This document shows positions 1 through 64,000 of a stretch of 64,000 nt of DNA, piece after piece. The notes under the pieces are model-generated. The model was not told the origin of the DNA and did no database searches. It saw only the letters and a list, made by a program, of their open reading frames with translations. Each line of letters starts with the position of its first letter. The first letter of the stretch is position 1. Location: contig JAJRXX010000057.1 in assembly GCA_024276075.1 (NCBI GenBank), forward strand, positions 1-64,000, in the 5' to 3' direction. This DNA is from Planctomycetota bacterium (GTDB lineage Bacteria > Planctomycetota > Phycisphaerae > Phycisphaerales > Phycisphaeraceae). Position numbers and translations under genes: made by a program.

Positions 1-549
1 GACCCCTCCAGCAGCAACCTCGACCCCGGCCGCTCCAATGCCAGCGGATCATGGCTGGCGCACGAACGGGTCGGCTACAACTACCGTCTCAGCGAGATCG
101 CGTGTGCTTTGGGCATCGCACAGATGGAACGGCTCAGCCAAATCCTCGAATCGCGCCGTCACATCGCGGGCCTATACATACAACGCCTCATGGATTGGAC
201 AGACCTGATCCTGCCCACTGTGGCCGAACCGAACGCAGCCGAGATGAGTTGGTTCGTTTTCGTCGTTCGCCTCTCTGATCAATACGGTCAGATCGAGCGA
301 GACCGCATCATCTCCGGGATGCACCGCCACGAAATCGGAGCCGCGAACTATTTCCCGTGCATCCACCTCCAGCCGTTTTATCGTCAACGGTTCGGTTACG
401 AGACAGGGGCTTTTCCTATTGCAGAGTCCGTTAGCCAACGCACCATCGCATTGCCTTTTTACAACCGCCTCGACGAAACACAGATCGAGTTGATCGTGCA
501 CACACTGCGCGTCATGATCCAACGGGAACAACTACTCAAACGGCCATAG
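1..549 (+). CDS. DegT/DnrJ/EryC1/StrS family aminotransferase, 5'-truncated
   Basis: The reading frame is open from the first base of the window, so the N-terminal half, including the PLP lysine, lies outside; about 182 residues are visible. The segment GYNYRLSEIACALGIAQ near residue 34 matches the conserved GYNxRxS region of DegT-family PLP-dependent sugar aminotransferases. The C-terminal part (HEIGAANYFPCIHLQPFY, then ALPFYNRLDETQIELI) is the usual small domain of the family. These enzymes transfer amino groups to nucleotide-sugar ketones for surface polysaccharide synthesis. The exact substrate cannot be told from this fragment. Confidence 0.9.
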   Translation, partial: DPSSSNLDPGRSNASGSWLAHERVGYNYRLSEIACALGIAQMERLSQILESRRHIAGLYIQRLMDWTDLILPTVAEPNAAEMSWFVFVVRLSDQYGQIERDRIISGMHRHEIGAANYFPCIHLQPFYRQRFGYETGAFPIAESVSQRTIALPFYNRLDETQIELIVHTLRVMIQREQLLKRP

Positions 550-620
550 TGGGCGCCGCCCTTTTGCCGCTACTGCCCCTTTGTGCCAACACACCCACGG
601 GGTGTTATCATCAATCCGGT

Positions 621-1070
621 ATGGCTAAACGAAAAAAGAAGAAAAAGAAAATACCTCCCCCGGACGCTGCCTACCCGACACCGCCACACATGATCGGCTT
701 GGACTGGGTAGAGCTACCCGTCAAACGGCCCGCCTACAGTGCGATGATCTACCGCGCGATTGGATTCGTCCCCCGTGGCTCAGTCGGGGCACGCAAAGCC
801 GTCGCGATCGGCGGCACCGTACTCATGTTTAAACGCGCCACATCAGCACGCACCGGCTCAAGTAAATCGCCTACGGGCATCATGCTTCAGGTCCCCGTCG
901 ACAACGTCGAGCTCAAACGGCAGCAGCTTATCGATCTGGGGTTTCACCCCGGCCGACCCCGCCGCCAACCTCGCGGTGACAGGGCCTTCGAGTGGCGCGA
1001 CCCGGACGGACACACCATCCGCTTCGTTGGGCCGGCCAGACAGCCACATGAAAAAACGTTCAACGACTGA
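621..1070 (+). CDS. VOC/glyoxalase-fold protein
   Basis: This is a protein of about 149 residues. A very basic N-terminus (MAKRKKKKKK) is followed by one vicinal-oxygen-chelate-like domain: HMIGLDWVELPV, a middle FYR-type segment, VPVDNVELKRQQLIDLGF, and the closing FEWRDPDGHTIRF strand typical of glyoxalase/bleomycin-resistance folds. I chose the ATG at 621 because the frame upstream does not look protein-like. Substrate and metal use are unknown. The lysine-rich head is unusual and may bind nucleic acid or simply be unstructured. Confidence 0.7.
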   Translation: MAKRKKKKKKIPPPDAAYPTPPHMIGLDWVELPVKRPAYSAMIYRAIGFVPRGSVGARKAVAIGGTVLMFKRATSARTGSSKSPTGIMLQVPVDNVELKRQQLIDLGFHPGRPRRQPRGDRAFEWRDPDGHTIRFVGPARQPHEKTFND

Positions 1071-1082
1071 TCATCAGCAACC

Positions 1083-2117
1083 GTGTTCGTAAGACCCCGC
1101 ACAGAACCGCTCGACAACAGACACCGCCTAGGTGTCAGCATCGCTATGCTTTTCGCTCTGTTGCTGATCGGGGCTGGTGGCTTTTATCTTCTAAGCGACA
1201 ATGCCACGGTCCTCGATTCCATTTACCTTACGGCGCTGATCCTGACCACCGTCGGGATGAAAGAGGGGCGCCTTGACCTGAATACCCCGCAACAAGTCTG
1301 GGCGCTGTTCATGATGCTCGCGGGTATCAGCGCCGCGTTATACGCCGCTGGTAATGTCGTTGCGTTTATCATTGACGGCGAGCTACACCGATTATTCGGG
1401 AGGCAACAATTGCAAAACAAAATCGACCGCTTACAAGACCACTACATCGTTTGTGGGTTCGGCCGAATGGGCAAAGCTCTGTGCGCAAAGCTAAATGAAA
1501 AAGATGTTCCCTTTGTGCTGATCGAGCATGGCACCCCACGTACCGCCGAGGCTCATCAACTGGGCTACCTCCACCTCATGGGCGACGCCATGTCCGAAGA
1601 CGTGCTCAAAACCGCTCACGTCGAACGGGCACGGGGCCTAGCCACCTGTCTGGGTACCGACGCGAATAACGTATTTGTCACTCTCACCGCTCGCGGGCTC
1701 AACGACAAACTGACCATCATCGCCCGCGCCGAAGAGCCCACAGCCGAGTCCAAGCTCAAACGCGCCGGAGCCGACCGCATCATCTGCCTGCCTCTGCTGG
1801 GCGCCACGCGCATCACGCACATGCTCCTGCAGCCCGGTATCGACGAGTTGCTGGAATTAACCGTCACCGGACGCGACCTAGAGATATCGAAGGTCAGTGT
1901 CGATCAAATCCCCAATGCTGCTGGCAAGTCTCTACGTGACTTGGCGCTACCGCAGAAGACGGGCTCCATTGTCGTCGCTATTATCCATCCAGATGGACAG
2001 CGGAGCTTCAATCCACCTCCCGATACACAACTTAATCATAAGGACGAAATGATCATCATCTCGTCGGCTGGCGGAGTCGATAAGATACTGAGCACTCTAG
2101 GCGACAAATCGCCGTAG
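1083..2117 (+). CDS. two-TM potassium-channel-like protein with RCK (TrkA-N/TrkA-C) domains
   Basis: This 344-residue protein begins with GTG. Residues about 17-37 and 72-97 are membrane helices flanking a pore loop at about 46-62. A Rossmann RCK/TrkA-N domain starts near 120 (VCGFGRMG, a dinucleotide-binding glycine motif), and a TrkA-C domain occupies about 256-340. The architecture is that of MthK-type ligand-gated K+ channels. The selectivity filter reads TTVGMKEG instead of TVGYGD, so the key Tyr-Gly-Asp is replaced. Ion selectivity is therefore uncertain, although the gating domain is intact. It is followed closely by an nfeD-like gene on the same strand. Confidence 0.85.
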   Translation: MFVRPRTEPLDNRHRLGVSIAMLFALLLIGAGGFYLLSDNATVLDSIYLTALILTTVGMKEGRLDLNTPQQVWALFMMLAGISAALYAAGNVVAFIIDGELHRLFGRQQLQNKIDRLQDHYIVCGFGRMGKALCAKLNEKDVPFVLIEHGTPRTAEAHQLGYLHLMGDAMSEDVLKTAHVERARGLATCLGTDANNVFVTLTARGLNDKLTIIARAEEPTAESKLKRAGADRIICLPLLGATRITHMLLQPGIDELLELTVTGRDLEISKVSVDQIPNAAGKSLRDLALPQKTGSIVVAIIHPDGQRSFNPPPDTQLNHKDEMIIISSAGGVDKILSTLGDKSP

Positions 2118-2149
2118 CCCCACTCCCTAGACTAAGGTGCAACCCCGCG

Positions 2150-2728
2150 ATGCCTCCACTCCAACCGCTGCTCTCGCTCGCCCAGGCCGCCACCGGGCAG
2201 CCCCCTGCCAATAGTCAAAACTACGCGATCTGGGCAGTGATCCTCTTGGGCGTCGCAGTGGTGCTGTTCTTCACCGAAATCATTGTCCCGTCGGGTGGCG
2301 TCCTCGGATTCTGTTCCACGATATCCCTGATCGCTGGGATCGTCTTGCTATTCAAGATCAATACGACGCTGGGTCTGATCGGGGCGATTATCGCGATGAT
2401 CGCCTTGCCCTTCCTATTCGCCTTCGCGATCAAGGTCTGGCCTCACACTCCGATCGCACAGATGTTGCTGCTGCGGAGCCCCCCTCGCCCTGATGTAAAC
2501 GCTGCCAACGACCACGCCAGCCCGATACCCACCGATCTGGTTGGCCGAAACGGGTCCGCGTTGACAGACCTGCACCCCGTGGGCACGTGTCTGATTGACG
2601 GCCAACGTGTTCAGTGCCTCGCCGAGACCTGCCTGATCCGTTCGGGTACACCGGTGCGTGTGATTGCTGCGGATGGCATCGCGGTGAAAGTCCGGAGCCT
2701 AAAACCCGACACCGAATCCGCGACTTAG
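2150..2728 (+). CDS. NfeD-like membrane protein
   Basis: This 192-residue protein has three hydrophobic segments between about residues 25 and 103, including the NfeD-type sequence FFTEIIVPSGGVLGF. A soluble C-terminal OB-fold-like domain follows (VGRNGSALTDLHPVGTC, then GTPVRVIAADGIAVKVRSL). It matches the short NfeD form without the ClpP-like protease domain. Family members sit in the membrane near stomatin/flotillin-like proteins; no such partner is visible here. Its end overlaps the convergent fliN-like gene by 4 bases. Confidence 0.85.
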   Translation: MPPLQPLLSLAQAATGQPPANSQNYAIWAVILLGVAVVLFFTEIIVPSGGVLGFCSTISLIAGIVLLFKINTTLGLIGAIIAMIALPFLFAFAIKVWPHTPIAQMLLLRSPPRPDVNAANDHASPIPTDLVGRNGSALTDLHPVGTCLIDGQRVQCLAETCLIRSGTPVRVIAADGIAVKVRSLKPDTESAT

Positions 2729-3000
2729 CCCTCACTCCCACTGATCGCTTTGACGACTTCCTGGGGCGAGTTGATTGATGAGATGCGGATACCGAAGTTC
2801 TCCCCCACCTTTACAGCTGTGCCCATACCGATCGACTTGTTGTTGACCAGCAGTTCCAGCTCCGACTCTGCTGATTTGCCCAGCTCAAGGATCGCGCCCG
2901 GTGCCAACGCCAAGACGTCGTCCATCGCGATATGGCGTTCGCCCACCTGAACGATCATCGGCACCGTTAACCGCAGCAATGTTTGTAATTCGGTCGACAT
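2725..3000 (-). CDS. fliN: FliN/SpoA-domain flagellar motor switch-like protein
   Basis: This small protein of 91 residues consists almost wholly of one SpoA/FliN C-terminal domain: LRLTVPMIVQVGE, then LAPGAILELGKSAESELELLVNN, then GTAVKVGENFGIRI. FliN forms part of the cytoplasmic C-ring that sets flagellar rotation. The ATG at 3000 has an AAGGG ribosome-binding site about 9 bases upstream and is preferred over a TTG two codons earlier. No other motor gene is adjacent, so it is an isolated flagellar gene next to trpE. A type III secretion SpoA protein is the alternative, but less likely because fliS occurs elsewhere in the window. Confidence 0.8.
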   Translation of the reverse strand: MSTELQTLLRLTVPMIVQVGERHIAMDDVLALAPGAILELGKSAESELELLVNNKSIGMGTAVKVGENFGIRISSINSPQEVVKAISGSEG

Positions 3001-3064
3001 CTTCAATATCCCTTATCGACGCATCGCCCAGCCCTGCTACAGTCCCGGCGTCCGCGGGGCCCAT

Positions 3065-4708
3065 TCACCGCTGTTCAAATGCCTTCTGGGCCAGGTCCAC
3101 CGCCTTCGCCAGTGCCGCAGCCTTGTGGACCGTCTCCCGGTGCTCCGACTCCGGGTCGCTGTCGGCTACGATCCCGGCGCCGGCCTGGAGGTACACCGCC
3201 CACTGCTCATTCCCCGTGGGTGCCGCATTTCCCAAGGATTTAGCGGGCATGATGACCATCGTCCGTAGCGCAATCGCCATGTCCAGATTCCCCGCAAAAT
3301 CAACGTAACCCACCGCGCCGGCATACGGACCTCGCCGCGTGGGCTCCAACTCGTCGATGATCTGCATCGCACGCACCTTCGGCGCGCCGCTGACCGTCCC
3401 CACCGGCAGCGTATGCCGAAGCGCATCCCAACACGTACACCCCTCCGCTAACTCACCGGTCACCGTCGAGCTGATGTGCATCACGTGGCTGTAGCGCTCG
3501 ACCACCATCGTCTCGGGCAGACGGATCGAGGCTGGCTTCGACACGCGGCCCACGTCGTTGCGCCCCAGGTCCACGAGCATCACGTGCTCGGCGCGTTCTT
3601 TCGGGTCCGTCAACAGTTCGGTTTCCAGTGCCCGGTCTTCCTGCTCGTCATGGCCACGCGGGCGCGTACCCGCTAGCGGACGGGACGTCACCACGCCGTC
3701 TTGCACACGGCAGAGAATTTCAGGGCTAGATCCCACCAACATCGCCCCATCGATCTTCCCTCCCTCAGTCTTCCTCCCATCGATCTGCATGTAGAACATG
3801 TACGGCGACGGGTTTACCACGCGTAGCGCACGATAAATATCAAACGGGTCGGCATCCGTGCGCCGCTCAAACCGCTGACTGGGCACCACTTGAAAAACGT
3901 CACCAGTGGCGATGTACTGCTTGGCCTTCTCCACCGCGCACTGGTAGCCGCCCGGCGGCATATTGCTCGCCAATAGGTTCGTCGGCGCTGAATCCAGATC
4001 GACCTCCCCGATCGGCAGCTCGGCACCGACCTTGTCGCCACCGGCTGTAGCTGCACGCGGCGTCTCGATCCGAGCAACCAGGTCGTTCAACTCACGCTGT
4101 CCCGCTTCATACGCAGCGCGTACCGAGCGGTGCTCGTCGAGCAACACGTGCGTAATGACTACCACCGTCTTCTGCACATGATCAAACGCTACGATCCGCC
4201 TGTATAAACCCATGTGCAGGTCGGGCAGCCCGCGATCGTCGTGCGGCGGGAACGGCAGCTTCGAGCCCTCCACATATCGCACCGTGTCGTACCCCGCATA
4301 CCCGACCCAGCCGCCGGCAAAGTCGGGCAACCCTTCCACCGAGGCCAACGTCCATTGGGCTGTCAGCTTCTGCACCTCGCCCAACGGGTCCTCACACCGA
4401 TACGCTCTTGACCGATCCGGATCGATCGCGTCGATGCATCGCACATCGTGCCCATGCGCGATCACCTGTGTGCTGGGCTGCGAACCAAGGTAGCTATACC
4501 GGCCCACACGGTCGCCACCGACGACCGACTCGAGTAAAAAACTCGGCGCCATCCGGTCGTCCGACGCCACCAGCCTGCGATACGCCAATACCGGCGTCAA
4601 TGAGTCGCTCATTAGCCGACGATACATCGGCACTAGCGTAAAACCACCGCTGCCCGTCGACGCGGCCAAGCGCTCAAACGTTTCAAAATCAGGCATATTG
4701 TGTGACAT
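3065..4708 (-). CDS. trpE: anthranilate synthase component I
   Basis: This 547-residue protein is the large subunit that converts chorismate to anthranilate in tryptophan biosynthesis, with ammonia from a TrpG partner. The N-terminal regulatory domain includes LLESVVGGDRVGRYSYLG, part of the feedback-binding region. The C-terminal chorismate-binding domain shows FQVVPSQRFER, SPEILCRVQDG, RPLAGTRPRG, DLGRNDVGRVS and GTVSGAPKVRAMQIIDELE, all diagnostic. Start is set at the ATG of MSHNMPDF; the upstream extension does not resemble TrpE. No trpG or other trp gene is in the window. A para-aminobenzoate synthase is the alternative but fits less well. Confidence 0.95.
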   Translation of the reverse strand: MSHNMPDFETFERLAASTGSGGFTLVPMYRRLMSDSLTPVLAYRRLVASDDRMAPSFLLESVVGGDRVGRYSYLGSQPSTQVIAHGHDVRCIDAIDPDRSRAYRCEDPLGEVQKLTAQWTLASVEGLPDFAGGWVGYAGYDTVRYVEGSKLPFPPHDDRGLPDLHMGLYRRIVAFDHVQKTVVVITHVLLDEHRSVRAAYEAGQRELNDLVARIETPRAATAGGDKVGAELPIGEVDLDSAPTNLLASNMPPGGYQCAVEKAKQYIATGDVFQVVPSQRFERRTDADPFDIYRALRVVNPSPYMFYMQIDGRKTEGGKIDGAMLVGSSPEILCRVQDGVVTSRPLAGTRPRGHDEQEDRALETELLTDPKERAEHVMLVDLGRNDVGRVSKPASIRLPETMVVERYSHVMHISSTVTGELAEGCTCWDALRHTLPVGTVSGAPKVRAMQIIDELEPTRRGPYAGAVGYVDFAGNLDMAIALRTMVIMPAKSLGNAAPTGNEQWAVYLQAGAGIVADSDPESEHRETVHKAAALAKAVDLAQKAFEQR

Positions 4709-4793
4709 CGGCAAACATATCACGGGTGGATTCGGCTGGTCTACTGGCCCGGTTCTCATTCAGGTCGTAGACCGCTCGGCCGTGCACCGTTCA

Positions 4794-5183
4794 TTAATCC
4801 AAAGGCTCCGGCTCCAGGCTCGCCGACTCTCCCCTGGCACGTTGTTCGTTGTATTTCTTGACCCAAGTCTCCCAGCTCTTGCCCGCTGCGGTGTCGCGCC
4901 CGGAAAAGGTCAACTCAGCAATCGTGTGATAGGGGATGTCCATCCGCTGCTGGCTGTCACGCTCGACCACACGCACGTACGGCTGCGTGGCGTCACTACG
5001 CCGGTCAAATACATACGCTTCGATCACCCTGCCATCATCCGTGCGAATCGTCACGTCGCCGCGGTAGTCAAACGCCTCGTCAAAAGCGGCTTTGCGGTCC
5101 GCCTGCGTCGCCAACACGGGTACATACCCCTGGAGCGTCTTCTTCTGCGAGTCATCGTGATTTAAATCTGGACCGTCGACCAT
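4794..5183 (-). CDS. conserved hypothetical protein
   Basis: This acidic, soluble protein of 129 residues has no signal peptide or membrane segment. The core (YRGDVTIRTDDGRVIEAYVF, then PYVRVVERDS, then IPYHTIAELTFSGRDTAAG) looks like a small all-beta domain, possibly SH3/PRC-barrel-like. A basic helical tail follows (SWETWVKKYNEQRA). I do not recognise a named family. It lies just upstream of trpE on the same strand with an 85-base gap, but nothing links it functionally to tryptophan synthesis. Confidence 0.65.
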   Translation of the reverse strand: MVDGPDLNHDDSQKKTLQGYVPVLATQADRKAAFDEAFDYRGDVTIRTDDGRVIEAYVFDRRSDATQPYVRVVERDSQQRMDIPYHTIAELTFSGRDTAAGKSWETWVKKYNEQRARGESASLEPEPLD

Positions 5184-5349
5184 ACCTCTAGTTTACGCGT
5201 GCCGACGCCAGCCCGCACCTCACGCTCCCCTCACACTCCCCCGGGTTCGCACAGCACACCCCACAGCGAGTAAGATGGCGCATTAAATATGGTCCAATCC
5301 CGGCAGAATATAGGTCCATTAGCGAACGCTTCACACAACGAGTGCTCTG

Positions 5350-6933
5350 ATGAACGCTGAAGACTTTCTCGCACACCACGGTATCGACGAAAACCCGTTC
5401 GGCGCCGAAGAAGCCAGGCACGACCCGATCTACACCCGCCTGCTCGACTCGACCACGTCGCACCCCGATTTTGCCAAGATCCTGGGCCGAATCGATCAGC
5501 CCCGCACAGCAGTCGTCTTCGGCGAAAAAGGCAGCGGGAAGACCGCCATCCGTATGCTCATTACCAACCGTATCGCCGAGCACAATGCCGCCCACCCCGA
5601 CCGCCGAGCCCTGCTGGTCGTCTACGACGACCTCAACCCCGTCCTCGATCGTGTGATGGTCCACCGACGCGGCGAAATGAGCTTCCGTCTCACTTCACGC
5701 ACCAGCCCGGAAAAACTCTTAGATATGGTTCGGCTCGAAGACCACCAAGACGCAATCCTCTCGCTGGCAGTCACCAAGCTCGTCGACGGCGTCTTGGGCA
5801 CTACCGACGGGTCTGGCGGCGACGCCATGCCCATGCCCGACGCCCATTTAAAAAGCATCAAAAAATGGCCCCGCCAGCTACGCGCAGACCTGGCGGTACT
5901 GACCGCACTCTACGATCAGCCACGCAACGGGGCTGTCGCACAGCGCTGGCACAGTCTCCTGTCTAGGCTGCGCATGGGAAGCTGGACACCCCAGATGACG
6001 CTGCTGAAACTCGCGGGCACACTGACTGCAATCGCTGCGATCGTCTTGGCGATCTCGGGCTACTGGATCGATACAGCCCCCTTCTGGCTCACACCGCTAA
6101 CGGGTCTGTGTACTGCTGCGTCGATCGTCCTGTGGAGCACTTGGGCGTGGCGCCATATTTCGCTCTGGATGCTGTGCCAAAAAATCCGCCGGGAGATGGT
6201 CGCCTTGCAACGATCACCGAATGAACTACGGTCAATGCTGCTGTCGCTACGCAAGACCGACTTGGCCAATCGCCCCTGGCCTATACCTGGAAAAATCCCA
6301 GGCGGACGCGGCATACCGGGCAATCAAGACAGCCGATACCAGTTTATCTCTCGTCTATTGGCTGTGCTCAAGGCACTCGACTACGTCGGTATTATGGTCC
6401 TGATCGACCGTGTCGACGAGCCTACGTCGATCTGCGGAAACCCGCAGCGCATGCGATCAGTCGTTTGGCCCATGCTCGACAACAAGTTCCTCCAGCAGGA
6501 CGCCGTTGGCATTAAATTGTTACTTCCTATTGAATTACGGCATTTGCTGCATCGTGAGTCTGCAGATTTTTTCCAAGAAGCCCGACTCGACAAACAGAAC
6601 ATGATCGATAGGCTCACTTGGTCCGGTGCCACGTTGTACGACCTGTGTAATGCTCGTCTGCACGCCTGCCGAGACGAGGAGAACCCTGATCAGATACAAC
6701 TCACTAGCCTGTTCGACCCTGACGTCACCCGCGACATGCTCATCGAAGCACTTGATCAGATGCACCAGCCCCGTGACGCTTTCAAGTTCCTGTACGCCGT
6801 CATGCAGGAACACTGCCGCACTACGACCCAAGACCACGCTGTGTACAAGATCCCCAGGCTCACCCTCGAGGCCATCCGCCGACAGCAGTCCCAACGGGTT
6901 CAGGAGTTGCATCAGGGCCTGGCGCCGGCGTGA
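5350..6933 (+). CDS. membrane-anchored P-loop NTPase of unknown function
   Basis: This is a 527-residue protein. A Walker A motif, GEKGSGKT, lies at about residues 58-65, and a Walker B-like segment, IMVLIDRVDEP, at about 348-357. Between them, at about 217-275, are two hydrophobic helices, so the NTPase core is split by a membrane hairpin. This recalls KAP/STAND-type P-loop ATPases, in which a membrane insertion within the ATPase is known, but I cannot assign it firmly. The N-terminus (HGIDENPFGAEEA) resembles the NPF-type leader of ExeA/AAA proteins. It stands alone between unrelated genes; its role is unknown. Confidence 0.75.
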   Translation: MNAEDFLAHHGIDENPFGAEEARHDPIYTRLLDSTTSHPDFAKILGRIDQPRTAVVFGEKGSGKTAIRMLITNRIAEHNAAHPDRRALLVVYDDLNPVLDRVMVHRRGEMSFRLTSRTSPEKLLDMVRLEDHQDAILSLAVTKLVDGVLGTTDGSGGDAMPMPDAHLKSIKKWPRQLRADLAVLTALYDQPRNGAVAQRWHSLLSRLRMGSWTPQMTLLKLAGTLTAIAAIVLAISGYWIDTAPFWLTPLTGLCTAASIVLWSTWAWRHISLWMLCQKIRREMVALQRSPNELRSMLLSLRKTDLANRPWPIPGKIPGGRGIPGNQDSRYQFISRLLAVLKALDYVGIMVLIDRVDEPTSICGNPQRMRSVVWPMLDNKFLQQDAVGIKLLLPIELRHLLHRESADFFQEARLDKQNMIDRLTWSGATLYDLCNARLHACRDEENPDQIQLTSLFDPDVTRDMLIEALDQMHQPRDAFKFLYAVMQEHCRTTTQDHAVYKIPRLTLEAIRRQQSQRVQELHQGLAPA

Positions 6934-6961
6934 ACCGGCCCGTTCGACACCTAATCTGTTC

Positions 6962-6989
6962 TTGACTATTGTAGGGCAGATTCGATAAC
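6962..6989 (+). promoter_or_regulatory. candidate sigma70-type promoter for the beta-barrel gene
   Basis: TTGACT at 6962-6967 and GATAAC at 6984-6989 are separated by 16 bases, about 85 bases upstream of the porin-like start codon. The ATG at 7076 also has a strong AAGGAG site at 7063-7068. GATAAC recurs inverted as GTTATC at 7008-7013, straddling the expected transcription start, which could be an operator or chance. Confidence 0.45.
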
Positions 6990-7075
6990 AACCGATCACA
7001 GACAATGGTTATCACTACAACCGTTTACCGCATCAGGTTTCCATTCCAGGAACCTACGCACAAAGGAGTCACATT

Positions 7076-8035
7076 ATGTGCAACCAACGATCCAGGAGGG
7101 CTGTTGATTGTTGTTTCGTAGCGCTCACGATCAGCCTGGCTTGGGCTGTATCCACCGCTCAAGCGCAGCAAGTGCAGGATGAGGAAACCATCACACACGT
7201 CAAGCGCGCCGGCGAACTCCACGAACACATACCCCAACACAACGCCGGCAAGATCTCTTTCAGCACAGGAGCTGATATTACCTCCGCCTACTTCTTCCGC
7301 GGCATCCTCCAGGAAGACCAGGGATTTATCGTCCAACCCTGGATCGACGCCACCGTACAGTTATCCGACGACTCCTCGCTGACCTTCGGCATCTGGAACA
7401 GCTTCCATGACAAGCAAACCGGCGCATTAGCAGCAGGAACCGGACCCGATTGGTGGTACGAAGCCGACCTCTATATCAGCTTCGCTACCGCGTTGACGGA
7501 CACGCTTGGATTCGACATCACCTACACAGCCTACACCAGCCCCAACGATGCTTTCGGTACTATTAGTGAATTCGCGTTTGGACTGATGTACGACGATACC
7601 GCCATGTGGGAAGGCACCGCAATCGCCAGTGGCTTGCAACCTTCCATGTTAATCGCCGTCGAAACCGACGGGCAAGCTGATGGGGGTTCAAACGAAGGCA
7701 TCTACCTGCAACTCGCGATCGAGCCGAGTTGCACCCTGATCGAAAGCCAAGACTCGCCCGTCACCCTATCCGTACCAATCACTTTGGGGCTGAGCCTAGG
7801 CGACTACTACGAAGACCCGACCAGCCCGGGCGCTGCAGACGACTCCAACTTTGGATATCTCGACATCGGCGCGGTGCTTAGCATGCCGCTTTCCAGCATC
7901 CCCTCTGACTACGGCCATTGGGAGGCCAGCCTCGGCGTCCACTACCTCAAGCTGTCCGAAGCCACCGAAGCCGCCAACGCCAACGCCAAGGGTGACGAGG
8001 TTATCTTCACGTTCGGTATCAGCATGGGCTACTAG
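7076..8035 (+). CDS. TorF-like putative outer-membrane beta-barrel protein
   Basis: This 319-residue protein starts with a cleavable signal peptide (hydrophobic core ALTISLAWAVSTAQA, cleavage after AQA). The mature part has alternating amphipathic beta strands. It carries the ADITSAYFFRGILQEDQG motif typical of the TorF/Gcw_chp family of putative porins, and ends in an aromatic residue (GISMGY) as outer-membrane barrels usually do. It is probably in the outer membrane; substrate unknown. It is a single-gene unit, with its own candidate promoter, a good ribosome-binding site, and a rho-independent terminator about 40 bases downstream. Confidence 0.8.
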   Translation: MCNQRSRRAVDCCFVALTISLAWAVSTAQAQQVQDEETITHVKRAGELHEHIPQHNAGKISFSTGADITSAYFFRGILQEDQGFIVQPWIDATVQLSDDSSLTFGIWNSFHDKQTGALAAGTGPDWWYEADLYISFATALTDTLGFDITYTAYTSPNDAFGTISEFAFGLMYDDTAMWEGTAIASGLQPSMLIAVETDGQADGGSNEGIYLQLAIEPSCTLIESQDSPVTLSVPITLGLSLGDYYEDPTSPGAADDSNFGYLDIGAVLSMPLSSIPSDYGHWEASLGVHYLKLSEATEAANANAKGDEVIFTFGISMGY

Positions 8036-8074
8036 CTAGCTACGAAGCTACGCAACCTTCAAAACAAAACAGAT

Positions 8075-8106
8075 CCGATTCGGCATCGCCCGGATCGGGT
8101 TTTTTT
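8075..8106 (+). terminator. rho-independent terminator after the porin-like gene
   Basis: A 9-bp stem (CCGATTCGG at 8075-8083 with CCGGATCGG at 8090-8098, one G-T pair) has a 6-base loop. It is followed by G and seven T residues (8100-8106). It lies 40 bases after the stop codon. Confidence 0.85.
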
Positions 8107-8194
8107 ATGCGCCGGCGTCGCGCCCCGCAGATGAAAGTACCACGACATGGTTACGATCAATAGAGCAACTTGCGTAATTATTCTCCATCTCCCC

Positions 8195-8221
8195 AAGAAG
8201 AAGGCAGGTCAATGACCTGCC
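8195..8221 (-). terminator. hairpin terminator at the end of the SAM-riboswitch operon
   Basis: On the minus strand a perfect 8-bp stem (GGCAGGTC / GACCTGCC) with a 3-base loop is followed by TTCTTCTT. It lies about 55 bases after the cysteine desulfurase stop codon and would end the minus-strand sulfur operon. The T-run is imperfect, so efficiency is uncertain. The same hairpin could also be a dispersed repeat unit. Confidence 0.55.
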
Positions 8222-8275
8222 CTACTCCAGAACTGACATGGCGATTATTTATGCAAGGTGCTCTAGTTTGTAAAT

Positions 8276-9499
8276 CTACCCCGCGACCTGATCCAACGCG
8301 TCGAGCAGGGTGTTCAGGTCGTCGTCTGTGTTGAATGGCCCAGGGCTAATACGCACCGCGCCCGACGGTGACGTCCCCATCACACGATGCGCATACGGCG
8401 CACAGTGCAGACCCGGCCGAACCGCAATGTCAAAGCTATCATCCAGGATCGACCCCACGTCGGACGCCTCGTACCCCTCGATGTTCAGCGACACCGTCCC
8501 GACGCGCCGCGATACGTCCTCGCTACCATATACCGTAAACCGTTTGTCATCGACAAACCGCTCAATGATCTTCGCCACCATCGCGCGTTCGTGTTCGAGC
8601 CCCTTCTCGATCCCCTGCTTGTTCAAATACGCCACACCCGCCGCTAATCCCGCGATCCCGACTGTATTAGGTGTGCCCCCCTCGAGGTAATACGGGTACA
8701 CCAGCGGCTGTGTCGGGCTCGACGAATCGCCACCTGTTCCACCCTCGCGCCATGGTCGCAACCTCGCCGACCGCGCCACGACCTGGTCTGTGTAGCCCGT
8801 TTCGTGTGTCGCCGCCACTGTCTCGGCAGGCTCCGGACAACGCGGGCCCACGTACAGACCACCCGTACCCGTGGGACCCAGCAGCGACTTGTGACCCGGA
8901 AACGCCAACAGGTCGATCCCCATCTGCTGGATCGAGATCGGCACCACACCGGCGGTCTGAGCCGCGTCCAGACAAAACAACACGTCGTGTTCCCGCGCGA
9001 TTGCCCCCACCGCTGAAGCATCTTGGATCGTGCCCAGCACGTTCGACGCGTGCGTGATCACGATCAGCTTTGTCGTAGGTTGGATCGCTTTACGGATGTC
9101 GTCTGGATCAACGAATCCGTCCTTATCGCAACCGACGCGCGTCAGCTCGATCGCACCGCCGTCAGCCAGCGCCTGCAAGGGCCTGCTCACCGAGTTATGC
9201 TCGAGCACCGTCGTAATCACGTGCTGACCACCCCGTACATCCGGGTCCAACACGCCCTTGATGGCCATATTTAGCGCATCCGTACCGTTGAGCGTGAAGA
9301 TCATGCGTGCCGGGTCCTGACCTCCCAGTAGCCGAGTCAGCTTTAGCCTGGCATCGTCGATCATGCGCTCCGCAACGACGGCCATCCGGTGTCCCGCCCT
9401 ACCCGGGTTCGCCGCATCCTGCGCTAGGAACGCGCTCATCGCCTGAGCCACGCCCGGCGCCTTGGGAAAACTCGTTGCCGCGTTATCAAGGTAAATCAC
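8276..9499 (-). CDS. class V aminotransferase / cysteine desulfurase family protein
   Basis: This 407-residue protein starts MIYLDNAATSFPK, as in SufS/IscS-type PLP enzymes. The PLP lysine is in FPGHKSLLGPTG (about residue 204). The catalytic-loop cysteine is in RPGLHCAPYAH (about residue 366), the motif of the short-loop SufS-like 'cysteine desulfurase family'. Such enzymes remove sulfur from cysteine to form an enzyme persulfide for thiocofactors or carrier proteins. It is the last gene of the minus-strand run that starts at the SAM riboswitch, about 100 bases after a DinB gene. It could supply sulfur to the MoaD/ThiS-like carrier of that run; this is inference from position. Confidence 0.9.
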   Translation of the reverse strand: MIYLDNAATSFPKAPGVAQAMSAFLAQDAANPGRAGHRMAVVAERMIDDARLKLTRLLGGQDPARMIFTLNGTDALNMAIKGVLDPDVRGGQHVITTVLEHNSVSRPLQALADGGAIELTRVGCDKDGFVDPDDIRKAIQPTTKLIVITHASNVLGTIQDASAVGAIAREHDVLFCLDAAQTAGVVPISIQQMGIDLLAFPGHKSLLGPTGTGGLYVGPRCPEPAETVAATHETGYTDQVVARSARLRPWREGGTGGDSSSPTQPLVYPYYLEGGTPNTVGIAGLAAGVAYLNKQGIEKGLEHERAMVAKIIERFVDDKRFTVYGSEDVSRRVGTVSLNIEGYEASDVGSILDDSFDIAVRPGLHCAPYAHRVMGTSPSGAVRISPGPFNTDDDLNTLLDALDQVAG

Positions 9500-9601
9500 A
9501 GCCGATACCTATACTGATTTGAACGTCTCTGACGCTTTCTCGAAAATGAACACAAACGCACATCGTCTCCACAGCCGACCCGCGCCCGCCACAAACCTAG
9601 C

Positions 9602-10099
9602 CTACACGCTGCCCATGCCCTGCACTCGGCGCCAAGCGCTGAGTTGGCCCAAGTGCGTCGCCTCGTGCAGCGCCATCAGGTACACCAGTACCGCCCCGAC
9701 CGATGGGAAGTAGTTCTTCCACCGCTCGAGTGTGACCGGGCCGTCCAAGAAACCCGCGGATGCCGCTTGCAGCGCCGCCTTCGCCTCTTCGTGGCCACGG
9801 ACGAACGCGCCCACCAACTCGTCCTTTGCGGGGTATACCGACGCGTCCGCCTCCGGCTTTGACAGCATGCCGAACCGGTGCTTCCTCGGGTCCCTGAACG
9901 TTTCCCCTTTCGCCAGGGACACGATCACCGGGTGGTAGGCGTTGAGGTGCCCCAGCACCCACGCCGGGTGGTTCATCCCGATAGCGGGCTGATGCACCAT
10001 CCGATCGCCCGGCACATCGGCGACCAGCTTCTGCGCATAGTCCAGATTCTTGTCCCAGCTATAGAGCAGAAACTCCACCACCGCCGCTTGATCACTCAT
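9602..10099 (-). CDS. DinB-fold protein, copy 2
   Basis: This 165-residue four-helix DinB/YfiT-like protein carries the metal-site histidines of the fold: GHL in NHPAWVLGHLNAYH, and the HExxH-like HEATHLGQL near the C-terminus. The superfamily includes bacillithiol and mycothiol S-transferases and other metal-dependent enzymes, but many members have no known reaction. It ends WRRVQGMGSV, nearly the same as the neighbouring copy (WRSAQGMGSA), so the pair arose by duplication. It lies in the sulfur operon, 44 bases after copy 1. An ATG one codon earlier (10102) is also possible. Confidence 0.85.
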   Translation of the reverse strand: MSDQAAVVEFLLYSWDKNLDYAQKLVADVPGDRMVHQPAIGMNHPAWVLGHLNAYHPVIVSLAKGETFRDPRKHRFGMLSKPEADASVYPAKDELVGAFVRGHEEAKAALQAASAGFLDGPVTLERWKNYFPSVGAVLVYLMALHEATHLGQLSAWRRVQGMGSV

Positions 10100-10142
10100 C
10101 ATTTTTCCCGTCGATGATTAAAATACGCCCGCTCAACCACGA

Positions 10143-10634
10143 TCACATCCCAAGCGCCGACCCCATCCCTTGCGCGCTGCGCCAGGCCATGATCTGACCC
10201 AGGTGCATGCCTTCGTGCCCGGTCATTAATAACAATATAAAATCCCCGACCGTCGGGAACATCGGCCGAATCTCTTCCATCGGCAGCGGCTGGTTCAACA
10301 CCGAATCCGGTGCGTCTTCATAAGCCTTCGCCAAAGCCGTGTGCCCCTGTTCGAGCGCCTTCACAAGCACCGTCTTGTCGGGGTACTTCGACCGGTCAGC
10401 CGTTGGCGTCGTACCGAAATTAAACATCTCTTCCCATTGCGACGCGGCTTTCCCTTCCTGCCCCAGCATTTTACACGCGTTGTCACACGACAGCGCCAAG
10501 TGCCCCAGTACCCACGCCGGGTGGTTCTTTATGCCTCCGGGCTGCTCGCACATCTTCTGGTCCGGCACATCTTCGACGGCCTTATTCGCATACATCAAAG
10601 TAAAACCAAACGCGTTGAGAACACTTTTCTTCAC
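10143..10634 (-). CDS. DinB-fold protein, copy 1
   Basis: This 163-residue DinB/YfiT-like protein has GHL in NHPAWVLGHLALS and HEGMHLGQI near the C-terminus, the expected metal-binding histidines. The start is set at GTG 10634 because AAGGAG lies 7-9 bases upstream; a longer frame to 10754 overlaps moeB and looks non-coding. It is paralogous to the next gene and lies 97 bases downstream of the E1-like gene. A thiol S-transferase or metal hydrolase role is suggested by the fold and by the operon, but is not proven. Confidence 0.85.
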   Translation of the reverse strand: MKKSVLNAFGFTLMYANKAVEDVPDQKMCEQPGGIKNHPAWVLGHLALSCDNACKMLGQEGKAASQWEEMFNFGTTPTADRSKYPDKTVLVKALEQGHTALAKAYEDAPDSVLNQPLPMEEIRPMFPTVGDFILLLMTGHEGMHLGQIMAWRSAQGMGSALGM

Positions 10635-10731
10635 AAGAACTCTCCTTAATGACCAACTGTTTATGACGAACAACCGCAGACACATATATACACAAGTCAC
10701 TGCACCGCTCGTCTTATTCCCTTTTTCCCGC

Positions 10732-11823
10732 CTACGCGCCCACGTATTTCGCATAGATACTCTTGGCTGTTTTCGCTTCTTTTGTCCCCTTCACAATCGC
10801 CCTGCCGTCCGTGAACAACGTCAGCTCGTACTGCTGACCGTTGTCCTTGATATCCGCTCGGAGCATAAACTTGCTGGCTGTCACCGTGCCGTGCGCACGC
10901 AGGCGTTCGGCGATCCGGTCGAAGTCGAGCTTCCCATTCGCGCCCGTCGGCTGTGATAGCTGCACCGCGTTGCGCCCGCACAGCGTCGTCGTCGCGCTGG
11001 AATACTTGCCCTCGAGGTGCTCAAACCGACGACCCTTGCAACACACACATTCCCCTACGTCGTACGCACGGCGGACCTTAAACTGCTTGACCGTATTCGA
11101 CCACGTGTCGATGCTCAGCATCGTCGGGCACACCGCGTCCCAGTTGCCCGTAAGCACCTTGAGCGCTTCGCTCACCTCGTAACTCGAAATAATCGACACC
11201 ACCGGCGCTAAGACACCCGCTGTCTCGCACGTCGGGTTCATCCCCGGCGGAGGCGCCTGCTCGAAGATGCACCTCAGGCAAGGCGTCGCCACGCCCGCAC
11301 GCTCCCATGGCGAATCGCCCGTCGGCGTATGAGGCAGGATCGCATACGTCATGCCCACCGTGCCCACCGCGCCGCCGTAGATGTACGGGATGCCCAGCTT
11401 CACCGCGCAGTCGTTGGCCAAAAACCGCGTCTCAAAATTATCCACGCCGTCGATGATCGCGTCGCAACCCTCCGCCAACTTTTCTATGTTTGCGTGGTTG
11501 ATGTCGTCGATGACGGCTGTGACCTTGACCTGCGAGTTGATCTGCTCAATCCTCCTGCGAGCCGCCTCGGCTTTGGGGATCGCGTCCTTCACGTCCTGCT
11601 CGTCGAACAGCACCTGCCGCTGGAGGTTCGTCATCTCGATGAAGTCGCGGTCCGCGATAACGAGGTGCCCGACACCCGCGCGAGCTAGCAGGTTGGCGAT
11701 CACCGTGCCCAGCGCGCCGCAGCCGAGCACGAGCACTTTCGATGCCAACAGCTTCCGCTGCCCGTCCTCACCGAATCCGGGTAGCAGCATCTGGCGATGA
11801 TAGCGAGAAAGGTCTTGGCTCAT
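10732..11823 (-). CDS. moeB: MoeB/ThiF-family E1-like adenylyltransferase with extra C-terminal domain
   Basis: This 363-residue enzyme is expected to adenylate the C-terminal glycine of a ubiquitin-like sulfur carrier. The ATP-binding GCGALG is at residues 34-39, LQRQVLF near 67-73 is the conserved arginine region, and zinc cysteines are at 182/185 (PCLRC) and 259-262 (CVCC). The candidate catalytic cysteine is Cys199 (NPTCETAGVL). In place of the rhodanese domain of some relatives there is a domain of about 95 residues (268-363) with LTLFTDGRAIVKGT. It overlaps the NIL-domain gene by 4 bases (ATGA), implying translational coupling, and its likely carrier partner is the MoaD/ThiS gene two genes upstream. 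Confidence 0.9.
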   Translation of the reverse strand: MSQDLSRYHRQMLLPGFGEDGQRKLLASKVLVLGCGALGTVIANLLARAGVGHLVIADRDFIEMTNLQRQVLFDEQDVKDAIPKAEAARRRIEQINSQVKVTAVIDDINHANIEKLAEGCDAIIDGVDNFETRFLANDCAVKLGIPYIYGGAVGTVGMTYAILPHTPTGDSPWERAGVATPCLRCIFEQAPPPGMNPTCETAGVLAPVVSIISSYEVSEALKVLTGNWDAVCPTMLSIDTWSNTVKQFKVRRAYDVGECVCCKGRRFEHLEGKYSSATTTLCGRNAVQLSQPTGANGKLDFDRIAERLRAHGTVTASKFMLRADIKDNGQQYELTLFTDGRAIVKGTKEAKTAKSIYAKYVGA

Positions 11824-12074
11824 CCCGCCACCAAACTCCCGCCCTCGACCGGGTCCACCTTGACGCCTAGCTCGACGAGGTACCGTAGCGCTTCTTCCAC
11901 GCGGTCCGGCTTACCCGTGAACAACACAGCCATGACACCGATGTCCTTCTGCACACTCGCCTGACGGATATCAAACGACACGTCGGGAAACTTCGTGGCT
12001 GTCTTCCACAGACAGGGCTCGTTCTGACGGCCGCTCTCGAAAGTTAGCCAACATTTGCGTTTGATCTTGTCCAT
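11820..12074 (-). CDS. NIL-domain protein
   Basis: This 84-residue protein is a stand-alone NIL domain: a beta strand KRKCWLTFE, then FDIRQASVQKDIGVMAVLFTG, then VEEALRYLVELGVKVDPVEGG. NIL domains occur at the C-terminus of methionine ABC transporter ATPases (MetN), and fused to ferredoxins in an archaeal/bacterial homocysteine-forming pathway. Methionine or homocysteine is therefore a reasonable ligand. It sits between the sulfur carrier and its E1 enzyme and overlaps the latter by 4 bases. The domain alone has no catalytic motif; it may be regulatory or a sulfur-transfer accessory. Confidence 0.8.
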   Translation of the reverse strand: MDKIKRKCWLTFESGRQNEPCLWKTATKFPDVSFDIRQASVQKDIGVMAVLFTGKPDRVEEALRYLVELGVKVDPVEGGSLVAG

Positions 12075-12144
12075 GAGTCACCACCCGCTGCGAGCTGTGC
12101 GCGTGGCGCAAATAGCCCGTGCTTTTTGCCACGTCTGCAAACAA

Positions 12145-12426
12145 TTATCCACCCGCGATCGCCGGCACCAGCGACAGCTCATCGCCCGGCTTCAACGCGG
12201 TGTCCAGGTCTTCGAGGAAACGGATGTCCTCGTCGTTTACGTACACGTTAATGAACCGATTGATCTCCTGCTGCTCGCTGAACAACCGCTTGCCCAACTC
12301 CGGGTATCGGCTCGTGAGCGATCCGAGCACCTCACGCACCGATGAGCCCGTCGCCGCGATCGTCTCCTGGTCTTCCACCTGCGGCCGAAGGGCTGTGGGG
12401 ATCAATATTTTTACACCTTCTGACAT
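12145..12426 (-). CDS. MoaD/ThiS-family ubiquitin-like sulfur carrier
   Basis: This 93-residue beta-grasp protein ends in PAIAGG, the free Gly-Gly tail that E1-like enzymes adenylate and sulfurate. The segment FINVYVNDEDIRFLEDLDTALKPGDELSLVPAIAGG is typical of the MoaD/CysO group. Because the tail is already exposed, no protease is needed to mature it. The gene lies between the threonine-synthase-like gene (38-base gap) and the NIL gene, like the carriers in CysO/HcyS-type amino acid sulfuration pathways. MoaD for molybdopterin is the alternative, but no other moa gene is present. Confidence 0.9.
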   Translation of the reverse strand: MSEGVKILIPTALRPQVEDQETIAATGSSVREVLGSLTSRYPELGKRLFSEQQEINRFINVYVNDEDIRFLEDLDTALKPGDELSLVPAIAGG

Positions 12427-12464
12427 GACGTAGCTCCCTTTAACAATATTTCAATCAACTAATG

Positions 12465-13739
12465 CTAGGCCGTCACCGGCGGACGCGGCGAACCTCCGGA
12501 TGGTACCTCGGCGATCTGCTGGACAATCTTGTCAAACTCAGCGAGCTTCGCGTCGATCACCGGAGACTGGGCAAACTGGTCCTGCATCACCTCGACCGTC
12601 TTGAGCCCGTTGCCCGTAATACACACACAGATCGTCTCGTCTCGCGGAATGCGCCCCGACTCGATCAGCTTCATCGCGCACGCCAGAGTCGTGCCTCCCG
12701 CCGGCTCGGTAAAGATGCCCTCCGTCCTGGCTAGCAGCTTCACCGCGTCGAGAATCTCACCGTCGCTGGCCGAAGCGCCGTACCCGCCGGACTGATTCAC
12801 GTCATTGACCACATAGTAGCCGTCCGCGGGGTTTCCGATGGCGATGCTCTTGGCGATCGTGTGCGGCTTCTGAGGCTTAAACAGGTTCAAGCCACGCTCG
12901 ATCGCGTCCACCACGGGATTGCACCCCTGCGCCTGAGCCGCGTACACACGGGGCTCGTTGTCATCCACCAGCCCGAGTGTGATCAGCTCTTGGTATGCCT
13001 TGTACACCTTCGGCAGCAGCGTCCCGCCCGCCACCGGCACGACCGTGTGCCGCGGCAGCCGCCAGCCCAATTGCTCGCCGATCTCGAAGCCGTGGGTCTT
13101 GGCGCCCTCGGTATAAAACGGGCGCAGGTTCACGTTAACAATCGCCCAGTTGTATTTGTCGGCAATCTGGCTACACAAGCGGTTTACGTCGTCGTAGTTG
13201 CCCTTGATCTTGACCATGCGTGGGCCGAACACCAGCGATCCGACGACCTTGCCCTCCTCCAAGTCGTGAGGAATCATCACAAACGATCGCAGGCCCGCCG
13301 CCGCCGCGTGCGCCGCCACGCTGTGCGCTAGGTTCCCCGTCGACGCGCAGCCGACGGTGTCGAACCCAAACTCTAATGCCTTTGTCAGCGCCACCGCCAC
13401 GACACGGTCCTTGTACGAAAACGTCGGGTAGTTCGCGCTGTCATCCTTGACGTACAACTCGCGCACGCCCAGTTCCTTGGCTAGGTTGTCCGCTTTGATC
13501 AAAGGGGTCATCCCGGACCGCAGGCCCACACGCGGCTCACCTTCGATCGGAAGCAGGTCCCGATACCGCCACAGTGACCTCGGGCCCGACTCGATCGACG
13601 CCCGTGTCACCTTCCCGCGCATTGCTTCGTAGTCGTATGCCACCTCCACGGGGCCGAAGTCGTTGTCACAGATCGTGCGCGGCTCGATCGGGTACTGCGT
13701 CCCGCATTCCTTACACTGAAGGCTATGGACAAAACTCAT
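12465..13739 (-). CDS. thrC: threonine-synthase-like PLP enzyme (possible homocysteine synthase)
   Basis: This 424-residue enzyme has an N-terminal zinc-ribbon-like segment (LQCKECGTQYP), then a fold-type II PLP domain with the lysine in FSYKDRVVAVAL (about residue 110), CASTGNLAHSVAAHAA, a glycine-rich PVAGGTLLPK, and TEPAGGTTLACAMK. It matches enzymes annotated as threonine synthase (O-phosphohomoserine to threonine). However, the lysine region is SYKDRVV rather than the classical SFKDRGM. A SAM riboswitch precedes it and a sulfur carrier follows, suggesting sulfhydrylation to homocysteine. ATG 13739 has AGGAG 6 bases upstream and is preferred to the TTG two codons earlier. Confidence 0.85.
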   Translation of the reverse strand: MSFVHSLQCKECGTQYPIEPRTICDNDFGPVEVAYDYEAMRGKVTRASIESGPRSLWRYRDLLPIEGEPRVGLRSGMTPLIKADNLAKELGVRELYVKDDSANYPTFSYKDRVVAVALTKALEFGFDTVGCASTGNLAHSVAAHAAAAGLRSFVMIPHDLEEGKVVGSLVFGPRMVKIKGNYDDVNRLCSQIADKYNWAIVNVNLRPFYTEGAKTHGFEIGEQLGWRLPRHTVVPVAGGTLLPKVYKAYQELITLGLVDDNEPRVYAAQAQGCNPVVDAIERGLNLFKPQKPHTIAKSIAIGNPADGYYVVNDVNQSGGYGASASDGEILDAVKLLARTEGIFTEPAGGTTLACAMKLIESGRIPRDETICVCITGNGLKTVEVMQDQFAQSPVIDAKLAEFDKIVQQIAEVPSGGSPRPPVTA

Positions 13740-13860
13740 GACCAACTCCTAACCGTAACAGTGCTTAATGACACCGTCATCGCTGCTCTGACAGCCTAGG
13801 CAGGCTTCCTAAAACCGCAAACTATAAGAAGGGGCTTGGGTTCCGAAGTGGAATTTCAGC

Positions 13861-14023
13861 CGCTTCTTATCTGCCCCCGCTGATTCCCCGTTATGCCGCA
13901 TTTATTAAATGCAGCACACGGTCAACGCAGGAGGGATTTCGCACCGGTTCCCCATTTTGATCGCTTGGGGCGGTTGCGGTGGCGTCTTCGGGCCCGTCCC
14001 TCAGCCACTCTGGATAAGTCGCG
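13861..14023 (-). promoter_or_regulatory. SAM-I (S-box) riboswitch controlling the thrC-moaD-NIL-moeB run
   Basis: Read on the minus strand, the region shows the S-box core in order. P1 5' strand CTTATC is at 14018-14013. It is followed by CAGAGTGGC, GAGGGACGGGCCC, GAAGACGCCACC, GCAACC, a variable stem, GGTGCGAAATCCC, a P4 hairpin (GCATTT/AAATGC), and the P1 3' strand GATAAG at 13871-13866. P2 is GTGGC/GCCAC. Downstream, CTTCTTAT (13831-13824) can pair with ATAAGAAG (13870-13863), which includes the P1 3' strand, giving a competing helix as expected for a switch. SAM binding should lower expression. Confidence 0.9.
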
Positions 14024-14045
14024 TCGTCACTGATTATCGGCCTAA

Positions 14046-14073
14046 ACTCTAGCCGTCTAAATCAGCAAGTCAA
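14046..14073 (-). promoter_or_regulatory. candidate promoter of the riboswitch operon
   Basis: On the minus strand TTGACT (14073-14068) and TAGAGT (14051-14046) are separated by 16 bases. Transcription would begin roughly 15-20 bases before the riboswitch P1 stem, the spacing expected for an aptamer near the 5' end of its mRNA. Confidence 0.55.
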
Positions 14074-14101
14074 TACATCTACCTGGATTTCAACAACCAA
14101 A

Positions 14102-14119
14102 CAAGCAATTAATTGCTTG
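14102..14119 (-). terminator. palindromic hairpin downstream of rpsG
   Basis: A perfect 18-base palindrome, CAAGCAATTAATTGCTTG, lies 30 bases after the rpsG stop. On the minus strand it is followed by TTTGGTTGTTG. It may end the rpsL-rpsG transcript just before the riboswitch promoter. The AT-rich stem and imperfect T-run make it a weak call. Confidence 0.45.
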
Positions 14120-14149
14120 ATATTTCTTGTTTTATATCGATCGATACCG

Positions 14150-14626
14150 CTACCAGGCGAAGTGGGCGAATGCCTTGTTCGCCTCGGCCATCCGGTGCGT
14201 ATTTTCACGGGTGTTCACCGCTTTACCCTCGCCGTGTGCCGCATCCATCAACTCACGCGCCAAGCGTAGTGCCATCGGCTTACCCTTATCGGCGCGAGCC
14301 GCTTGGATGATCCATCGAAACGCCAAGCTCTGCTTGCGCTTTGACTTGACAGCCATGGGCACTTGGTAGTTTGCCCCGCCGACGCGCTTGGATCGCACCT
14401 CGACCTCCGGCCTGACCTTCGCCACCGCCATTTCAAAAACTTTTATCGCGGGCGGTTCGCCCTTTGTACGCTTCTCGATCTCGTCAAAGGCTTCGTATAC
14501 CACACGCTGCGCCACGGCTTTTTTTCCGTCGCTCATCACGCAATTAATGAAGCGTGACAAATCCTTGCTGCCGTACCTCGGGTCTGGGCGTAGCTGCTGG
14601 TCTGATTTTGTAATCCGTCCTGCCAT
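14150..14626 (-). CDS. rpsG: 30S ribosomal protein S7
   Basis: This 158-residue protein nucleates the 30S head by binding the 3' domain of 16S rRNA. The sequence starts MAGRITKSDQQLRPDPRYGS and contains the S7 signature regions LSRFINCVMSDGKKAVAQRVVYEAF, VGGANYQVPMAV and TRENTHRMAEANKAFAHFAW. It follows rpsL by 48 bases on the same strand. In many bacteria fusA and tuf come next; here they are absent and a SAM-riboswitch operon follows instead. Confidence 0.97.
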   Translation of the reverse strand: MAGRITKSDQQLRPDPRYGSKDLSRFINCVMSDGKKAVAQRVVYEAFDEIEKRTKGEPPAIKVFEMAVAKVRPEVEVRSKRVGGANYQVPMAVKSKRKQSLAFRWIIQAARADKGKPMALRLARELMDAAHGEGKAVNTRENTHRMAEANKAFAHFAW

Positions 14627-14674
14627 CGATTAACTCAACCTCAAACTGGATTAAAACAATTGTCTTTTAACGCT

Positions 14675-15046
14675 TTATTTGGCCCGCTTGACGCCGTACT
14701 TGGACCGGCCTTTCTTCCTGCCGTCCACGCCCAGGCAATCGAGCGCCCCTCGCACCACGTGGTACCGCACGCCGGGCAGGTCACGCACACGCCCCCCGCG
14801 CACAAGCACGATGCTGTGTTCTTGAAGGTTGTGCCCCTCACCGCCGATGTAGGCTGTGATCTCTTTCCCATTCGACAGGCGTACGCGCGCCACCTTTCGC
14901 AGAGCGGAGTTGGGCTTCTTCGGCGTGACCGTCTTCACCTGAAGGCACACGCCCCGCTTGTGGGGGCTGGCGTCGAGGTCTTTGACCTTACTCTTGGCCT
15001 TGGGTGTCCGGCGGGGATTTCTGATCAATTGATTAATGGTCGGCAT
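14675..15046 (-). CDS. rpsL: 30S ribosomal protein S12
   Basis: This 123-residue decoding-centre protein starts [12 protein letters not shown] and contains the conserved [20 protein letters not shown] and the [16 protein letters not shown] region. The lysine positions classically linked to streptomycin resistance are wild type in appearance (TPKKPNS and [10 protein letters not shown]). It is the first gene of the rpsL-rpsG pair and has a clear upstream promoter. Confidence 0.98.
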
Positions 15047-15078
15047 GGAACTCTTTCACAGTAGATTCCGAACCGTTA

Positions 15079-15108
15079 ATTATAACACTCACCCGCCGGA
15101 TCAGGCAA
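15079..15108 (-). promoter_or_regulatory. promoter of rpsL-rpsG
   Basis: On the minus strand a perfect TATAAT (15084-15079) lies 18 bases after TTGCCT (15108-15103). It is about 35 bases upstream of the rpsL start codon. Confidence 0.7.
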
Positions 15109-15187
15109 ATAGACGCAACGCAAGGCCCAATAGGTTGTTGCCTTTCGGCGGGCCTATCCGCTCTACCGCCCAACCCCATACGATCGC

Positions 15188-16363
15188 TCACAATCGGCTC
15201 TCCTGTGCCGCCGCGACAAGCACCCGCTCCAACTGATCGACGTGCCGTTCGATTGACAATGACTGCGCCAACCCGTTCATCGCTTGCACACATTTTTGCC
15301 GAGCCGCTGAGTCCGCCAATTCGGTCATCGCCCGCGCCAACGACGCCACGTCGTTTGGGTCCTTTATCACCCTGCCACGATCCGCATGATCTGCATCGCC
15401 GAGCACAAAATCACTGGCCCCATTAAACGACGTGGTAATCGCCGGCGTGCCCATCATCAACGACTCGATCACCACCTTGCTCGACGGATCGTAAAACGTC
15501 GGGTGCACCGTCACGTCCGCCGCAGCGTAGAGTTCGTGCATTCGGCCCGTCGTGCCCACGATACGCACACGGTCGCGGATACCCGACTGGGCTATCAACG
15601 CGTGCTGGCCGTGCCCAACCGTGCCCGCTACCAGCAGTGTCAAGTCCATCCCCTGATCGATCAGTCGCTTGGTCGCTTCGATCAACGGCCAAAAGCCTTT
15701 GAGCTTCGCGTTGTGGGCGGCGAAAAGGTAAACCGTCGAGCTCTCAGACACATCAAATCCACGACGCACACGCTGGCGCCACTGATGCTGGGTCTGCTGA
15801 TCGACGGTGGGCATCTGAGCTGCATTTGGGATCACCACGACCCGCTGAGGGTCCACGCCGTAGTGCTTTACCTGATCCGCTACATATTGGCTGACCGCCG
15901 CCACGTGCTTCACGATCGGATCGCGCAGCGTGCGTCGCTCCAAGGCTAATAATATCTGCTGCTTTAGCGATAGGTTTACCAGCACCCGTTTGATGAGCCT
16001 ATCTACTGCTCCTGTACGGATGGCGATGTTGCGTTCGAGGGTTTCGCGGACGGTACCGCCCCGTGGCTGGACCACCGCGGCCGGTACAGCCGTCGCCACC
16101 GATAGGCTCGTATCGTATCCACCCGAAACGATCCGCCCCCTCGCCCAACGTGCAAAAACCGGCACCCACCACGATAGCCGAGGTTTTTTGGTTAATAGCG
16201 ACTGCACACGGACGCCCGGCTCCTGAACATCCTCGGGCCAGAGACCGGCGATCACCGTCACCTCGTGCCCACGCGACACGAGTTGACGAACAATCTGAGA
16301 CGTCGACCGCTCAGCCCCGCCTCCCCGCGGGTCATATATCCCTATCGCGACCGCAATCTTCAT
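15188..16363 (-). CDS. glycosyltransferase family 4 (WaaG-like)
   Basis: This 391-residue GT-B glycosyltransferase has an N-terminal domain with a GGGAERSTSQIVRQLVSRGHEV acceptor-side motif as in LPS core glucosyltransferase I (WaaG/RfaG). The C-terminal nucleotide-sugar domain includes HPTFYDPSSKVVIESLMMGTPAITT, the family 4 E-x7-E region. It acts in the cytoplasm on the membrane-bound core oligosaccharide. It lies 22 bases downstream of a heptosyltransferase gene, which supports an LPS core role. The sugar donor cannot be read from sequence alone. Confidence 0.85.
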   Translation of the reverse strand: MKIAVAIGIYDPRGGGAERSTSQIVRQLVSRGHEVTVIAGLWPEDVQEPGVRVQSLLTKKPRLSWWVPVFARWARGRIVSGGYDTSLSVATAVPAAVVQPRGGTVRETLERNIAIRTGAVDRLIKRVLVNLSLKQQILLALERRTLRDPIVKHVAAVSQYVADQVKHYGVDPQRVVVIPNAAQMPTVDQQTQHQWRQRVRRGFDVSESSTVYLFAAHNAKLKGFWPLIEATKRLIDQGMDLTLLVAGTVGHGQHALIAQSGIRDRVRIVGTTGRMHELYAAADVTVHPTFYDPSSKVVIESLMMGTPAITTSFNGASDFVLGDADHADRGRVIKDPNDVASLARAMTELADSAARQKCVQAMNGLAQSLSIERHVDQLERVLVAAAQESRL

Positions 16364-16385
16364 CGGTTTACTCTTTGAAAACCCC

Positions 16386-17483
16386 TCACCCCGGCGTGCC
16401 GACCCGGCTGGTGCTAGCGATCAGTTGCGCCGCTTTGTCGAATACCATTTCCGCGCTGATCTGCGTCATACACCGATGGTCCAACGGGCACCGCTTTTTC
16501 TGGCACGGGCCGCAAAACACGTCTACGCTTACCTGGCGTTCACTTGCAAAATCGATGCGCGTCCACGCGGGATCCGTCGGGCCGAAGATTGCCACCACCG
16601 GCACCCCAAGCGCCGCTGCCATGTGCCGCGGCCCCGTGTCGTTTGTGACCACCACGCTGCTGCGGCGCACGACACACTTGAGCAGGTTCAGGTCCACACC
16701 TAAGCGCTGCAAGTCGATCATCGGCACCTGCGCCGCCGCCAACACATGGTCTATGATCGCCCGCTCACCAGGCGCCCCGGCCACCGCCACCACAGCGTCC
16801 AATTCACGGACACACCGATCGGCCACCTGAGCGTATCGATCCGGATACCAGATTTTCGCGTCGCCGTAGTTTGCACCCGGGCAGATCAGTACCAAAGGCC
16901 GTGACGGGGGCCACGGGCAACCCGCTTCTTCGAGCAACTCGCCAAGCCGCCGCTCGTGCTGTGAGCGTGTAAACAACCGCATCGCGGGATCGGGATTCAC
17001 AGCGCCCAGGTATCTGGCGATGCCCAGGTAATAATCGCGTGTCGACACGGGAACGAATCCGCCTTTATCTCGGCGTGGTAGCAGCCGGTCGGTCAACAGA
17101 AACCCCCTGCCATCGCGGTCGTACCCCACACGACGCGGGATACCCGCCATCCTTGCTAATAGCGCCGCTCGAAAGCTATTGGGCAGGAGCACTGCTGTAT
17201 CAAACCCACCCGTCGCCAACCGCCTCGCCACCGATACCATCCCCGACCGCCTGCCATTCTGCCGACCCCTGCGACCCGGACGAATCGTTACCACCCGATC
17301 CACCCACGGGCAGCCGTCCAGGATTGGCCGAATGTTGCTGCGTATCAGTGCGGTAATCTGCGCCGACGGGTATACCTGGCGCAACGCATGTAGCGTCGGC
17401 GTCGCCATAACCGTGTCGCCTAGCCAGGACGGCATCACAACCAGCAGGCGCCCAGCCGAGTCGTATTGTTCTACTTTTACCAT
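16386..17483 (-). CDS. waaF: glycosyltransferase family 9, heptosyltransferase II-like
   Basis: This 365-residue protein starts with LLVVMPSWLGDTVMATPTLHALR, the N-terminal signature of ADP-heptose:LPS heptosyltransferases. It continues with LICPGANYGDAKIWYPDRYA and TNDTGPRHMAAALGVPVVAIFGPTDP, the donor-binding region of GT9. A C-terminal cysteine-rich patch (CGPCQKKRCPLDHRC) is also seen in WaaF proteins. It likely adds the second heptose to the LPS inner core. Its neighbours, a heptose phosphatase-like gene upstream and a WaaG-like gene downstream, fit this. Confidence 0.85.
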   Translation of the reverse strand: MVKVEQYDSAGRLLVVMPSWLGDTVMATPTLHALRQVYPSAQITALIRSNIRPILDGCPWVDRVVTIRPGRRGRQNGRRSGMVSVARRLATGGFDTAVLLPNSFRAALLARMAGIPRRVGYDRDGRGFLLTDRLLPRRDKGGFVPVSTRDYYLGIARYLGAVNPDPAMRLFTRSQHERRLGELLEEAGCPWPPSRPLVLICPGANYGDAKIWYPDRYAQVADRCVRELDAVVAVAGAPGERAIIDHVLAAAQVPMIDLQRLGVDLNLLKCVVRRSSVVVTNDTGPRHMAAALGVPVVAIFGPTDPAWTRIDFASERQVSVDVFCGPCQKKRCPLDHRCMTQISAEMVFDKAAQLIASTSRVGTPG

Positions 17484-17632
17484 GACATGAAGCCAAAAAA
17501 GGCCAATAGACCTATCAAATTATACACCGCCCCCCGTCGTCGATCAGACAGGTCCACAATACCGTTTTCATAAAGTGCTTTTCTTCATCCTAGGACAGGC
17601 ATGGATACGGCTTCCGAGCCCCTGCGCCACCC

Positions 17633-18856
17633 TTAACGGCGAAAAATAAGCATCGCAATCGTAGCCAATTGCAACACCAGACCCACGCCGATCCACCGCA
17701 CAAATGCCTCAAAATCCGACCCGCCCATCCACAGTGCACCGAGCAAGCATACCCCAGTCACCATCTGCAGCACGATCGCAAACGTGTGCTGGTATGAAAA
17801 ATCCATGTCGGCTGCGCGTCGATTGCGTAGTTCCTGCAAAATCTGACTAAGCGTCCGCTGCGTGGACGTCACCGACCCCACGACCGCCACGGGCAAGGGC
17901 TGATCCTCATCGACTACCGTGATTTCCGGCGCCACGGCTTTGCTTGATTCGGGGGTTGGGGGTGTTTCTTCCTGTGTGTCTTTGTCTTGCTTTTTTTTGG
18001 GCTCGTCCTGTACCGCCTGCGCGTCGGGGTCTATCTCCTGGCCGTCCGCCGGTTGGATCAGCCAAGGCCGAAACGGGCGTCGCGACTGAGACTGACGCCC
18101 GTGTTCATCCGGCGCAGAAACCACAGAATCCTGCTGGGGGGTATCTGTAGCCGCAACGCCTCTTTTTTTGGAACCGGCAGCCTTGGCCATTCCCCGCCCG
18201 TGGATACTCTGTCCGATCCCCGTTGTGATCCCGATCTTCACGCCTGAATCAGACCTGCCTTGCTTGGCAATGATTTTGACCGCTTCGATCAGGCTTGGTG
18301 CTTCCCAGTAACTTGGGGTCTGTTCTCCATCACCATCGGCCTGGGTCGTGGCTGGTTCGTCGCGGTCTTCTCTCGGCTTGGCTTGAGCGTCGCTGTGCAA
18401 CAGTATCGCCCGCACGTCGGCCGCCTGTGCAGACTCGACGTCTCGAAGCTGGTCGCCGACGAGCCAGCACAGGTTCAGATCCAGGTTCAATTCCTCAGCC
18501 GCTTGCAGAAGCATCCCAGGCTGAGGCTTGCGCCACGGGTGCTCGCGGCGATACTTCTTTACCTTACCCTGGGGGTGATAGGGGCAGAAATAGAACTGAT
18601 CGATCGTCGCGCCGGTGGTTGCCTTGATCAAATCATTGATGCGCTGGTGGACTGCGTCGACGTCCTGTTCGCTGTACTTGCCTCGCGCCACGCCGCCTTG
18701 GTTTGTCACCACGACGATCTTGTAACCCAGTCCACGTAGCGACGCGATCGCCGACGCCACACCCTTGATCAGCACGACCTGATCCGGATCGCCCAGATCG
18801 CCGTCGTTCTGAATCAGCGTGTTGTCACGGTCGAGAAATACCGCTGCCACTGGCAT
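17633..18856 (-). CDS. GmhB-like HAD phosphatase fused to a two-helix membrane tail
   Basis: This is a 407-residue protein. Residues 1 to about 175 form a histidinol-phosphatase/GmhB-type HAD domain: FLDRDNTLIQNDGDLGDP with the DxDxT nucleophile motif, VVVTNQGGVARGKYSE, FYFCPYHPQG, KPQPGMLLQAAEEL and CWLVGDQLRDVESA. GmhB removes the 7-phosphate of heptose bisphosphate in ADP-heptose synthesis, matching the adjacent heptosyltransferase. Residues about 175-340 are a polar, low-complexity linker, and two membrane helices lie at about 358-377 and 388-404. Usual GmhB is about 190 residues and soluble, so the tail is atypical. Confidence 0.8.
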   Translation of the reverse strand: MPVAAVFLDRDNTLIQNDGDLGDPDQVVLIKGVASAIASLRGLGYKIVVVTNQGGVARGKYSEQDVDAVHQRINDLIKATTGATIDQFYFCPYHPQGKVKKYRREHPWRKPQPGMLLQAAEELNLDLNLCWLVGDQLRDVESAQAADVRAILLHSDAQAKPREDRDEPATTQADGDGEQTPSYWEAPSLIEAVKIIAKQGRSDSGVKIGITTGIGQSIHGRGMAKAAGSKKRGVAATDTPQQDSVVSAPDEHGRQSQSRRPFRPWLIQPADGQEIDPDAQAVQDEPKKKQDKDTQEETPPTPESSKAVAPEITVVDEDQPLPVAVVGSVTSTQRTLSQILQELRNRRAADMDFSYQHTFAIVLQMVTGVCLLGALWMGGSDFEAFVRWIGVGLVLQLATIAMLIFRR

Positions 18857-18985
18857 GAGACACCTATCCTGTTAGAAGATCAAACCAACCAAACGGCCGA
18901 CAGGCCAGTTATATGTTAGCCCTCAATCACGAGCACAAGCGTCACCGGCAACGCCTCATCGGCGCAGGTCCTGCGTGGACGGCCC

Positions 18986-19582
18986 CTACCCGCCACAGCG
19001 GCTGGCCAACTCCGTTCGTACCCGTTCCACGGCCTCGTGCACAGCTGTCTCCAGGTCATCGTTTACGATAAACGTATTGTATACACCGCTGTGCCTGGCG
19101 CGGACGATTTCTTGTTTCGCTTTATGGAAACGGTGTTGGATCATTTCTTCATCTTCACGTTTTCGGCCCCGAAGCCGCTGGAGCAACGATTCCTCACTGG
19201 GGGGCAATACAAAGATCGCGTATGACTGGGGCATGCATTTCTTGACCTGGACCGCACCCTCCACGTCGATCTCCAGCAACACCAGCTTTCCCGCGGCCAG
19301 TGACTGCTGCACCTGCTGTCTCGGTGTGCCATAGCAATGCCCAAACACCTGTGCCCATTCCAGCAGTTCCCCGGCTTCACGGGCTTTATCGAAACGCTGA
19401 AGGTCCACGAAGTAATAGTCCTTGCCCTCGGTGTCGGCGGCTGTCTTGGGCCTAGTTGTCATCGATACACTGAACACGCCCCCCAGTTCACGTTCGACGC
19501 TGCGCGTAATCGTGGTCTTGCCCACGCCGGATGGCCCGGAGATGACCAACAATAACCCCACAGATTTGTTTTCTTCAATCAC
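18986..19582 (-). CDS. gmk: guanylate kinase
   Basis: This 198-residue enzyme phosphorylates GMP to GDP. The P-loop GPSGVGKTT lies near residues 16-24. The GMP-binding region has FSVSMTTRPKTAADTEGKDYYFVD, and the ELLEWAQVFGHCYGTP and LLEIDVEGAVQVKK motifs follow. Length is normal. It lies 62 bases downstream of pyrB on the same strand, giving a small nucleotide-synthesis group pyrR-pyrB-gmk. Confidence 0.97.
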   Translation of the reverse strand: MIEENKSVGLLLVISGPSGVGKTTITRSVERELGGVFSVSMTTRPKTAADTEGKDYYFVDLQRFDKAREAGELLEWAQVFGHCYGTPRQQVQQSLAAGKLVLLEIDVEGAVQVKKCMPQSYAIFVLPPSEESLLQRLRGRKREDEEMIQHRFHKAKQEIVRARHSGVYNTFIVNDDLETAVHEAVERVRTELASRCGG

Positions 19583-19644
19583 CCAAAAACCTAACTATCA
19601 GCAAGATGTATGTCTGTGCCTAGACGCTCACCGCTCTTGGAGGA

Positions 19645-20613
19645 TCAACCCTCGCCTTTTCCCTGCGCTCCGGTCACCAGGAACAAGGTCGCCATGCGTA
19701 TCGCTAAGCCGTTTGTTACCTGTGACAGGATGGCGCTATTGGGCCCATCCGCCACGGCTGAGTCGATCTCGATCCCACGGTTGAGCGGGCCGGGATGCAT
19801 CACCACAACTTCCGGCTTAGCCAGTGTAAGACGGTGAGTCGTCAGACCAAACATGTGTGTGTACTCACGCACACTCGGAAAGGCCTGGCTCTGTATACGC
19901 TCAAATTGCACACGCAGCATATTGACCACGTCGACTCGCGGTAGCACAGAGTCCAGGTCATTCGACAGCTCGCAACCCAACTCGGTAAACCCCTGCGGGA
20001 GCAGTGTCGGTGGGCCGACCAGGACCACGTGTGCACCGAGCTTGATCAGGCCATGGATATTCGACCGTGCCACACGGCTGTGCGCGACGTCGCCCACGAT
20101 CGCCACCGTCACGCCCGACAGGTCGTACCCCTCCAGACCCAACCTGCGACAGATCGTGTAGATGTCCAGCAGGCCCTGCGTGGGGTGCTCGTGTTGGCCG
20201 TCGCCAGCGTTGATCACCGAACAATTGACCGACCCCGCTACCTGGTGTGCTGCGCCGCTGAGGTGGTGCCGACACACGATGACGTCGACCCCCATCGCCT
20301 CAATCGTTCGCACCGTGTCCCGGAGCGACTCGCCTTTTGACACGCTAGACCCGGTGGCTGCGAAGTCGAAAATATCTGCCGACAAACGGCTGGCAGCGAG
20401 GCTGAAGCTCGCACGCGTGCGCGTCGAATCCTCGAAAAATAGATTCACCACTACCTTGCCACGAAGGGCTGGCACCTTCTTGACGCTGCGCGTGCTCACT
20501 TGCTCAAAGCCATACGCTGTGCTCAGTAGGAACCGGATATCCTCGGGTGACAGTTCCTCTAGCCCCAGCAGGTGCTTGTGTGGCCAACGATAGTCGGATT
20601 TCGCCGCTGTCAA
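19645..20613 (-). CDS. pyrB: aspartate carbamoyltransferase catalytic subunit
   Basis: This 322-residue enzyme joins carbamoyl phosphate and aspartate in pyrimidine biosynthesis. FFEDSTRTRASF carries the carbamoyl-phosphate STRT motif, and INAGDGQHEHPTQGLLD is the HPTQ region; the C-terminal aspartate domain is complete. No pyrI regulatory gene is adjacent. Its start overlaps the pyrR stop by 4 bases (ATGA), so the two are probably translationally coupled. Confidence 0.97.
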   Translation of the reverse strand: MTAAKSDYRWPHKHLLGLEELSPEDIRFLLSTAYGFEQVSTRSVKKVPALRGKVVVNLFFEDSTRTRASFSLAASRLSADIFDFAATGSSVSKGESLRDTVRTIEAMGVDVIVCRHHLSGAAHQVAGSVNCSVINAGDGQHEHPTQGLLDIYTICRRLGLEGYDLSGVTVAIVGDVAHSRVARSNIHGLIKLGAHVVLVGPPTLLPQGFTELGCELSNDLDSVLPRVDVVNMLRVQFERIQSQAFPSVREYTHMFGLTTHRLTLAKPEVVVMHPGPLNRGIEIDSAVADGPNSAILSQVTNGLAIRMATLFLVTGAQGKGEG

Positions 20614-21224
20614 GCGTGCCCCCCTTGCGGCGGTTGGCTCTCTCGGACGACCACAGCGTCCTGGTCATCGGTAGGCTTAAGCTGTACCTCCACCAGTTCG
20701 CCGGGCCCCAATTGCTCGTGCGACAAGTCAAGCCCCACATGGTCCGGAGCGATGGGCAGTTCCCTGCCACCGCGGTCCACCAACACGTTCAGCCACACCC
20801 GCCGCGGACGTCCCAGGTCCATCAAGGATTGCAATGCTGCACGAACCGATCGGCCGGACATCAACACGTCGTCTACTAGCACGATATTCAGACCGTCCAC
20901 ATCGAAGGGGACATCCGTCGTGCGCACCACCGGCTGGGCCCCGATCTCTGACAAGTCGTCGCGGTACAGCGTAATATCCAGCGATCCCACGCGCTGGCCG
21001 AATACCTCGGCGTCAAGCCGCTGTGATAATCGTCGGGCTAACTCGTCGCCCCGGCTGCGGATACCCACCAGCGCCCACTGGGCTGTGGGATCGGATGACG
21101 CTACATCCCCACCGATTGCCTGGGCCAGGTCATCGATCAACGCCCCCAAACGTGCTTCGTCTGCAAGTGTCCGCACTACTGAATCGTACCGGACCACCCC
21201 CCACGGGGAAAGCCTCGCCGCCAC
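20610..21224 (-). CDS. pyrR: PyrR bifunctional regulator / uracil phosphoribosyltransferase
   Basis: This 204-residue phosphoribosyltransferase-fold protein carries the PRPP motif in NIVLVDDVLMSGRSVRAAL and the PyrR-type RTLADEARLGALIDDLAQ start. VGIRSRGDELARRL and LDITLYRDDLSE are also typical. PyrR binds pyr mRNA to attenuate expression when UMP is high and has weak uracil phosphoribosyltransferase activity. The start is GTG. I looked for, but could not establish, a PyrR-binding hairpin in the short leader upstream. Confidence 0.92.
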   Translation of the reverse strand: MAARLSPWGVVRYDSVVRTLADEARLGALIDDLAQAIGGDVASSDPTAQWALVGIRSRGDELARRLSQRLDAEVFGQRVGSLDITLYRDDLSEIGAQPVVRTTDVPFDVDGLNIVLVDDVLMSGRSVRAALQSLMDLGRPRRVWLNVLVDRGGRELPIAPDHVGLDLSHEQLGPGELVEVQLKPTDDQDAVVVRESQPPQGGHA

Positions 21225-21340
21225 AGCCCGATATCAGTCTCAATCGACCACGCGCCGCTGCCATAGCATTAGTCGAGGCCAGATACGACCTAATTAGCCT
21301 AATTGTAAGGATTCCCCCTGGCTGCCCATGCACGGGGATA

Positions 21341-22522
21341 TCACTCGCTCGCCACCAGGGATTGGTCCGCGACGACCTGGATCGGCAGCGTCACCTCATC
21401 GAGACTGCCGCCGTGCTGATCAGTGATGCGTATTTTTAGCAGGTACTTGCCCACATTTAGCCGGGCTGGCAAACGAATCATCTGCACCACGAAAAAATCT
21501 CGCCGACGGTTGCGTGACTGATCGACGATCTCCACGCGAGGCTGCTGCCACACCGCCAATCCGTCTGACTCGTTGTACAGCACCAACTTCTGCGTAAGCC
21601 TCACCTCGTACTGCTGATCATTGGTCTGGGCGACGCGGTAGTTATCCAACTCCGCGTAAACAATGATCGGGTGCTCACGCCCAGCCAAGAACACCCTGCT
21701 CTCAAACGGCTCGTAAACCCCGTACCCCCGCACACGCCGACACAATTCCGCATTCGTCACCCGCATCGGCTGGGGTCCAAACAAATCATCGATCCGATCG
21801 AGCACCGCCTGCTCATCGAGTTGGCCATCCGCCGAAGCTACGTCCTGCGCTAAACCGACGATCACACGATGATATCGACGGACCTGATCCCGCTTGTCTG
21901 GGTCAAGCGCCGACACAGCGTCTTTACTAAGTTCACGGCGTGGGTCCGCCAAGCTCAGCGCCGCTATCGCCATCGCCTTGTCTACCGCCAAGTCGTCTCC
22001 GGTTTGGATCACCTTACGAAGCTGAGCCAATAATTGCCGCCTATTCAACTGCTGAGTCGGCGTATCGTCTTCTTTTATCTTTACTCCTAACGCATCCGAA
22101 AAAACCTCCAAAGACACCTGCTCCCCCGACGCGACGGCCGCAGCGGCTTGGGTGGTTTTTTTTGTTGGCAGTCTCTCACTCGGTGTTATCGCCGATTCAC
22201 GGCCCAGATTAAGCCACTGCACCCGCTGCGGGCGTACCTGTTGTGACCACACCTCTTGCTTCGGTGCGGTGCGCTGCGCCATCGCTTCGCTGAGGCGCTG
22301 TGCCTGCTGCTGGACAGCCTGGTTGAGAGCCTCGGGGTCGCTGTGATTAACCTGTACTTGTGGGTCTGTACCCGGCGATTCCCAAGTCTGCTGATATTCC
22401 AATGCGGATTCGTTGGTCATCGGCGGTTGCTGGTATGAGCAGCCCGACAGCCCCGGCCAAACCACGCCGATACAGACAAACAGACACCTGATAGGGGTTG
22501 CTAATGAAAAGGGATACCGCAT
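21341..22522 (-). CDS. putative lipoprotein of unknown function
   Basis: This 393-residue protein has a signal peptide ending in a lipobox, GLSGCSYQ, with the lipidated cysteine near residue 28. A perfect AGGAGG precedes the ATG. The middle is Gln/Ala/Ser-rich. The C-terminal 150 residues form a beta-rich domain (GYGVYEPFESRVFLAGREHPIIVYAELDNY, then LNVGKYLLKIRITDQHGGS), resembling a carbohydrate- or protein-binding sandwich. I do not recognise a named family. It is likely anchored in the periplasm. The neighbour upstream is holA, unrelated in function. Confidence 0.75.
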   Translation of the reverse strand: MRYPFSLATPIRCLFVCIGVVWPGLSGCSYQQPPMTNESALEYQQTWESPGTDPQVQVNHSDPEALNQAVQQQAQRLSEAMAQRTAPKQEVWSQQVRPQRVQWLNLGRESAITPSERLPTKKTTQAAAAVASGEQVSLEVFSDALGVKIKEDDTPTQQLNRRQLLAQLRKVIQTGDDLAVDKAMAIAALSLADPRRELSKDAVSALDPDKRDQVRRYHRVIVGLAQDVASADGQLDEQAVLDRIDDLFGPQPMRVTNAELCRRVRGYGVYEPFESRVFLAGREHPIIVYAELDNYRVAQTNDQQYEVRLTQKLVLYNESDGLAVWQQPRVEIVDQSRNRRRDFFVVQMIRLPARLNVGKYLLKIRITDQHGGSLDEVTLPIQVVADQSLVASE

Positions 22523-22621
22523 TATGCCTCCTGCATGGGCAAGCCTCTTTTAATTAGGCCTGCCGGTTCATCCATGAACCTACGCTGCACATCTGCGGCA
22601 CAATCACCGCGAGATCACAAC

Positions 22622-23659
22622 CTATCTGCTCTCATCGGTCATCGCGGCGCAAAAGCATTCAAGATTTCGCTCGCCTCGTCCCAACCCGGATTTGGCGCGC
22701 ATGTCCGCCTTGACAATCCGGTCAAATAGCATCGCGGCTCGGCGTTCATCGAGTCGCCTGACCGCATTCATGAAAGCCGTGCGCCGGGAGCCCCAGAGCT
22801 TTAAGTGCTCTGCGATCCGCTGATCCCCGTATCCCTGCCGTTGCATCATGACACCCACATACAGCTTCCGGAACAGGTCTGCCACGAAATATAGCACCAG
22901 CACTTCTGCCTGACCCGCGTGGTCGATCAACTCGTGAACTTTCTCAATCGCGCGACCTGTACCGCCACCTCGCGCGTTGCCGACCAGTGACGCCAAGACC
23001 ACCTCCTGCACCGCCCACGCCTGCTCGTCGCTGCTACGCCCCACCAGCGCCTCAACGTGCATCGTCCCGATCGACTCATCGTCGCTGACCGTGGCTGCGA
23101 GTTTCGCCAATTCCCCATCGAGCCGAAACAGGTCGGTGCCAAGCCGGTTGATCAACATTGCCGCCGCATCCGATGCCAGCTTTTGCCCGTGTCCCGCTCC
23201 TGCCCGATCGACGAGCCACTGCTTCGCCTGTACCGCGCTCAACTGGTCGCACCGGATCACGCAGCCCACCTTGGCAATCAATTTGTCCAGGTTGCCCTTG
23301 TGCCACTTCGGCCCGCGGAGCACCAGTGTGGCGTGGTCCACCGGGCTCTGTGCGTATCGCTCGATCGCCGATCGGTGCGTCGTCACAAACCGGTCTGCGC
23401 TATCGACAACCACGAGCTTGTACGGGCCAAGCAGTGACATACTCCGCAATTCGTCGAGCACGTCCGCTAGTGAGGCGGTTTCGCCGTCAAACACGATCGT
23501 GTCGATTTCACCGTGCTTAGCCTGCAGCGCGTCCCGCAGCGATTCGAAGTGCTGTTTCATGAGCATCGACTCGACGCCGTACAACACGCACAGCCGCGTC
23601 TGAGCATTGGGCGCCGAACCAACTCGCCCCCCACCCGTAGCCGATGATCGTTTGGCCAT
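22622..23659 (-). CDS. holA: DNA polymerase III delta subunit
   Basis: This 345-residue clamp-loader subunit has RLCVLYGVESMLMKQHFESLRDAL at the N-terminus (a degenerate ATPase start as in HolA). LLGPYKLVVVDSADRF and LGTDLFRLDGELAKLAA follow, the latter being the usual delta signature around residues 190-210. The C-terminal helical collar domain is complete. Delta opens the beta sliding clamp during loading. It lies 75 bases downstream of mgtE. Confidence 0.88.
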   Translation of the reverse strand: MAKRSSATGGGRVGSAPNAQTRLCVLYGVESMLMKQHFESLRDALQAKHGEIDTIVFDGETASLADVLDELRSMSLLGPYKLVVVDSADRFVTTHRSAIERYAQSPVDHATLVLRGPKWHKGNLDKLIAKVGCVIRCDQLSAVQAKQWLVDRAGAGHGQKLASDAAAMLINRLGTDLFRLDGELAKLAATVSDDESIGTMHVEALVGRSSDEQAWAVQEVVLASLVGNARGGGTGRAIEKVHELIDHAGQAEVLVLYFVADLFRKLYVGVMMQRQGYGDQRIAEHLKLWGSRRTAFMNAVRRLDERRAAMLFDRIVKADMRAKSGLGRGERNLECFCAAMTDESR

Positions 23660-23733
23660 TTTTATGAGCCTCAGAGAAATTCAACAGGTGATTGTACACA
23701 CCCAACAACCCAAGTTATATCCCCAGTGTCGGC

Positions 23734-25116
23734 CTAAAGTGAGCCGGTCGCCTGTAGCATGATCTTCGCAAACGTCAGCGCGAAGAAAAACCCACACAAA
23801 TCAGTCGTCGTCGTCAGCAACGGCCCGGACGCCAGCGCCGGGTCCACGCCGATTGCTTTGAGTAATAGCGGGATCGTACCCCCCATACACACTGCCACCA
23901 GGCTGTTCAATACCATCGCCGATGCTACAACCAGGCCGAGGTACGGGTACGCATCGCCTCGCATCAGCCACGCGATCAACCCCAGTGCCACGCCAAGCAC
24001 CAGCCCATTGACCACGCCCACCGCTGCCTCCTTTACCAACACGTGCAACGCCTCGAACGGCTTAACGAGTCCCAATGCTAATTCACGCATGCTCACCGCC
24101 ACCGCTTGGCTGCCCGAACAACCGCTCATGTCCGACAGGATCGGTAGGAATATCATCAATGCTGACACCTGCGCCAAAACCGGCTCATAAAAGGCGATTA
24201 CGCTCACCGCGACCAGATTTAAGCCGATGTTGGGCACCAAAAACGCTAACCGGCGTGCCGCGCGCGATCCCAGCGGCATGGTCCGCAACTCCTCACCACC
24301 AATGATGCCGCCGATGCGCAACATCATCTTCTCCGACCGCTCGCCCAGCGCCTCCTCCACGTGCGACCGACGCACCACGCCGATCATGCGTCCACCTTTG
24401 TCCACCACGGGCGCCGCGCTAAATGCGTATCGATCAAAAAAATTCGCCAAGCTATCGAGCGTGTCCGTCACACCCACGCTGTAGGTGTTCTTGAGCATCA
24501 CCGAGGTCAGTTTGGCTGCGCTGGGCGACAGGAGCAGGTCTCGCAGCCGAACCGCACCACGTAATTGGCCCGTATTCCCGTCCACCACGTAGACGTACTG
24601 CACGTCGTATCTGGAGTATTTTTCACTATTGCCACGCAGGTCTCCGACAATGTCGTCCGTGGTTATGTGCTGCGGATAAGCCAGATACTCCGTGATCATG
24701 ATCCCGCCGGCTGTGTCGGGCCCGTACATCGCCAACCGGCGCACGTCCTGAGCCTCCTCCGGGCTCATGTGCTCGAGTATCGCCTCGGCGTCTTCCTCGT
24801 GCAGTTGCGCCAACAAGTCGGCCTGCTCGTCGCTGGCGATCTCATCGACGATCTCGGCGGCGCGTTGGGCTGGCAGGTCTTCGAGAAGGTCTGCTGCCTG
24901 TACATGCGACAACGCTTCGACCAAGTCGGCTGCCTCATCGGTCGGGAGCAACTCCAGCAATCTTTTGCGCTTGTCTTCCTCCATACGCACAATGGTGTGC
25001 GCGGTCTCACCCGCTGGCAACGACTCGAGAAAAGACGCAATCCGGTCGCCCTGACCAGATTCAATCAGGTCCTCTAACTGCTGCCAGGGGCTAGATTGAT
25101 CTAGCTCATCGGACAC
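23734..25116 (-). CDS. mgtE: MgtE-type magnesium transporter
   Basis: This 460-residue protein has the full MgtE layout: an acidic N-domain of helical repeats (residues about 1-130, with HEEDAEAILEHMSPEEAQDV), a CBS pair (about 135-260, starting YGPDTAGGIMITEYLAYP), a plug helix, and five membrane helices from about 285. DMSGCSGSQAVAVSMRELALG lies in the pore region. It is a Mg2+-gated Mg2+ channel of the inner membrane. No M-box riboswitch fits in the short upstream space, which instead holds the rplQ terminator. Confidence 0.95.
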   Translation of the reverse strand: MSDELDQSSPWQQLEDLIESGQGDRIASFLESLPAGETAHTIVRMEEDKRKRLLELLPTDEAADLVEALSHVQAADLLEDLPAQRAAEIVDEIASDEQADLLAQLHEEDAEAILEHMSPEEAQDVRRLAMYGPDTAGGIMITEYLAYPQHITTDDIVGDLRGNSEKYSRYDVQYVYVVDGNTGQLRGAVRLRDLLLSPSAAKLTSVMLKNTYSVGVTDTLDSLANFFDRYAFSAAPVVDKGGRMIGVVRRSHVEEALGERSEKMMLRIGGIIGGEELRTMPLGSRAARRLAFLVPNIGLNLVAVSVIAFYEPVLAQVSALMIFLPILSDMSGCSGSQAVAVSMRELALGLVKPFEALHVLVKEAAVGVVNGLVLGVALGLIAWLMRGDAYPYLGLVVASAMVLNSLVAVCMGGTIPLLLKAIGVDPALASGPLLTTTTDLCGFFFALTFAKIMLQATGSL

Positions 25117-25181
25117 GTCGCGGTCTCCACAAGAAAGCTGGGTCGTTGATACGAGAGCATACCACGGTCGACAACGCCCAT

Positions 25182-25210
25182 AAAAAAACCGGCTTGAATT
25201 AGCCGGTTTT
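25182..25210 (-). terminator. rho-independent terminator of the ribosomal superoperon
   Basis: A perfect 10-bp stem (AAAACCGGCT at 25185-25194 with AGCCGGTTTT at 25201-25210) has a 6-base loop. On the minus strand it is followed by further T residues, giving a run of seven. It lies 36 bases after the rplQ stop. The stem would also work on the plus strand but no gene points that way. Confidence 0.88.
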
Positions 25211-25245
25211 CCATAAACGTATTATCTATATAGACGCAGCCACAG

Positions 25246-25830
25246 CTATCCAGCCTGCCCCTGGTCTGACTCCTGAGCCGCGGCCGCCGATTTTCTGCTC
25301 CCGCTTTTCGTTTCCTTACGCAGCTTTGCGGCTATCTCCATGCGCCGATTGGCCTTGTCCCGACGACGCGAGTATTGCCCCGACACCTGTGGCCCCGTCT
25401 CTTCTTGTCCGACAAGTTGAAGCACACACAGGTCGCCCCCGTCGCCGATTCGGTGTCTGCCGAGCCGAACAATCCGTGTGTATCCCCCCGGTCGGTCTGC
25501 GTACCGCGGGGCGATTTCATCAAAGAGCTTCTTCACCACACGTGGCCCATCGACCAACTCGCCATACTTATTACGGGTCACGCTCTCATCCTGGTCATCG
25601 GCGACCATGATCCGGTCCTGCAGTGCCGCGATGACACGCCGACGCGCCGCCAAGTCACCTTTACGAGCTGCGCTGATTAGCTTCTCGACAAAAGGGCGTA
25701 CGCTCTTGGCCTTCGGGATCGTTGTGGTGATCTGGCCATGGGTAAACAGTGCCGTCGCCAAATTGCGCCACAGCGATCTGCGGTGCTCCGTATCTCGGCC
25801 TAAGCGATAACCAGCAACTCGGTGTCTCAT
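25246..25830 (-). CDS. rplQ: 50S ribosomal protein L17 with C-terminal extension
   Basis: The L17 core starts MRHRVAGYRLGRDTEHRRSLWRNLATALFTHGQI and includes TRIVRLGRHRIGDGGDLCVLQLV. ATG 25830 has GGAG 9 bases upstream; the longer frame adds 11 non-conserved residues. At 194 residues it is longer than the usual 115-130. The last 55 or so residues are Lys/Arg/Ala/Ser-rich (RRRDKANRRMEIAAKLRKE onward) and probably reach into rRNA or are disordered. It is the last gene of the superoperon. Confidence 0.95.
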   Translation of the reverse strand: MRHRVAGYRLGRDTEHRRSLWRNLATALFTHGQITTTIPKAKSVRPFVEKLISAARKGDLAARRRVIAALQDRIMVADDQDESVTRNKYGELVDGPRVVKKLFDEIAPRYADRPGGYTRIVRLGRHRIGDGGDLCVLQLVGQEETGPQVSGQYSRRRDKANRRMEIAAKLRKETKSGSRKSAAAAQESDQGQAG

Positions 25831-25873
25831 CAGACCTGTCTCCGTTGCGCCAAACGGCGCCACTCTAAGGCAC

Positions 25874-26875
25874 TTATGCCTCTTGTTTGATCTCGGCGGG
25901 GAGTTCCATACCCAGTGTCATACCCATGTCCGTGAGCTTCCTCTTTACCTCACGCAGCGACGTCCTGCCAAACGATCGTACCTTCAGCAGATCGCTCTCC
26001 GTCATCGATACGAGGTCAGAGACCGCTAAGATCGAGGCTGACTCGAGACAATTGCTCGCACGCACCGAAAGTTCCAAGTCGGCAATCGACATCTTCAACT
26101 TATTGATCAGCTCTTCGTCGACGCGTGCCGCAGCGGAAGCGGTCTCGCTGGCTGTCGCCGCACCTAGTTCGAAGTACTGCACAAACGGGTTGAGGTGCTT
26201 ACGCAGGATCTTCGCTGCTTCCACCAGAGCCATTTCGGGGGTCACCGTTCCGTTTGTCCAGACCTCCATCGTCAGCTTGTCGTAGTTTGTCTTCTGGCCC
26301 ACGCGCGTGTCTTCCACGCTGTAACGGACCCGCGTGACCGGGGAAAAAATCGCGTCAACCGGGATCAGCCCGACCTCCTGATCCTCCGTGGAATCGTACT
26401 GTTCGCTGGCGGGCATGTATCCACGGCCCTTTTTCACCACGAAGTCGATGTCGAAATCCATCTCCTTCGTGAGCGTCGCCAGCACCAGGTCTTTATTATA
26501 AATGGTGACTGATGTATCCGCTTCGATCAGTTCGCACGTCACCTCGCCGGGGCCCTCGGCACAAAGCTTCATCGTCTTGGGCTCGTCAGACTCCTGTGAG
26601 ACCACCATGTTCTTGACGTTGAGGATGATATCCGTCACATCCTCCATCACGCCGTCGAGGCTGGTGAACTCGTGCTCCGCACCTTTGATCTTTACCGCAA
26701 TTACCGCGGCGCCTTCGAGGCTCGACAACAAGATGCGACGCAGGCTGTTGCCCACGGTCGTGCCAAATCCTCGCTCAAACGGCTCTACGGTGAATTTCCC
26801 ATATGTCTGAGTATTAAGCTCGGGGTCTTTGATCACCCGCGTCGGTAGTTCTAGTCCTCGCCATCGGATTCGCAT
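25874..26875 (-). CDS. rpoA: RNA polymerase alpha subunit
   Basis: This 333-residue subunit has an N-terminal dimerisation domain (GKFTVEPFERGFGTTVGNSLRRILLSSLEG) and a C-terminal helix-hairpin-helix domain (IADLELSVRASNCLESASI, then DLLKVRSFGRTSLREVKRKL) that contacts UP elements and activators. Length is normal. It follows rpsK and precedes rplQ, the usual alpha-operon order, but rpsD is missing between rpsK and rpoA. Confidence 0.98.
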   Translation of the reverse strand: MRIRWRGLELPTRVIKDPELNTQTYGKFTVEPFERGFGTTVGNSLRRILLSSLEGAAVIAVKIKGAEHEFTSLDGVMEDVTDIILNVKNMVVSQESDEPKTMKLCAEGPGEVTCELIEADTSVTIYNKDLVLATLTKEMDFDIDFVVKKGRGYMPASEQYDSTEDQEVGLIPVDAIFSPVTRVRYSVEDTRVGQKTNYDKLTMEVWTNGTVTPEMALVEAAKILRKHLNPFVQYFELGAATASETASAAARVDEELINKLKMSIADLELSVRASNCLESASILAVSDLVSMTESDLLKVRSFGRTSLREVKRKLTDMGMTLGMELPAEIKQEA

Positions 26876-27005
26876 AATTCATCTCCGGGATTCGATTCGC
26901 CAAGGCCTGCCGTCACACTTGCGTCGGACACGACACCGGGCTCTTACAACACAGACTTCAGGTCAATTTGATTGCGTCACCACAACCAATCCGCCCGTAC
27001 AAAAT

Positions 27006-27383
27006 TCAAACGCGTCGCTTCTTCCTGGGTCGGCACCCGTTGTGTGGGATCGGCGTGTGGTCCTCCACCGCTGTGACCCTCAGCCCCGCCCGCTGCAATG
27101 CCGTTACCGCGCTCTCACGCCCGCTACCGGCCCCCTTCACACGAACCTCGATCTCTTGCATACCCATTTTGATCGCTTTGCCCGCCACCATCTCGGCTGC
27201 GCGCGTCGCGGCAAACGGCGTGCTCTTACGCGATCCCTTAAAACCGATCGTCCCCGCTGAGTCCCAGCACAACACCTCTCCACTCGTGTCGGTGATCGTG
27301 ACTAGCGTGTTGTTGAACGTCGCCTTCACGTACGCGATGCCCCGTGAGACGTGCTTCCGAACTTTTTTTTGTTTCTTTGCCAT
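27006..27383 (-). CDS. rpsK: 30S ribosomal protein S11
   Basis: This 125-residue platform protein starts [32 protein letters not shown] and ends [29 protein letters not shown] is the conserved S11 segment. The ATG of MAKK is chosen over an upstream in-frame start. It lies between rpsM and rpoA. Confidence 0.97.
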
Positions 27384-27457
27384 AGCTGATCTCAAAACCC
27401 AACGGCCGTGATTTGCAGTTCTCTAATCAATCCACCGAGCACGCGACCGACGCACCA

Positions 27458-27841
27458 CTACTTCATTGCTTTAACGCCTTTCTTACCGGCCACCGTCTTC
27501 CTCTTGCCCTTGCGCGTCCGTGCGTTGGTCTTGGTCCGCTGGCCACGTACCGGCAAACCCCGGCGGTGACGTTCTCCACGGTAGCTACGGACGTCACGAA
27601 GGCGGGCGATATTCTGCGCTACCGATCGTCGCAGCGTGCCTTCCACGACATAGTTGCTGTCAATGATCGTCGCGAGCTGAGCGAGCTGATCTTCCGTGAG
27701 CTTATTGGCACGCACCTGACCGTCGATCTTCGCTTCCTTGAGTATCAACTGGGCGTTGGCAGGCCCCACGCCATAGAGATACCTCAACGAAATCCGGATC
27801 GGTTTGTTGTCAGGGATGTCCACACCCGAGATACGCGGCAT
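27458..27841 (-). CDS. rpsM: 30S ribosomal protein S13
   Basis: This 127-residue head protein starts MPRISGVDIPDNKPIRISLRYLYGVG and has the C-terminal RHRRGLPVRGQRTKTNARTRKG tail that contacts the P-site tRNA. It follows rpmJ on the same strand, as in the usual alpha operon. Confidence 0.98.
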   Translation of the reverse strand: MPRISGVDIPDNKPIRISLRYLYGVGPANAQLILKEAKIDGQVRANKLTEDQLAQLATIIDSNYVVEGTLRRSVAQNIARLRDVRSYRGERHRRGLPVRGQRTKTNARTRKGKRKTVAGKKGVKAMK

Positions 27842-27877
27842 ATCACACTCCTACCTTTAGCATACCCGACGACACAA

Positions 27878-27991
27878 TTAGCCCTGGCGCTGCTTGTGCT
27901 TCGGGTTTGTGCAAATCACCCGTACCACACCCTTGCGGCGGATGATTTTGCAGTTTTCACATATTCTCTTAACGCTGCTACGTACTTTCAT
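27878..27991 (-). CDS. rpmJ: 50S ribosomal protein L36
   Basis: This 37-residue protein reads [19 protein letters not shown], then [18 protein letters not shown]. It has the zinc ribbon of the C+ form: two Cys in CENC, then Cys and His in CTNPKH. It lies between infA and rpsM, its normal place. Confidence 0.97.
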
Positions 27992-28023
27992 AGCATACCT
28001 CAATTAATAACTAATCCACTTGC

Positions 28024-28239
28024 TCAGTGGCGGTACGTGATCCGGCCTTTCGTCAGGTCGTACGGGCTGATATCCACCGTAACGCGGTCACCGGGCAGGA
28101 TGCGGATGTAGTGCATACGCATCTTGCCCGATATCCGAGCACAGATCTCGTGATCGTTCTCCAAGCGAACGCGGAACATCGCGTTTGGCAGCGCATCGAG
28201 CACTTCGCCTTCGACCTGGATTTTTTCTTCTTTCGCCAT
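28024..28239 (-). CDS. infA: translation initiation factor IF-1
   Basis: This 71-residue OB-fold factor starts [24 protein letters not shown] and ends [11 protein letters not shown], as is typical. An in-frame upstream extension is not conserved. It binds the 30S A site during initiation. It lies 34 bases after map. Confidence 0.98.
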
Positions 28240-28273
28240 AACAGTAATCAAGTCCAATCCTTCACCGCCTGCT

Positions 28274-29053
28274 TCAATTCCCATCGGTCAGTACGTCGGC
28301 ACCGTCGGCGGTCACGGCGATCGTGTGTTCGTAGTGTGCCGAAGGCTGGCCATCGACCGTCCTGACCGTCCAGTTATCCGCAAGCGTTACCACGTCTTTT
28401 AAGCCCAAGTTGCACATGGGTTCAACCGCTAACACCAATCCCTCTCGTAATTCAATGTCGTTTTTACGCAAGTCACGACTCACAAAATTCGGCACTTTCG
28501 GTTCCTCGTGCAGCTTTCGACCGATCCCGTGCCCCACAAAATCCTCAACGACACTCAAACCCGACTGCTGGGCATAGTTCTGCATCAGCATTGCGACCTG
28601 GCTCCATTTTCGACCTGGCTTGATGTTCTCAATCGCCAAGGTCAGCATGTGTCGCGTCACCTCACACAGCTTGCGAATCTCCTGTGGGACCTTTCCAACC
28701 AGAACCGTCACCGCTGAGTCGCCGCACCAGCCGTCCAACTCCACGCCGCAATCGATCCCAACAATGTCGCCGTCCTTGATAACCCGCCCGTCTGCGATCC
28801 CATGCACCACAACCTCATTGACACTAATGCACAGGTTCGAGGGGAATCCTTCCCCGGGGCGATAAGTCGGGTAGTTCTTTAACAACCCTTTGGCACCTTG
28901 GGCGGTAAACACCCGATACGCTTCTTCGTCGATCAACTGGGTCGTCACGCCCGGTTGACATAATTCTTCGCACCGCCGTAACACACTGTGCACGACCCGA
29001 CCCGCGGCACGAATCTTCTCGACTTCTTCTTTGCTTTTTAGAACGACCGCCAT
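28274..29053 (-). CDS. map: methionine aminopeptidase type I
   Basis: This 259-residue metalloprotease removes N-terminal methionine. Metal ligands are visible in [22 protein letters not shown] (two Asp), [17 protein letters not shown] (His), [11 protein letters not shown] (Glu) and [11 protein letters not shown] (Glu). Length is normal, without an N-terminal extension. It sits between secY and infA, where adk is often found as well; adk is absent here. A promoter of its own is likely in the 180-base gap upstream. Confidence 0.97.
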
Positions 29054-29106
29054 CCACGCCCGTCAGTAACACATATCATACCCTGCGCCACAGCGCAGAA
29101 TTCAAT

Positions 29107-29134
29107 ATTATATAAAGTTTTCCCTAACCTGCAA
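29107..29134 (-). promoter_or_regulatory. internal promoter upstream of map
   Basis: On the minus strand TTGCAG (29134-29129) and a perfect TATAAT (29112-29107) have a 16-base spacer. A 6-bp hairpin (CTGCGC/GCGCAG, 29083-29098) would lie at the very 5' end of the transcript. It could give map-infA-rpmJ-rpsM-rpsK-rpoA-rplQ transcription independent of the upstream superoperon. Confidence 0.65.
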
Positions 29135-29236
29135 AGCGTTCCGTCACCCCGTCATCACATCCTCTTAGACGACCACGCCTTTCAGCCACACGGCTTTAAT
29201 CTATTTTCACGTACTGGCTTGCGCCAATAGGTCTTT

Positions 29237-30622
29237 TTAGGTGCCTCTTGCCCCCCTGATCCGAGGCCCCTTCCCACCCCCACTGGTGCCGAGAAAACCC
29301 GAATAATTCCGCATCAGCAGGTTGGCCTCGATCCGCTGGACAAAGTCGAGCATCACGCTCACCACGATCAGTAGGCCGGTCCCGCCCAAGAAGCTCGACA
29401 CCATAAACGGGATGTGAAAGACTCCCGCCACAATCGTCGGGATCACCGCGATGATTGCCAAGAACCCCGCCCCGACGTAGGTAATCCGCTCCATCACCGT
29501 CTCGAGATACTCCGCCGTCCGCGGTCCGGGACGCAGACCTGGGATAAAGCTGCCGTGATCCCGCAACTGCGTGGCCATCTCCTTGGGCTGAAACTGTACC
29601 GTCGTCCAGAAATACGCAAAGAAATAGATCATCCCAATATACGATACCACGTAGAGGTAGCCGTCCATCCGGAAATTACGGCCTAAAAAGTTGACCGCCC
29701 ACGAATTCGGGCTCAACCCCGAGAGATATCCGATGATCATCGACGGAAAGATCATCAGCGAGCTTGCGAAGATGATCGGCATGACACCCCCGTGGTTCAC
29801 ACGCAATGGGAGGTAACTGCGTTGACCGCCATACACTCGCCGCCCCCGGGTGTGCTTGGCCTGCTGGATCGGGATACGCCGCTGCCCTTGGGTAATCACG
29901 ATCGACCCCGCCACAACTATTACAAACGCCGCAATCAGAAATATCACCGTGTCCACGTGGTAGGGCTTTTCATCTGCGGCGCTTACCGAGAACCCCTGCG
30001 CCACCGTGAGGATCGCCTGGGGCATGCTCGCCACGATGCCGGCTGTGATGATCAGCGACACACCGTTGCCAATACCGTATTTGTCAACCTGCTCGCCTAG
30101 CCACATCAAGAACACCGTACCCGCGGTCAGGCCTAGGATGCCACATATCCAGAACAGCCAGGCACCGCCCTGCTCGGCGTACTCTGGATATACCAACCCC
30201 GACCGGAGCATAAAACTCATCCAGAATATCGCCTGGACCAAGCACAGCCCCACTGTCGCATACCGTGTGTATTCTTGTATTTTTTGCCGACCGGCTGGCC
30301 CTTCCTTCTGCATCTGCTGAAGGCTCGGAAGCACCGTCGCCAGGAGTTGGAAGATAATCGACGCCGAGATATACGGCATCACACCGAGCCCAAAGATCGT
30401 TGACTGTCCCAGCGCCCCGCCTGTAAATATGCCCACATAAGTGATTAGGTTGCCCGCGGCCCCGCCCGACGCCTTTTCCGCCCAATCCGCCAGTGCCGAT
30501 TGGTCCACCGCCGGCAACGGGATATAGAACCCGATACGGTAGATCACCAGCATGCCAAGCGTGAACAAAAGCTTGTTCCGCAGTTCGGGCACCCGCCACA
30601 TGTTGATAAACGCTTGGAGCAT
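29237..30622 (-). CDS. secY: preprotein translocase subunit SecY
   Basis: This protein of about 461 residues has ten membrane helices and forms the Sec protein-conducting channel. MLQAFINMWRVPELRNKLLFTLGMLVIYRIG is the usual first helix, and GIFTGGALGQSTIFGLGVMPYISASIIFQLL is highly conserved, as is the cytoplasmic QGQRRIPIQQAKHTRGR loop. ATG 30622 is chosen by alignment with the family. An in-frame GTG at 30700 would add 26 polar residues and sit 17 bases from rplO, so it remains possible. Confidence 0.95.
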   Translation of the reverse strand: MLQAFINMWRVPELRNKLLFTLGMLVIYRIGFYIPLPAVDQSALADWAEKASGGAAGNLITYVGIFTGGALGQSTIFGLGVMPYISASIIFQLLATVLPSLQQMQKEGPAGRQKIQEYTRYATVGLCLVQAIFWMSFMLRSGLVYPEYAEQGGAWLFWICGILGLTAGTVFLMWLGEQVDKYGIGNGVSLIITAGIVASMPQAILTVAQGFSVSAADEKPYHVDTVIFLIAAFVIVVAGSIVITQGQRRIPIQQAKHTRGRRVYGGQRSYLPLRVNHGGVMPIIFASSLMIFPSMIIGYLSGLSPNSWAVNFLGRNFRMDGYLYVVSYIGMIYFFAYFWTTVQFQPKEMATQLRDHGSFIPGLRPGPRTAEYLETVMERITYVGAGFLAIIAVIPTIVAGVFHIPFMVSSFLGGTGLLIVVSVMLDFVQRIEANLLMRNYSGFLGTSGGGKGPRIRGARGT

Positions 30623-30716
30623 TTGAGCTAGAGACTTGCGTTTGCGGTATTGATCGTGCGTCGCCCGCCTTTGGCCGTTGTCCCCTTCACGAGCGGACAC
30701 CCATGCATGTTTTTAA

Positions 30717-31190
30717 TTACGCCCCACCGGCCCCATCCGACTGCAATTGCGCTGAGCCACCTGCCCCCGCGATCTTTTCCATCGCCATCTTGCTAAATGC
30801 AGCTGCCATCACACTCAATTTTTTTGTCAACTCGCCTTCACCGAGCACTTTCACCGGCAGCTTCATGTCGGGGATCAGGCCTACTCGCACCAGTTCACCG
30901 GCGTTCACCTGAGCACCGTCTTCGAACCGCGACTGCAATGCTTTCACATTTACAACCGCAAAGTGCTTTTTGTACCTTGCATTGCTAAACCCACGCTTGG
31001 GTATCCGGCGAAAGAACGGCATCTGACCACCTTCACGGCTGGCGCGGATGGAACCCGTCGCCCCCGCACGCGAACCCGCGCCCTTGTGCCCTCGGCCACA
31101 CGTTTTGCCCGAACCCGATCCGATCCCACGCCCGACGCGTTTCGCCTTCCGGTGTCGGCCAACTTTGATTGTAATCTCATGAATCATCAT
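30717..31190 (-). CDS. rplO: 50S ribosomal protein L15
   Basis: This 157-residue protein has the glycine/arginine-rich N-terminus KRVGRGIGSGSGKTCGRGHKG, then FFRRIPKRGFSNARYKKHFAVVNV, both diagnostic. GGAGG lies 11 bases before the first of two adjacent ATGs. It directly follows rpsE; rpmD (L30), normally between them, is missing. Confidence 0.97.
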   Translation of the reverse strand: MMIHEITIKVGRHRKAKRVGRGIGSGSGKTCGRGHKGAGSRAGATGSIRASREGGQMPFFRRIPKRGFSNARYKKHFAVVNVKALQSRFEDGAQVNAGELVRVGLIPDMKLPVKVLGEGELTKKLSVMAAAFSKMAMEKIAGAGGSAQLQSDGAGGA

Positions 31191-31235
31191 GGCGAATATT
31201 GCCTCCGCTGCATACGGGACCCCGAGTCACCCCTG

Positions 31236-31994
31236 TCAAGACTGCTGATCACCGCTCTGACCTGCTGCGCTGTCGGCCCCACTTGGAGGAGGAGCGGCTT
31301 CTGTCTTGGGTTTTTCTTGTACTTGTAATGGTGGCGCCCCCCTGGACTGACCACCACCTTGGCCCCGACGGCCCCGGCCTCGGCCACCTGATTTCTGTTG
31401 TTTGCCCACAAGATTCACCGGGCCCTTTGCCTTCACTGTCGACTCGCTACTGCCTGCAGTTGTGTCGTGAACCTTTCCTGCCTCTAAAATCTCATCCACA
31501 ACGCTAGTGGAAATCGTAACGCCGCGAAGCTGGGCGATCCGCTCTCTGCTGGACAGTTGTTTAAGCCCGTCAATCGTCGCCCGACACAGATTTTTTTGGT
31601 TCGTCGAGCCGTATGACTTAGTTAGGCAATCGTGCACACCCACCATCTCCAACACCGCACGCACCGTCCCGCCGGCAATTACACCGGTACCCGGAGATGC
31701 GGGGATGAGCTTGATCAGCGAAGCACCAAACTTTCCGATCACGGGGTGTGGGATCGTCCCGCCCTTGAGCGTGTACCGCTTCTGGCTTTTCCTGGCACTC
31801 TTTTCAGCCTTCTCGATAGCGGTGGGGACGTTGCGGCTCTTGCCGTAGCCCAACCCCACGCTGCCGTTTCGGTCGCCCATCACGACCAGTGACGAGAAGC
31901 TGAACCGCCGACCGCCTTTCACCACCGTCGCAGTCCGGTATATCCCGACCGTCGTCGATTCCAAAGCCTTTGTATCTTCGAGCATCTCTGGCAT
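31236..31994 (-). CDS. rpsE: 30S ribosomal protein S5 with long C-terminal extension
   Basis: The S5 core has VVKGGRRFSFSSLVVMGDRNGSVGLGYGKSRNV and PASPGTGVIAGGTVRAVLEMVGV. ATG 31994 has AAGGAA 5-6 bases upstream. The protein is 252 residues, against about 165 in many bacteria. The extra 70 or so residues are Gly/Arg/Gln-rich, then Pro/Ala-rich (GGRGRGRRGQGGGQSRG onward), likely disordered and RNA-binding. The stop is 45 bases before rplO, and no L30 gene lies between. Confidence 0.95.
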   Translation of the reverse strand: MPEMLEDTKALESTTVGIYRTATVVKGGRRFSFSSLVVMGDRNGSVGLGYGKSRNVPTAIEKAEKSARKSQKRYTLKGGTIPHPVIGKFGASLIKLIPASPGTGVIAGGTVRAVLEMVGVHDCLTKSYGSTNQKNLCRATIDGLKQLSSRERIAQLRGVTISTSVVDEILEAGKVHDTTAGSSESTVKAKGPVNLVGKQQKSGGRGRGRRGQGGGQSRGAPPLQVQEKPKTEAAPPPSGADSAAGQSGDQQS

Positions 31995-32040
31995 ATCGTT
32001 TCCTTGCTGGTGCCTCTGCTGCGTGAAAACCATCAAACCA

Positions 32041-32400
32041 TTAAAACTTCAGGCCCGCTTCACGTGCCGCATCCGCGAGTGCCTTGACCCGGCCGTGGTA
32101 ACGGAACCCGTTGCGATCAAAACTGACCACGGTAATACCCACGGCTTTCGCCTTTTCCGCTAGTGCCTTGCCTACCTGGGTCGCGGCGGTCTTGTTACCT
32201 TTGGAACCACTCCCGTCGAGCTTCATCGAACTAGCCGAGACAAGCGTTTTGCCTGCCAGATCGTCGATGATCTGCGCGTAGGTGTGCTTGATACCGCGGT
32301 ACACCGTAAGCCGAGGTTGATCAGGTGTCCCGAAGATACGCTTGCGTATCCCGGCCTTACGGCGGGTACGGCGTGCTTGTTTTAGTGTGTTAACCTTCAT
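32041..32400 (-). CDS. rplR: 50S ribosomal protein L18
   Basis: This 119-residue 5S rRNA-binding protein has [38 protein letters not shown] and ends [34 protein letters not shown], both typical of L18. It is placed between rplF and rpsE. Confidence 0.97.
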
Positions 32401-32493
32401 CGTTCGTCCATCAATTCCAGTTTTCTATACACAACCTTATACATACCCGCCACAAAACGAAGCCGCGTACCGTAGCTCAAAACAGTGGCCCGA

Positions 32494-33045
32494 TTATGCT
32501 CCCCCGCCGGCCAGCGCCTTGCCGGCCTTGCGGATAATCCGCTCGTCTACGTACTTGATCCCCTTGGCGTTGTAGGGCTCGGGTGGGCGTTGCGACCGTA
32601 TCCGCGCTGCCATCTGACCCACAGCCTGTTTATCCGCCCCTTTGATCTTGATCCGGCTGCCCTGCACCTCCACCGTAACACCAGCGGGAATCGATAGGGT
32701 CCGCGTATCGGCGTAACCTATATTCAACGCGATTTTATTGCCCTGTACGGTGGCTCCCCAGCCCACACCGTTGATCTCCAGGTCTTTATTGAATCCGGAC
32801 GTCACGCCGGTCACCATGTTTGCGATCAGCGCCCGGGTTAGTCCGTGCATCGCCTTGGCTGTGCGGCCATCGCCATGCCGTTCCACTACGACCGACTTCG
32901 CCGCGTCATCCACCTTCACCGCCACCTCGGGCCGATGCGTGTAGGACAGCTTATTCTGGCCTGACTCAACAACGACCATGCAAGCGTTGACTGCGACCTT
33001 CACGCCCGCCGGCAGCGGGATCGGTTTTTTTCCAATACGAGACAT
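32494..33045 (-). CDS. rplF: 50S ribosomal protein L6
   Basis: This 183-residue protein starts MSRIGKKPIPLPAGVKV and has the C-terminal KGADKQAVGQMAARIRSQRPPEPYNAKGIKYVDERIIRKAGKA signature. There are two L6 domains of normal length. It is placed between rpsH and rplR. Confidence 0.98.
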   Translation of the reverse strand: MSRIGKKPIPLPAGVKVAVNACMVVVESGQNKLSYTHRPEVAVKVDDAAKSVVVERHGDGRTAKAMHGLTRALIANMVTGVTSGFNKDLEINGVGWGATVQGNKIALNIGYADTRTLSIPAGVTVEVQGSRIKIKGADKQAVGQMAARIRSQRPPEPYNAKGIKYVDERIIRKAGKALAGGGA

Positions 33046-33086
33046 CTTCCGTCAATCCTTCAAATCTGTTCAGGTATTTACGTTAA

Positions 33087-33485
33087 TCATTCGACCATGC
33101 ACAACAATTCACCACCTACATGCTGCTCACGAGCCTGGCGATCACTGAGTACCCCCTTGGGCGTGCTGACAATCGCGATGCCCAATCCCCCCAAGGGACG
33201 GGGCAGGTCGTGGAGCTTTGAATACATTCGTCGACCGGGCTTGCTGCTGCGACGCAACGAATGGAACATCGGCTCACCACGCTTGCCGTACCGAAGGTTC
33301 AGCCTCAGGATGCCCTGTCGGCCATCGTCGATCACCGCAAAACTATCGATGTAGCCCTCTGTTTTTAGCACGCTCGCGATCCCGGCGCATACTTTGCTGT
33401 TGCGGCAGTCCACACGCTCGGTCCCGATCCGGACGGCGTTGCGCACCCGGTTGAGCATATCGGCAATCGGATCACTCAATGACAT
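33087..33485 (-). CDS. rpsH: 30S ribosomal protein S8
   Basis: This 132-residue protein starts MSLSDPIADMLNRVRNAVR and ends in GLGIAIVSTPKGVLSDRQAREQHVGGELLCMVE, the typical S8 close. It binds the central domain of 16S rRNA and, in many bacteria, represses the spc operon translationally. Confidence 0.98.
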   Translation of the reverse strand: MSLSDPIADMLNRVRNAVRIGTERVDCRNSKVCAGIASVLKTEGYIDSFAVIDDGRQGILRLNLRYGKRGEPMFHSLRRSSKPGRRMYSKLHDLPRPLGGLGIAIVSTPKGVLSDRQAREQHVGGELLCMVE

Positions 33486-33577
33486 CTATTCACGCTCCCA
33501 ATCACTAGCTCTGTGCGCCGCTGATTTTCGTTCAAATCTTTGTGCGACATTTGTTTGATCATAACGAGACACACTGA

Positions 33578-33847
33578 CTACCAAGACGCCTTACGCATGC
33601 CGGGGATCATACCCTGCAGTGCCAATTCGCGGAGCATAATCCGCGATATTTTAAACTTCCGGTACACCGCTCGGCTGCGACCCGTCAACGCACACAGACT
33701 CCGCACACGTGTGGGGCTCGCGTCCCTAGGCAACCTCGCCAAGGCTGCGTAATCACCTTTTGCCTTCAACTCGCGCCGCAATTCGGCGTACTTCGCTACT
33801 GTACGCTTCACACGATTGTTGCGCTGGACTGTCGATTTCGAAGCCAT
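33578..33847 (-). CDS. rpsN: 30S ribosomal protein S14 (zinc-free form)
   Basis: This 89-residue protein has [41 protein letters not shown] and ends [11 protein letters not shown]. It lacks the CxxC pairs of the zinc form, so it is the C-minus type. It is placed between rplE and rpsH. Confidence 0.97.
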
Positions 33848-33907
33848 CTTTAACGCTCCCTAGCCCCGTGTTCAAAACAAGGCCACCACCCGCGATGCTC
33901 TCGAGGG

Positions 33908-34480
33908 TCAGTAACGGCGGTCGCCCGCCTTGACAAACGGCACGCCGAATTCTTCGAGCATGAGCCGTGATTTTTCATCCGTACTGTTACGAAATACAAA
34001 CGTCACATTCATCCCATGGGTAAATTTTGCCCTGGTCATATCCACTTCAGGGAATACACCCTGCTCCGTCAGGCCAAACGAATAGTTACCCCGACCGTCA
34101 AAGCTCTTGCCCGGTAGACCACGAAAGTCTTTGATCCGCGGGATCGCCAAGCTCACCAGCCGATCGAAAAACTCCCACATCCGACTGCCCCGCAGCGTGA
34201 CCATCGCTCCGATTTCATATCCCTCACGGAGCTTGAAGTTGGACACTGATTTTTTCGCCTTTTTCATGACAGGCCTCTGGCCGGTGATCGTGGCCAAATC
34301 GTCAACGACCTGCGACTTGACCTCCGGCTTGATCTTAGTGCCGTCTAACTGCTTGCCCAATCCCACGCTGAGCACAATTTTTTCAAGGCGTGGCAGGGCC
34401 ATGGGATTTTTAACGCCAAACTCCTGTTTGACTTTCTGGGCCACCGGGCCGTCGTATTTTTCTTTCATCCGCAAAGCCAT
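33908..34480 (-). CDS. rplE: 50S ribosomal protein L5
   Basis: This 190-residue protein has LEKIVLSVGLGKQLDGTK, TGQRPVMKKAKKSVSNFKLREG and IPRIKDFRGLPGKSFDGRGNYSFGLTEQGVFPEV, all diagnostic. It binds 5S rRNA and contacts the P-site tRNA. ATG 34480 has GGGAAG upstream. Four extra in-frame codons upstream are not conserved. Confidence 0.97.
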   Translation of the reverse strand: MALRMKEKYDGPVAQKVKQEFGVKNPMALPRLEKIVLSVGLGKQLDGTKIKPEVKSQVVDDLATITGQRPVMKKAKKSVSNFKLREGYEIGAMVTLRGSRMWEFFDRLVSLAIPRIKDFRGLPGKSFDGRGNYSFGLTEQGVFPEVDMTRAKFTHGMNVTFVFRNSTDEKSRLMLEEFGVPFVKAGDRRY

Positions 34481-34551
34481 AACACTTCCCAAATCAAATT
34501 TATATGCAGCGTAAACACTTCGTCGCTGCGTCTATTCAATACGATCCCATT

Positions 34552-34887
34552 TTAGGCCTTCGCGCTACGCAATTCCCGACCGATCTGCTCACCACTGCGC
34601 ACCGAAATCCGTATCTTTGATCCATCAGCACGTGTCTCGAACCGGACTCGTGTCGGCTTGCCGCCCGATACCGGTGACACGTTGGAAATATGGATCGGCA
34701 TTTCCCTTTCCACCTGCCCGCCCTGCGGGTTCTGATTGCTGGGCTTCACGTGCTTTTTATGAACGTTCACGCCTTCAACAATCACCTGGCTTTTCTTGGG
34801 CAATACGGCCAATATTTTGCCCTGCCGACCACGCGCGGCCCCGGCGGTCACCATGATCAGGTCGCCTTTTCTCACATGCCGTCCCAT
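34552..34887 (-). CDS. rplX: 50S ribosomal protein L24
   Basis: This 111-residue KOW-domain protein starts [41 protein letters not shown]. It initiates 50S assembly on 23S rRNA. Its ATG overlaps the rplN stop by one base (TGATG), implying coupled translation. Confidence 0.97.
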   Translation of the reverse strand: MGRHVRKGDLIMVTAGAARGRQGKILAVLPKKSQVIVEGVNVHKKHVKPSNQNPQGGQVEREMPIHISNVSPVSGGKPTRVRFETRADGSKIRISVRSGEQIGRELRSAKA

Positions 34888-35273
34888 CACACCACCTCTG
34901 TCGCCAGCGACACAATTTTCATGTAGTTGCGTTCACGCAGCTCGCGGGCGACTGCACCGAATATCCGTGTTCCCCGCGGGTTGCCTTCGTCGTCGATCAG
35001 CACCACCGCGTTTTTGTCAAACCGTACGTAGCTGCCATCATCGCGTCGGACGGGGTAGTTTGTCCGCACCACGACCGCCTTCACGACTGTGCCTGTCTTG
35101 AGTTCACCGCCCGGCATCGCTTTCTTGATGCTACACACCACGCGATCCCCAACCGAAGCGGTCCGCCGCGTAAACTGCCCTCGGGCTGTCGAGCCACCTA
35201 GCACACGGATGATGTAGGCGATTTTCGCGCCCGAGTTATCCGCGACATCTACTCTGGATTCAACCTGAATCAT
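34887..35273 (-). CDS. rplN: 50S ribosomal protein L14
   Basis: This 128-residue protein starts [28 protein letters not shown] and ends [16 protein letters not shown]. The L14 signature ([38 protein letters not shown]) is complete. Start is by alignment; the longer frame overlaps rpsQ. Confidence 0.98.
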
Positions 35274-35322
35274 CGTTTCAATCCTGCTTCTTACACGGCG
35301 ACTGTCTGCCAGCACCAGGGGT

Positions 35323-35619
35323 CTATTGCTCGACGCCCGCTTCCACAACACGCACCAGACGCCACTGTTTGGTCTTGCTGACGGGTCGACAGTTTACAAT
35401 CTCCACCCGGTCGCCCAGCTTGCTGCTGTTTTTCGGATCGTGCACGTGAAAACTCGTATGCCGCTTGAGGAACTTGCCGTACTTTGGGTGGCGCACCTGG
35501 TAGTTCACTTTCACCGTTCGCGTCTTGTCCCGCTTGTCACCGGTGACCACACCGATCTTGGTGCCAGCCAGTGGGCCACGCCCCGCTTTGGCACTGTTAG
35601 TCTGGGTCGTATTGGTCAT
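35323..35619 (-). CDS. rpsQ: 30S ribosomal protein S17
   Basis: This 98-residue OB-fold protein has [40 protein letters not shown] and [25 protein letters not shown], typical of S17, with a short extra N-terminus. It overlaps rpmC by 4 bases. Confidence 0.97.
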
Positions 35620-35822
35620 GACTTAACGGTCTCCTGGCCACTACGGTGGCGTAGGGCTGTCAACACCCTCGCTACGTCTCGTCGTGTGGCGAGTAACTGC
35701 TTGGGATTTTCCAGTTTTTCCGTAACGGCCTGAGCGCGGAGGTCAAACAAGTGCCGCCGAAGCCTCTGCTGCTCTATCTGTAATTCCTGCGTACTCATCT
35801 TTTGAACTTCGCTGTATTTCAT
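35616..35822 (-). CDS. rpmC: 50S ribosomal protein L29
   Basis: This 68-residue helical protein has MSTQELQIEQQRLRRHLFDLRAQAVTEKLENPKQLLATRRDVARVLT, typical of L29, at the exit tunnel. It overlaps rpsQ by 4 bases. Confidence 0.95.
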   Translation of the reverse strand: MKYSEVQKMSTQELQIEQQRLRRHLFDLRAQAVTEKLENPKQLLATRRDVARVLTALRHRSGQETVKS

Positions 35823-35876
35823 CGTCGCAACCTTTGATCCGAACTCAACTCTCGGGCGATCATCTTCAATTATATC

Positions 35877-36293
35877 TCACGCGTGTCGGCGCTCGACAAA
35901 CCGGCAACGAAACGGCATCTTGTGTGCCACGCGCATCATTGCTTGTCTCGCTACCGCATCGGGTACGCCCGCCAATTCGAAGAGGATCGTCCCCGGTTTT
36001 ACCCGCGCTACCCAGTATTCCGGCTCAGCTTTACCCTTACCCATCCGTGTCTCCAGGGGCTTTTTGCTGATCGGTTTGTCGGGGAATACCCGCACATATA
36101 CCTTTCCTTCACGCCTAAGGAAGTGCGTCGCAGCCACGCGACCTGCCTCTAATTGCCTACCCGTAATCCAGCCACACCCTAGTGATTGCAAGCCGAAATC
36201 TCCGTACGCCACGTAGTTTCCACGCGACGCCAAGCCACGCACTTTACCACGCTGCTGCTTGCGGAACTTCACTCGTTTAGGCATCAATGGCAT
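35877..36293 (-). CDS. rplP: 50S ribosomal protein L16
   Basis: This 138-residue protein starts MPLMPKRVKFRKQQRGKVRGLASRGN and has the GAGKGKPEYW-like segment MGKGKAEPEYWVARVKPG and GVPDAVARQAMMRVAHKMPFRCRFV. A start three codons later (MPKRVKF, 36284) is also possible, but the longer form aligns with common L16 N-termini. Confidence 0.97.
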   Translation of the reverse strand: MPLMPKRVKFRKQQRGKVRGLASRGNYVAYGDFGLQSLGCGWITGRQLEAGRVAATHFLRREGKVYVRVFPDKPISKKPLETRMGKGKAEPEYWVARVKPGTILFELAGVPDAVARQAMMRVAHKMPFRCRFVERRHA

Positions 36294-36370
36294 TGTTTAT
36301 CAATCCTCAATTCCGACTATTAATTAGACGCATGCGCCTGGTATCGACCCGCCGGGCGTTTCACTATTGA

Positions 36371-37075
36371 TTACCGTCGTCCCCTCGCACGCGGCCGGGC
36401 ACCCGCTGCCTTCGACTCGATCTCACCTTCCTTCAAAGTCTCGTACATACCTTTATAAATCCAGACTTTTACCCCGATCACACCATAGGTCGTCTTGCTC
36501 TTGGCAAATCCGTAATCCACATTTGCCTGCAGCGTCTGCAGCGGGATCGCACCAAGACGCAAGTCTTCGGATCGACTCATCTCGTGCCCGCCAAGACGAC
36601 CTGAAAGCTGAATCTTGGCTCCCTTGGCGCCAGCCGTCATGGCTGCATCAGCCTTCATCTTCATCACACGCCGAAAACTCGCACGCTTTTTGAGCTGCTC
36701 TGCGATGCTCTCAGCGACAATCTGCGCGTCGGCGTCGGGAGTGCCCACCTCGATACAACTGATCGAAACGTTCCGCCCAGTGATTGCCTGGAGGTCTTGC
36801 GTGAGCCGATCTATCTCAGAACCCTTGGGCCCGATCACCAATCCCGGCCTGGCCGTTTTGATAATGATCTTTAGTTCTTCCCGTGTGCGCTCGATGTGGA
36901 TATCCGACACCGCTGCAAACGGGGGCTGACGGTTGAGCCTCTTATCGATGTATTCCCGGATGCGTTGGTCCTCGACCAATAGCACGCCGTACAACGCCTT
37001 CGGGGCATACCATCGGCTCTTGTGCGCCTCGGTAATCCCGACTCGAAACCCAAATGGATGGACCTTCTGACCCAT
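36371..37075 (-). CDS. rpsC: 30S ribosomal protein S3
   Basis: This 234-residue protein starts MGQKVHPFGFRVGITEAHKSRWYA. It has the KH domain (IIIKTARPGLVIGPKGSEIDRLTQDLQAITG) and the C-terminal SGRLGGHEMSRSEDLRLGAIPLQTL segment. It lies at the mRNA entry channel. Placed between rplV and rplP. Confidence 0.98.
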   Translation of the reverse strand: MGQKVHPFGFRVGITEAHKSRWYAPKALYGVLLVEDQRIREYIDKRLNRQPPFAAVSDIHIERTREELKIIIKTARPGLVIGPKGSEIDRLTQDLQAITGRNVSISCIEVGTPDADAQIVAESIAEQLKKRASFRRVMKMKADAAMTAGAKGAKIQLSGRLGGHEMSRSEDLRLGAIPLQTLQANVDYGFAKSKTTYGVIGVKVWIYKGMYETLKEGEIESKAAGARPRARGRR

Positions 37076-37146
37076 AAATTACTCTCGTTCAATAAAACCT
37101 ATCAAACTCATTGTCCGGCCCCGATACAACAGGGGGCCAACCTGTT

Positions 37147-37479
37147 TTACTTCTTCTGATCCACCGCCACCGTGATGTGACTGGTTCGTTTCATGATCGG
37201 GTGCGCCCGGCCACGGTCTTTGGGCTGCCAACGCTTGAGGGTGGGTCCCTGATCCACCCGCGCGTCGGTCACAACCAGCCGACGTACGTCCGCCTCCGCC
37301 TGATCGGCGTTGGCGACCGCCGCACGCAACGAGCCGGTGATATACACGGCTGCGCGCTTCTTCGACAGCCGGAGGATCGAAAGCGCCTCCTCGACACGCT
37401 TGCCCCGGATCAGGTTCATCACCGGGCGAACCTTGGTCGGGCTAATCCTCGCACCGTAATGTGTGTTCTCAAATGCCAT
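37147..37479 (-). CDS. rplV: 50S ribosomal protein L22
   Basis: This 110-residue protein starts MAFENTHYGARISPTKVRPVMNLIRGKRVEEAL and contains the PTLKRWQPKDRGRAHPIMKRTSHITVAV loop that lines the exit tunnel. ATG 37479 lies 5 bases after the rpsS stop; a longer frame runs inside rpsS and is not used. Confidence 0.97.
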   Translation of the reverse strand: MAFENTHYGARISPTKVRPVMNLIRGKRVEEALSILRLSKKRAAVYITGSLRAAVANADQAEADVRRLVVTDARVDQGPTLKRWQPKDRGRAHPIMKRTSHITVAVDQKK

Positions 37480-37483
37480 CGGA

Positions 37484-37774
37484 TTAAATTGATCCCTTCG
37501 CACGCTGGGCACGCGTGCCCGTGGTGTGGCCGCGGAACGTCCGCGTGTGGCTAAACTCACCGAGCTTGTGGCCGACCATATCTTCAGTCACAAACACGTT
37601 GTTGAATATTTTTCCGTTGTGTACCAAAAATGTATGCCCCACAAACTCCGGCACGATCGTGCACGCCCGGGCCCACGTCTTGATCGGCTCGCGTCGGTCC
37701 ATCTGCGTGAGCTTCTCCACCTTGCGATAGAGTTTCTCGTCGATATAGGGTCCTTTTTTTAGCGATCGGGGCAT
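37484..37774 (-). CDS. rpsS: 30S ribosomal protein S19
   Basis: This 96-residue protein starts [22 protein letters not shown] and has [50 protein letters not shown], the S19 signature. Placed between rplB and rplV. Confidence 0.98.
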
Positions 37775-37809
37775 CGTTTTTCCTTCACAATCTGCTGTGT
37801 ATTCCTAGA

Positions 37810-38667
37810 TCACGAAAGCTTTAATTGTCCGTATCGTTTGCTAAATCGCCTGCGGATGATGCGTTTGTTCGACGCCTTGCCGGGCTGACGCGTCTTGCCA
37901 CCCTTTGCCTGAACACCCGTCGGCGAACACGGGGCTCGGTTGCCCTTGCTGCGCCCGTCGCCGCCACCGAGCGGGTGGTCGTTGTGGTTCGTTGCCACGC
38001 CACGGATATGTGGCCGAACTCCCCGATGCCGATTTCGACCGGCTTTGCCTAGCTTGATGTGCTGGTGATCAGGATTGCCGACCTGACCGATCGTTGCCTG
38101 ACAATCAACCGAAATTTGTCGAATTTCACCTGACGGGAACACCAATGTCGCCCATTTACCCTCTTTATTGCTGAGCTTGGCAGATGTGCCCGCCGCCCGG
38201 CATAGCTGTCCGCCACGACCAGGGGTCAACTCGATATTGTGCACCGTCAAACCGGGGGGTATGACCCGAAGCGGCATCGTATTGCCTGGCTTAGGCTCGA
38301 TGCGGTCGTTGCTGGACATCACCGTATCGCCGTCGGTCAGCCCCACGGGTGCCAGTATGTATCGCCGATGCCCGTCACTGTATTCGACCAACGCCACGTG
38401 GCAGGTACGGTTCGGGTCGTACTCGATCCCCACAACACGGGCTGGTTCATCTCGACGGTTTCGCTTAAAATCCACCAATCGGTATCGCTGCTTCGCCCCG
38501 CCGCCGATGCTACGCTGCGTGATAATGCCATGGTGATTCCGGCCGCCCTTCTTAGACTTAGCGCGTAGCAGGCTTTTTTCCGGGCGACGCTTGGTCACCT
38601 CACTATGCAGGTTCACCGAAGCGTTGCGGCGCCCCGGACTCGTTCTTTTGTAAACACGTACCGCCAT
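37810..38667 (-). CDS. rplB: 50S ribosomal protein L2
   Basis: This 285-residue protein has KSKKGGRNHHGIITQRSIGGGAKQRYRLVDF and the C-terminal VATNHNDHPLGGGDGRSKG region with the functionally important histidine. It supports peptidyl transferase activity and subunit joining. Length is normal. Confidence 0.98.
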   Translation of the reverse strand: MAVRVYKRTSPGRRNASVNLHSEVTKRRPEKSLLRAKSKKGGRNHHGIITQRSIGGGAKQRYRLVDFKRNRRDEPARVVGIEYDPNRTCHVALVEYSDGHRRYILAPVGLTDGDTVMSSNDRIEPKPGNTMPLRVIPPGLTVHNIELTPGRGGQLCRAAGTSAKLSNKEGKWATLVFPSGEIRQISVDCQATIGQVGNPDHQHIKLGKAGRNRHRGVRPHIRGVATNHNDHPLGGGDGRSKGNRAPCSPTGVQAKGGKTRQPGKASNKRIIRRRFSKRYGQLKLS

Positions 38668-38705
38668 AACCCGTGTATCCCTCGGCTCAACGAGCCAAAT
38701 ATCCC

Positions 38706-38987
38706 TTAGAACAGATCGATCTTGTCATCTGGATACAATTGCACAATCGCTTTCTTCCAATCACCCGTATTCGCCACTCCGTGCCGCGTTCGATACGTCC
38801 TGCCTTTGCGGATCTGCGTCCTGACCTTTGTCACGCGTACACTAAATAGCTCCGCGACCGCAACCTCGATCTGCTTCTTGCTGGCACGCATATCTACCAA
38901 AAAACTATATCGATTTCGTGCAGCGCCCTCCCACGTCGACTTTTCCGTAACCAACGGCCGTTTAATAATCTGAGTCGCATGCAGCAT
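38706..38987 (-). CDS. rplW: 50S ribosomal protein L23
   Basis: This 93-residue protein has IIKRPLVTEKSTWEGAARNRYSFLVDMRASKKQIEVAVAELFSVRVTKVRT, typical of L23, the docking site of trigger factor and SRP. An AGGAGG site precedes the ATG, which overlaps the rplD stop by one base. Confidence 0.97.
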   Translation of the reverse strand: MLHATQIIKRPLVTEKSTWEGAARNRYSFLVDMRASKKQIEVAVAELFSVRVTKVRTQIRKGRTYRTRHGVANTGDWKKAIVQLYPDDKIDLF

Positions 38988-39634
38988 CAGCTGGCCTCCT
39001 TGGCGGAACCGTTGCTAGCTTGTTCTATCCATGCTTTAAGTTGGTCCTTCTGGACCAGCAGGTACCGATGGTTGAGCAGGTCGAAGGCATTGAGCCGTTC
39101 GATCCGCGTCACACGCACGTCCGGCAGATTTGCCGCTGACTTCGCTTCGTTGCCCTGATCCGACGCTACGACGACCACGCAAGAACGATCGATCTTTAGC
39201 GCTGTCAGTAGTGACGCGAATTGCTTCGCACTGGGCTTATCAAAGGCCAATTTATCCAGTAACTTGACCTCGCCGTCGACGGCCTTGGCCAGTAATGCGT
39301 TTCGGTTCGCTAGACGGCGCATCTTCTGAGGCATTCTCTGCCGCCAAGACTTAGGCTTCTTCGCAAACGCCACACCGCCGCCACGCATGACATTGGTGCG
39401 TATGTTGCCACGACGGGCGTTGCCCGTTCCCTTTTGTTTATACAATTTGCGCGTCGAACCCTCTACTTGGCCACGCCCCTTCGTCGCGGCGGTACCCTGA
39501 CGCCGGTTGGCGTGAAAGCGTACGTATGCTTGCTTGAGCAGTACGTGGCGCACCTTCCCGCCCAAGAGCTGCTCATCGAGCTGCAGGCTATCAACCTGCT
39601 TACCCTTTTCGTTATGTACAGGGATCTCGATCAT
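38987..39634 (-). CDS. rplD: 50S ribosomal protein L4
   Basis: This 215-residue protein has RQGTAATKGRGQVEGSTRKLYKQKGTGNARRGNIR, the tunnel loop of L4. The C-terminal globular domain is complete. About 205 bases separate it from rplC, much more than usual in this operon, and I see no gene in that gap. Confidence 0.97.
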   Translation of the reverse strand: MIEIPVHNEKGKQVDSLQLDEQLLGGKVRHVLLKQAYVRFHANRRQGTAATKGRGQVEGSTRKLYKQKGTGNARRGNIRTNVMRGGGVAFAKKPKSWRQRMPQKMRRLANRNALLAKAVDGEVKLLDKLAFDKPSAKQFASLLTALKIDRSCVVVVASDQGNEAKSAANLPDVRVTRIERLNAFDLLNHRYLLVQKDQLKAWIEQASNGSAKEAS

Positions 39635-39840
39635 TTCTTACAACCTACGGCCCTTCTGGACATCAGGCAGGGCTACCGCTTTGTTCGCCGCAACAGGATA
39701 CACACCCGCGTTCACTGGCCATCCCGCGGATGCAATCTCTCACGACTCGGCTCACGCCAAGTTGTCTTGGCACCGCAGTATCGACCCATACAAAGTCAAT
39801 CCGGACAATGATTTGCCCTTAAAATGATTAGCTTTTGGAC

Positions 39841-40524
39841 TTACGATGCCTTGGCTAGTCTAGCCTTCGACTTACAAAGCCGTTTGGCCTCCCTAATATA
39901 CACCAATCCTTTGCAGGCCCCGGGCACCGCGCCCTTGAGTATCAGCAAATTCTTTTTCACGTCTAGGCCCCACACTTCCATCGAACGGGTGGTAATCCGT
40001 GCATCACCCATGTGCCCGCTCATATGCAGGCCCTTTTTGGGGCGACCCGAAAAACCACGGTTGGAGGCGTGGCTACATATCGAGCCGGGCGAGCGGTGCT
40101 TGCGCTCGACGCCGTGCGATGCGGGCTGGCCCTTATGCCCCCATCGTTTCATCGTGCCCGCATACCCTTTGCCCTTGCTCGTACCCGTCACGTCTACGAA
40201 GCCAATCCCCTCGAACGTCGCCACGGTTACTTGCTGGCCCAGTTCTAGTTCACCCGCCACGGACTCTGCCACGCGGAATTCACGGTGCACGCGCTTTGCG
40301 CCAAGCCCGGCTTTGGCGTCGTGGCCAATCACCGGAACCGTCGAGTTGCGGGGTTTGACGTCTTCGTAAGCCAGTTGTACGGCGCTGTAGCCATCGGTCT
40401 GAGCAGCTTTGACCTGGCTAACAAAGCAGGGCCCCGCCTCGATGACTGTCACAGGCACATTACGCCCAGACTTGTCGTACAAGCGGGTCATCCCGATTAT
40501 TCGCCCTATTAATCCCGTAGCCAT
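39841..40524 (-). CDS. rplC: 50S ribosomal protein L3
   Basis: This 227-residue protein starts MATGLIGRIIGMTRLYDKSGRNVPVTVIEAGPC and has GVMKRWG-like KRWGHKGQPASHGVERKHRSPGSIC and GHMGDARITTRSMEVWGLD. ATG 40524 is set by family alignment and an AAGGA site upstream; the longer frame adds 42 unlike residues. Confidence 0.97.
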   Translation of the reverse strand: MATGLIGRIIGMTRLYDKSGRNVPVTVIEAGPCFVSQVKAAQTDGYSAVQLAYEDVKPRNSTVPVIGHDAKAGLGAKRVHREFRVAESVAGELELGQQVTVATFEGIGFVDVTGTSKGKGYAGTMKRWGHKGQPASHGVERKHRSPGSICSHASNRGFSGRPKKGLHMSGHMGDARITTRSMEVWGLDVKKNLLILKGAVPGACKGLVYIREAKRLCKSKARLAKAS

Positions 40525-40677
40525 CCGGCCAATTCCTTCTAGACTTATGTAATGCCTTAAGTCCTTTTGGCACCTAATGATTCGTGCCGAATACAACACT
40601 TTCCCAATCGACCATGCCGTCGAGGCTTGGCCTCTTGCGATTTTCAACACCTACCCAATCAAAACCAAAGGACACGC

Positions 40678-40986
40678 TCAGGCCTTGATCTTCACAAACA
40701 CGCCCGCAGGCACGACAAGTCGATTCAGAGCTTCGACCGTCCTCGCGCTGGGCTCCACGATGTCGATAATTCGTTTGTGGGTGCGGATTTCGAACTGCTC
40801 ACGGCTTTTCTTATCGATGTGCGGACTCCGGAGTACCGTGTATCGCTCGATCCGCGTCGGTAGCGGCACTGGACCAGATACCCTTGCGTTGGTCCGCTTT
40901 GCGTGGTCCACGATTTCTCGCGCCGACGCGTCCAACGCCTGGTGGTCGTAAGCCTCCATCCGGATACGGATCTTATTCGCCGTCAT
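40678..40986 (-). CDS. rpsJ: 30S ribosomal protein S10
   Basis: This 102-residue protein starts [76 protein letters not shown], highly conserved. It heads the superoperon and, in many bacteria, is also the NusE antitermination factor. A strong promoter lies about 100 bases upstream. Confidence 0.98.
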
Positions 40987-41079
40987 CGTCACTCCGCTGT
41001 GTCGGTGCTTTTTCGACACCAACCGTTAAGAACCACATAACGATACCATCTAGCCTCCCGAGGAAGGCCAGAATCGATT

Positions 41080-41107
41080 AGTTTACTGCCCTGTCGCCTG
41101 CTGTCAA
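41080..41107 (-). promoter_or_regulatory. promoter of the S10-spc-alpha superoperon
   Basis: On the minus strand a perfect TTGACA (41107-41102) and TAAACT (41085-41080) have a 16-base spacer, about 95 bases upstream of rpsJ. It is the best promoter match in this gap. Confidence 0.7.
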
Positions 41108-41176
41108 CGCAGCCGATGGCGTGCCCGTATCACTAAATTTATGGGTCCCTCACTCCTGGCCAACCACGGTCTAACT

Positions 41177-41575
41177 TTACGACCGGCACACCTCATCCAA
41201 GACGTGCTCTTCAACATAAATTGGTATGTCCGTCGCGGCGCCAAGCGCGATCGCATCGCTTGGCCGAGAGTCGATCTTTTGTACTTGACCGCCCTGTTTG
41301 ATCACGAGTTGGGCATAGAACGTGTGGTCTTTTAAATCACAGATCACAACCCGCTCCATCTTGCCGCCTAGTTGCTCTATCACGTTAGCTAGTAGTTCAT
41401 GTGTCTGTGGCCGAGGGGGCTGTTGGCCCATCAAGCGGCGCTCGATGGCGGCTGCTTCGTTGTAGCCGATCACAATCGGGAACTTGCAGCCCCCATCCAC
41501 CTCACACAACTCCACAATATGCGTGTCCTGCGTCTCACTCATCAACACACGCACCAGTTCCATGCGTACAGCCAT
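41177..41575 (-). CDS. bifunctional nuclease-like (DUF151) protein
   Basis: This protein of about 132 residues consists of one DUF151/BFN domain: VLMSETQDTHIVELCEVDGGCKFPIVIGYNEAAAIERRL, then LKDHTFYAQLVI and DSRPSDAIALGAATDIPIYVEEHVLD. Plant and some bacterial members show nuclease activity; the function in bacteria is mostly unknown. ATG 41575 has AGGTG 7 bases upstream and is preferred to the ATG two codons earlier. Confidence 0.9.
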   Translation of the reverse strand: MAVRMELVRVLMSETQDTHIVELCEVDGGCKFPIVIGYNEAAAIERRLMGQQPPRPQTHELLANVIEQLGGKMERVVICDLKDHTFYAQLVIKQGGQVQKIDSRPSDAIALGAATDIPIYVEEHVLDEVCRS

Positions 41576-41721
41576 CGTCATTCACCTGTTTCTACTGGTT
41601 ATAAATCCCGACTTCGGCGTACGGTCAATAAGGACACCATTCAAAATAACTCGCAACGCCCAAGCTGGGCAATGACCGCTGTGAGTGTATATATTTTAGC
41701 GCACCTCACCCGTGATTTCCT

Positions 41722-43080
41722 CTAGGTCTTGCATGCTAGTAAAGCGTAATACCCGCCATCGTGATGCGTCGTGTCTGACCCGTCAGGCAGTGTCGTCGAC
41801 TGCTGGATCACCGTAGCTCCATACCGCTGCTCGATCCATGCTACCTGATGTTGGTTTTCCTCTTGCTCCAGGCTACATGTGCTGTACAACACATGCCCAC
41901 CCGGCCTCACCAGACCCATTGCCCGTTCGACGATCCGCCGCTGAAGAGTCACCAACGAGGACAAGGTCTGGTTGCTAAACCGATACCTCGCCTCCGGCCG
42001 GCGCCCGAGCACGCCTGTGTTTGTGCATGGCACGTCCAACACCAGCAGGTCCGCACACTCCTGCCCGCAGGCACCCCCGACATTGTCAAGCCCCACGACC
42101 TCAACTGCATGATGCTGATCCAATGATTGTCGCAAGTCCGCGAGACGACCGGGGTCGGCATCAGTGGCGATGATTCTCGCTTTGGTGTGGGTCATCGCTA
42201 ATTGACGTGTCTTCGTGCCCCGGCCAGCGCAGTAGTCCACGCAGCAGCACGGGCTAATTCCCGCTGTCGCCATCACCGGCTTGGCCGACGTGGGGTCTTG
42301 TACCCGCCGTACCGGATCATCTTTCAAAAAACCAACCAGTTCACGGTATCCGCCACGCCAGACGACAAAATCTGGCTCTTGGTGTCGCCCCCACAGCGGA
42401 GACGGCGCTTCGTCACCTTCTGACGCGGCCACGTCTTCCATCGCCACGATCGTTGGTGGGTTGAGCACTGCGTGTAAACAAATCTCTCTGATTGCGTCGC
42501 GTTCGTACGCTTTGCTCCACCGAGACACCAGTTCCCGGGGATGGCTCGTCACCACAGCCAAATACGACACCCATTCGGTATTCGGATCGGGCAGCGCGGC
42601 GTCGCGCAGCTTCACGTATCCACCGTCGAGCGGTAGCCGGTCCTGTGTTGGCTCCCAGGGGTCTTTGCACAACGGCTGGGCTACCATCTCGCACAGACGG
42701 CGCAACACCGCGTTAACTAATTTTGCTGCGCCGGGCCCCGCCATTCGACGCGCCACCGCTACCGACTCGTCGACCACCGCGTGGTGCGGCAGCCGATCCA
42801 TGAACAGCACCTGCGCCCCGCCTGAAATCAACACGCTCAGTACATCCGGGTCTAATCGTCGCACCGGTCGTTTCAGGTGCAGGTTTAATAAGTATTCGAT
42901 TGTTATCCACCGCTGCAGAGCGCACCGATGGATCGCCACCGCTAGCCTCGCCTCACGCGCATCGAGTGCTGAGGTATCGAGCACCGAACGATCTAAATCG
43001 GGGAATCGACTGGCCGCTTCTGTAAGCGTCTGTGCCACCACCCACCGAGCTGTGGGGCGTGTGTGTGTCGTTTCAACCAT
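41722..43080 (-). CDS. rsmB: RsmB/Nop2-type rRNA cytosine-C5 methyltransferase
   Basis: This 452-residue protein has a NusB-like helical domain (residues about 10-140) and a SAM-dependent methyltransferase domain. The two cysteines of m5C methyltransferases are present in DVPCTNTGVLGRRPEARYRF and YSTCSLEQEEN. SAM motif I reads DYCAGRGTKTRQLA rather than the usual DLCAAPGGKT, so it is somewhat divergent. The likely target is a cytosine in 16S rRNA (C967 in E. coli), by family inference. Confidence 0.88.
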   Translation of the reverse strand: MVETTHTRPTARWVVAQTLTEAASRFPDLDRSVLDTSALDAREARLAVAIHRCALQRWITIEYLLNLHLKRPVRRLDPDVLSVLISGGAQVLFMDRLPHHAVVDESVAVARRMAGPGAAKLVNAVLRRLCEMVAQPLCKDPWEPTQDRLPLDGGYVKLRDAALPDPNTEWVSYLAVVTSHPRELVSRWSKAYERDAIREICLHAVLNPPTIVAMEDVAASEGDEAPSPLWGRHQEPDFVVWRGGYRELVGFLKDDPVRRVQDPTSAKPVMATAGISPCCCVDYCAGRGTKTRQLAMTHTKARIIATDADPGRLADLRQSLDQHHAVEVVGLDNVGGACGQECADLLVLDVPCTNTGVLGRRPEARYRFSNQTLSSLVTLQRRIVERAMGLVRPGGHVLYSTCSLEQEENQHQVAWIEQRYGATVIQQSTTLPDGSDTTHHDGGYYALLACKT

Positions 43081-43083
43081 CGG

Positions 43084-44814
43084 TTAGTGAGGTGTATCCG
43101 CCGACTTGGGTGTCGAGTCGGGCGTCGGTTCAGACTGGGCGCCCAATGCTTTGCGTACAGATTCGAGCAATTGAGATACCTTGAAAGGCTTATACATGAC
43201 ACTCGACAGTCCCTCCTGGCTGGCACGCACGATCGAGTGGTTTGGGTCGTAGCCAAACCCCGTCATCAGTACCACGGGCAATTCTTCATAACGGCGACGC
43301 ACAGCGGCAAATATTTCGTAACCATTGCGGTGGGGCATCTTGATATCCGAAATCACAAGGTCAAACCCCTGCTGCTCGATTAGGTTCACCGCCTCGTAGC
43401 CATCCTTGCAGATGGTGCACACGCAGCCGTATTTGTTGAGGATGTCGCCGATCGTCTTGCGAATGTTCAACTCGTCGTCGGCGATCAGGATACGCTTACC
43501 GGTTAGCAGCGAGTCTTCCTCTTTCTTGTCGGTCACGTCGCCTGAGCCGAGCACTGTCCGCGGCCCGGCCGCCACGTCACGCAACGTATGGCGTAGCGAC
43601 TCGACGTGCCCGGTAATCTGATTGAGGCGCCCCCGCATCGTATCGTCGCCGATGTACTCCTCCATGAGCGTCTGCGCTTCGGTCACGATGTCGTTCAACG
43701 GCTGGGCCATATCCTGCACCACACCCTGTGCCAATTGGCCGCTGGTCGTGTAGCGTTCGACTATTAACAGGTCAAGGATATTCAGTGCCAGCCCGACGTA
43801 CCGGCCGAAAATTTCGGCGAACTGGCGGTCATCTTCGTTAAACGTGCCTACCGCCTCTGATTCAATATTGAAAATCCCTACGATCTTGTCGTGTACCCGC
43901 AGCGCCACCGTCAGCGAACTTTTGCAGTGCTCAATCCCCAAAATGTAGCGAGGGTCTTTTTCCGTATCGTGGCAGATATAGCTTCGGCCCGTGGCTGCGA
44001 CGTAACCGCTGATCCCATTGCCCTCGGGCTGCGCGTATAGGTCAATGTCCAACGCCTCGGTGGGAAGGCCCTCCGCGATTACCAATTCTAACTTGTTTGT
44101 CCGCTTGTCAAGCACGCGGATCGCAAAGTGATTGAAATTTAAAAGGTCTTTGCAGTAGTTGATGATCTTATCGCGCAGCAGCTTGAGCCGTTCATTGGGC
44201 GACAGCTTGGTAATCGCATCCCCCTCAAGCCTTGATAGCTCTCGCCCCGCGGAGTCGATTGCTTCGATTTGCTGCTGAAGCCGGCGCCCGCTGGTCGCGT
44301 CCCAGACCACCGCCACGACTTGGTGCACTTGGCCGTTCTGATCAATCACCGGCGAGGTCATCACCTCAAAGTATCTATCTGATTCAGCTACGAGTGAGTA
44401 TTTACGGTGTGGCGGCTGATCCCGGTTTGTATCCGGGCCAACCTGCTTCGAAAAGACCACTCTCGCCTGATGGCAAATCTGTTTAACTTTTTCAAACACC
44501 TCCGGGGAGAAGCTGCGCATCCGGTTGTTGGACCACACGCACGATCCCTGCACGTCGACGACGCACACGCCCTCACCGATTGTGTTTAACACAAGACTCG
44601 ATTGCTGGGCTGCGAGCCCCCGCTCGAGCGGGAGGAAGTCACTGACATCGGCGAAGACCGCTTCGTAGCCGTCGCCCCGCAGCGCGGCCAGCGCCCGGTC
44701 CGAACCCTCGAATGTCTCTACCTGAAAATGTTGCGATAGTATCTGCGCGACTGGGTGTTGGCTGGTAACCCTGCCACCCAAGATCAATACCCTTGGCCTT
44801 CGGTCGTCGCTCAT
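43084..44814 (-). CDS. PAS-GAF-receiver protein with degenerate histidine-kinase core
   Basis: This is a 576-residue protein. Residues 7-60 look like a degraded receiver domain, 72-175 a PAS domain (LNTIGEGVCVVDVQG), and 205-345 a GAF domain. Residues 358-410 resemble a HisKA dimerisation helix (GQLAQGVVQDMAQPLNDI), but the phospho-accepting His is replaced by Gln367 and there is no HATPase domain. Residues 440-556 form a complete receiver with Asp490 (DLVISDIKMP) and Lys542. It cannot autophosphorylate on His and must receive phosphate from another kinase, or act by ligand sensing. It lies 3 bases upstream of rsmB on the same strand. Confidence 0.8.
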   Translation of the reverse strand: MSDDRRPRVLILGGRVTSQHPVAQILSQHFQVETFEGSDRALAALRGDGYEAVFADVSDFLPLERGLAAQQSSLVLNTIGEGVCVVDVQGSCVWSNNRMRSFSPEVFEKVKQICHQARVVFSKQVGPDTNRDQPPHRKYSLVAESDRYFEVMTSPVIDQNGQVHQVVAVVWDATSGRRLQQQIEAIDSAGRELSRLEGDAITKLSPNERLKLLRDKIINYCKDLLNFNHFAIRVLDKRTNKLELVIAEGLPTEALDIDLYAQPEGNGISGYVAATGRSYICHDTEKDPRYILGIEHCKSSLTVALRVHDKIVGIFNIESEAVGTFNEDDRQFAEIFGRYVGLALNILDLLIVERYTTSGQLAQGVVQDMAQPLNDIVTEAQTLMEEYIGDDTMRGRLNQITGHVESLRHTLRDVAAGPRTVLGSGDVTDKKEEDSLLTGKRILIADDELNIRKTIGDILNKYGCVCTICKDGYEAVNLIEQQGFDLVISDIKMPHRNGYEIFAAVRRRYEELPVVLMTGFGYDPNHSIVRASQEGLSSVMYKPFKVSQLLESVRKALGAQSEPTPDSTPKSADTPH

Positions 44815-44954
44815 AGGTTGATACCCGCTTGGCCCCGTCTATACCATCGACGAAAACGGGCTCTATCAATTCTTATTACTGTTGTCCTACGAAGACAAGG
44901 CCTGTCATCGGTGTATCTGACAGTAGTTATTGGTCATTGGGCCTGGGTTCATAA

Positions 44955-45998
44955 TCAAAACTTTCGCGTCAACACCTTGTCTGCCATTCCGAGAAGCAGG
45001 GTACGGGCGGACGAGTTTCCGAGACAGTTGAGCGATGCTTTGGCCTGATCTATGAGGCGGCTAGCCCAATCCATGGCGTAATCGACTGAGCGATTTTCAA
45101 CAAGCATCTGTTTGATCTGATCGATCTGCTCTTTACTGAGCATTGTGGAACCGTTACCTGTCGAGAGCGATTTGCCCTGCCCAGTGGTCTCAAGTAGTTG
45201 TTTCAATTGCTTGCGATCGCCGGTGCCTGCAGACTTTAGGAAGTGTATGACGGGCAATGTCAGCTTGCCTTTTTGCAGGTCTCTGCCGAGTGTTTTACCG
45301 ACGGTATCCTCTCGGCCGACCATATCCAGCAGGTCATCTACCACCTGAAAAGCGGTTCCCATTTTTTCGCCGTACTGCACAAGACAATCTGTGACCTTGT
45401 CTTGTGCCCCACTTAGCTGCGAGCCTAGCAGGCAACACGTGCCACATAGGGTTCCGGTCTTGCGGCGGATAATCTCAAAATAGGTTCGTTCGTCGAGGTC
45501 GGCGTTGCCTCTGTTGGTTAACTGAAGTAGTTCACCTTCGCATACGGTATTTGTGGTGTCCGCGATCATTCGGCTGATGAGCGTGCTGTTTAATTTTGAA
45601 CACAGGTGATAGGCGTGGCTGATAAGGTAATCGCCGAGCATGACTGCGGCTTCGTTGCCTTTGAGGTGATTGATAGTGGCGCCGCCACGGCGAATTTTCG
45701 CATCGTCGAGCACATCGTCATGCACTAGCGTGGCCATATGGACCATCTCCACGACCGTCGCGACGATGATGTGTGCATCTGTAAGCTCTTGCCGGTCTTT
45801 GGCGGTGGCCATTCCGGCGACGAGCACGAGCATGGGCCGAAGCATCTTGCCTCGATACCTCTCGACGTGCTCTACGAGTGTATTGACACACGGCAGATCA
45901 CTAATCAACTGAGCAGAGAAGCGTGCCTCGACTTCCGTCAGTTCCGCTGCCACGCGCTCGCTGATTGCCCGATCTTCACCGCATCTTATTAACAGCAT
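44955..45998 (-). CDS. polyprenyl diphosphate synthase
   Basis: This 347-residue trans-isoprenyl diphosphate synthase has the first Asp-rich motif DDVLDDAKIRRG and the second, FQVVDDLLD. YRGKMLRPMLVLVAG, MLGDYLISHAYHLCS and GKTLGRDLQKGKLTLPVIH are also conserved. These enzymes make C30-C50 prenyl chains for menaquinone or ubiquinone. Chain length cannot be fixed from sequence; the small residues before the first DD motif suggest a long product. Confidence 0.92.
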   Translation of the reverse strand: MLLIRCGEDRAISERVAAELTEVEARFSAQLISDLPCVNTLVEHVERYRGKMLRPMLVLVAGMATAKDRQELTDAHIIVATVVEMVHMATLVHDDVLDDAKIRRGGATINHLKGNEAAVMLGDYLISHAYHLCSKLNSTLISRMIADTTNTVCEGELLQLTNRGNADLDERTYFEIIRRKTGTLCGTCCLLGSQLSGAQDKVTDCLVQYGEKMGTAFQVVDDLLDMVGREDTVGKTLGRDLQKGKLTLPVIHFLKSAGTGDRKQLKQLLETTGQGKSLSTGNGSTMLSKEQIDQIKQMLVENRSVDYAMDWASRLIDQAKASLNCLGNSSARTLLLGMADKVLTRKF

Positions 45999-46231
45999 AA
46001 CTGGGAACCTCTGGCCACCCGTTGACCCACCGCAGAAAAGGCATTCTAGCCGGATCGCCCGCGGCTACGCCAGCACACCTGGTCATTTTTTCAAGCTGTG
46101 GCACCCACGACCGTATCCAAAGCGTTTTTTTTGCTCGGTTGACACCGTAATGCGGGGTCCATAACGTCAAATGGCTTTTCAAACACACAACGTCGCTGGG
46201 TTCTTCACCACCTACAAACTCATGCGAGCCT

Positions 46232-47503
46232 ATGCCTGAAACCGCCCCTAACAACCAAGACCCTCTACTGTGCAGGCTCATTGTACAGCAAGGTTTAGCC
46301 ACCGCTGAAGAGGTGCGTGACTGCCAAGCATTTCACCAAGAATTACAGCATCGACGTGACACCGACAACGACCGTGGCCTGGCGGATATTTTGGTCGCCA
46401 ACGGTGTCATCACGCATCGCCAACTCGACCGGTTACAGGCTCGTTTGGTCACCGAATCTCATGACTCGCCGCAGGTGCCCACAGACCTGCATATCCCTGG
46501 CTTTCAGATCATCCGACAATTGGGCACGGGCGCCATGGCAACGGTCTACCTAGCAAACCAGTTGAGCTTGGACCGTCTTGTGGCTCTAAAGGTGCTTCCG
46601 CGCGAGCATACCCACAATCGTGAATTCGTCGATCGGTTCTACGCAGAGGGCCGAGCGGCTGCAAAGCTTAATCACAACAATATCGTCGGTGCACTAGATG
46701 TGAGCAGTGCTGGCGACTTCCATTATTTTGTCATGGAGTACGTCGAAGGGCATACGGTGCTAGACGACCTGACGCTTAATAAATTTTACAACGAGTATGA
46801 AGCACTAGCTATCGTAATCCAGATCGCACGGGCTCTGGATCACGCGCACAAATCTGGTTTGGTCCACCGCGACGTGAAGCCTAAAAACATCATCCTAACA
46901 CCCCAAGGCGTAGCGAAACTAGCGGATATGGGCTTGGCGCGCATGCTCACCGATCGTGAAGCTGCGGAGGCGGAAGTGGGCAAGGCGTTTGGAACGCCAT
47001 ACTACATTTCCCCCGAACAGATCCGAGGCGATCTCGACATTGACGCGAGGGCGGATATTTATGGTTTAGGTGGCACGTTTTATCACATGGTCACAGGGCA
47101 GGTTCCCTTTGAAGGGCCAAACCCCTCTGCTGTCATGCAGAAACACCTCAAAGCCAACCTTACTCCGCCTGACCACCTTAATACGAGCCTTAGCGCTGGC
47201 GCCGGTGAGATCATTGAGGTCTGCATGGCGAAGGACCGTCGTCAGCGTTATGCGACGACGGCCAGCCTACTTGAAGACCTAGAAGCTGTCTCGCGTGGCG
47301 ACCCGCCCATGATCGCACGTCGTAAGTTCGATCTAGCAGTCCTGGTTGATCTGGAACAGTCGTCGGCGAGCCCTGATGCAACACGAACACGAGGTATGCA
47401 CACGGACGGTCCGATTTACGCTAATCCGTTGTTTTGGATTGCAATGGCAGGTTGGTTGCTGGCGGGGACTATTTTGCTGTCGTATCTCTGGGCCATCGCG
47501 TGA
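46232..47503 (+). CDS. membrane-anchored Ser/Thr protein kinase
   Basis: This is a 423-residue protein. The N-terminal 75 residues have two short helical repeats (LIVQQGLATAEEVRDC, then ILVANGVITHRQLDRL), resembling the MshEN-like module found in planctomycete kinases. A Hanks-type kinase domain spans about 89-355: LGTGAMATVYLA, VALKVL, VHRDVKPKNIIL and ADMGLARM (DFG replaced by DMG), and GTPYYISPEQIRG. One membrane helix lies near the C-terminus (about 395-418). It is transcribed divergently from the prenyl synthase gene. Substrates are unknown. Confidence 0.92.
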   Translation: MPETAPNNQDPLLCRLIVQQGLATAEEVRDCQAFHQELQHRRDTDNDRGLADILVANGVITHRQLDRLQARLVTESHDSPQVPTDLHIPGFQIIRQLGTGAMATVYLANQLSLDRLVALKVLPREHTHNREFVDRFYAEGRAAAKLNHNNIVGALDVSSAGDFHYFVMEYVEGHTVLDDLTLNKFYNEYEALAIVIQIARALDHAHKSGLVHRDVKPKNIILTPQGVAKLADMGLARMLTDREAAEAEVGKAFGTPYYISPEQIRGDLDIDARADIYGLGGTFYHMVTGQVPFEGPNPSAVMQKHLKANLTPPDHLNTSLSAGAGEIIEVCMAKDRRQRYATTASLLEDLEAVSRGDPPMIARRKFDLAVLVDLEQSSASPDATRTRGMHTDGPIYANPLFWIAMAGWLLAGTILLSYLWAIA

Positions 47504-47560
47504 TGACCTGGTAGAGCGGGATGCGATTTTGAAAACCAATAACGGTACGGCTGCGGCGTC

Positions 47561-48034
47561 TTACCCACTAACAAATAAGCTGCCAACCACCACCTGCTGG
47601 CTGGCCTCCGAGTCTTTTTGATATGTGGGGGTTCCCAGAGATGCGGCTTCTTGATCGATCTTGGCCATGAGCAACTCCCATGACTGCTTCTCAAAGGCGA
47701 AAAGACTGAGCACCTCGTCGAGTATGTTGGGGTCTCGCGTCACATTGACATCGACCAATCGCTGGTAGATGTAGATGTAAAGAGCGTTTAATTTTTCACA
47801 CAACTCGGGTGCGGCTTCGGAACGCATACTTGCCGAGAGCTCGAGTACGATGTTTTGCGTACGTAGCAGCGCGTCGCAAAACGCCTCCCAGTGTTGCTGT
47901 GTCAATGCCTGCTGTGCCTGACGGGCAAACCGCAATACGCCTTCATACAACATCAGCCTTAGTTCCTGAGGGCTGGCGGTCATTACTTTTGTCTTGAGGT
48001 ACGGGTTGGCTGACTTGTCTTGTCCCGCCTGCAT
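47561..48034 (-). CDS. fliS: flagellar export chaperone FliS
   Basis: This 157-residue helical protein starts with PYLKTKVMTASPQELRLMLYEGVLRF, the FliS signature. It continues with ALYIYIYQRLVDVNVTRDPNILDEVLSLF, the flagellin-binding helices. FliS keeps flagellin unpolymerised in the cytoplasm before export. The C-terminus is longer than usual by about 25 residues. No fliD or fliC is adjacent. It converges with the kinase gene across 57 bases with no clear terminator. Confidence 0.92.
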   Translation of the reverse strand: MQAGQDKSANPYLKTKVMTASPQELRLMLYEGVLRFARQAQQALTQQHWEAFCDALLRTQNIVLELSASMRSEAAPELCEKLNALYIYIYQRLVDVNVTRDPNILDEVLSLFAFEKQSWELLMAKIDQEAASLGTPTYQKDSEASQQVVVGSLFVSG

Positions 48035-48200
48035 TACAAACCGTCCTTGGCTCGGCTACGCTGAAAACAACCCCAACTACACTTGGCAGACCTCAACCCT
48101 CACGATCTATCGGCGATCTGCTGCCAATCCCCTTAACTGTGGGTTCGAATGTTGATCGGCGTATCGTGTCAGCCATATTTATCGGAGAGGTCTCAGGCTA

Positions 48201-49982
48201 TTACGATGGGCCAATCCGGATGTCTTTGATATGGACTTCGGCGCGGCGTCGGCCTTGCCACGTCGATATCTTGGGTTCGAACGCGACATCCAGTATCGCT
48301 CCCACCGACACCTGCTGCGCTAGATCGCCCATACCAAAACCGACCGCTGAGACTGACCGACCACCATCCCGCAGTGTCATACGCAGGTGTCGCCCCGCGC
48401 TACCCATGCGCTGGGCGGGTCGATCGTTCCTCAAACCCCGCGCACAGAGCACCGGAGAAGGGTTCGCTCGACCAAAGGGCGCAAGGCGTTGTATCTGTTC
48501 AAAAAGGTCGATTTTCACCTGATCGAGTGTGCACTGAGCGTCGATGTTCAGCGTGCTGACAAGGTCCTTCGTATCCAGACGTTCGTTGACGAAGTTCACT
48601 AGGCGCTGACGAAAAACGTCAATATTTGCCGCATCCATGCGCATCCCCGCAGCCATCGCGTGGCCGCCGTAACTACTGAGCAACGGCGTACAGTGCTCAA
48701 ACGCTTCGTATATCGATACGCCGGGCACACTCCTGGCCGACCCGTGTGCCATGGTTCCGTCGGAGCCAGATTGGTAGCTGAGTACCACCACGGGCCTTGT
48801 AAAAATCTCTGCGAGTCGGCTGGCCACAATCCCGATCACTCCGGGGTGCCAGCCTTCCTTACCCAAGACGATCGCACGCTGATCGGTTTGGTCATAGCCG
48901 TGTTGCTGGATCATGGCCTTCGCCTCGTCCAAAATCGCCCGTTCGGTCGCTCTGCGGCGGTCGTTCTCTTTTGTCAGGAACGCTGCTATCTGCTGCGCTT
49001 CATCGCTGTTAGCGTCAGTCAACAACCGGGCAGCTTGCATAGCGTGTCCCATACGTCCACAAGCGTTTATTCGCGGGCCAAGCACAAAACCTACGTGATA
49101 GGCGTCGATCTTCTCGTTGCGTAGATTCGTGGCATCGATCAGGGCATTTAGGCCGACAAATCGTGTCCGCTTAATCTGGCCTAACCCGTGCATCGCCAGA
49201 ATCCTGTTTTCTCCGATCAGGGGGACGACATCGGCAACGGTCCCCAGCGCAACCAAGCTGAGCAGGTCAAGGAGCAAGTGTTTGAATTCGTCGGGCAGGC
49301 GCTGCGACCCGCAGTGTTCCTTGGCAAACTGCCACGCGAGTTTGAACGCTACCGCAGCGCCACACAGGTCGCCGAATGGGTAGGCTGAACCCTTGAGGCG
49401 AGGATGGACCAGCGCAAACGCGTCGGGTAGTGTGTGTGCCTCACCATTGGATGCAAATTCATGATGGTCGGTGATGATCAGATCAACCCCAGCCTCTTTT
49501 GCGACACGAGCGGGCTCAACGGCTGTGATCCCGCAGTCCACAGACACGATCACGGGTTTGTTTTTCGCCAATATGGTTAATGCTTGACTGTTTAGGCCGT
49601 AGCCTTCCTCGACGCGGTGAGGTATGTAGACACTTACGTCGGCACCGGCGAGCTTGAGTACATGCCAGAGAATCGCGGAAGCTGTAATACCGTCGACATC
49701 GTAGTCGCCATAGACGACGATCGGCTGGCCTTGTGCTACTGCTAGTTTGAGTCGTTTGGCGGCTGAAATCGCGCCTGGGAGCAGAGCGGGATCGTGCAGG
49801 TCGCTAAGGCGAGGTCGTAGAAAATCCTGCGCGGTGAAGACGTCCGTCAAGCCACGCTTGTACAAGAGCGCCCCCACTAGCGGGGGTACGCTGACTTGCT
49901 GCGCCAAATCACGCCACAACGGCTCCGAAGCACCGCCGTCTGCCCCAAACTGCCAACGCCTGCGTAACCCTATTACCCGCAT
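48201..49982 (-). CDS. recJ: single-stranded-DNA exonuclease RecJ
   Basis: This 593-residue 5'-3' ssDNA exonuclease has DHH-family motifs PIVVYGDYDVDGITASAILW, VSVDCGITA, LIITDHHE and LVALGTVADVVPLIGENR, then VLGPRINACGRMGHA. The DHHA1 motif is SSYGGHAMAAGMRM, and a C-terminal OB-like domain follows. All metal-binding residues appear intact. The ATG of MRVIGLRRRW is preferred; a start 10 codons earlier is possible. Confidence 0.95.
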   Translation of the reverse strand: MRVIGLRRRWQFGADGGASEPLWRDLAQQVSVPPLVGALLYKRGLTDVFTAQDFLRPRLSDLHDPALLPGAISAAKRLKLAVAQGQPIVVYGDYDVDGITASAILWHVLKLAGADVSVYIPHRVEEGYGLNSQALTILAKNKPVIVSVDCGITAVEPARVAKEAGVDLIITDHHEFASNGEAHTLPDAFALVHPRLKGSAYPFGDLCGAAVAFKLAWQFAKEHCGSQRLPDEFKHLLLDLLSLVALGTVADVVPLIGENRILAMHGLGQIKRTRFVGLNALIDATNLRNEKIDAYHVGFVLGPRINACGRMGHAMQAARLLTDANSDEAQQIAAFLTKENDRRRATERAILDEAKAMIQQHGYDQTDQRAIVLGKEGWHPGVIGIVASRLAEIFTRPVVVLSYQSGSDGTMAHGSARSVPGVSIYEAFEHCTPLLSSYGGHAMAAGMRMDAANIDVFRQRLVNFVNERLDTKDLVSTLNIDAQCTLDQVKIDLFEQIQRLAPFGRANPSPVLCARGLRNDRPAQRMGSAGRHLRMTLRDGGRSVSAVGFGMGDLAQQVSVGAILDVAFEPKISTWQGRRRAEVHIKDIRIGPS

Positions 49983-50196
49983 AAACGGCCCATCATAACC
50001 ACAACGCGCCATACAGTCGGTCTAGAGTCACGCCTGCCATCAAATACTGGCCCCTCTCTACACAGACTACCCCTTTTGATATTCGATAATTAAGCTGAAC
50101 TTATTGGTGTGGAACCGACGTAGCCGTATCTATATTAAAACTAAAGCTATTGCATGGTGATCTAAGATAGCCCCACTGTGAGCTTAGGACACGAGT

Positions 50197-50658
50197 ATGA
50201 ACCTCATTCGATGCTGCCCGTCGCAGGTGCGACTGAAGACCTCGCAAGGCTTTACTCTAATCGAAGTTATGATCGTCGTGGTGATTTTAGGTATCCTCGC
50301 GGCTATTGTGAGTCAGAAGTTTGTCAGTGCATTTACTGAGTCCCGGACCAATGCTATTCAGATGAACCTTCATCGAATGCGCTCACAACTCGAAATCTAT
50401 CAACAACACCACAACGCTTATCCAACCTTTGCCAACTTCGTAAATCAGATGTCTATGGCGACTAACGCAACGGGCAACACCGCAGCGGTCGGAACCCCCG
50501 GCTTCCCATTCGGGCCTTATTTGCGTAATGTCCCGCCTAACCCTAATACCGGAGCCAACATTCTTGGCAATGGCGCAGTCGGTACCAGCGACTGGTTCTA
50601 CGATGAGAATACTGGCGAGTTTCACGCCAACGATTCCGCCACAACTTTCGCCTTTTAA
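50197..50658 (+). CDS. type IV pilin-like / type II secretion pseudopilin
   Basis: This 153-residue protein has a prepilin leader cut before Phe in SQGFTLIEVMIVVVILGILAAIV (leader peptidase and N-methylation motif with Glu5). A short globular domain follows that resembles GspG-like pseudopilins (YLRNVPPNPNTGANIL, DWFYDENTGEFHAN). It would be assembled in the inner membrane. No secretion or pilus assembly gene is near, so it is an isolated pseudopilin. Confidence 0.9.
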   Translation: MNLIRCCPSQVRLKTSQGFTLIEVMIVVVILGILAAIVSQKFVSAFTESRTNAIQMNLHRMRSQLEIYQQHHNAYPTFANFVNQMSMATNATGNTAAVGTPGFPFGPYLRNVPPNPNTGANILGNGAVGTSDWFYDENTGEFHANDSATTFAF

Positions 50659-51044
50659 CCGCACACGTCTTGCCTGTCGCGTGGCTCATTTGCTACGAAA
50701 GTCATCGCGTGTTCCACACCTCGCCTACCGTCTAATTCGGTGACACACACCATCTCACACCTCGGGACCCTGAGTTTTATTTCGACGATCCTAACCACGA
50801 TCAGGATATAATCGATACGCTACAGCGTGTATTAGGACGTTTTTATATTTGATTGCAACCCTGCGTTAAGAGACCACTGACGATCATGGCTCGTCGTGGG
50901 AATCTGTTGCAATCAAAAACGAAAATGCTCTAAATGGTTGCTTTTTGCCATCACAGCAAGGATCGGTCCAGGATGAACCGCCAACCGCTGATGACTCTCT
51001 CCTCACACGGGCGCCCATGCCGACGGGCTCGATATCACCGGGCC
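50659..51044 (+). other. 386-base gap between the pseudopilin and SpoIID-like genes
   Basis: I see no credible gene. It contains a 12-bp inverted repeat with an internal smaller hairpin (listed separately) and AT-rich stretches that may hold a promoter (around 50800-50850). In-frame codons upstream of the preferred SpoIID start extend back to 50934 but look non-coding. Confidence 0.6.
50848..50917 (+). repeat. 12-bp inverted repeat forming a long hairpin upstream of the SpoIID-like gene
   Basis: TTTGATTGCAAC at 50848-50859 is exactly repeated in reverse complement as GTTGCAATCAAA at 50906-50917. The 46-base spacer contains a smaller pair, GACGA and TCGTC (around 50879-50896). RNA from the plus strand would fold into a two-tier hairpin; alternatively it is a pair of operator half-sites. 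Confidence 0.6.
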
Positions 51045-52325
51045 ATGGTATCCCGATTAATCACGACGCTCGCTGTAGTGTATCTGGCGGTGTTGGTCTT
51101 GCCAGCTTGCCAACCGGTGCCAGACTATAGAAATATCTTGACCTCGGTGGTATCGAGTATCTCACGAGAACCGGCGATCCGTGTCCGGATTGCTCGGGGT
51201 ACAAGCAATGTAAAAATAACTGGCCCAAGTCAGTTATATATAAGTCCACTGAAAAACTCATCCTCTGATAAACGCTGGCTATTCGCTACGCCTGTGACAA
51301 TCACACATCAGGCGGACGGATTCGTTATTCGCTCGTCGCAAAGCCCCGCGCTGGTGTGGAAACAGAGTGCGTTGAAGGTTGAGGTCGAGGCAAACGATAT
51401 CATTCACGTCGATCAGACCGGCTACGCCGGCTGGATCGCATTACACGCAACAAAACATACCGGCAATGATAGGTCTCAATTCGACGTAATCAACCACTTA
51501 CCACTTGAAAGCTATCTCCCCGGCGTGCTTCACAAGGAACTGTACAAGAACTGGTCCCCCGCCACGTTTAGAGCCCAAGCGATCGCGGCACGGTCATACG
51601 CCATTGTCCAGGGCGCGGCGAACCGGTCGAAGTATTTTGATGTCGAATCCACCACCGCCAGTCAAGCTTATGCTGGTGCGGGAGCACACAACCGTGCTCG
51701 CCGAGCGGTGCGGGATACACGGGGATTGGTCCTGACATACCGGAACCGGGTTCTGCCGGCGTATTATTCGAGTAGTTGCGGCGGGGTGGGGCAGGATGCG
51801 AGTGTGGCCTTTCCATATGGCCAAAACATCCGCCCGCTGCGTGGTTATAACCACGGTGCTTGGTGTGCAAAGAGTACCCGCTTTCGCTGGGGGCCCGTGA
51901 CACGTAGCCGACTGCACCTTCAGCAACGTCTGGCTGCGTGGGGTCACACGAACCGTCACGCCATCGCCAATCTCAAGACCATCGCCACGATTACGGTAAG
52001 TTCGCGTAACGCGGTCAGCCGACCGGCGCGGTTTACTGTAACCGATATCACTGGTCAATCGTATGGCTTGCCCGCTGAGTCGTTCCGCTTTGCGTGCAAC
52101 TATCAGGCTCCAAGTGTGCAGCGACTATCAGACGCTGCACGACTGAAAAGCAGTGATGTAGACGTGCACCTAAACGGTGACATGATTTTAATAACAGGGC
52201 GCGGCTATGGTCACGGGGTCGGGCTGTGCCAATGGGGTGCGCAGGCTCTGGCGCGAGCGGGACACCAGGAATACACCATTTTATCTTTCTACTACCCCGG
52301 TGCGGGTGTCACCAAGGCCTACTGA
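51045..52325 (+). CDS. SpoIID/LytB-domain lipoprotein, probable peptidoglycan-acting enzyme
   Basis: This 426-residue protein begins MVSRLITTLAVVYLAVLVLPACQP, a signal peptide with lipobox LPAC. The SpoIID domain has LPLESYLPGVLHKELYKNWSPATFRAQAIAARSYAI, SCGGVGQDA and the closing GRGYGHGVGLCQWGAQALARAG, all well conserved. Family members cleave glycan strands lacking peptide stems and occur widely in non-spore-formers. In-frame starts upstream (50934 onward) would hide the signal peptide, so ATG 51045 is preferred. Confidence 0.9.
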   Translation: MVSRLITTLAVVYLAVLVLPACQPVPDYRNILTSVVSSISREPAIRVRIARGTSNVKITGPSQLYISPLKNSSSDKRWLFATPVTITHQADGFVIRSSQSPALVWKQSALKVEVEANDIIHVDQTGYAGWIALHATKHTGNDRSQFDVINHLPLESYLPGVLHKELYKNWSPATFRAQAIAARSYAIVQGAANRSKYFDVESTTASQAYAGAGAHNRARRAVRDTRGLVLTYRNRVLPAYYSSSCGGVGQDASVAFPYGQNIRPLRGYNHGAWCAKSTRFRWGPVTRSRLHLQQRLAAWGHTNRHAIANLKTIATITVSSRNAVSRPARFTVTDITGQSYGLPAESFRFACNYQAPSVQRLSDAARLKSSDVDVHLNGDMILITGRGYGHGVGLCQWGAQALARAGHQEYTILSFYYPGAGVTKAY

Positions 52326-52411
52326 CTAACAGCGGCTGTGCAAAATGTTTCTGGGTATTGAACGGCCTGATGTAGAAGGCGGGTGCGCTAACGGTCGTTT
52401 TTATTTTTGTG

Positions 52412-52432
52412 ATACGCATTGCGTATATTTTT
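52412..52432 (+). terminator. weak hairpin terminator after the SpoIID-like gene
   Basis: A 6-bp stem (ATACGC/GCGTAT) with a 3-base loop is followed by ATTTTT, 87 bases after the stop codon, between two convergent genes. The stem is short. Confidence 0.4.
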
Positions 52433-52499
52433 AGCGCGTCGTAAGTGATGTTAAGTTATTGTCTGTTGGGTTCCTGCGTTCGCAGATATCGCGCTAATA

Positions 52500-53285
52500 T
52501 TAATCTCTATTGGTATGGTTAGGCCCAAACTTTAATGGCGTACCGGGCAGACCCGGGTCGATGCCGACGCGCGTGCCTTCCGCAGTCTGTTCGCCAGCCG
52601 GTCCGGTGACCTGCATTGGGCGAGACCCGAGCCAGCACTTTTCGTCGCGGCACTTGCGGAGTATCGATACCGCCTCGGCCACATCGTCGGTGACGTGGAA
52701 CAACTCCATGTCAGTCGGATCGATGTTGCTAAACCGCTCAATCATGGCGGAGCGCATCCAATCGATCAGGCCATCCCAAAAGCTATGCCCCACGCACACG
52801 ACCGGGAACGGCGCGATCTTGAGCGTCTGGATAAGTGTCAGGCTCTCGAAAAACTCGTCCATCGTTCCAAATCCGCCAGGAAAAATGATAAACCCCGATG
52901 CGTACTTAACGAACATGACCTTGCGCACAAAGAAGTACCGAAACGTCAACTCGTGAGTCTGGTAAGGATTCGGCTTCTGCTCCATGGGCAGGCTGATGTT
53001 TAACCCAATCGACCTGCCCCCCGCTTCGATGGCGCCGCGATTGGCGGCTTCCATGATGCCCGGCCCACCGCCCGTGATCACGGTGAAGTCGTTTTCGACG
53101 AGCAGACGCCCACACTGACGTGCCTCCTCGTAATAACGATTGTCCTGAGGCGTACGAGACGAACCGAAGACCGATACCCCTGACCCGATCTCGCTCATCA
53201 CCTCGATCCCGTCGACAAATTCCGACAGAATACGAAAGAGCATCCACGTTTCTTTGCCAAGATTTACGTCGTTATCTACCGGCAC
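52500..53285 (-). CDS. LOG-family (lysine decarboxylase-like) Rossmann protein
   Basis: This 261-residue protein has GSGVSVFGSSRTP, TVITGGGPGIMEAANRGA and the family motif FPGGFGTMDEFFESL. LOG proteins are phosphoribohydrolases acting on cytokinin-type nucleotides or nucleoside monophosphates; they are not true lysine decarboxylases. It has an N-terminal extension of about 35 residues, so the start is uncertain. It is the last ordinary chromosomal gene before the phage-like module. Confidence 0.88.
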   Translation of the reverse strand: MPVDNDVNLGKETWMLFRILSEFVDGIEVMSEIGSGVSVFGSSRTPQDNRYYEEARQCGRLLVENDFTVITGGGPGIMEAANRGAIEAGGRSIGLNISLPMEQKPNPYQTHELTFRYFFVRKVMFVKYASGFIIFPGGFGTMDEFFESLTLIQTLKIAPFPVVCVGHSFWDGLIDWMRSAMIERFSNIDPTDMELFHVTDDVAEAVSILRKCRDEKCWLGSRPMQVTGPAGEQTAEGTRVGIDPGLPGTPLKFGPNHTNRD

Positions 53286-53880
53286 AATATGTTGCTCCGA
53301 GCCAAAGGCTTAGAATTCCACTCTGCACCCCACGATACAATGGGGGCCGTTGATGAGATATCGGCTATCTCGCTGCTTATCCTGACCTTCTGGTAGCCCC
53401 AAAACAACTGCTGGTGGTGTAACTAAAACAGGCTCTGGGCCAAATCGCAAAATATAGGGACTATTTAAGCTAGGGTAGTCCACCCCTTGTTCTATTTCCA
53501 GCCATTGAAGAGGTGGCGAGGGTTCACTTTAACGGCAAATAATTTGCGAGCCGCTCGCTGAGTCGGTTCCCTCGTCTTCAATCATCTTATCTAGCCCCCA
53601 ATATGGTCATCGATCGGCTGACGTCTGCGATAGCCAAACGGGGCATGACACTGCGCCCTCGCTGGGTGTACGTAAAAACATAAACCAATCGAGATCATGC
53701 GCACAAAGAGTCGCTTGACAGGGAGAAACTCCCGGCGGCTTCGCTTTATTTTTATTGCTTATTACATCGTTGTTTTGGTCAATCCGTGAATTTAACTTGC
53801 GTATTTGTGCGCACAAAAGTGTCCCTGCGAGCCTATGTGACGGCGTAACAAACATGGGGTCTCGTGACACGGGTAATTCT
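53286..53880 (+). other. 595-base non-coding stretch between the LOG gene and the phage module
   Basis: No convincing gene or tRNA is present. The stretch contains a short hairpin (GGGAG/CTCCC at 53721-53733), a 10-base sequence TGCGCACAAA occurring at 53698-53707 and again within a palindrome at 53804-53817, and an in-frame extension of the portal gene (from 53755) that looks non-coding. It probably holds the control region of the module. No integrase or attachment-site repeat could be identified. Confidence 0.55.
53804..53817. repeat. 14-bp perfect palindrome, candidate operator of the phage module
   Basis: TTTGTGCGCACAAA is fully palindromic and lies 64 bases upstream of the preferred portal start. 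Ten of its bases (TGCGCACAAA) also occur at 53698-53707, 110 bases earlier. This layout suits a dimeric repressor; no repressor gene is in view. Confidence 0.45.
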
Positions 53881-55374
53881 ATGAAATTTGATCCTACTGA
53901 ATTGTCCACGATAGGTGTCGATGCTGACCTGATCGATTTTCTGATCGATGAACACGTTAGCCAAACCGTCCCCCGTCTCGATCGGCTGTGGGATTACTAC
54001 CGCAACGATATGACGTACGACAATACGGTGGATGCAGTAGGACAAGGGGCACGCATGGCTCAGGCGCAGGGCCTACCCGATCGGCTCATCCACGGTGGGG
54101 CTTTGGGCCAACCTCAGCGAGAGATCGTGATCGAGAACGACATTGCGTGGCGTATTCACACGCTGGTTGACTTCTTATTCGGCAAGCCTCTGGTCGTGAA
54201 AAGCTGTGCGGCTGACAAACAGCGGGCGGGGCTGATTGAGAAATTTATTGGGCAGGTATTCGAGCTCAACGGAGGGTTGGGCTTTTTCCAAGATTTGGCG
54301 CTGCTGGGTTCCATTTATGGGCATGTGGATATTTTGCTTCGGGTGGATGCCCCGGCAAACGGTTCTCTGGGCGTTCAAACTGCTGGTGATGCCGAAGCGT
54401 GGATACTGAAAACCGCTGAGCGTTTTGTGCTGGAAATTATCGAGGCTCCGCGGGCGATTCCAGTGTTGAATCCGGATGATTATCGCGGGCTTGACGCGTA
54501 TGTCCTGCATTACCGGCAAGTGTTGAATCAGGTTGAAGAATCGGGGCTGTTATCTCGAGTGCGTCACCGTGTGCTGGGTGGGTCGGCGGCTCCTCGCCGG
54601 GCTGTGATGGATCGGACACAAGTGTGGACCGACGAATTTGTGACGACGTTTCACGGGACATCCTCGAAACAGGTGTTGGTCGATCAGTCGGCAAATCGGC
54701 TTGGCTTAATCCCACTGGTGCATATTCAAAACATGTCCCAACCGTTTTCGTTCAGCGGTCTGAGTGAGGTTGAGCCGTTGATCTCGTTGCAAAATGAGTT
54801 GAACACTCGGCTATCGGATCGAGCCAACCGGATCACTTTCCAATCCTTCAAGATGTACCTGGGTAAAGGTATTGAGCAGTTCACCGATCGTCCTGTGGGT
54901 CCGGGCCAAATGTGGGCAACAGACAACCCCGACGCGAGCATTTTGGAGTTCGGCGGGGACTCGCAGAACCCATCGGAAGATTCGCATATCAACGAAATCC
55001 GAGAGGCAATGGACAAGACGAGCGCGGTGACGCCTGTGGCTGCGGGATTGCTTCGGGGCAGAGTCGGCAACCTCACTAGTGGGAATGCGCTACGGATTAC
55101 GCTGATGGGCTTGCTTGCAAGGACTGAGAAGAAGCGTGCGACGTATGGGGCTGGTATTCAGAGGTTGAGCGAGTTGATCCTACACGCGGCGGATGTACAC
55201 GGAATTTTGCCGAATGGTCCAGATGAGCGTGGTGTCCGTTTGGATTGGCCAAGCATGCTGCCAGAGAACGAAGAACAGCGCCTCAACGAAGCGAAATTAA
55301 AGCTCGACATCGGGGTCCCGAAAGACCGAGTGCTAACCGAATTGGGCTACGGCGATTGCGTGGACTCGGTGTAA
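53881..55374 (+). CDS. phage portal protein (SPP1 Gp6-like)
   Basis: This 497-residue protein fits phage portal proteins of the SPP1 type: YYRNDMTYDNT at the N-terminus, HTLVDFLFGKPLVVKS, then LISLQNELNTRLSDRANRITFQSFKMYLGKGIEQF, PVAAGLLRGRVGNLTSGNALRITLMGLLARTEKKRATYGAGIQRL. The portal forms the dodecameric DNA gate of the capsid. ATG 53881 is preferred; an ATG at 53854 would add nine residues. It heads a plus-strand structural module, and no terminase lies upstream. Confidence 0.82.
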   Translation: MKFDPTELSTIGVDADLIDFLIDEHVSQTVPRLDRLWDYYRNDMTYDNTVDAVGQGARMAQAQGLPDRLIHGGALGQPQREIVIENDIAWRIHTLVDFLFGKPLVVKSCAADKQRAGLIEKFIGQVFELNGGLGFFQDLALLGSIYGHVDILLRVDAPANGSLGVQTAGDAEAWILKTAERFVLEIIEAPRAIPVLNPDDYRGLDAYVLHYRQVLNQVEESGLLSRVRHRVLGGSAAPRRAVMDRTQVWTDEFVTTFHGTSSKQVLVDQSANRLGLIPLVHIQNMSQPFSFSGLSEVEPLISLQNELNTRLSDRANRITFQSFKMYLGKGIEQFTDRPVGPGQMWATDNPDASILEFGGDSQNPSEDSHINEIREAMDKTSAVTPVAAGLLRGRVGNLTSGNALRITLMGLLARTEKKRATYGAGIQRLSELILHAADVHGILPNGPDERGVRLDWPSMLPENEEQRLNEAKLKLDIGVPKDRVLTELGYGDCVDSV

Positions 55375-55409
55375 CGGGCGTGACCGTCAAGACTCTAGGG
55401 AGATATGAA

Positions 55410-55964
55410 ATGAAAAAATCTGAAGATCGCGTTGAGCAAATCGTGTCCATGCCGACGGAGCCGGATTCGACACCAAAAAATACGGCTGGCAATCAAAACG
55501 GGTTGTCGGGTGATGGGAGTGATCGGCTGGTACCCGTGAGCGAGGCGATCCGCTATCGGAAACGCGCGCAAACGGCTGAACAAGAACTGGGCGATCTAAA
55601 AGGTCAATTCCAGGATGTAAAAGTGGAGCTAGAACAGGCTCGGCAGGCGATGTCCCATCTTGAACGCCGTCAAGCGATCGACGAAATATTGACGGACGCT
55701 GAGACTGTAGACCTGGGTGTCGCCCGTCTGCTTACTGAAACAGCGGTGACGATGATGGACGAGCCGGATATTCGGCTGGCGATCGAAGACCTGCGTCGTC
55801 ACAAACCCTATCTGTTTCACAAGCGTCGATCCGATGCGTCGGTGATGCCGGCTCGGCACCGTGATGGCCCGGGGTACCGGGCAGAAGAAGCGGCGGAGCG
55901 TGCCGCGGTGAGTGGCGATCGGCGTGATCTGCTTAAGTATTTGCGGTTGCGTCGTAAACCCTAG
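55410..55964 (+). CDS. phage scaffold-like coiled-coil protein
   Basis: This 184-residue protein is Glu/Lys/Gln-rich with a coiled-coil stretch (about residues 50-95: RKRAQTAEQELGDLKGQFQ, then QARQAMSHLERRQAI). It lies between the portal and major capsid genes, where phage scaffolding proteins (SPP1 Gp11-type) usually sit. AGGGAG lies 7 bases before ATG 55410; the longer frame overlaps the portal gene. The assignment rests on composition and position rather than on a motif. Confidence 0.65.
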   Translation: MKKSEDRVEQIVSMPTEPDSTPKNTAGNQNGLSGDGSDRLVPVSEAIRYRKRAQTAEQELGDLKGQFQDVKVELEQARQAMSHLERRQAIDEILTDAETVDLGVARLLTETAVTMMDEPDIRLAIEDLRRHKPYLFHKRRSDASVMPARHRDGPGYRAEEAAERAAVSGDRRDLLKYLRLRRKP

Positions 55965-56028
55965 CGTGGTCGGGCTGCGTGGCCTGAATGCCGCATCAAT
56001 CAAAGACTAGACAAAGAGGAGAAATTTC

Positions 56029-57198
56029 ATGCCTTTTACTGGAAAAGCAACTTATTCGGCGGGCCCGTCTCTGCCTGAAACGGCAGAAGACGTATCAGAT
56101 ATCTTGAGCTTGGTGAGTCCATTTGAGACGCCGTTGTTAGATCATTTGGGTGATCCGCAACGGGCTGCGACAAGCACCGTCCATGAATGGATTGAAGATG
56201 AATTATTTCCGAATTCCGATTTTGTGAACGATGCTACTATCGCGGACCCGTTGAATGACACGGCTTTTGATGTCGCGAACGGCAATCGGTTTCAGGTCGG
56301 CGATCAGATCCAGACGGATGGGTCTCGTGAGGTGATGCTTGTAACGTCGATTTCGGGAAACACGATCACCGTGGTACGCGGCTATGGCAGCACGCCGAAT
56401 CAGTCACTCTCTAACAATACGGCAATACACATACTAGGCAATGCTGCACTAGAAGGTGGCGACCGACCTGCTACTCGGTTTACCAATCGAGTACGGAAGA
56501 ACAATTTCACCCAGATCTTCACCGCAAGCGTAGAAGTGTCGGGGTCTCAACTCGCGGCTCAACAGATCGCGGTCGCGGATGAGATGGATTACCAGAAGCA
56601 AGAGCGGCTGCGTGAACTGATCCGAGACCTAGAAAACAGTGTGATCAACGGTGTATCGCCCACGAGCAGCCCGGAAGGGTCCTCGACGGTACGGCGGACT
56701 ATGAAGGGTGTCATTCCGCATATTGTCACGAATAATTTTCAGAATGGCGCAAGCGGATTCCCCTCCGGCGGTGGTGCGGGCACCGACGAGTTGAACGAAT
56801 TACAGATCAACACGGCGCTTCGAAACATCTGGGAGAACTCCGCAGGCCAAGTCGACACTATCGTGGTCAACGGCTTTCAGAAACGGCGGATTAACTCTTT
56901 CATCACGGCGTCGCGTCGCTTTAGGCCAACTGATGAGAGCTTCCGTGACTTGGTTAGCGTGTATGAGAGCGATTTTGGTGTTTGTCGAATCATCATGAGC
57001 CGATGGGTGCCTGCAGATACGGTGCTGCTGCTGGATTCGTCTCGTATCGATGTGCTGCCGATGGCTGGGCGTAGCTTTCAATTTAAGAAGTTGGCGTCTG
57101 CGGGTGACAGCGAGGTCGGTCAGGTGATCGGCGAATATACGCTGGAACTCCGTAACACAAACGCGCATGGTTTGATACGGGGCTTGGCGACTTCGTAA
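56029..57198 (+). CDS. phage major capsid protein, SU10/DUF5309-like
   Basis: This 389-residue protein resembles the SU10-type (DUF5309) major capsid family. It opens PETAEDVSDILSLVSPFETPLLDHLGD, then STVHEWIEDEL, later RFTNRVRKNNFTQIFTASVEVSGSQLA, and DTIVVNGFQKRRINSFI. A very strong ribosome-binding site, AAAGAGGAGAAA at 56013-56024, precedes the ATG, as expected for the most abundant virion protein. An 8-bp stem-loop lies 20 bases after the stop. Confidence 0.82.
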   Translation: MPFTGKATYSAGPSLPETAEDVSDILSLVSPFETPLLDHLGDPQRAATSTVHEWIEDELFPNSDFVNDATIADPLNDTAFDVANGNRFQVGDQIQTDGSREVMLVTSISGNTITVVRGYGSTPNQSLSNNTAIHILGNAALEGGDRPATRFTNRVRKNNFTQIFTASVEVSGSQLAAQQIAVADEMDYQKQERLRELIRDLENSVINGVSPTSSPEGSSTVRRTMKGVIPHIVTNNFQNGASGFPSGGGAGTDELNELQINTALRNIWENSAGQVDTIVVNGFQKRRINSFITASRRFRPTDESFRDLVSVYESDFGVCRIIMSRWVPADTVLLLDSSRIDVLPMAGRSFQFKKLASAGDSEVGQVIGEYTLELRNTNAHGLIRGLATS

Positions 57199-57217
57199 TT
57201 GTGGCCTTTCCTTTCAC

Positions 57218-57242
57218 GGGACGGGGTCGGGCGGCCCGTCTC
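57218..57242 (+). other. stem-loop after the capsid gene
   Basis: GGGACGGG at 57218-57225 pairs with CCCGTCTC at 57235-57242 (8 bp, one G-T pair) around a 9-base loop. No T-run follows, so it may protect the capsid mRNA end rather than stop transcription. No other feature is seen in the 174-base gap. Confidence 0.4.
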
Positions 57243-57372
57243 GTTGCTGGAGCTGTGATCATCCCTCACGGCGATAGACCCACGTTCCGTCGGCCTAACC
57301 GCTGGCGGAATGTTTAAACCGAGAACTCGTAGATAAGAATCCGTAAACACTAGGGCTTTTGGGGTAATCAGG

Positions 57373-58011
57373 ATGAACTTTTCGACGGACCGCGATCTGC
57401 TTGTAATTGAGCCAAATGTCTTTCGTGACGTACCGGTCGTGGGTCAACAGCGATTAAAGACGACGGACGGAGTCGTTAGCGGCGTGATGCTGACGAGCGC
57501 TTCTGCTGATTTTGTCATGGGGCAGGTCGACACGGGCGGCGTGGTTCTCGTGGCGGGTGAACCTCTCGAGGTCTTGAGCCGAATAGACAGCAATACATTG
57601 ACGGTTTCCAAGCTGAGAACAAACGCGGCTGATGCGTCGATCCCTCCGGGAGACGGCTCTGGGCTAGAGGTCATCGTGCGTACATATGCACCTCAAGCGG
57701 CGGTGGTACATGAAAACCTGCTGCGTCTGATGGGGATTGAAACGGATGATCCCGAAAACAACTTAACAGAAAACTCGGTGATATCTCGGCACGTTGCGGC
57801 ACATCTGGAAGCGCTGGGCACGCTCGAAAGGGTATACGAAGGTGCGGCGGCGTTGGTCGGTGACAACGATGAAATTCGGAATAAGGCTCGGGGCTTTGGA
57901 GCAAGATTTGCCACGGCGTGCCGGGTAGCGATCGTGCTGCTCGACGCTGACGGAGACGGTCAGCCTGATATTCAACGGCGTTTGGGCGTGTCCACCTTTA
58001 CACGAGTATGA
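57373..58011 (+). CDS. phage module protein, possibly head-tail connector
   Basis: This 212-residue soluble protein follows the capsid gene. The N-terminal half looks beta-rich (VVSGVMLTSASADFVMGQVDTGGVVLVAGEPLEVL), and the C-terminal half is helical (SVISRHVAAHLEALGTLERVYEGAAALV, then NKARGFGARFATACRVAIVLLDADGDGQPDIQRR). I recognise no named family. Position directly after the capsid suggests a head-completion or connector role. Confidence 0.6.
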   Translation: MNFSTDRDLLVIEPNVFRDVPVVGQQRLKTTDGVVSGVMLTSASADFVMGQVDTGGVVLVAGEPLEVLSRIDSNTLTVSKLRTNAADASIPPGDGSGLEVIVRTYAPQAAVVHENLLRLMGIETDDPENNLTENSVISRHVAAHLEALGTLERVYEGAAALVGDNDEIRNKARGFGARFATACRVAIVLLDADGDGQPDIQRRLGVSTFTRV

Positions 58012-58062
58012 GATTGAAGATCGTCGCGTCGGTATCGGTTTGGCATTGGGAGAAAGTATCAG

Positions 58063-58431
58063 ATGAGTCGTTTTGGTGGGGAAGATTTATTTGGCAGCGG
58101 GCCTCACAGATTCGAAGTGGGTGGTCTGTCACTACGTCACGTGCTGCACGAAACACCGGGGGGACGAGGGGTCGAGTTGAGCAGCCTTGGCCGAAGTGGT
58201 CGTTCGATCAAACAGGCGGGCGATCTGGTCGCGGATGACCCTAATCAGTTGCAGGGGCTAATCGGCGTGATTGAAGCCAAACTCGACGGTGGGATTCATA
58301 CCCTAATCGATGACACGGGTCGATCGTGGCTCAATACGGTCATGCTCAGCATTGATCTGTCACCCGTAACACAAGTGGGCAACCGTGCACGAGTGTCGTA
58401 CCGGATTGCATATCTGCAGGTAACACCGTGA
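58063..58431 (+). CDS. phage module protein of unknown function
   Basis: This 122-residue protein contains FEVGGLSLRHVLHETPGGRGVEL in the N-terminal half and a C-terminal beta-rich part ending SYRIAYLQVTP. Its layout recalls small tail or neck proteins of phages that follow connectors. No motif fixes its role. Confidence 0.55.
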   Translation: MSRFGGEDLFGSGPHRFEVGGLSLRHVLHETPGGRGVELSSLGRSGRSIKQAGDLVADDPNQLQGLIGVIEAKLDGGIHTLIDDTGRSWLNTVMLSIDLSPVTQVGNRARVSYRIAYLQVTP

Positions 58432-58471
58432 TACGAACGGTGGTTGATAGTCATTACACAGGAACGAAACT

Positions 58472-59200
58472 GTGACGCTAAACGCTACTCAGAATGTATT
58501 CGAGCTTGTACTAGCGAGACCCGTGGTGACGGCGATGGGCGAACATCGGGCGCTAGTACATCTGTGGTGGTCGGCACCACAACAGGGAAATCGATTGGTG
58601 CAGGTCTATGTAGACGGGACGCTGACGGAAACAAGCCACGATCCAGGACAACGGGAACTATGGCTGATGTGTGATCGCAGCAGGGGGCATCGGGTCGAGC
58701 TGCTGGCAGTAGACGCGGCTGACCCGGATACGCTGACGCGGGAACACCCTGAGTTACTCAATAGCTGGGACCCTCCGATCAATGGCGAACTATCGCTTTC
58801 GTTGATCCGAGATTTACGGCTTCCGGTAGACACACGGGTAGTAATTGAGGTGGATGGACAACAAGTGGCTGAGGAGCCGATGTGGCCGGCGACGGAGCAT
58901 AGGGGAGGATTCGGGGCTGTGTTTGGGGAAGGTGAATTTGGCTACGACGCGGTGACGGGCCCTGGGTTAGGGAGGGGGGAGTTAGGGATGGGGCCTCTTG
59001 GAAGCGATGGGACCGCGTGGAATTGGCGATCGTCAGCAATAAATGTGGGGTCGCATACGGTGGATGTCATGGCCTTGGACAGCAGCGGGCAGGTGTTGGT
59101 GAATAACGTATCGACGACGGACGTTGTGGTCGATTCCTTGCCCGCACCTGCTGCATCCTTTTCGATCGATCCTGATTTTACGCTTCGGTGGACGAACTAA
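58472..59200 (+). CDS. phage module virion-like protein
   Basis: This 242-residue protein with a GTG start (AGGA 9 bases upstream) is beta-rich. Its first half resembles a fibronectin-like sandwich (ALVHLWWSAPQQGNRLVQVYVDG). A glycine-rich stretch, FGEGEFGYDAVTGPGLGRGE, and a second sandwich-like part (INVGSHTVDVMALDSSGQVL) follow. It is probably a structural or decoration protein. No named family is recognised. Confidence 0.55.
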   Translation: MTLNATQNVFELVLARPVVTAMGEHRALVHLWWSAPQQGNRLVQVYVDGTLTETSHDPGQRELWLMCDRSRGHRVELLAVDAADPDTLTREHPELLNSWDPPINGELSLSLIRDLRLPVDTRVVIEVDGQQVAEEPMWPATEHRGGFGAVFGEGEFGYDAVTGPGLGRGELGMGPLGSDGTAWNWRSSAINVGSHTVDVMALDSSGQVLVNNVSTTDVVVDSLPAPAASFSIDPDFTLRWTN

Positions 59201-59234
59201 GAGGGGCTGAACGACTAACTCGTGAGAATCATCA

Positions 59235-60407
59235 ATGTCTGAACGATACCCTGACGACGCAACACTTTTGGCACTCAATGAAGACTCGGTCACCGGGGTC
59301 AAGTATATCCCTACGGGGAGCAGCCCATACTTTTTAGAGTTTCGTAGGCTGCTGCAGAGGACGCTATTGGCAGCACAGCGAGCGAATGACTTGCGTGTGT
59401 ACCAAGACGGTGATCTGACGATCGGGGTGCGTCCCGGTCGGTGTTATGTGAACGGGTCGTCTATTGATTTCGTTGGGGCGGTGGGGATACCCGTCACCGG
59501 AGGCGCGATCACCCATTTGTGGCTCGATTCGGCGGGCACGGCCCAATCGGGGACGTCTGGCCTACCTGCTGACCGAACGGTGTTTGTACCGCTGGCAGAA
59601 GTGACGGCTGGGGCCTCTACGATCACGGCGATCACTGATCTGCGAGGTGAGGGATTCCTGCAGATACCCAATTTGATTTCGATGGGAGTGGGTGCCACAG
59701 CGACAGAGATCACACAAGCTTTGGCGGGAGTTAATTCCAGTGTAGACGCGACGGCTTTGAATCGGTTAACCGCGGGCCCCGCTAGTACTGCGGATAGTGA
59801 TCATCGACACGTTCAGGTGTTTCACGATCAAGACAGCAATGCGTTTTTTACTCTGGTCAACAATCACAGCGGAACGAATGCTGGTATCACGCTGGCCTTT
59901 AGCCTCCCGAACAAGTTGGCGGACGATACGTGGCTGTCGCCGAATGTAGTTAACGGCTTTTTAACTCAACGATTTAATGGAACGGCCTACAACTTGGTCG
60001 GCACTGTGCATGTCGCATTCGATCATGAGGGTAACGTCACCACAAGTCAGACCGGAAAACTCATGGGCGCGGTCCCGATCGACGGGGTGGTAAGCGACGT
60101 CATCCTGTCGGTGGGAACCAATATTCAATCCAACACATCCACGGATGGCTTAATCGCTACGGTGAAAGCCAACGGCACGGGTTTGGCGGTGACCAATCCG
60201 CAACTCACGGCGGGTGACGGAACTGGGTTTCGAAGCACGGCCCAAGGCGACGGCACGGCGGCGGTGATCAAATCAGACGGCACACAAAATGTTACGCAGG
60301 GTGACATGTTCACTGTAGACCTAAGCCGGACCGCTGGCGGCAGTGTCAGCGTCGAAGCGGCCAACGCGGTTGTTATGGTCGTTATCCGTGCTAATCAACC
60401 GGAATAA
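59235..60407 (+). CDS. phage tail-fibre-like protein A
   Basis: This is a 390-residue protein. The first 150 residues form a baseplate-linked fibre N-domain: FLEFRRLLQRTLLAAQRAND, then DLTIGVRPGRCYVNGSSIDF, then THLWLDSAGTAQSG, FVPLAEVTAGASTITAITDLRG. The rest is Thr/Gly/Ser-rich and repetitive as in fibre shafts. The next gene has the same domain, so the pair is paralogous. Role in host recognition is inferred. Confidence 0.6.
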   Translation: MSERYPDDATLLALNEDSVTGVKYIPTGSSPYFLEFRRLLQRTLLAAQRANDLRVYQDGDLTIGVRPGRCYVNGSSIDFVGAVGIPVTGGAITHLWLDSAGTAQSGTSGLPADRTVFVPLAEVTAGASTITAITDLRGEGFLQIPNLISMGVGATATEITQALAGVNSSVDATALNRLTAGPASTADSDHRHVQVFHDQDSNAFFTLVNNHSGTNAGITLAFSLPNKLADDTWLSPNVVNGFLTQRFNGTAYNLVGTVHVAFDHEGNVTTSQTGKLMGAVPIDGVVSDVILSVGTNIQSNTSTDGLIATVKANGTGLAVTNPQLTAGDGTGFRSTAQGDGTAAVIKSDGTQNVTQGDMFTVDLSRTAGGSVSVEAANAVVMVVIRANQPE

Positions 60408-60542
60408 AGCAAGAGAGGCTGCAATGTGTAACTGGCGTTCATGCTGCTGTGGCATTGGGCAAAGCAAGATAGGTATTTGATCTTTCGAGATTTTCCGTCG
60501 GTCATCGGGGGACATCGACTTGTCGGCACGAGGTGAGAAGAC

Positions 60543-61385
60543 ATGACAATACAAGAACTATCTACGGGTGAAATCGAATCTCTGGTAGGAACCCGTCACG
60601 CGGCTGGAAGATTTGAGTACCCCGCTAACGGGCTTCAACCTTATTACCAATGGCTGGTTGCTAGTTTGCATCTGTTGGGCGAAGCTTCGGCCGGTGGATT
60701 TAGGGTTGATCGAGACAACGCAAACGGAACCACGGTGGCCATTGCCCCCGGCAGGGCCACGCTAGACGATGTCGTGCTGGTTTACCTGGGAGGCACCAAT
60801 GATCTAGCTGTCTTCAACAACGACACTGTTTATATGTGGCTACACAATAATGGGGGTGTTGCTTCGATCGGGCAGGGCTCAGCGGTGACGGGCTGGCCAA
60901 CAGCGGTGCATCTCAAGCTAGCTGAGGTCACGCTTTTGGATGGGTTAATCACCCAAATACTTGATCGACGTCATGAAGCGATCTTTCAGGAAGGACTCGA
61001 CGGCACCGTCTTGGGGACACTGATTGGGTATACGCTCAACATTACCACTCAAGGCAGTATTTCCACACTGAGTACCATCGAGATTACTGCCCAAGATCTT
61101 CGCGGAACCGCGGTCTCGGGAACGGATTTTCTGCGCATGCGCGTCTGCGACGGTGGTGGGTATACGAATGCTACCAACGCGACGATCGCTGCGGGCGCCA
61201 ACACGACGATGGTCGAAACGATCGTCGCAGGTAAGGATCTGGTTCTTGAGAGTCATACGGATGGGACGTTTCGGGTAGATGTCACCAATGGTGTGGCTGA
61301 AACCATCACGCTACGAATCGGATCGGCAGTGTTATCGTCACGCCGAGGCGACTATTCGTCAACACAGGATGTCACACACAGCTAA
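60543..61385 (+). CDS. phage tail-fibre-like protein B (paralogue of A)
   Basis: This is a 280-residue protein. It repeats the N-domain plan of the preceding gene: YYQWLVASLHLLGEASAGGF, then TVAIAPGRATLDDVVLVYLGG, VYMWLHNNGG, LKLAEVTLLDGLITQILDRRHE. A Thr-rich C-terminal part follows (YTNATNATIAAGANTTMVETIVAGKDLVL). Sequence identity with A is low but the order of elements is the same. Confidence 0.6.
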   Translation: MTIQELSTGEIESLVGTRHAAGRFEYPANGLQPYYQWLVASLHLLGEASAGGFRVDRDNANGTTVAIAPGRATLDDVVLVYLGGTNDLAVFNNDTVYMWLHNNGGVASIGQGSAVTGWPTAVHLKLAEVTLLDGLITQILDRRHEAIFQEGLDGTVLGTLIGYTLNITTQGSISTLSTIEITAQDLRGTAVSGTDFLRMRVCDGGGYTNATNATIAAGANTTMVETIVAGKDLVLESHTDGTFRVDVTNGVAETITLRIGSAVLSSRRGDYSSTQDVTHS

Positions 61386-61451
61386 CAGAGGCTAAGAGGC
61401 GACGGCGGCTCTTTGTCGAAGGCGGCGGGAACATTTCACGGAGATACGAAC

Positions 61452-61841
61452 ATGAGTTTTTCTGATTACCTAGAGGACAAGTTGCTTGATCATGCCTTTA
61501 AGGGTGCGGCGTTTACTCAACCGGCGAATGTCTATGTAGCGTTATTCACGGCGGCGCCAACTGATGCTGGGGGTGGTACCGAAGTATCCGGCAATGGGTA
61601 TACGAGAAAACTGCACAACACTTGGAACGCGGCTAGCGGTGGGACTAAGACGAACAACGGCGAAATCCTGTTCGATTCCGCTAGTGGCGGCAACTGGGGA
61701 ACCGTGACGCACGCAGGGTTATTTGACGCGGCGACGGGCGGGAACCTGCTGGCATGGGGGGCGTTAGCTGCGTCGAAAGCTATCAACGACGGTGACCAGG
61801 CTCGGATTGCGGATGGCGATCTGAGTATCACGCTGGACTAA
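61452..61841 (+). CDS. phage tail-fibre-type small protein
   Basis: This 129-residue protein starts MSFSDYLEDKLLDHAFKGAAF and continues QPANVYVALFTAAPTDAGGGTEVSGNGYTRK. This is a well-known conserved small protein of phages and prophages usually annotated as a tail-fibre or virion protein. GGAG lies 8 bases before ATG 61452. Its presence strongly supports a phage origin for the module. Confidence 0.75.
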   Translation: MSFSDYLEDKLLDHAFKGAAFTQPANVYVALFTAAPTDAGGGTEVSGNGYTRKLHNTWNAASGGTKTNNGEILFDSASGGNWGTVTHAGLFDAATGGNLLAWGALAASKAINDGDQARIADGDLSITLD

Positions 61842-61854
61842 TCGGGAGATCATC

Positions 61855-62283
61855 ATGGCATATGCATTTATTGAGGTACGAGGTGTCTTGAGGACGAACC
61901 AGGCGTTGGAGTTGCTTTACAACTTTGATATGGACGCATCGCCGACCCGCGAGATCACAGCGGGTGATTACACACCGGTGCCGCTTGATGTCGCAGCTGA
62001 ACCGGCGACCCTACTGGGAACATTAACCTGGACCGATCCGGAAAAAACAATGCTCCGTAGCGGTCGGATCATTCAGTTTCAAGAGATGTGGGAGCCACGC
62101 AAAAAGGTGGTCGATCGGGGCGTCAAACGGTATGACTCGATCGCCACAGTGGCCGAGTTAAAAAAGGAATTAGAGGCACGTTATCAGCGTGCACGCGTCG
62201 AGATGATCGTGCGCAACCAGAGGCGTTTTCAAGGCCACATTGTCGCATTTCGTCAGGCTGACGGTGTATGGGGGACTCAATAA
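61855..62283 (+). CDS. phage module hypothetical protein
   Basis: This 142-residue soluble protein has a basic, helical C-terminal half (VAELKKELEARYQRARVEMIVRNQRRFQGHIVAFRQADGV). I recognise no named family. Its stop codon overlaps the next start (TAATG), so translation is coupled with the following gene. Confidence 0.5.
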   Translation: MAYAFIEVRGVLRTNQALELLYNFDMDASPTREITAGDYTPVPLDVAAEPATLLGTLTWTDPEKTMLRSGRIIQFQEMWEPRKKVVDRGVKRYDSIATVAELKKELEARYQRARVEMIVRNQRRFQGHIVAFRQADGVWGTQ

Positions 62284-62687
62284 TGGCGATTACACACAAC
62301 GAAGTTCAGGTGCAATGGTCTGCTGCTAACAGCGCGTCTGTGACAGCTGGCCTTAGCTCGACGAGCGACGCGGTCTTGTTCGCGACGACGGCGGTCGAGG
62401 CGATGGTTCACGTCAAGGCGGACAACAACGGCACGCCTTCATCGGGCGATACGATCGATGTGTTCGCGCTCTACACGGGCGGTGACCCGGATGGGACCGG
62501 AACAGATGAGTACGACACGACGGGACACCCTGTTTTTTTGTTGAGGCTGGATACGAATAAAGAAGACCCGGCCTTGGGAAGTGTACCGATCAGCGTAGCA
62601 GCTAAAGGAATAAAGCTGTATGCGTTTAACAATGCCAGCGTCGACTCGATCACTGTGTCCGCGACTATTACAGAGGTACGTGGTTGA
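62283..62687 (+). CDS. phage module beta-rich virion-like protein
   Basis: This 134-residue, Thr/Ser/Asp-rich, beta-type protein (AVEAMVHVKADNNGTPSSGDTIDVFALYTGGDPDGTGT) resembles decoration or tail proteins. ATG 62283 overlaps the stop of the previous gene by one base. No named family is recognised. Confidence 0.5.
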   Translation: MAITHNEVQVQWSAANSASVTAGLSSTSDAVLFATTAVEAMVHVKADNNGTPSSGDTIDVFALYTGGDPDGTGTDEYDTTGHPVFLLRLDTNKEDPALGSVPISVAAKGIKLYAFNNASVDSITVSATITEVRG

Positions 62688-64000
62688 TCGGCACACGCGT
62701 CCATCCTTCACGGTTTCGCCAGGTAATGCCGGCACGAGAATTCGTGCGGGCGTCGTCTGATCAGCTAACCCTTGGTCTCACATCCACGATCACGGCGCTG
62801 CCCGTGACGATGTCGGTTTGGATGCGTACCAATCAGTCACTGCACCAAACCGTTATTCGGCTGAGCCATACGACTGGATCGGGAATGGTCCAGGTATTTC
62901 TCCACCCCACGGGCAGCACCCGATTACAGGTGCGAGACGATGCGGGGACAACAACAACGTTTTCCGGTGGCCCTGGTTACTCTGTAGGCGTCTGGCATCA
63001 CATCGTGGGAAGGTTCACGGGCGGGTCTGCTCGTGAGATCTTTGTTAACGGTGAGAAGCGGGTTCACAGCCTTAGTCACGGGGCGATTACTCTCAATCAA
63101 GCACATGTCGGATTTGACACGAATCAGTATTTAGATGGGCTTATTGCGGAACCTTGCTTTTGGGATGTAGGCTTAACCGATGAGCAGATCGGGTCGCTCT
63201 ACCGGGGCGTGCCTTACTGGCAGGTCGAACATCGCCAGATCATTGCCGCTCCTGATATGCATGGTCTGTACGACCGTTATCAGTCTAAACACTGGACGTC
63301 CAACAACCCGGGTGTGGCGGAGCCGATTCGTCTGGGCCGGGGTACACACAGACTGATATCGGTGCCGCAGTTGACGGCTGGGGTCACGGTAGATGTATCT
63401 TCATCGATCTCGACAACGAGTGGGGTATCGGCGGTGCTATCGCCTCTAAGGGGTGTATCGGGCACCGTAGCAGCGACGTCGAGCTTAGCGGCGACCGCGA
63501 ATGCTACGAGAAATTTGTCTCTGTCTGTAGCGGCTTCAACAGCAACGACGGTTGTGGTCGGTGAGTTGCGATGGCTATCGGGAACCTTTGATGGAACATC
63601 TACAACCTCGGCTGTTCTAACAACCTCATCCCTTACCGGGTCTGTGGTTAGCCAATCGGTAGTAGCTGCGTTTCCCGATCAACCCGTGCCAGGAGGATCG
63701 GGCCTGCTTGTCACGATGGGTGTCGGAAGCGGTGGAGATCATATTGAGCATGATTGCGGCGTTGAGCTATCTATCCTACACACGCGTGTGTTATTCAATC
63801 CTGTTGATGCGAATAGTGGCACGGTAGCCCTATTGGTCGGTCTTGATTTGGGAAGCATAGAAACGTTTCGGGCTATCTATGACACCGATACCCGTGTATT
63901 GGATCTGAAGCTTGCGACCGGCGAAAGCATCACGCACACACTGCTGGCGGGGCTGCCTTGGCATTGCATCGAGATAAGGATAGATAGCAATAACGGGCAG
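62684..64000 (+). CDS. LamG/concanavalin-like phage module protein, 3'-truncated by the window
   Basis: The frame is open for 439 codons to the window end. It probably starts at TTG 62684, which overlaps the previous stop (TTGA) and has GAGG 7 bases upstream; ATG 62726 is the alternative. Residues about 35-185 look like a LamG/concanavalin-A-like jelly roll (VTMSVWMRTN, SVGVWHHIVGRFTGGSAREIFVNGEKR, NQYLDGLIAEPCFWDVGLTDEQIGSLYRG). A Ser/Thr/Val-rich repetitive part follows, and then a new globular part begins (LLVTMGVGSGGDH). It is probably a receptor- or glycan-binding virion protein. Confidence 0.7.
   Translation, partial: MIGTRVHPSRFRQVMPAREFVRASSDQLTLGLTSTITALPVTMSVWMRTNQSLHQTVIRLSHTTGSGMVQVFLHPTGSTRLQVRDDAGTTTTFSGGPGYSVGVWHHIVGRFTGGSAREIFVNGEKRVHSLSHGAITLNQAHVGFDTNQYLDGLIAEPCFWDVGLTDEQIGSLYRGVPYWQVEHRQIIAAPDMHGLYDRYQSKHWTSNNPGVAEPIRLGRGTHRLISVPQLTAGVTVDVSSSISTTSGVSAVLSPLRGVSGTVAATSSLAATANATRNLSLSVAASTATTVVVGELRWLSGTFDGTSTTSAVLTTSSLTGSVVSQSVVAAFPDQPVPGGSGLLVTMGVGSGGDHIEHDCGVELSILHTRVLFNPVDANSGTVALLVGLDLGSIETFRAIYDTDTRVLDLKLATGESITHTLLAGLPWHCIEIRIDSNNGQ

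Follow-up and report, generated by a model that had tools for sequence, protein, structure and literature searches.

A SAM-I riboswitch before a threonine-synthase paralogue and a proposed sulfur-carrier-dependent homocysteine route in Planctomycetota

In 2011, Krishnamoorthy and Begley reportedly described a protein-thiocarboxylate route to methionine in Wolinella succinogenes, in which the PLP enzyme belongs to the MetY (Cys/Met) family. Cysteine is made by Mycobacterium tuberculosis via CysM, CysO and Mec+. For homocysteine, PMC5764234 describes a HcyBio (DUF39) route using NIL/ferredoxin, and there at least one further homocysteine pathway is said to be still to be found. No paper connecting homocysteine with both a ThrC paralogue and a sulfur carrier was found in the open literature, most of the subscription literature lying outside this search. 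The locus presented here is carried by a 64 kb stretch of DNA from a planctomycete (hereafter the window, meaning the whole stretch that was analysed), where a SAM-I riboswitch precedes a gene for a threonine-synthase paralogue (named ThrC2 below) and a set of sulfur-carrier genes. The riboswitch is an ordinary further member of the known SAM-I family, and it is the gene set under its control which is unusual. This operon is probably a SAM-I-repressed homocysteine route, in which carrier-bound sulfur and activated homoserine would be joined by ThrC2, and in which the terminator of the window's leader would have decayed.

The aptamer and its expression platform

A first-pass annotation made from the sequence alone had read this region as a SAM-I riboswitch on the minus strand, and the Rfam covariance search agrees, with RF00162 (SAM-I) matching 13899-14020 on that strand at 52.0 bits (E 4.6e-9; gathering cut-off 44.4 bits). 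This is the sole Rfam match above cut-off within the 64 kb, and a single SAM-I was detected in the window's genome (G000; assembly of 2.88 Mb, 95.8% complete). The Rfam alignment stops at 13899 and sets the 3' strand of P1 (13906-13899) ahead of its true position, because P4 is enlarged; that placement was discarded, since positions 13871-13866 fold together with the full P4. The four-way junction P1 to P4 is present in the fold of 14022-13864 alone (-63.7 kcal/mol, z -3.1), where P2 occupies 14008-13979, P3 13978-13940 and the long P4 13935-13874, while in the folds P1 is made of the 5' strand CUUAUC (14013..14018) and the 3' strand GAUAAG (13866..13871), all on the minus strand. As the 3' strand of P1 falls at 13871-13866, the true aptamer spans approximately 14020-13866 (minus strand), RF00162 covering 14020-13899 and the extent to 13866 being taken from the fold. 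Binding of SAM by this aptamer is predicted. A promoter-like site (TTGACT, 16 nt, TAGAGT; 14046..14073, minus strand), identified by consensus match only, lies 26 nt upstream of the aptamer, two such sites having been found in the scanned stretch where 0.3 were expected. Just upstream of it, after rpsG, there is a terminator-like hairpin (14102-14119) with a short T-rich tail.

The downstream pairing that had been claimed for the leader was located as an 8-bp helix between ATAAGAAG (13870-13863) and CTTCTTAT (13831-13824). Its 5' strand, AUAAGAAG (13863..13870, minus strand; from folds and shuffles), is of the antiterminator type and overlaps P1, and the opposite strand, CUUCUUAU (13824..13831, minus strand; from folds and the leader comparison), is an anti-P1 arm homologous to the 5' arm of the relatives' terminator. 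P1 and this alternative helix had also been described as mutually exclusive, and this holds in the folding model, in which both use the 3' strand of P1. When the leader was folded with and without P1 constrained, as had been proposed, the free fold reached -115.7 kcal/mol and the P1-forced fold -109.8 kcal/mol: in the full leader the alternative helix is stronger and P1 is lost, and forcing P1 costs about 6 kcal/mol. In folds made length by length, P1 yields to the alternative helix when about 199 nt have been made. Among 2000 dinucleotide shuffles, 0.65% had, in the 122 nt that follow, a stretch able to pair with the P1 3' region over 8 bp of Watson-Crick type; when G-U pairs are allowed this rises to 14.7%, and by that measure only 24 of 53 family leaders reach 5%. 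Taken alone, the helix of the window is thus only moderately unlikely by chance, and what makes it credible is mainly its homologues, in which the same CCCCTTCTTAT block makes up the antiterminator/terminator 5' arm. Taken with the RF00162 score and the folds, the homologous arm in relatives supports the reading of the element as a SAM-I riboswitch with a P1-competing helix.

The leaders preceding ThrC2 were compared in 37 genomes of the class (the window's included) and in 20 named loci, giving 57 leaders which include near-copies, and in three of which (G073, L102, L118) P1 was missed by the search pattern. At a score threshold of 16, set by the author without a shuffle control, 41 of the 57 have an intrinsic terminator, and in 37 of these its 5' arm overlaps the anti-P1 arm, which is the classical S-box layout. 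The typical terminator, GCCCCTTCTTATC..GATGAGAAGGGG followed by T's, is seen for instance in L103, L105, L106 and L111; L113 (CP087563.1) also has a terminator. In the window, CCCCTTCTTAT is kept at the same aligned place, while the 3' arm of the terminator and the T-run are gone. A terminator after the anti-P1 arm was sought there in three ways and none was found, so that the missing strong T-run noted in the first-pass annotation was seen again in the terminator searches. The terminator is also absent at this place in L151 and L112, and the search gave no SAM-I for L102, which of the named relatives is nearest to the window (87% in ThrC2). Judging from the aligned leaders, the platform of the window would be a derived, degraded version of the relatives' classical terminator layout, and, in the author's reading, terminator and riboswitch may have been lost stepwise within the small group around the window. 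Repression in the window may then use a weaker read-out than a terminator, or may be in the course of being lost.

A different outcome, which we regard as possible though doubtful, is that the riboswitch of the window acts on translation, the SAM-bound P1 leading to a structure in which the Shine-Dalgarno region is buried. A Shine-Dalgarno-like AGGAG is seen in the sequence at 13746..13750 (minus strand), before the ATG at 13739, and the leader of the window is without a terminator. In the folding model, forcing P1 lowers the unpaired probability of two Shine-Dalgarno G's from 0.45 and 0.30 to 0.07 and 0.06, and that of the A of AUG from 0.62 to 0.16, which is weak evidence for such a mode. 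However, the predicted pairing partners lie within the first part of the coding region, or in the leader ahead of the anti-P1 arm, rather than in the freed arm itself; none of the compared relatives was shown to use a translational mode, and L102, in which no riboswitch was detected, fits plain decay equally well.

The operon and the ThrC2 group

Genes for the ribosomal proteins S7 and S12 lie upstream of the riboswitch operon, whose members are all on the minus strand. Its first gene (12465..13739; PF00291, 217 bits) scores above the cut-off of the threonine synthase family (TIGR00260, 277.4 bits against 167.1), its nearest solved structures are threonine synthases (E 2.4e-57), and its score against cysteate synthase, which is related to ThrC, is weak. 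As the window's genome, which has five PALP genes, contains a second threonine synthase (L035; TIGR00260, 237.6 bits), the window gene is a paralogue, here named ThrC2 and proposed to be a homocysteine synthase. It is followed by a MoaD/CysO-like sulfur carrier of the ThiS family (12145..12426; 93 aa; PF02597), whose C-terminal end PAIAGG carries the GG tail. The nearest solved structures of this carrier are 4n6e_B (71.2 bits) and 3dwg_C (70.5 bits), and CysO of M. tuberculosis is among its solved relatives. Further on are an 84-aa NIL-domain protein (11820..12074; PF09383, 39 bits), a ThiF/MoeB-type E1 adenylyltransferase (10732..11823; PF00899, 242 bits), two DinB_2 proteins (10143..10754 and 9602..10102; both PF12867) and a cysteine desulfurase family protein, the proposed sulfur source (8276..9499; PF00266, 275 bits; TIGR01977, 408 bits). 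Two DinB_2 proteins, as here at 9602-10754, are also seen in the ThrC2 operons of other genomes, in families f1 and f8.

ThrC2 forms a group of its own. In a tree of 57 proteins, 30 ThrC2 rows fall on one side of a branch with a support of 99/100, several of the outgroup rows being long and of unsure placement, and 20 columns are near-fixed differently between 87 ThrC2 and 34 ThrC rows. Among these columns are five positions conserved in ThrC (numbering of the Thermus thermophilus enzyme) at which ThrC2 has another, fixed residue: 88 (T to L), 155 (S to N), 157 (N to R), 160 (R to Y) and 187 (G to A). They also include two cysteines, C189 and C273, that are invariant across ThrC2. R206 and Y209 are likewise conserved in ThrC2, and the PLP lysine motif is retained. 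The normal substrate of threonine synthase is O-phosphohomoserine, and some of the changed positions presumably bind its phosphate; if they do, the substrate of ThrC2 may not be O-phosphohomoserine.

The remaining steps towards methionine are in part recognizable in the window's genome, which has homoserine dehydrogenase, MetH and a proposed homoserine kinase (TIGR02535, 473.5 bits; cut-off 446.3). There is no MetX, MetA or HcyBio (PF01837) match in this genome, and the best PF01053 match (9.3e-9) is near the level at which its own cysteine desulfurase cross-matches (1.8e-7). Four genomes, the window's as well as G039, G053 and G131, gave no match to Prok-JAB (PF14464), which leaves the release of a carrier adduct without explanation there. 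In family f10, the gene between ThrC2 and MoaD was considered as a homoserine kinase and set aside, being without a Pfam match.

Linkage and distribution of ThrC2

Of 150 genomes surveyed within the class, 63 gave a SAM-I match and 43 a ThrC2 orthologue, orthologues being called from 490 bits upwards (the next-best match scores 253), a cut-off chosen after seeing the tables. SAM-I lies directly upstream of ThrC2 in 42 of these 43 genomes, 35 of them identified by the locus search and seven by coordinates (G024, G033, G085, G108, G126, G138 and G144). The single exception is G061, whose ThrC2 gene is likely cut by a contig end, since the match starts only at residue 73. Among the 21 genomes with SAM-I and without ThrC2, 19 have the riboswitch within about 0.5 kb before a MetX or PF01053 gene. 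At G095:C24:33531-33635 and G112:C51:10016-10120, SAM-I was seen with no ThrC2, MetX or PF01053 nearby. Second SAM-I copies with no query protein matched nearby were observed in two genomes (G060:C1:71292-71394 and G070:C25:54221-54322). Two genomes, G103 and G120, have two SAM-I/ThrC2 units each (L065/L070 and L090/L091); their assemblies, each with about 4% contamination, may be mixed.

The presence of ThrC2 is complementary to that of the MetX/MetY-type genes. It occurs in 33 of the 36 genomes poor in PF01053, i.e. lacking MetY/MetB/MetC-type enzymes (best E above 1e-20, a limit also chosen after seeing the tables), vs 10 of the 114 others (Fisher 6e-21, with genomes counted as independent and shared descent ignored); by the same kind of test, the exchange between ThrC2 and PF01053 inside the four families having ThrC2 gives 2.6e-4. 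MetX was found in 6 of the 43 ThrC2 genomes vs 65 of the 107 others, and MetA in one genome out of 150 (G097, family f8), which is without ThrC2 and has MetA beside a PF01053 gene. Six ThrC2 genomes also have MetX and a strong PF01053 match (G039, G053, G143, G016, G041 and G092), and three genomes have neither ThrC2 nor a strong PF01053 match (G054, G094 and G114), therefore the exchange is not strict. MetH is present in 41 of the 43 ThrC2 genomes. A JAMM-type protein (Prok-JAB, E of 1e-12 or below, a limit likewise chosen after seeing the tables) was found in 36 of the 43 vs 19 of the 107 others, and HcyBio (PF01837) in 6 of the 150.

Scanning named genomes yielded 61 loci, 51 of them with a ThrC2 match above 300 bits. 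The carrier is found in 50 of these 51, in 49 cases within 300 nt and on the same strand. The record labels include Planctomycetota/Phycisphaeraceae, Nitrospirota, Nitrospinota, Dadabacteria, Omnitrophota, Deltaproteobacteria and one Actinomycetota, among others; the Aquificota loci considered as carriers of the system were dropped, their matches being to ordinary ThrC only. Gene order in L121 is homoserine dehydrogenase, TusA, ThiF, ThrC2, carrier, NIL, ThrC, proposed homoserine kinase and aspartokinase, and MetH adjoins ThrC2 in L143. SAM-I was found in 3 of the 15 scanned ThrC2 loci from outside Phycisphaerae, mostly non-Planctomycetota (L142, L149 and L150), and in 14 of 16 further loci, the exceptions being L102 and L120. 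The carriers (n=82) end exactly in GG in 52 cases, in GG plus 1-8 residues in 23 and in longer tails in 7, three of which are NIL-like fusions. In these three, carrier and NIL-like tail (named by eye) share one frame with AGG at the joint (L149:6279-6794, L150:1827-2342 and L125:5704-6228), and a protease would therefore have to expose the GG.

Proposed route, alternatives and known systems

We propose that cysteine supplies the sulfur, which would reach homocysteine by way of the carrier. Loading of the carrier at its C-terminal glycine, presumably as a thiocarboxylate, would be the work of the cysteine desulfurase and the E1. ThrC2 would then transfer the sulfur to an activated form of homoserine, O-phosphohomoserine being the likeliest, and MetH would methylate the resulting homocysteine. 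When SAM is plentiful, the riboswitch would repress this operon for the methionine precursor: P1 would form upon SAM binding and free the anti-P1 arm, which in the relatives would build the intrinsic terminator. When SAM is scarce, the alternative helix would form and the operon would be on. A homocysteine synthase is suggested because of the SAM-I linkage, the exchange with MetX/MetY-type genes, the presence of MetH and the homoserine branch, and the set of carrier, E1 and desulfurase. We incline to the view that ThrC2 and its MoaD-like carrier form a new homocysteine synthase system, using O-phosphohomoserine and carrier-delivered sulfur instead of sulfide or cysteine, which as judged from gene content and alignments would be spread over Phycisphaerae-type Planctomycetota, Nitrospirota, Nitrospinota, Dadabacteria and others, filed as plain threonine synthase.

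The kinship of the carrier with CysO of M. tuberculosis raises the question of whether ThrC2 could instead be a cysteine synthase of the CysM/CysO kind, making cysteine from O-phosphoserine and the carrier thiocarboxylate, with SAM-I as an indirect link through sulfur economy. The weak cysteate synthase score of ThrC2 points the same way, as do the CysK/CysM-like genes found near ThrC2 in L140, L142, L146, L148 and L150, although these neighbours would be redundant if ThrC2 itself made cysteine. Moreover, ThrC2 exchanges with MetX/MetY-type genes and occurs in aspartate-family operons, and other PALP genes of the window's genome (labelled by eye) could make cysteine, which renders this alternative unlikely. 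It is in our view quite improbable that ThrC2 is an ordinary threonine synthase under SAM control, with a carrier that supplies sulfur for e.g. tRNA or molybdopterin and with hosts that are methionine auxotrophs or use another route. The TIGR00260 score above cut-off and the nearest solved structures are in line with such a role, whereas the second ThrC in the window's genome, and the ordinary ThrC that stands beside ThrC2 in Nitrospirota loci (e.g. L121), argue against it. So do the ThrC-conserved positions that are changed and fixed in ThrC2, the retention of MetH in nearly all ThrC2 genomes and the near-constant linkage to SAM-I.

Should the homocysteine synthase proposal hold, it would give several phyla, mostly uncultured ones, a way to make homocysteine; Aquifex is not covered by this, since the related Aquificota loci held only ordinary ThrC. 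It would also add a carrier-dependent branch to the aspartate family and make a single phosphorylated intermediate the branch point of threonine and methionine synthesis in bacteria. As annotation presents the ThrC2 set as a threonine synthase with some odd sulfur-carrier genes alongside, automatic tools can take its hosts for methionine auxotrophs. The riboswitch alone matters little in this respect, its value being that of a pointer to the function of the operon.

Compared with the SAM-I (S box, RF00162) leaders described so far, the window has the same aptamer core, P1 to P4 and P1-competing helix, and a similar control of a sulfur amino acid operon may be assumed; it differs in its enlarged P4 and in the loss of the terminator 3' arm and T-run, which are present in most relatives. 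With the route of W. succinogenes it would share the use of a sulfur carrier, an E1 and, in many relatives, a JAMM-type protease for the formation of homocysteine, while the PLP enzyme is here a PALP threonine-synthase paralogue and not of the MetY type, and the window's genome is without a Prok-JAB match. The CysM/CysO/Mec+ system likewise combines a CysO-like carrier ending in GG and a PALP-family PLP enzyme of fold type II, but ThrC2 is nearer to ThrC than to CysM and is linked to the control of methionine, not of cysteine. A NIL-domain protein is involved as in the HcyBio (DUF39) route, although HcyBio itself is absent from the window's genome, the NIL protein consists of nothing but the 84-aa domain, and the homoserine-pathway genes are present. 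Finally, ThrC2 has in common with ThrC (TIGR00260) a family score above cut-off and the PLP lysine motif, and is set apart from it as a separate clade, with conserved positions changed and a second ThrC encoded in the same genome.
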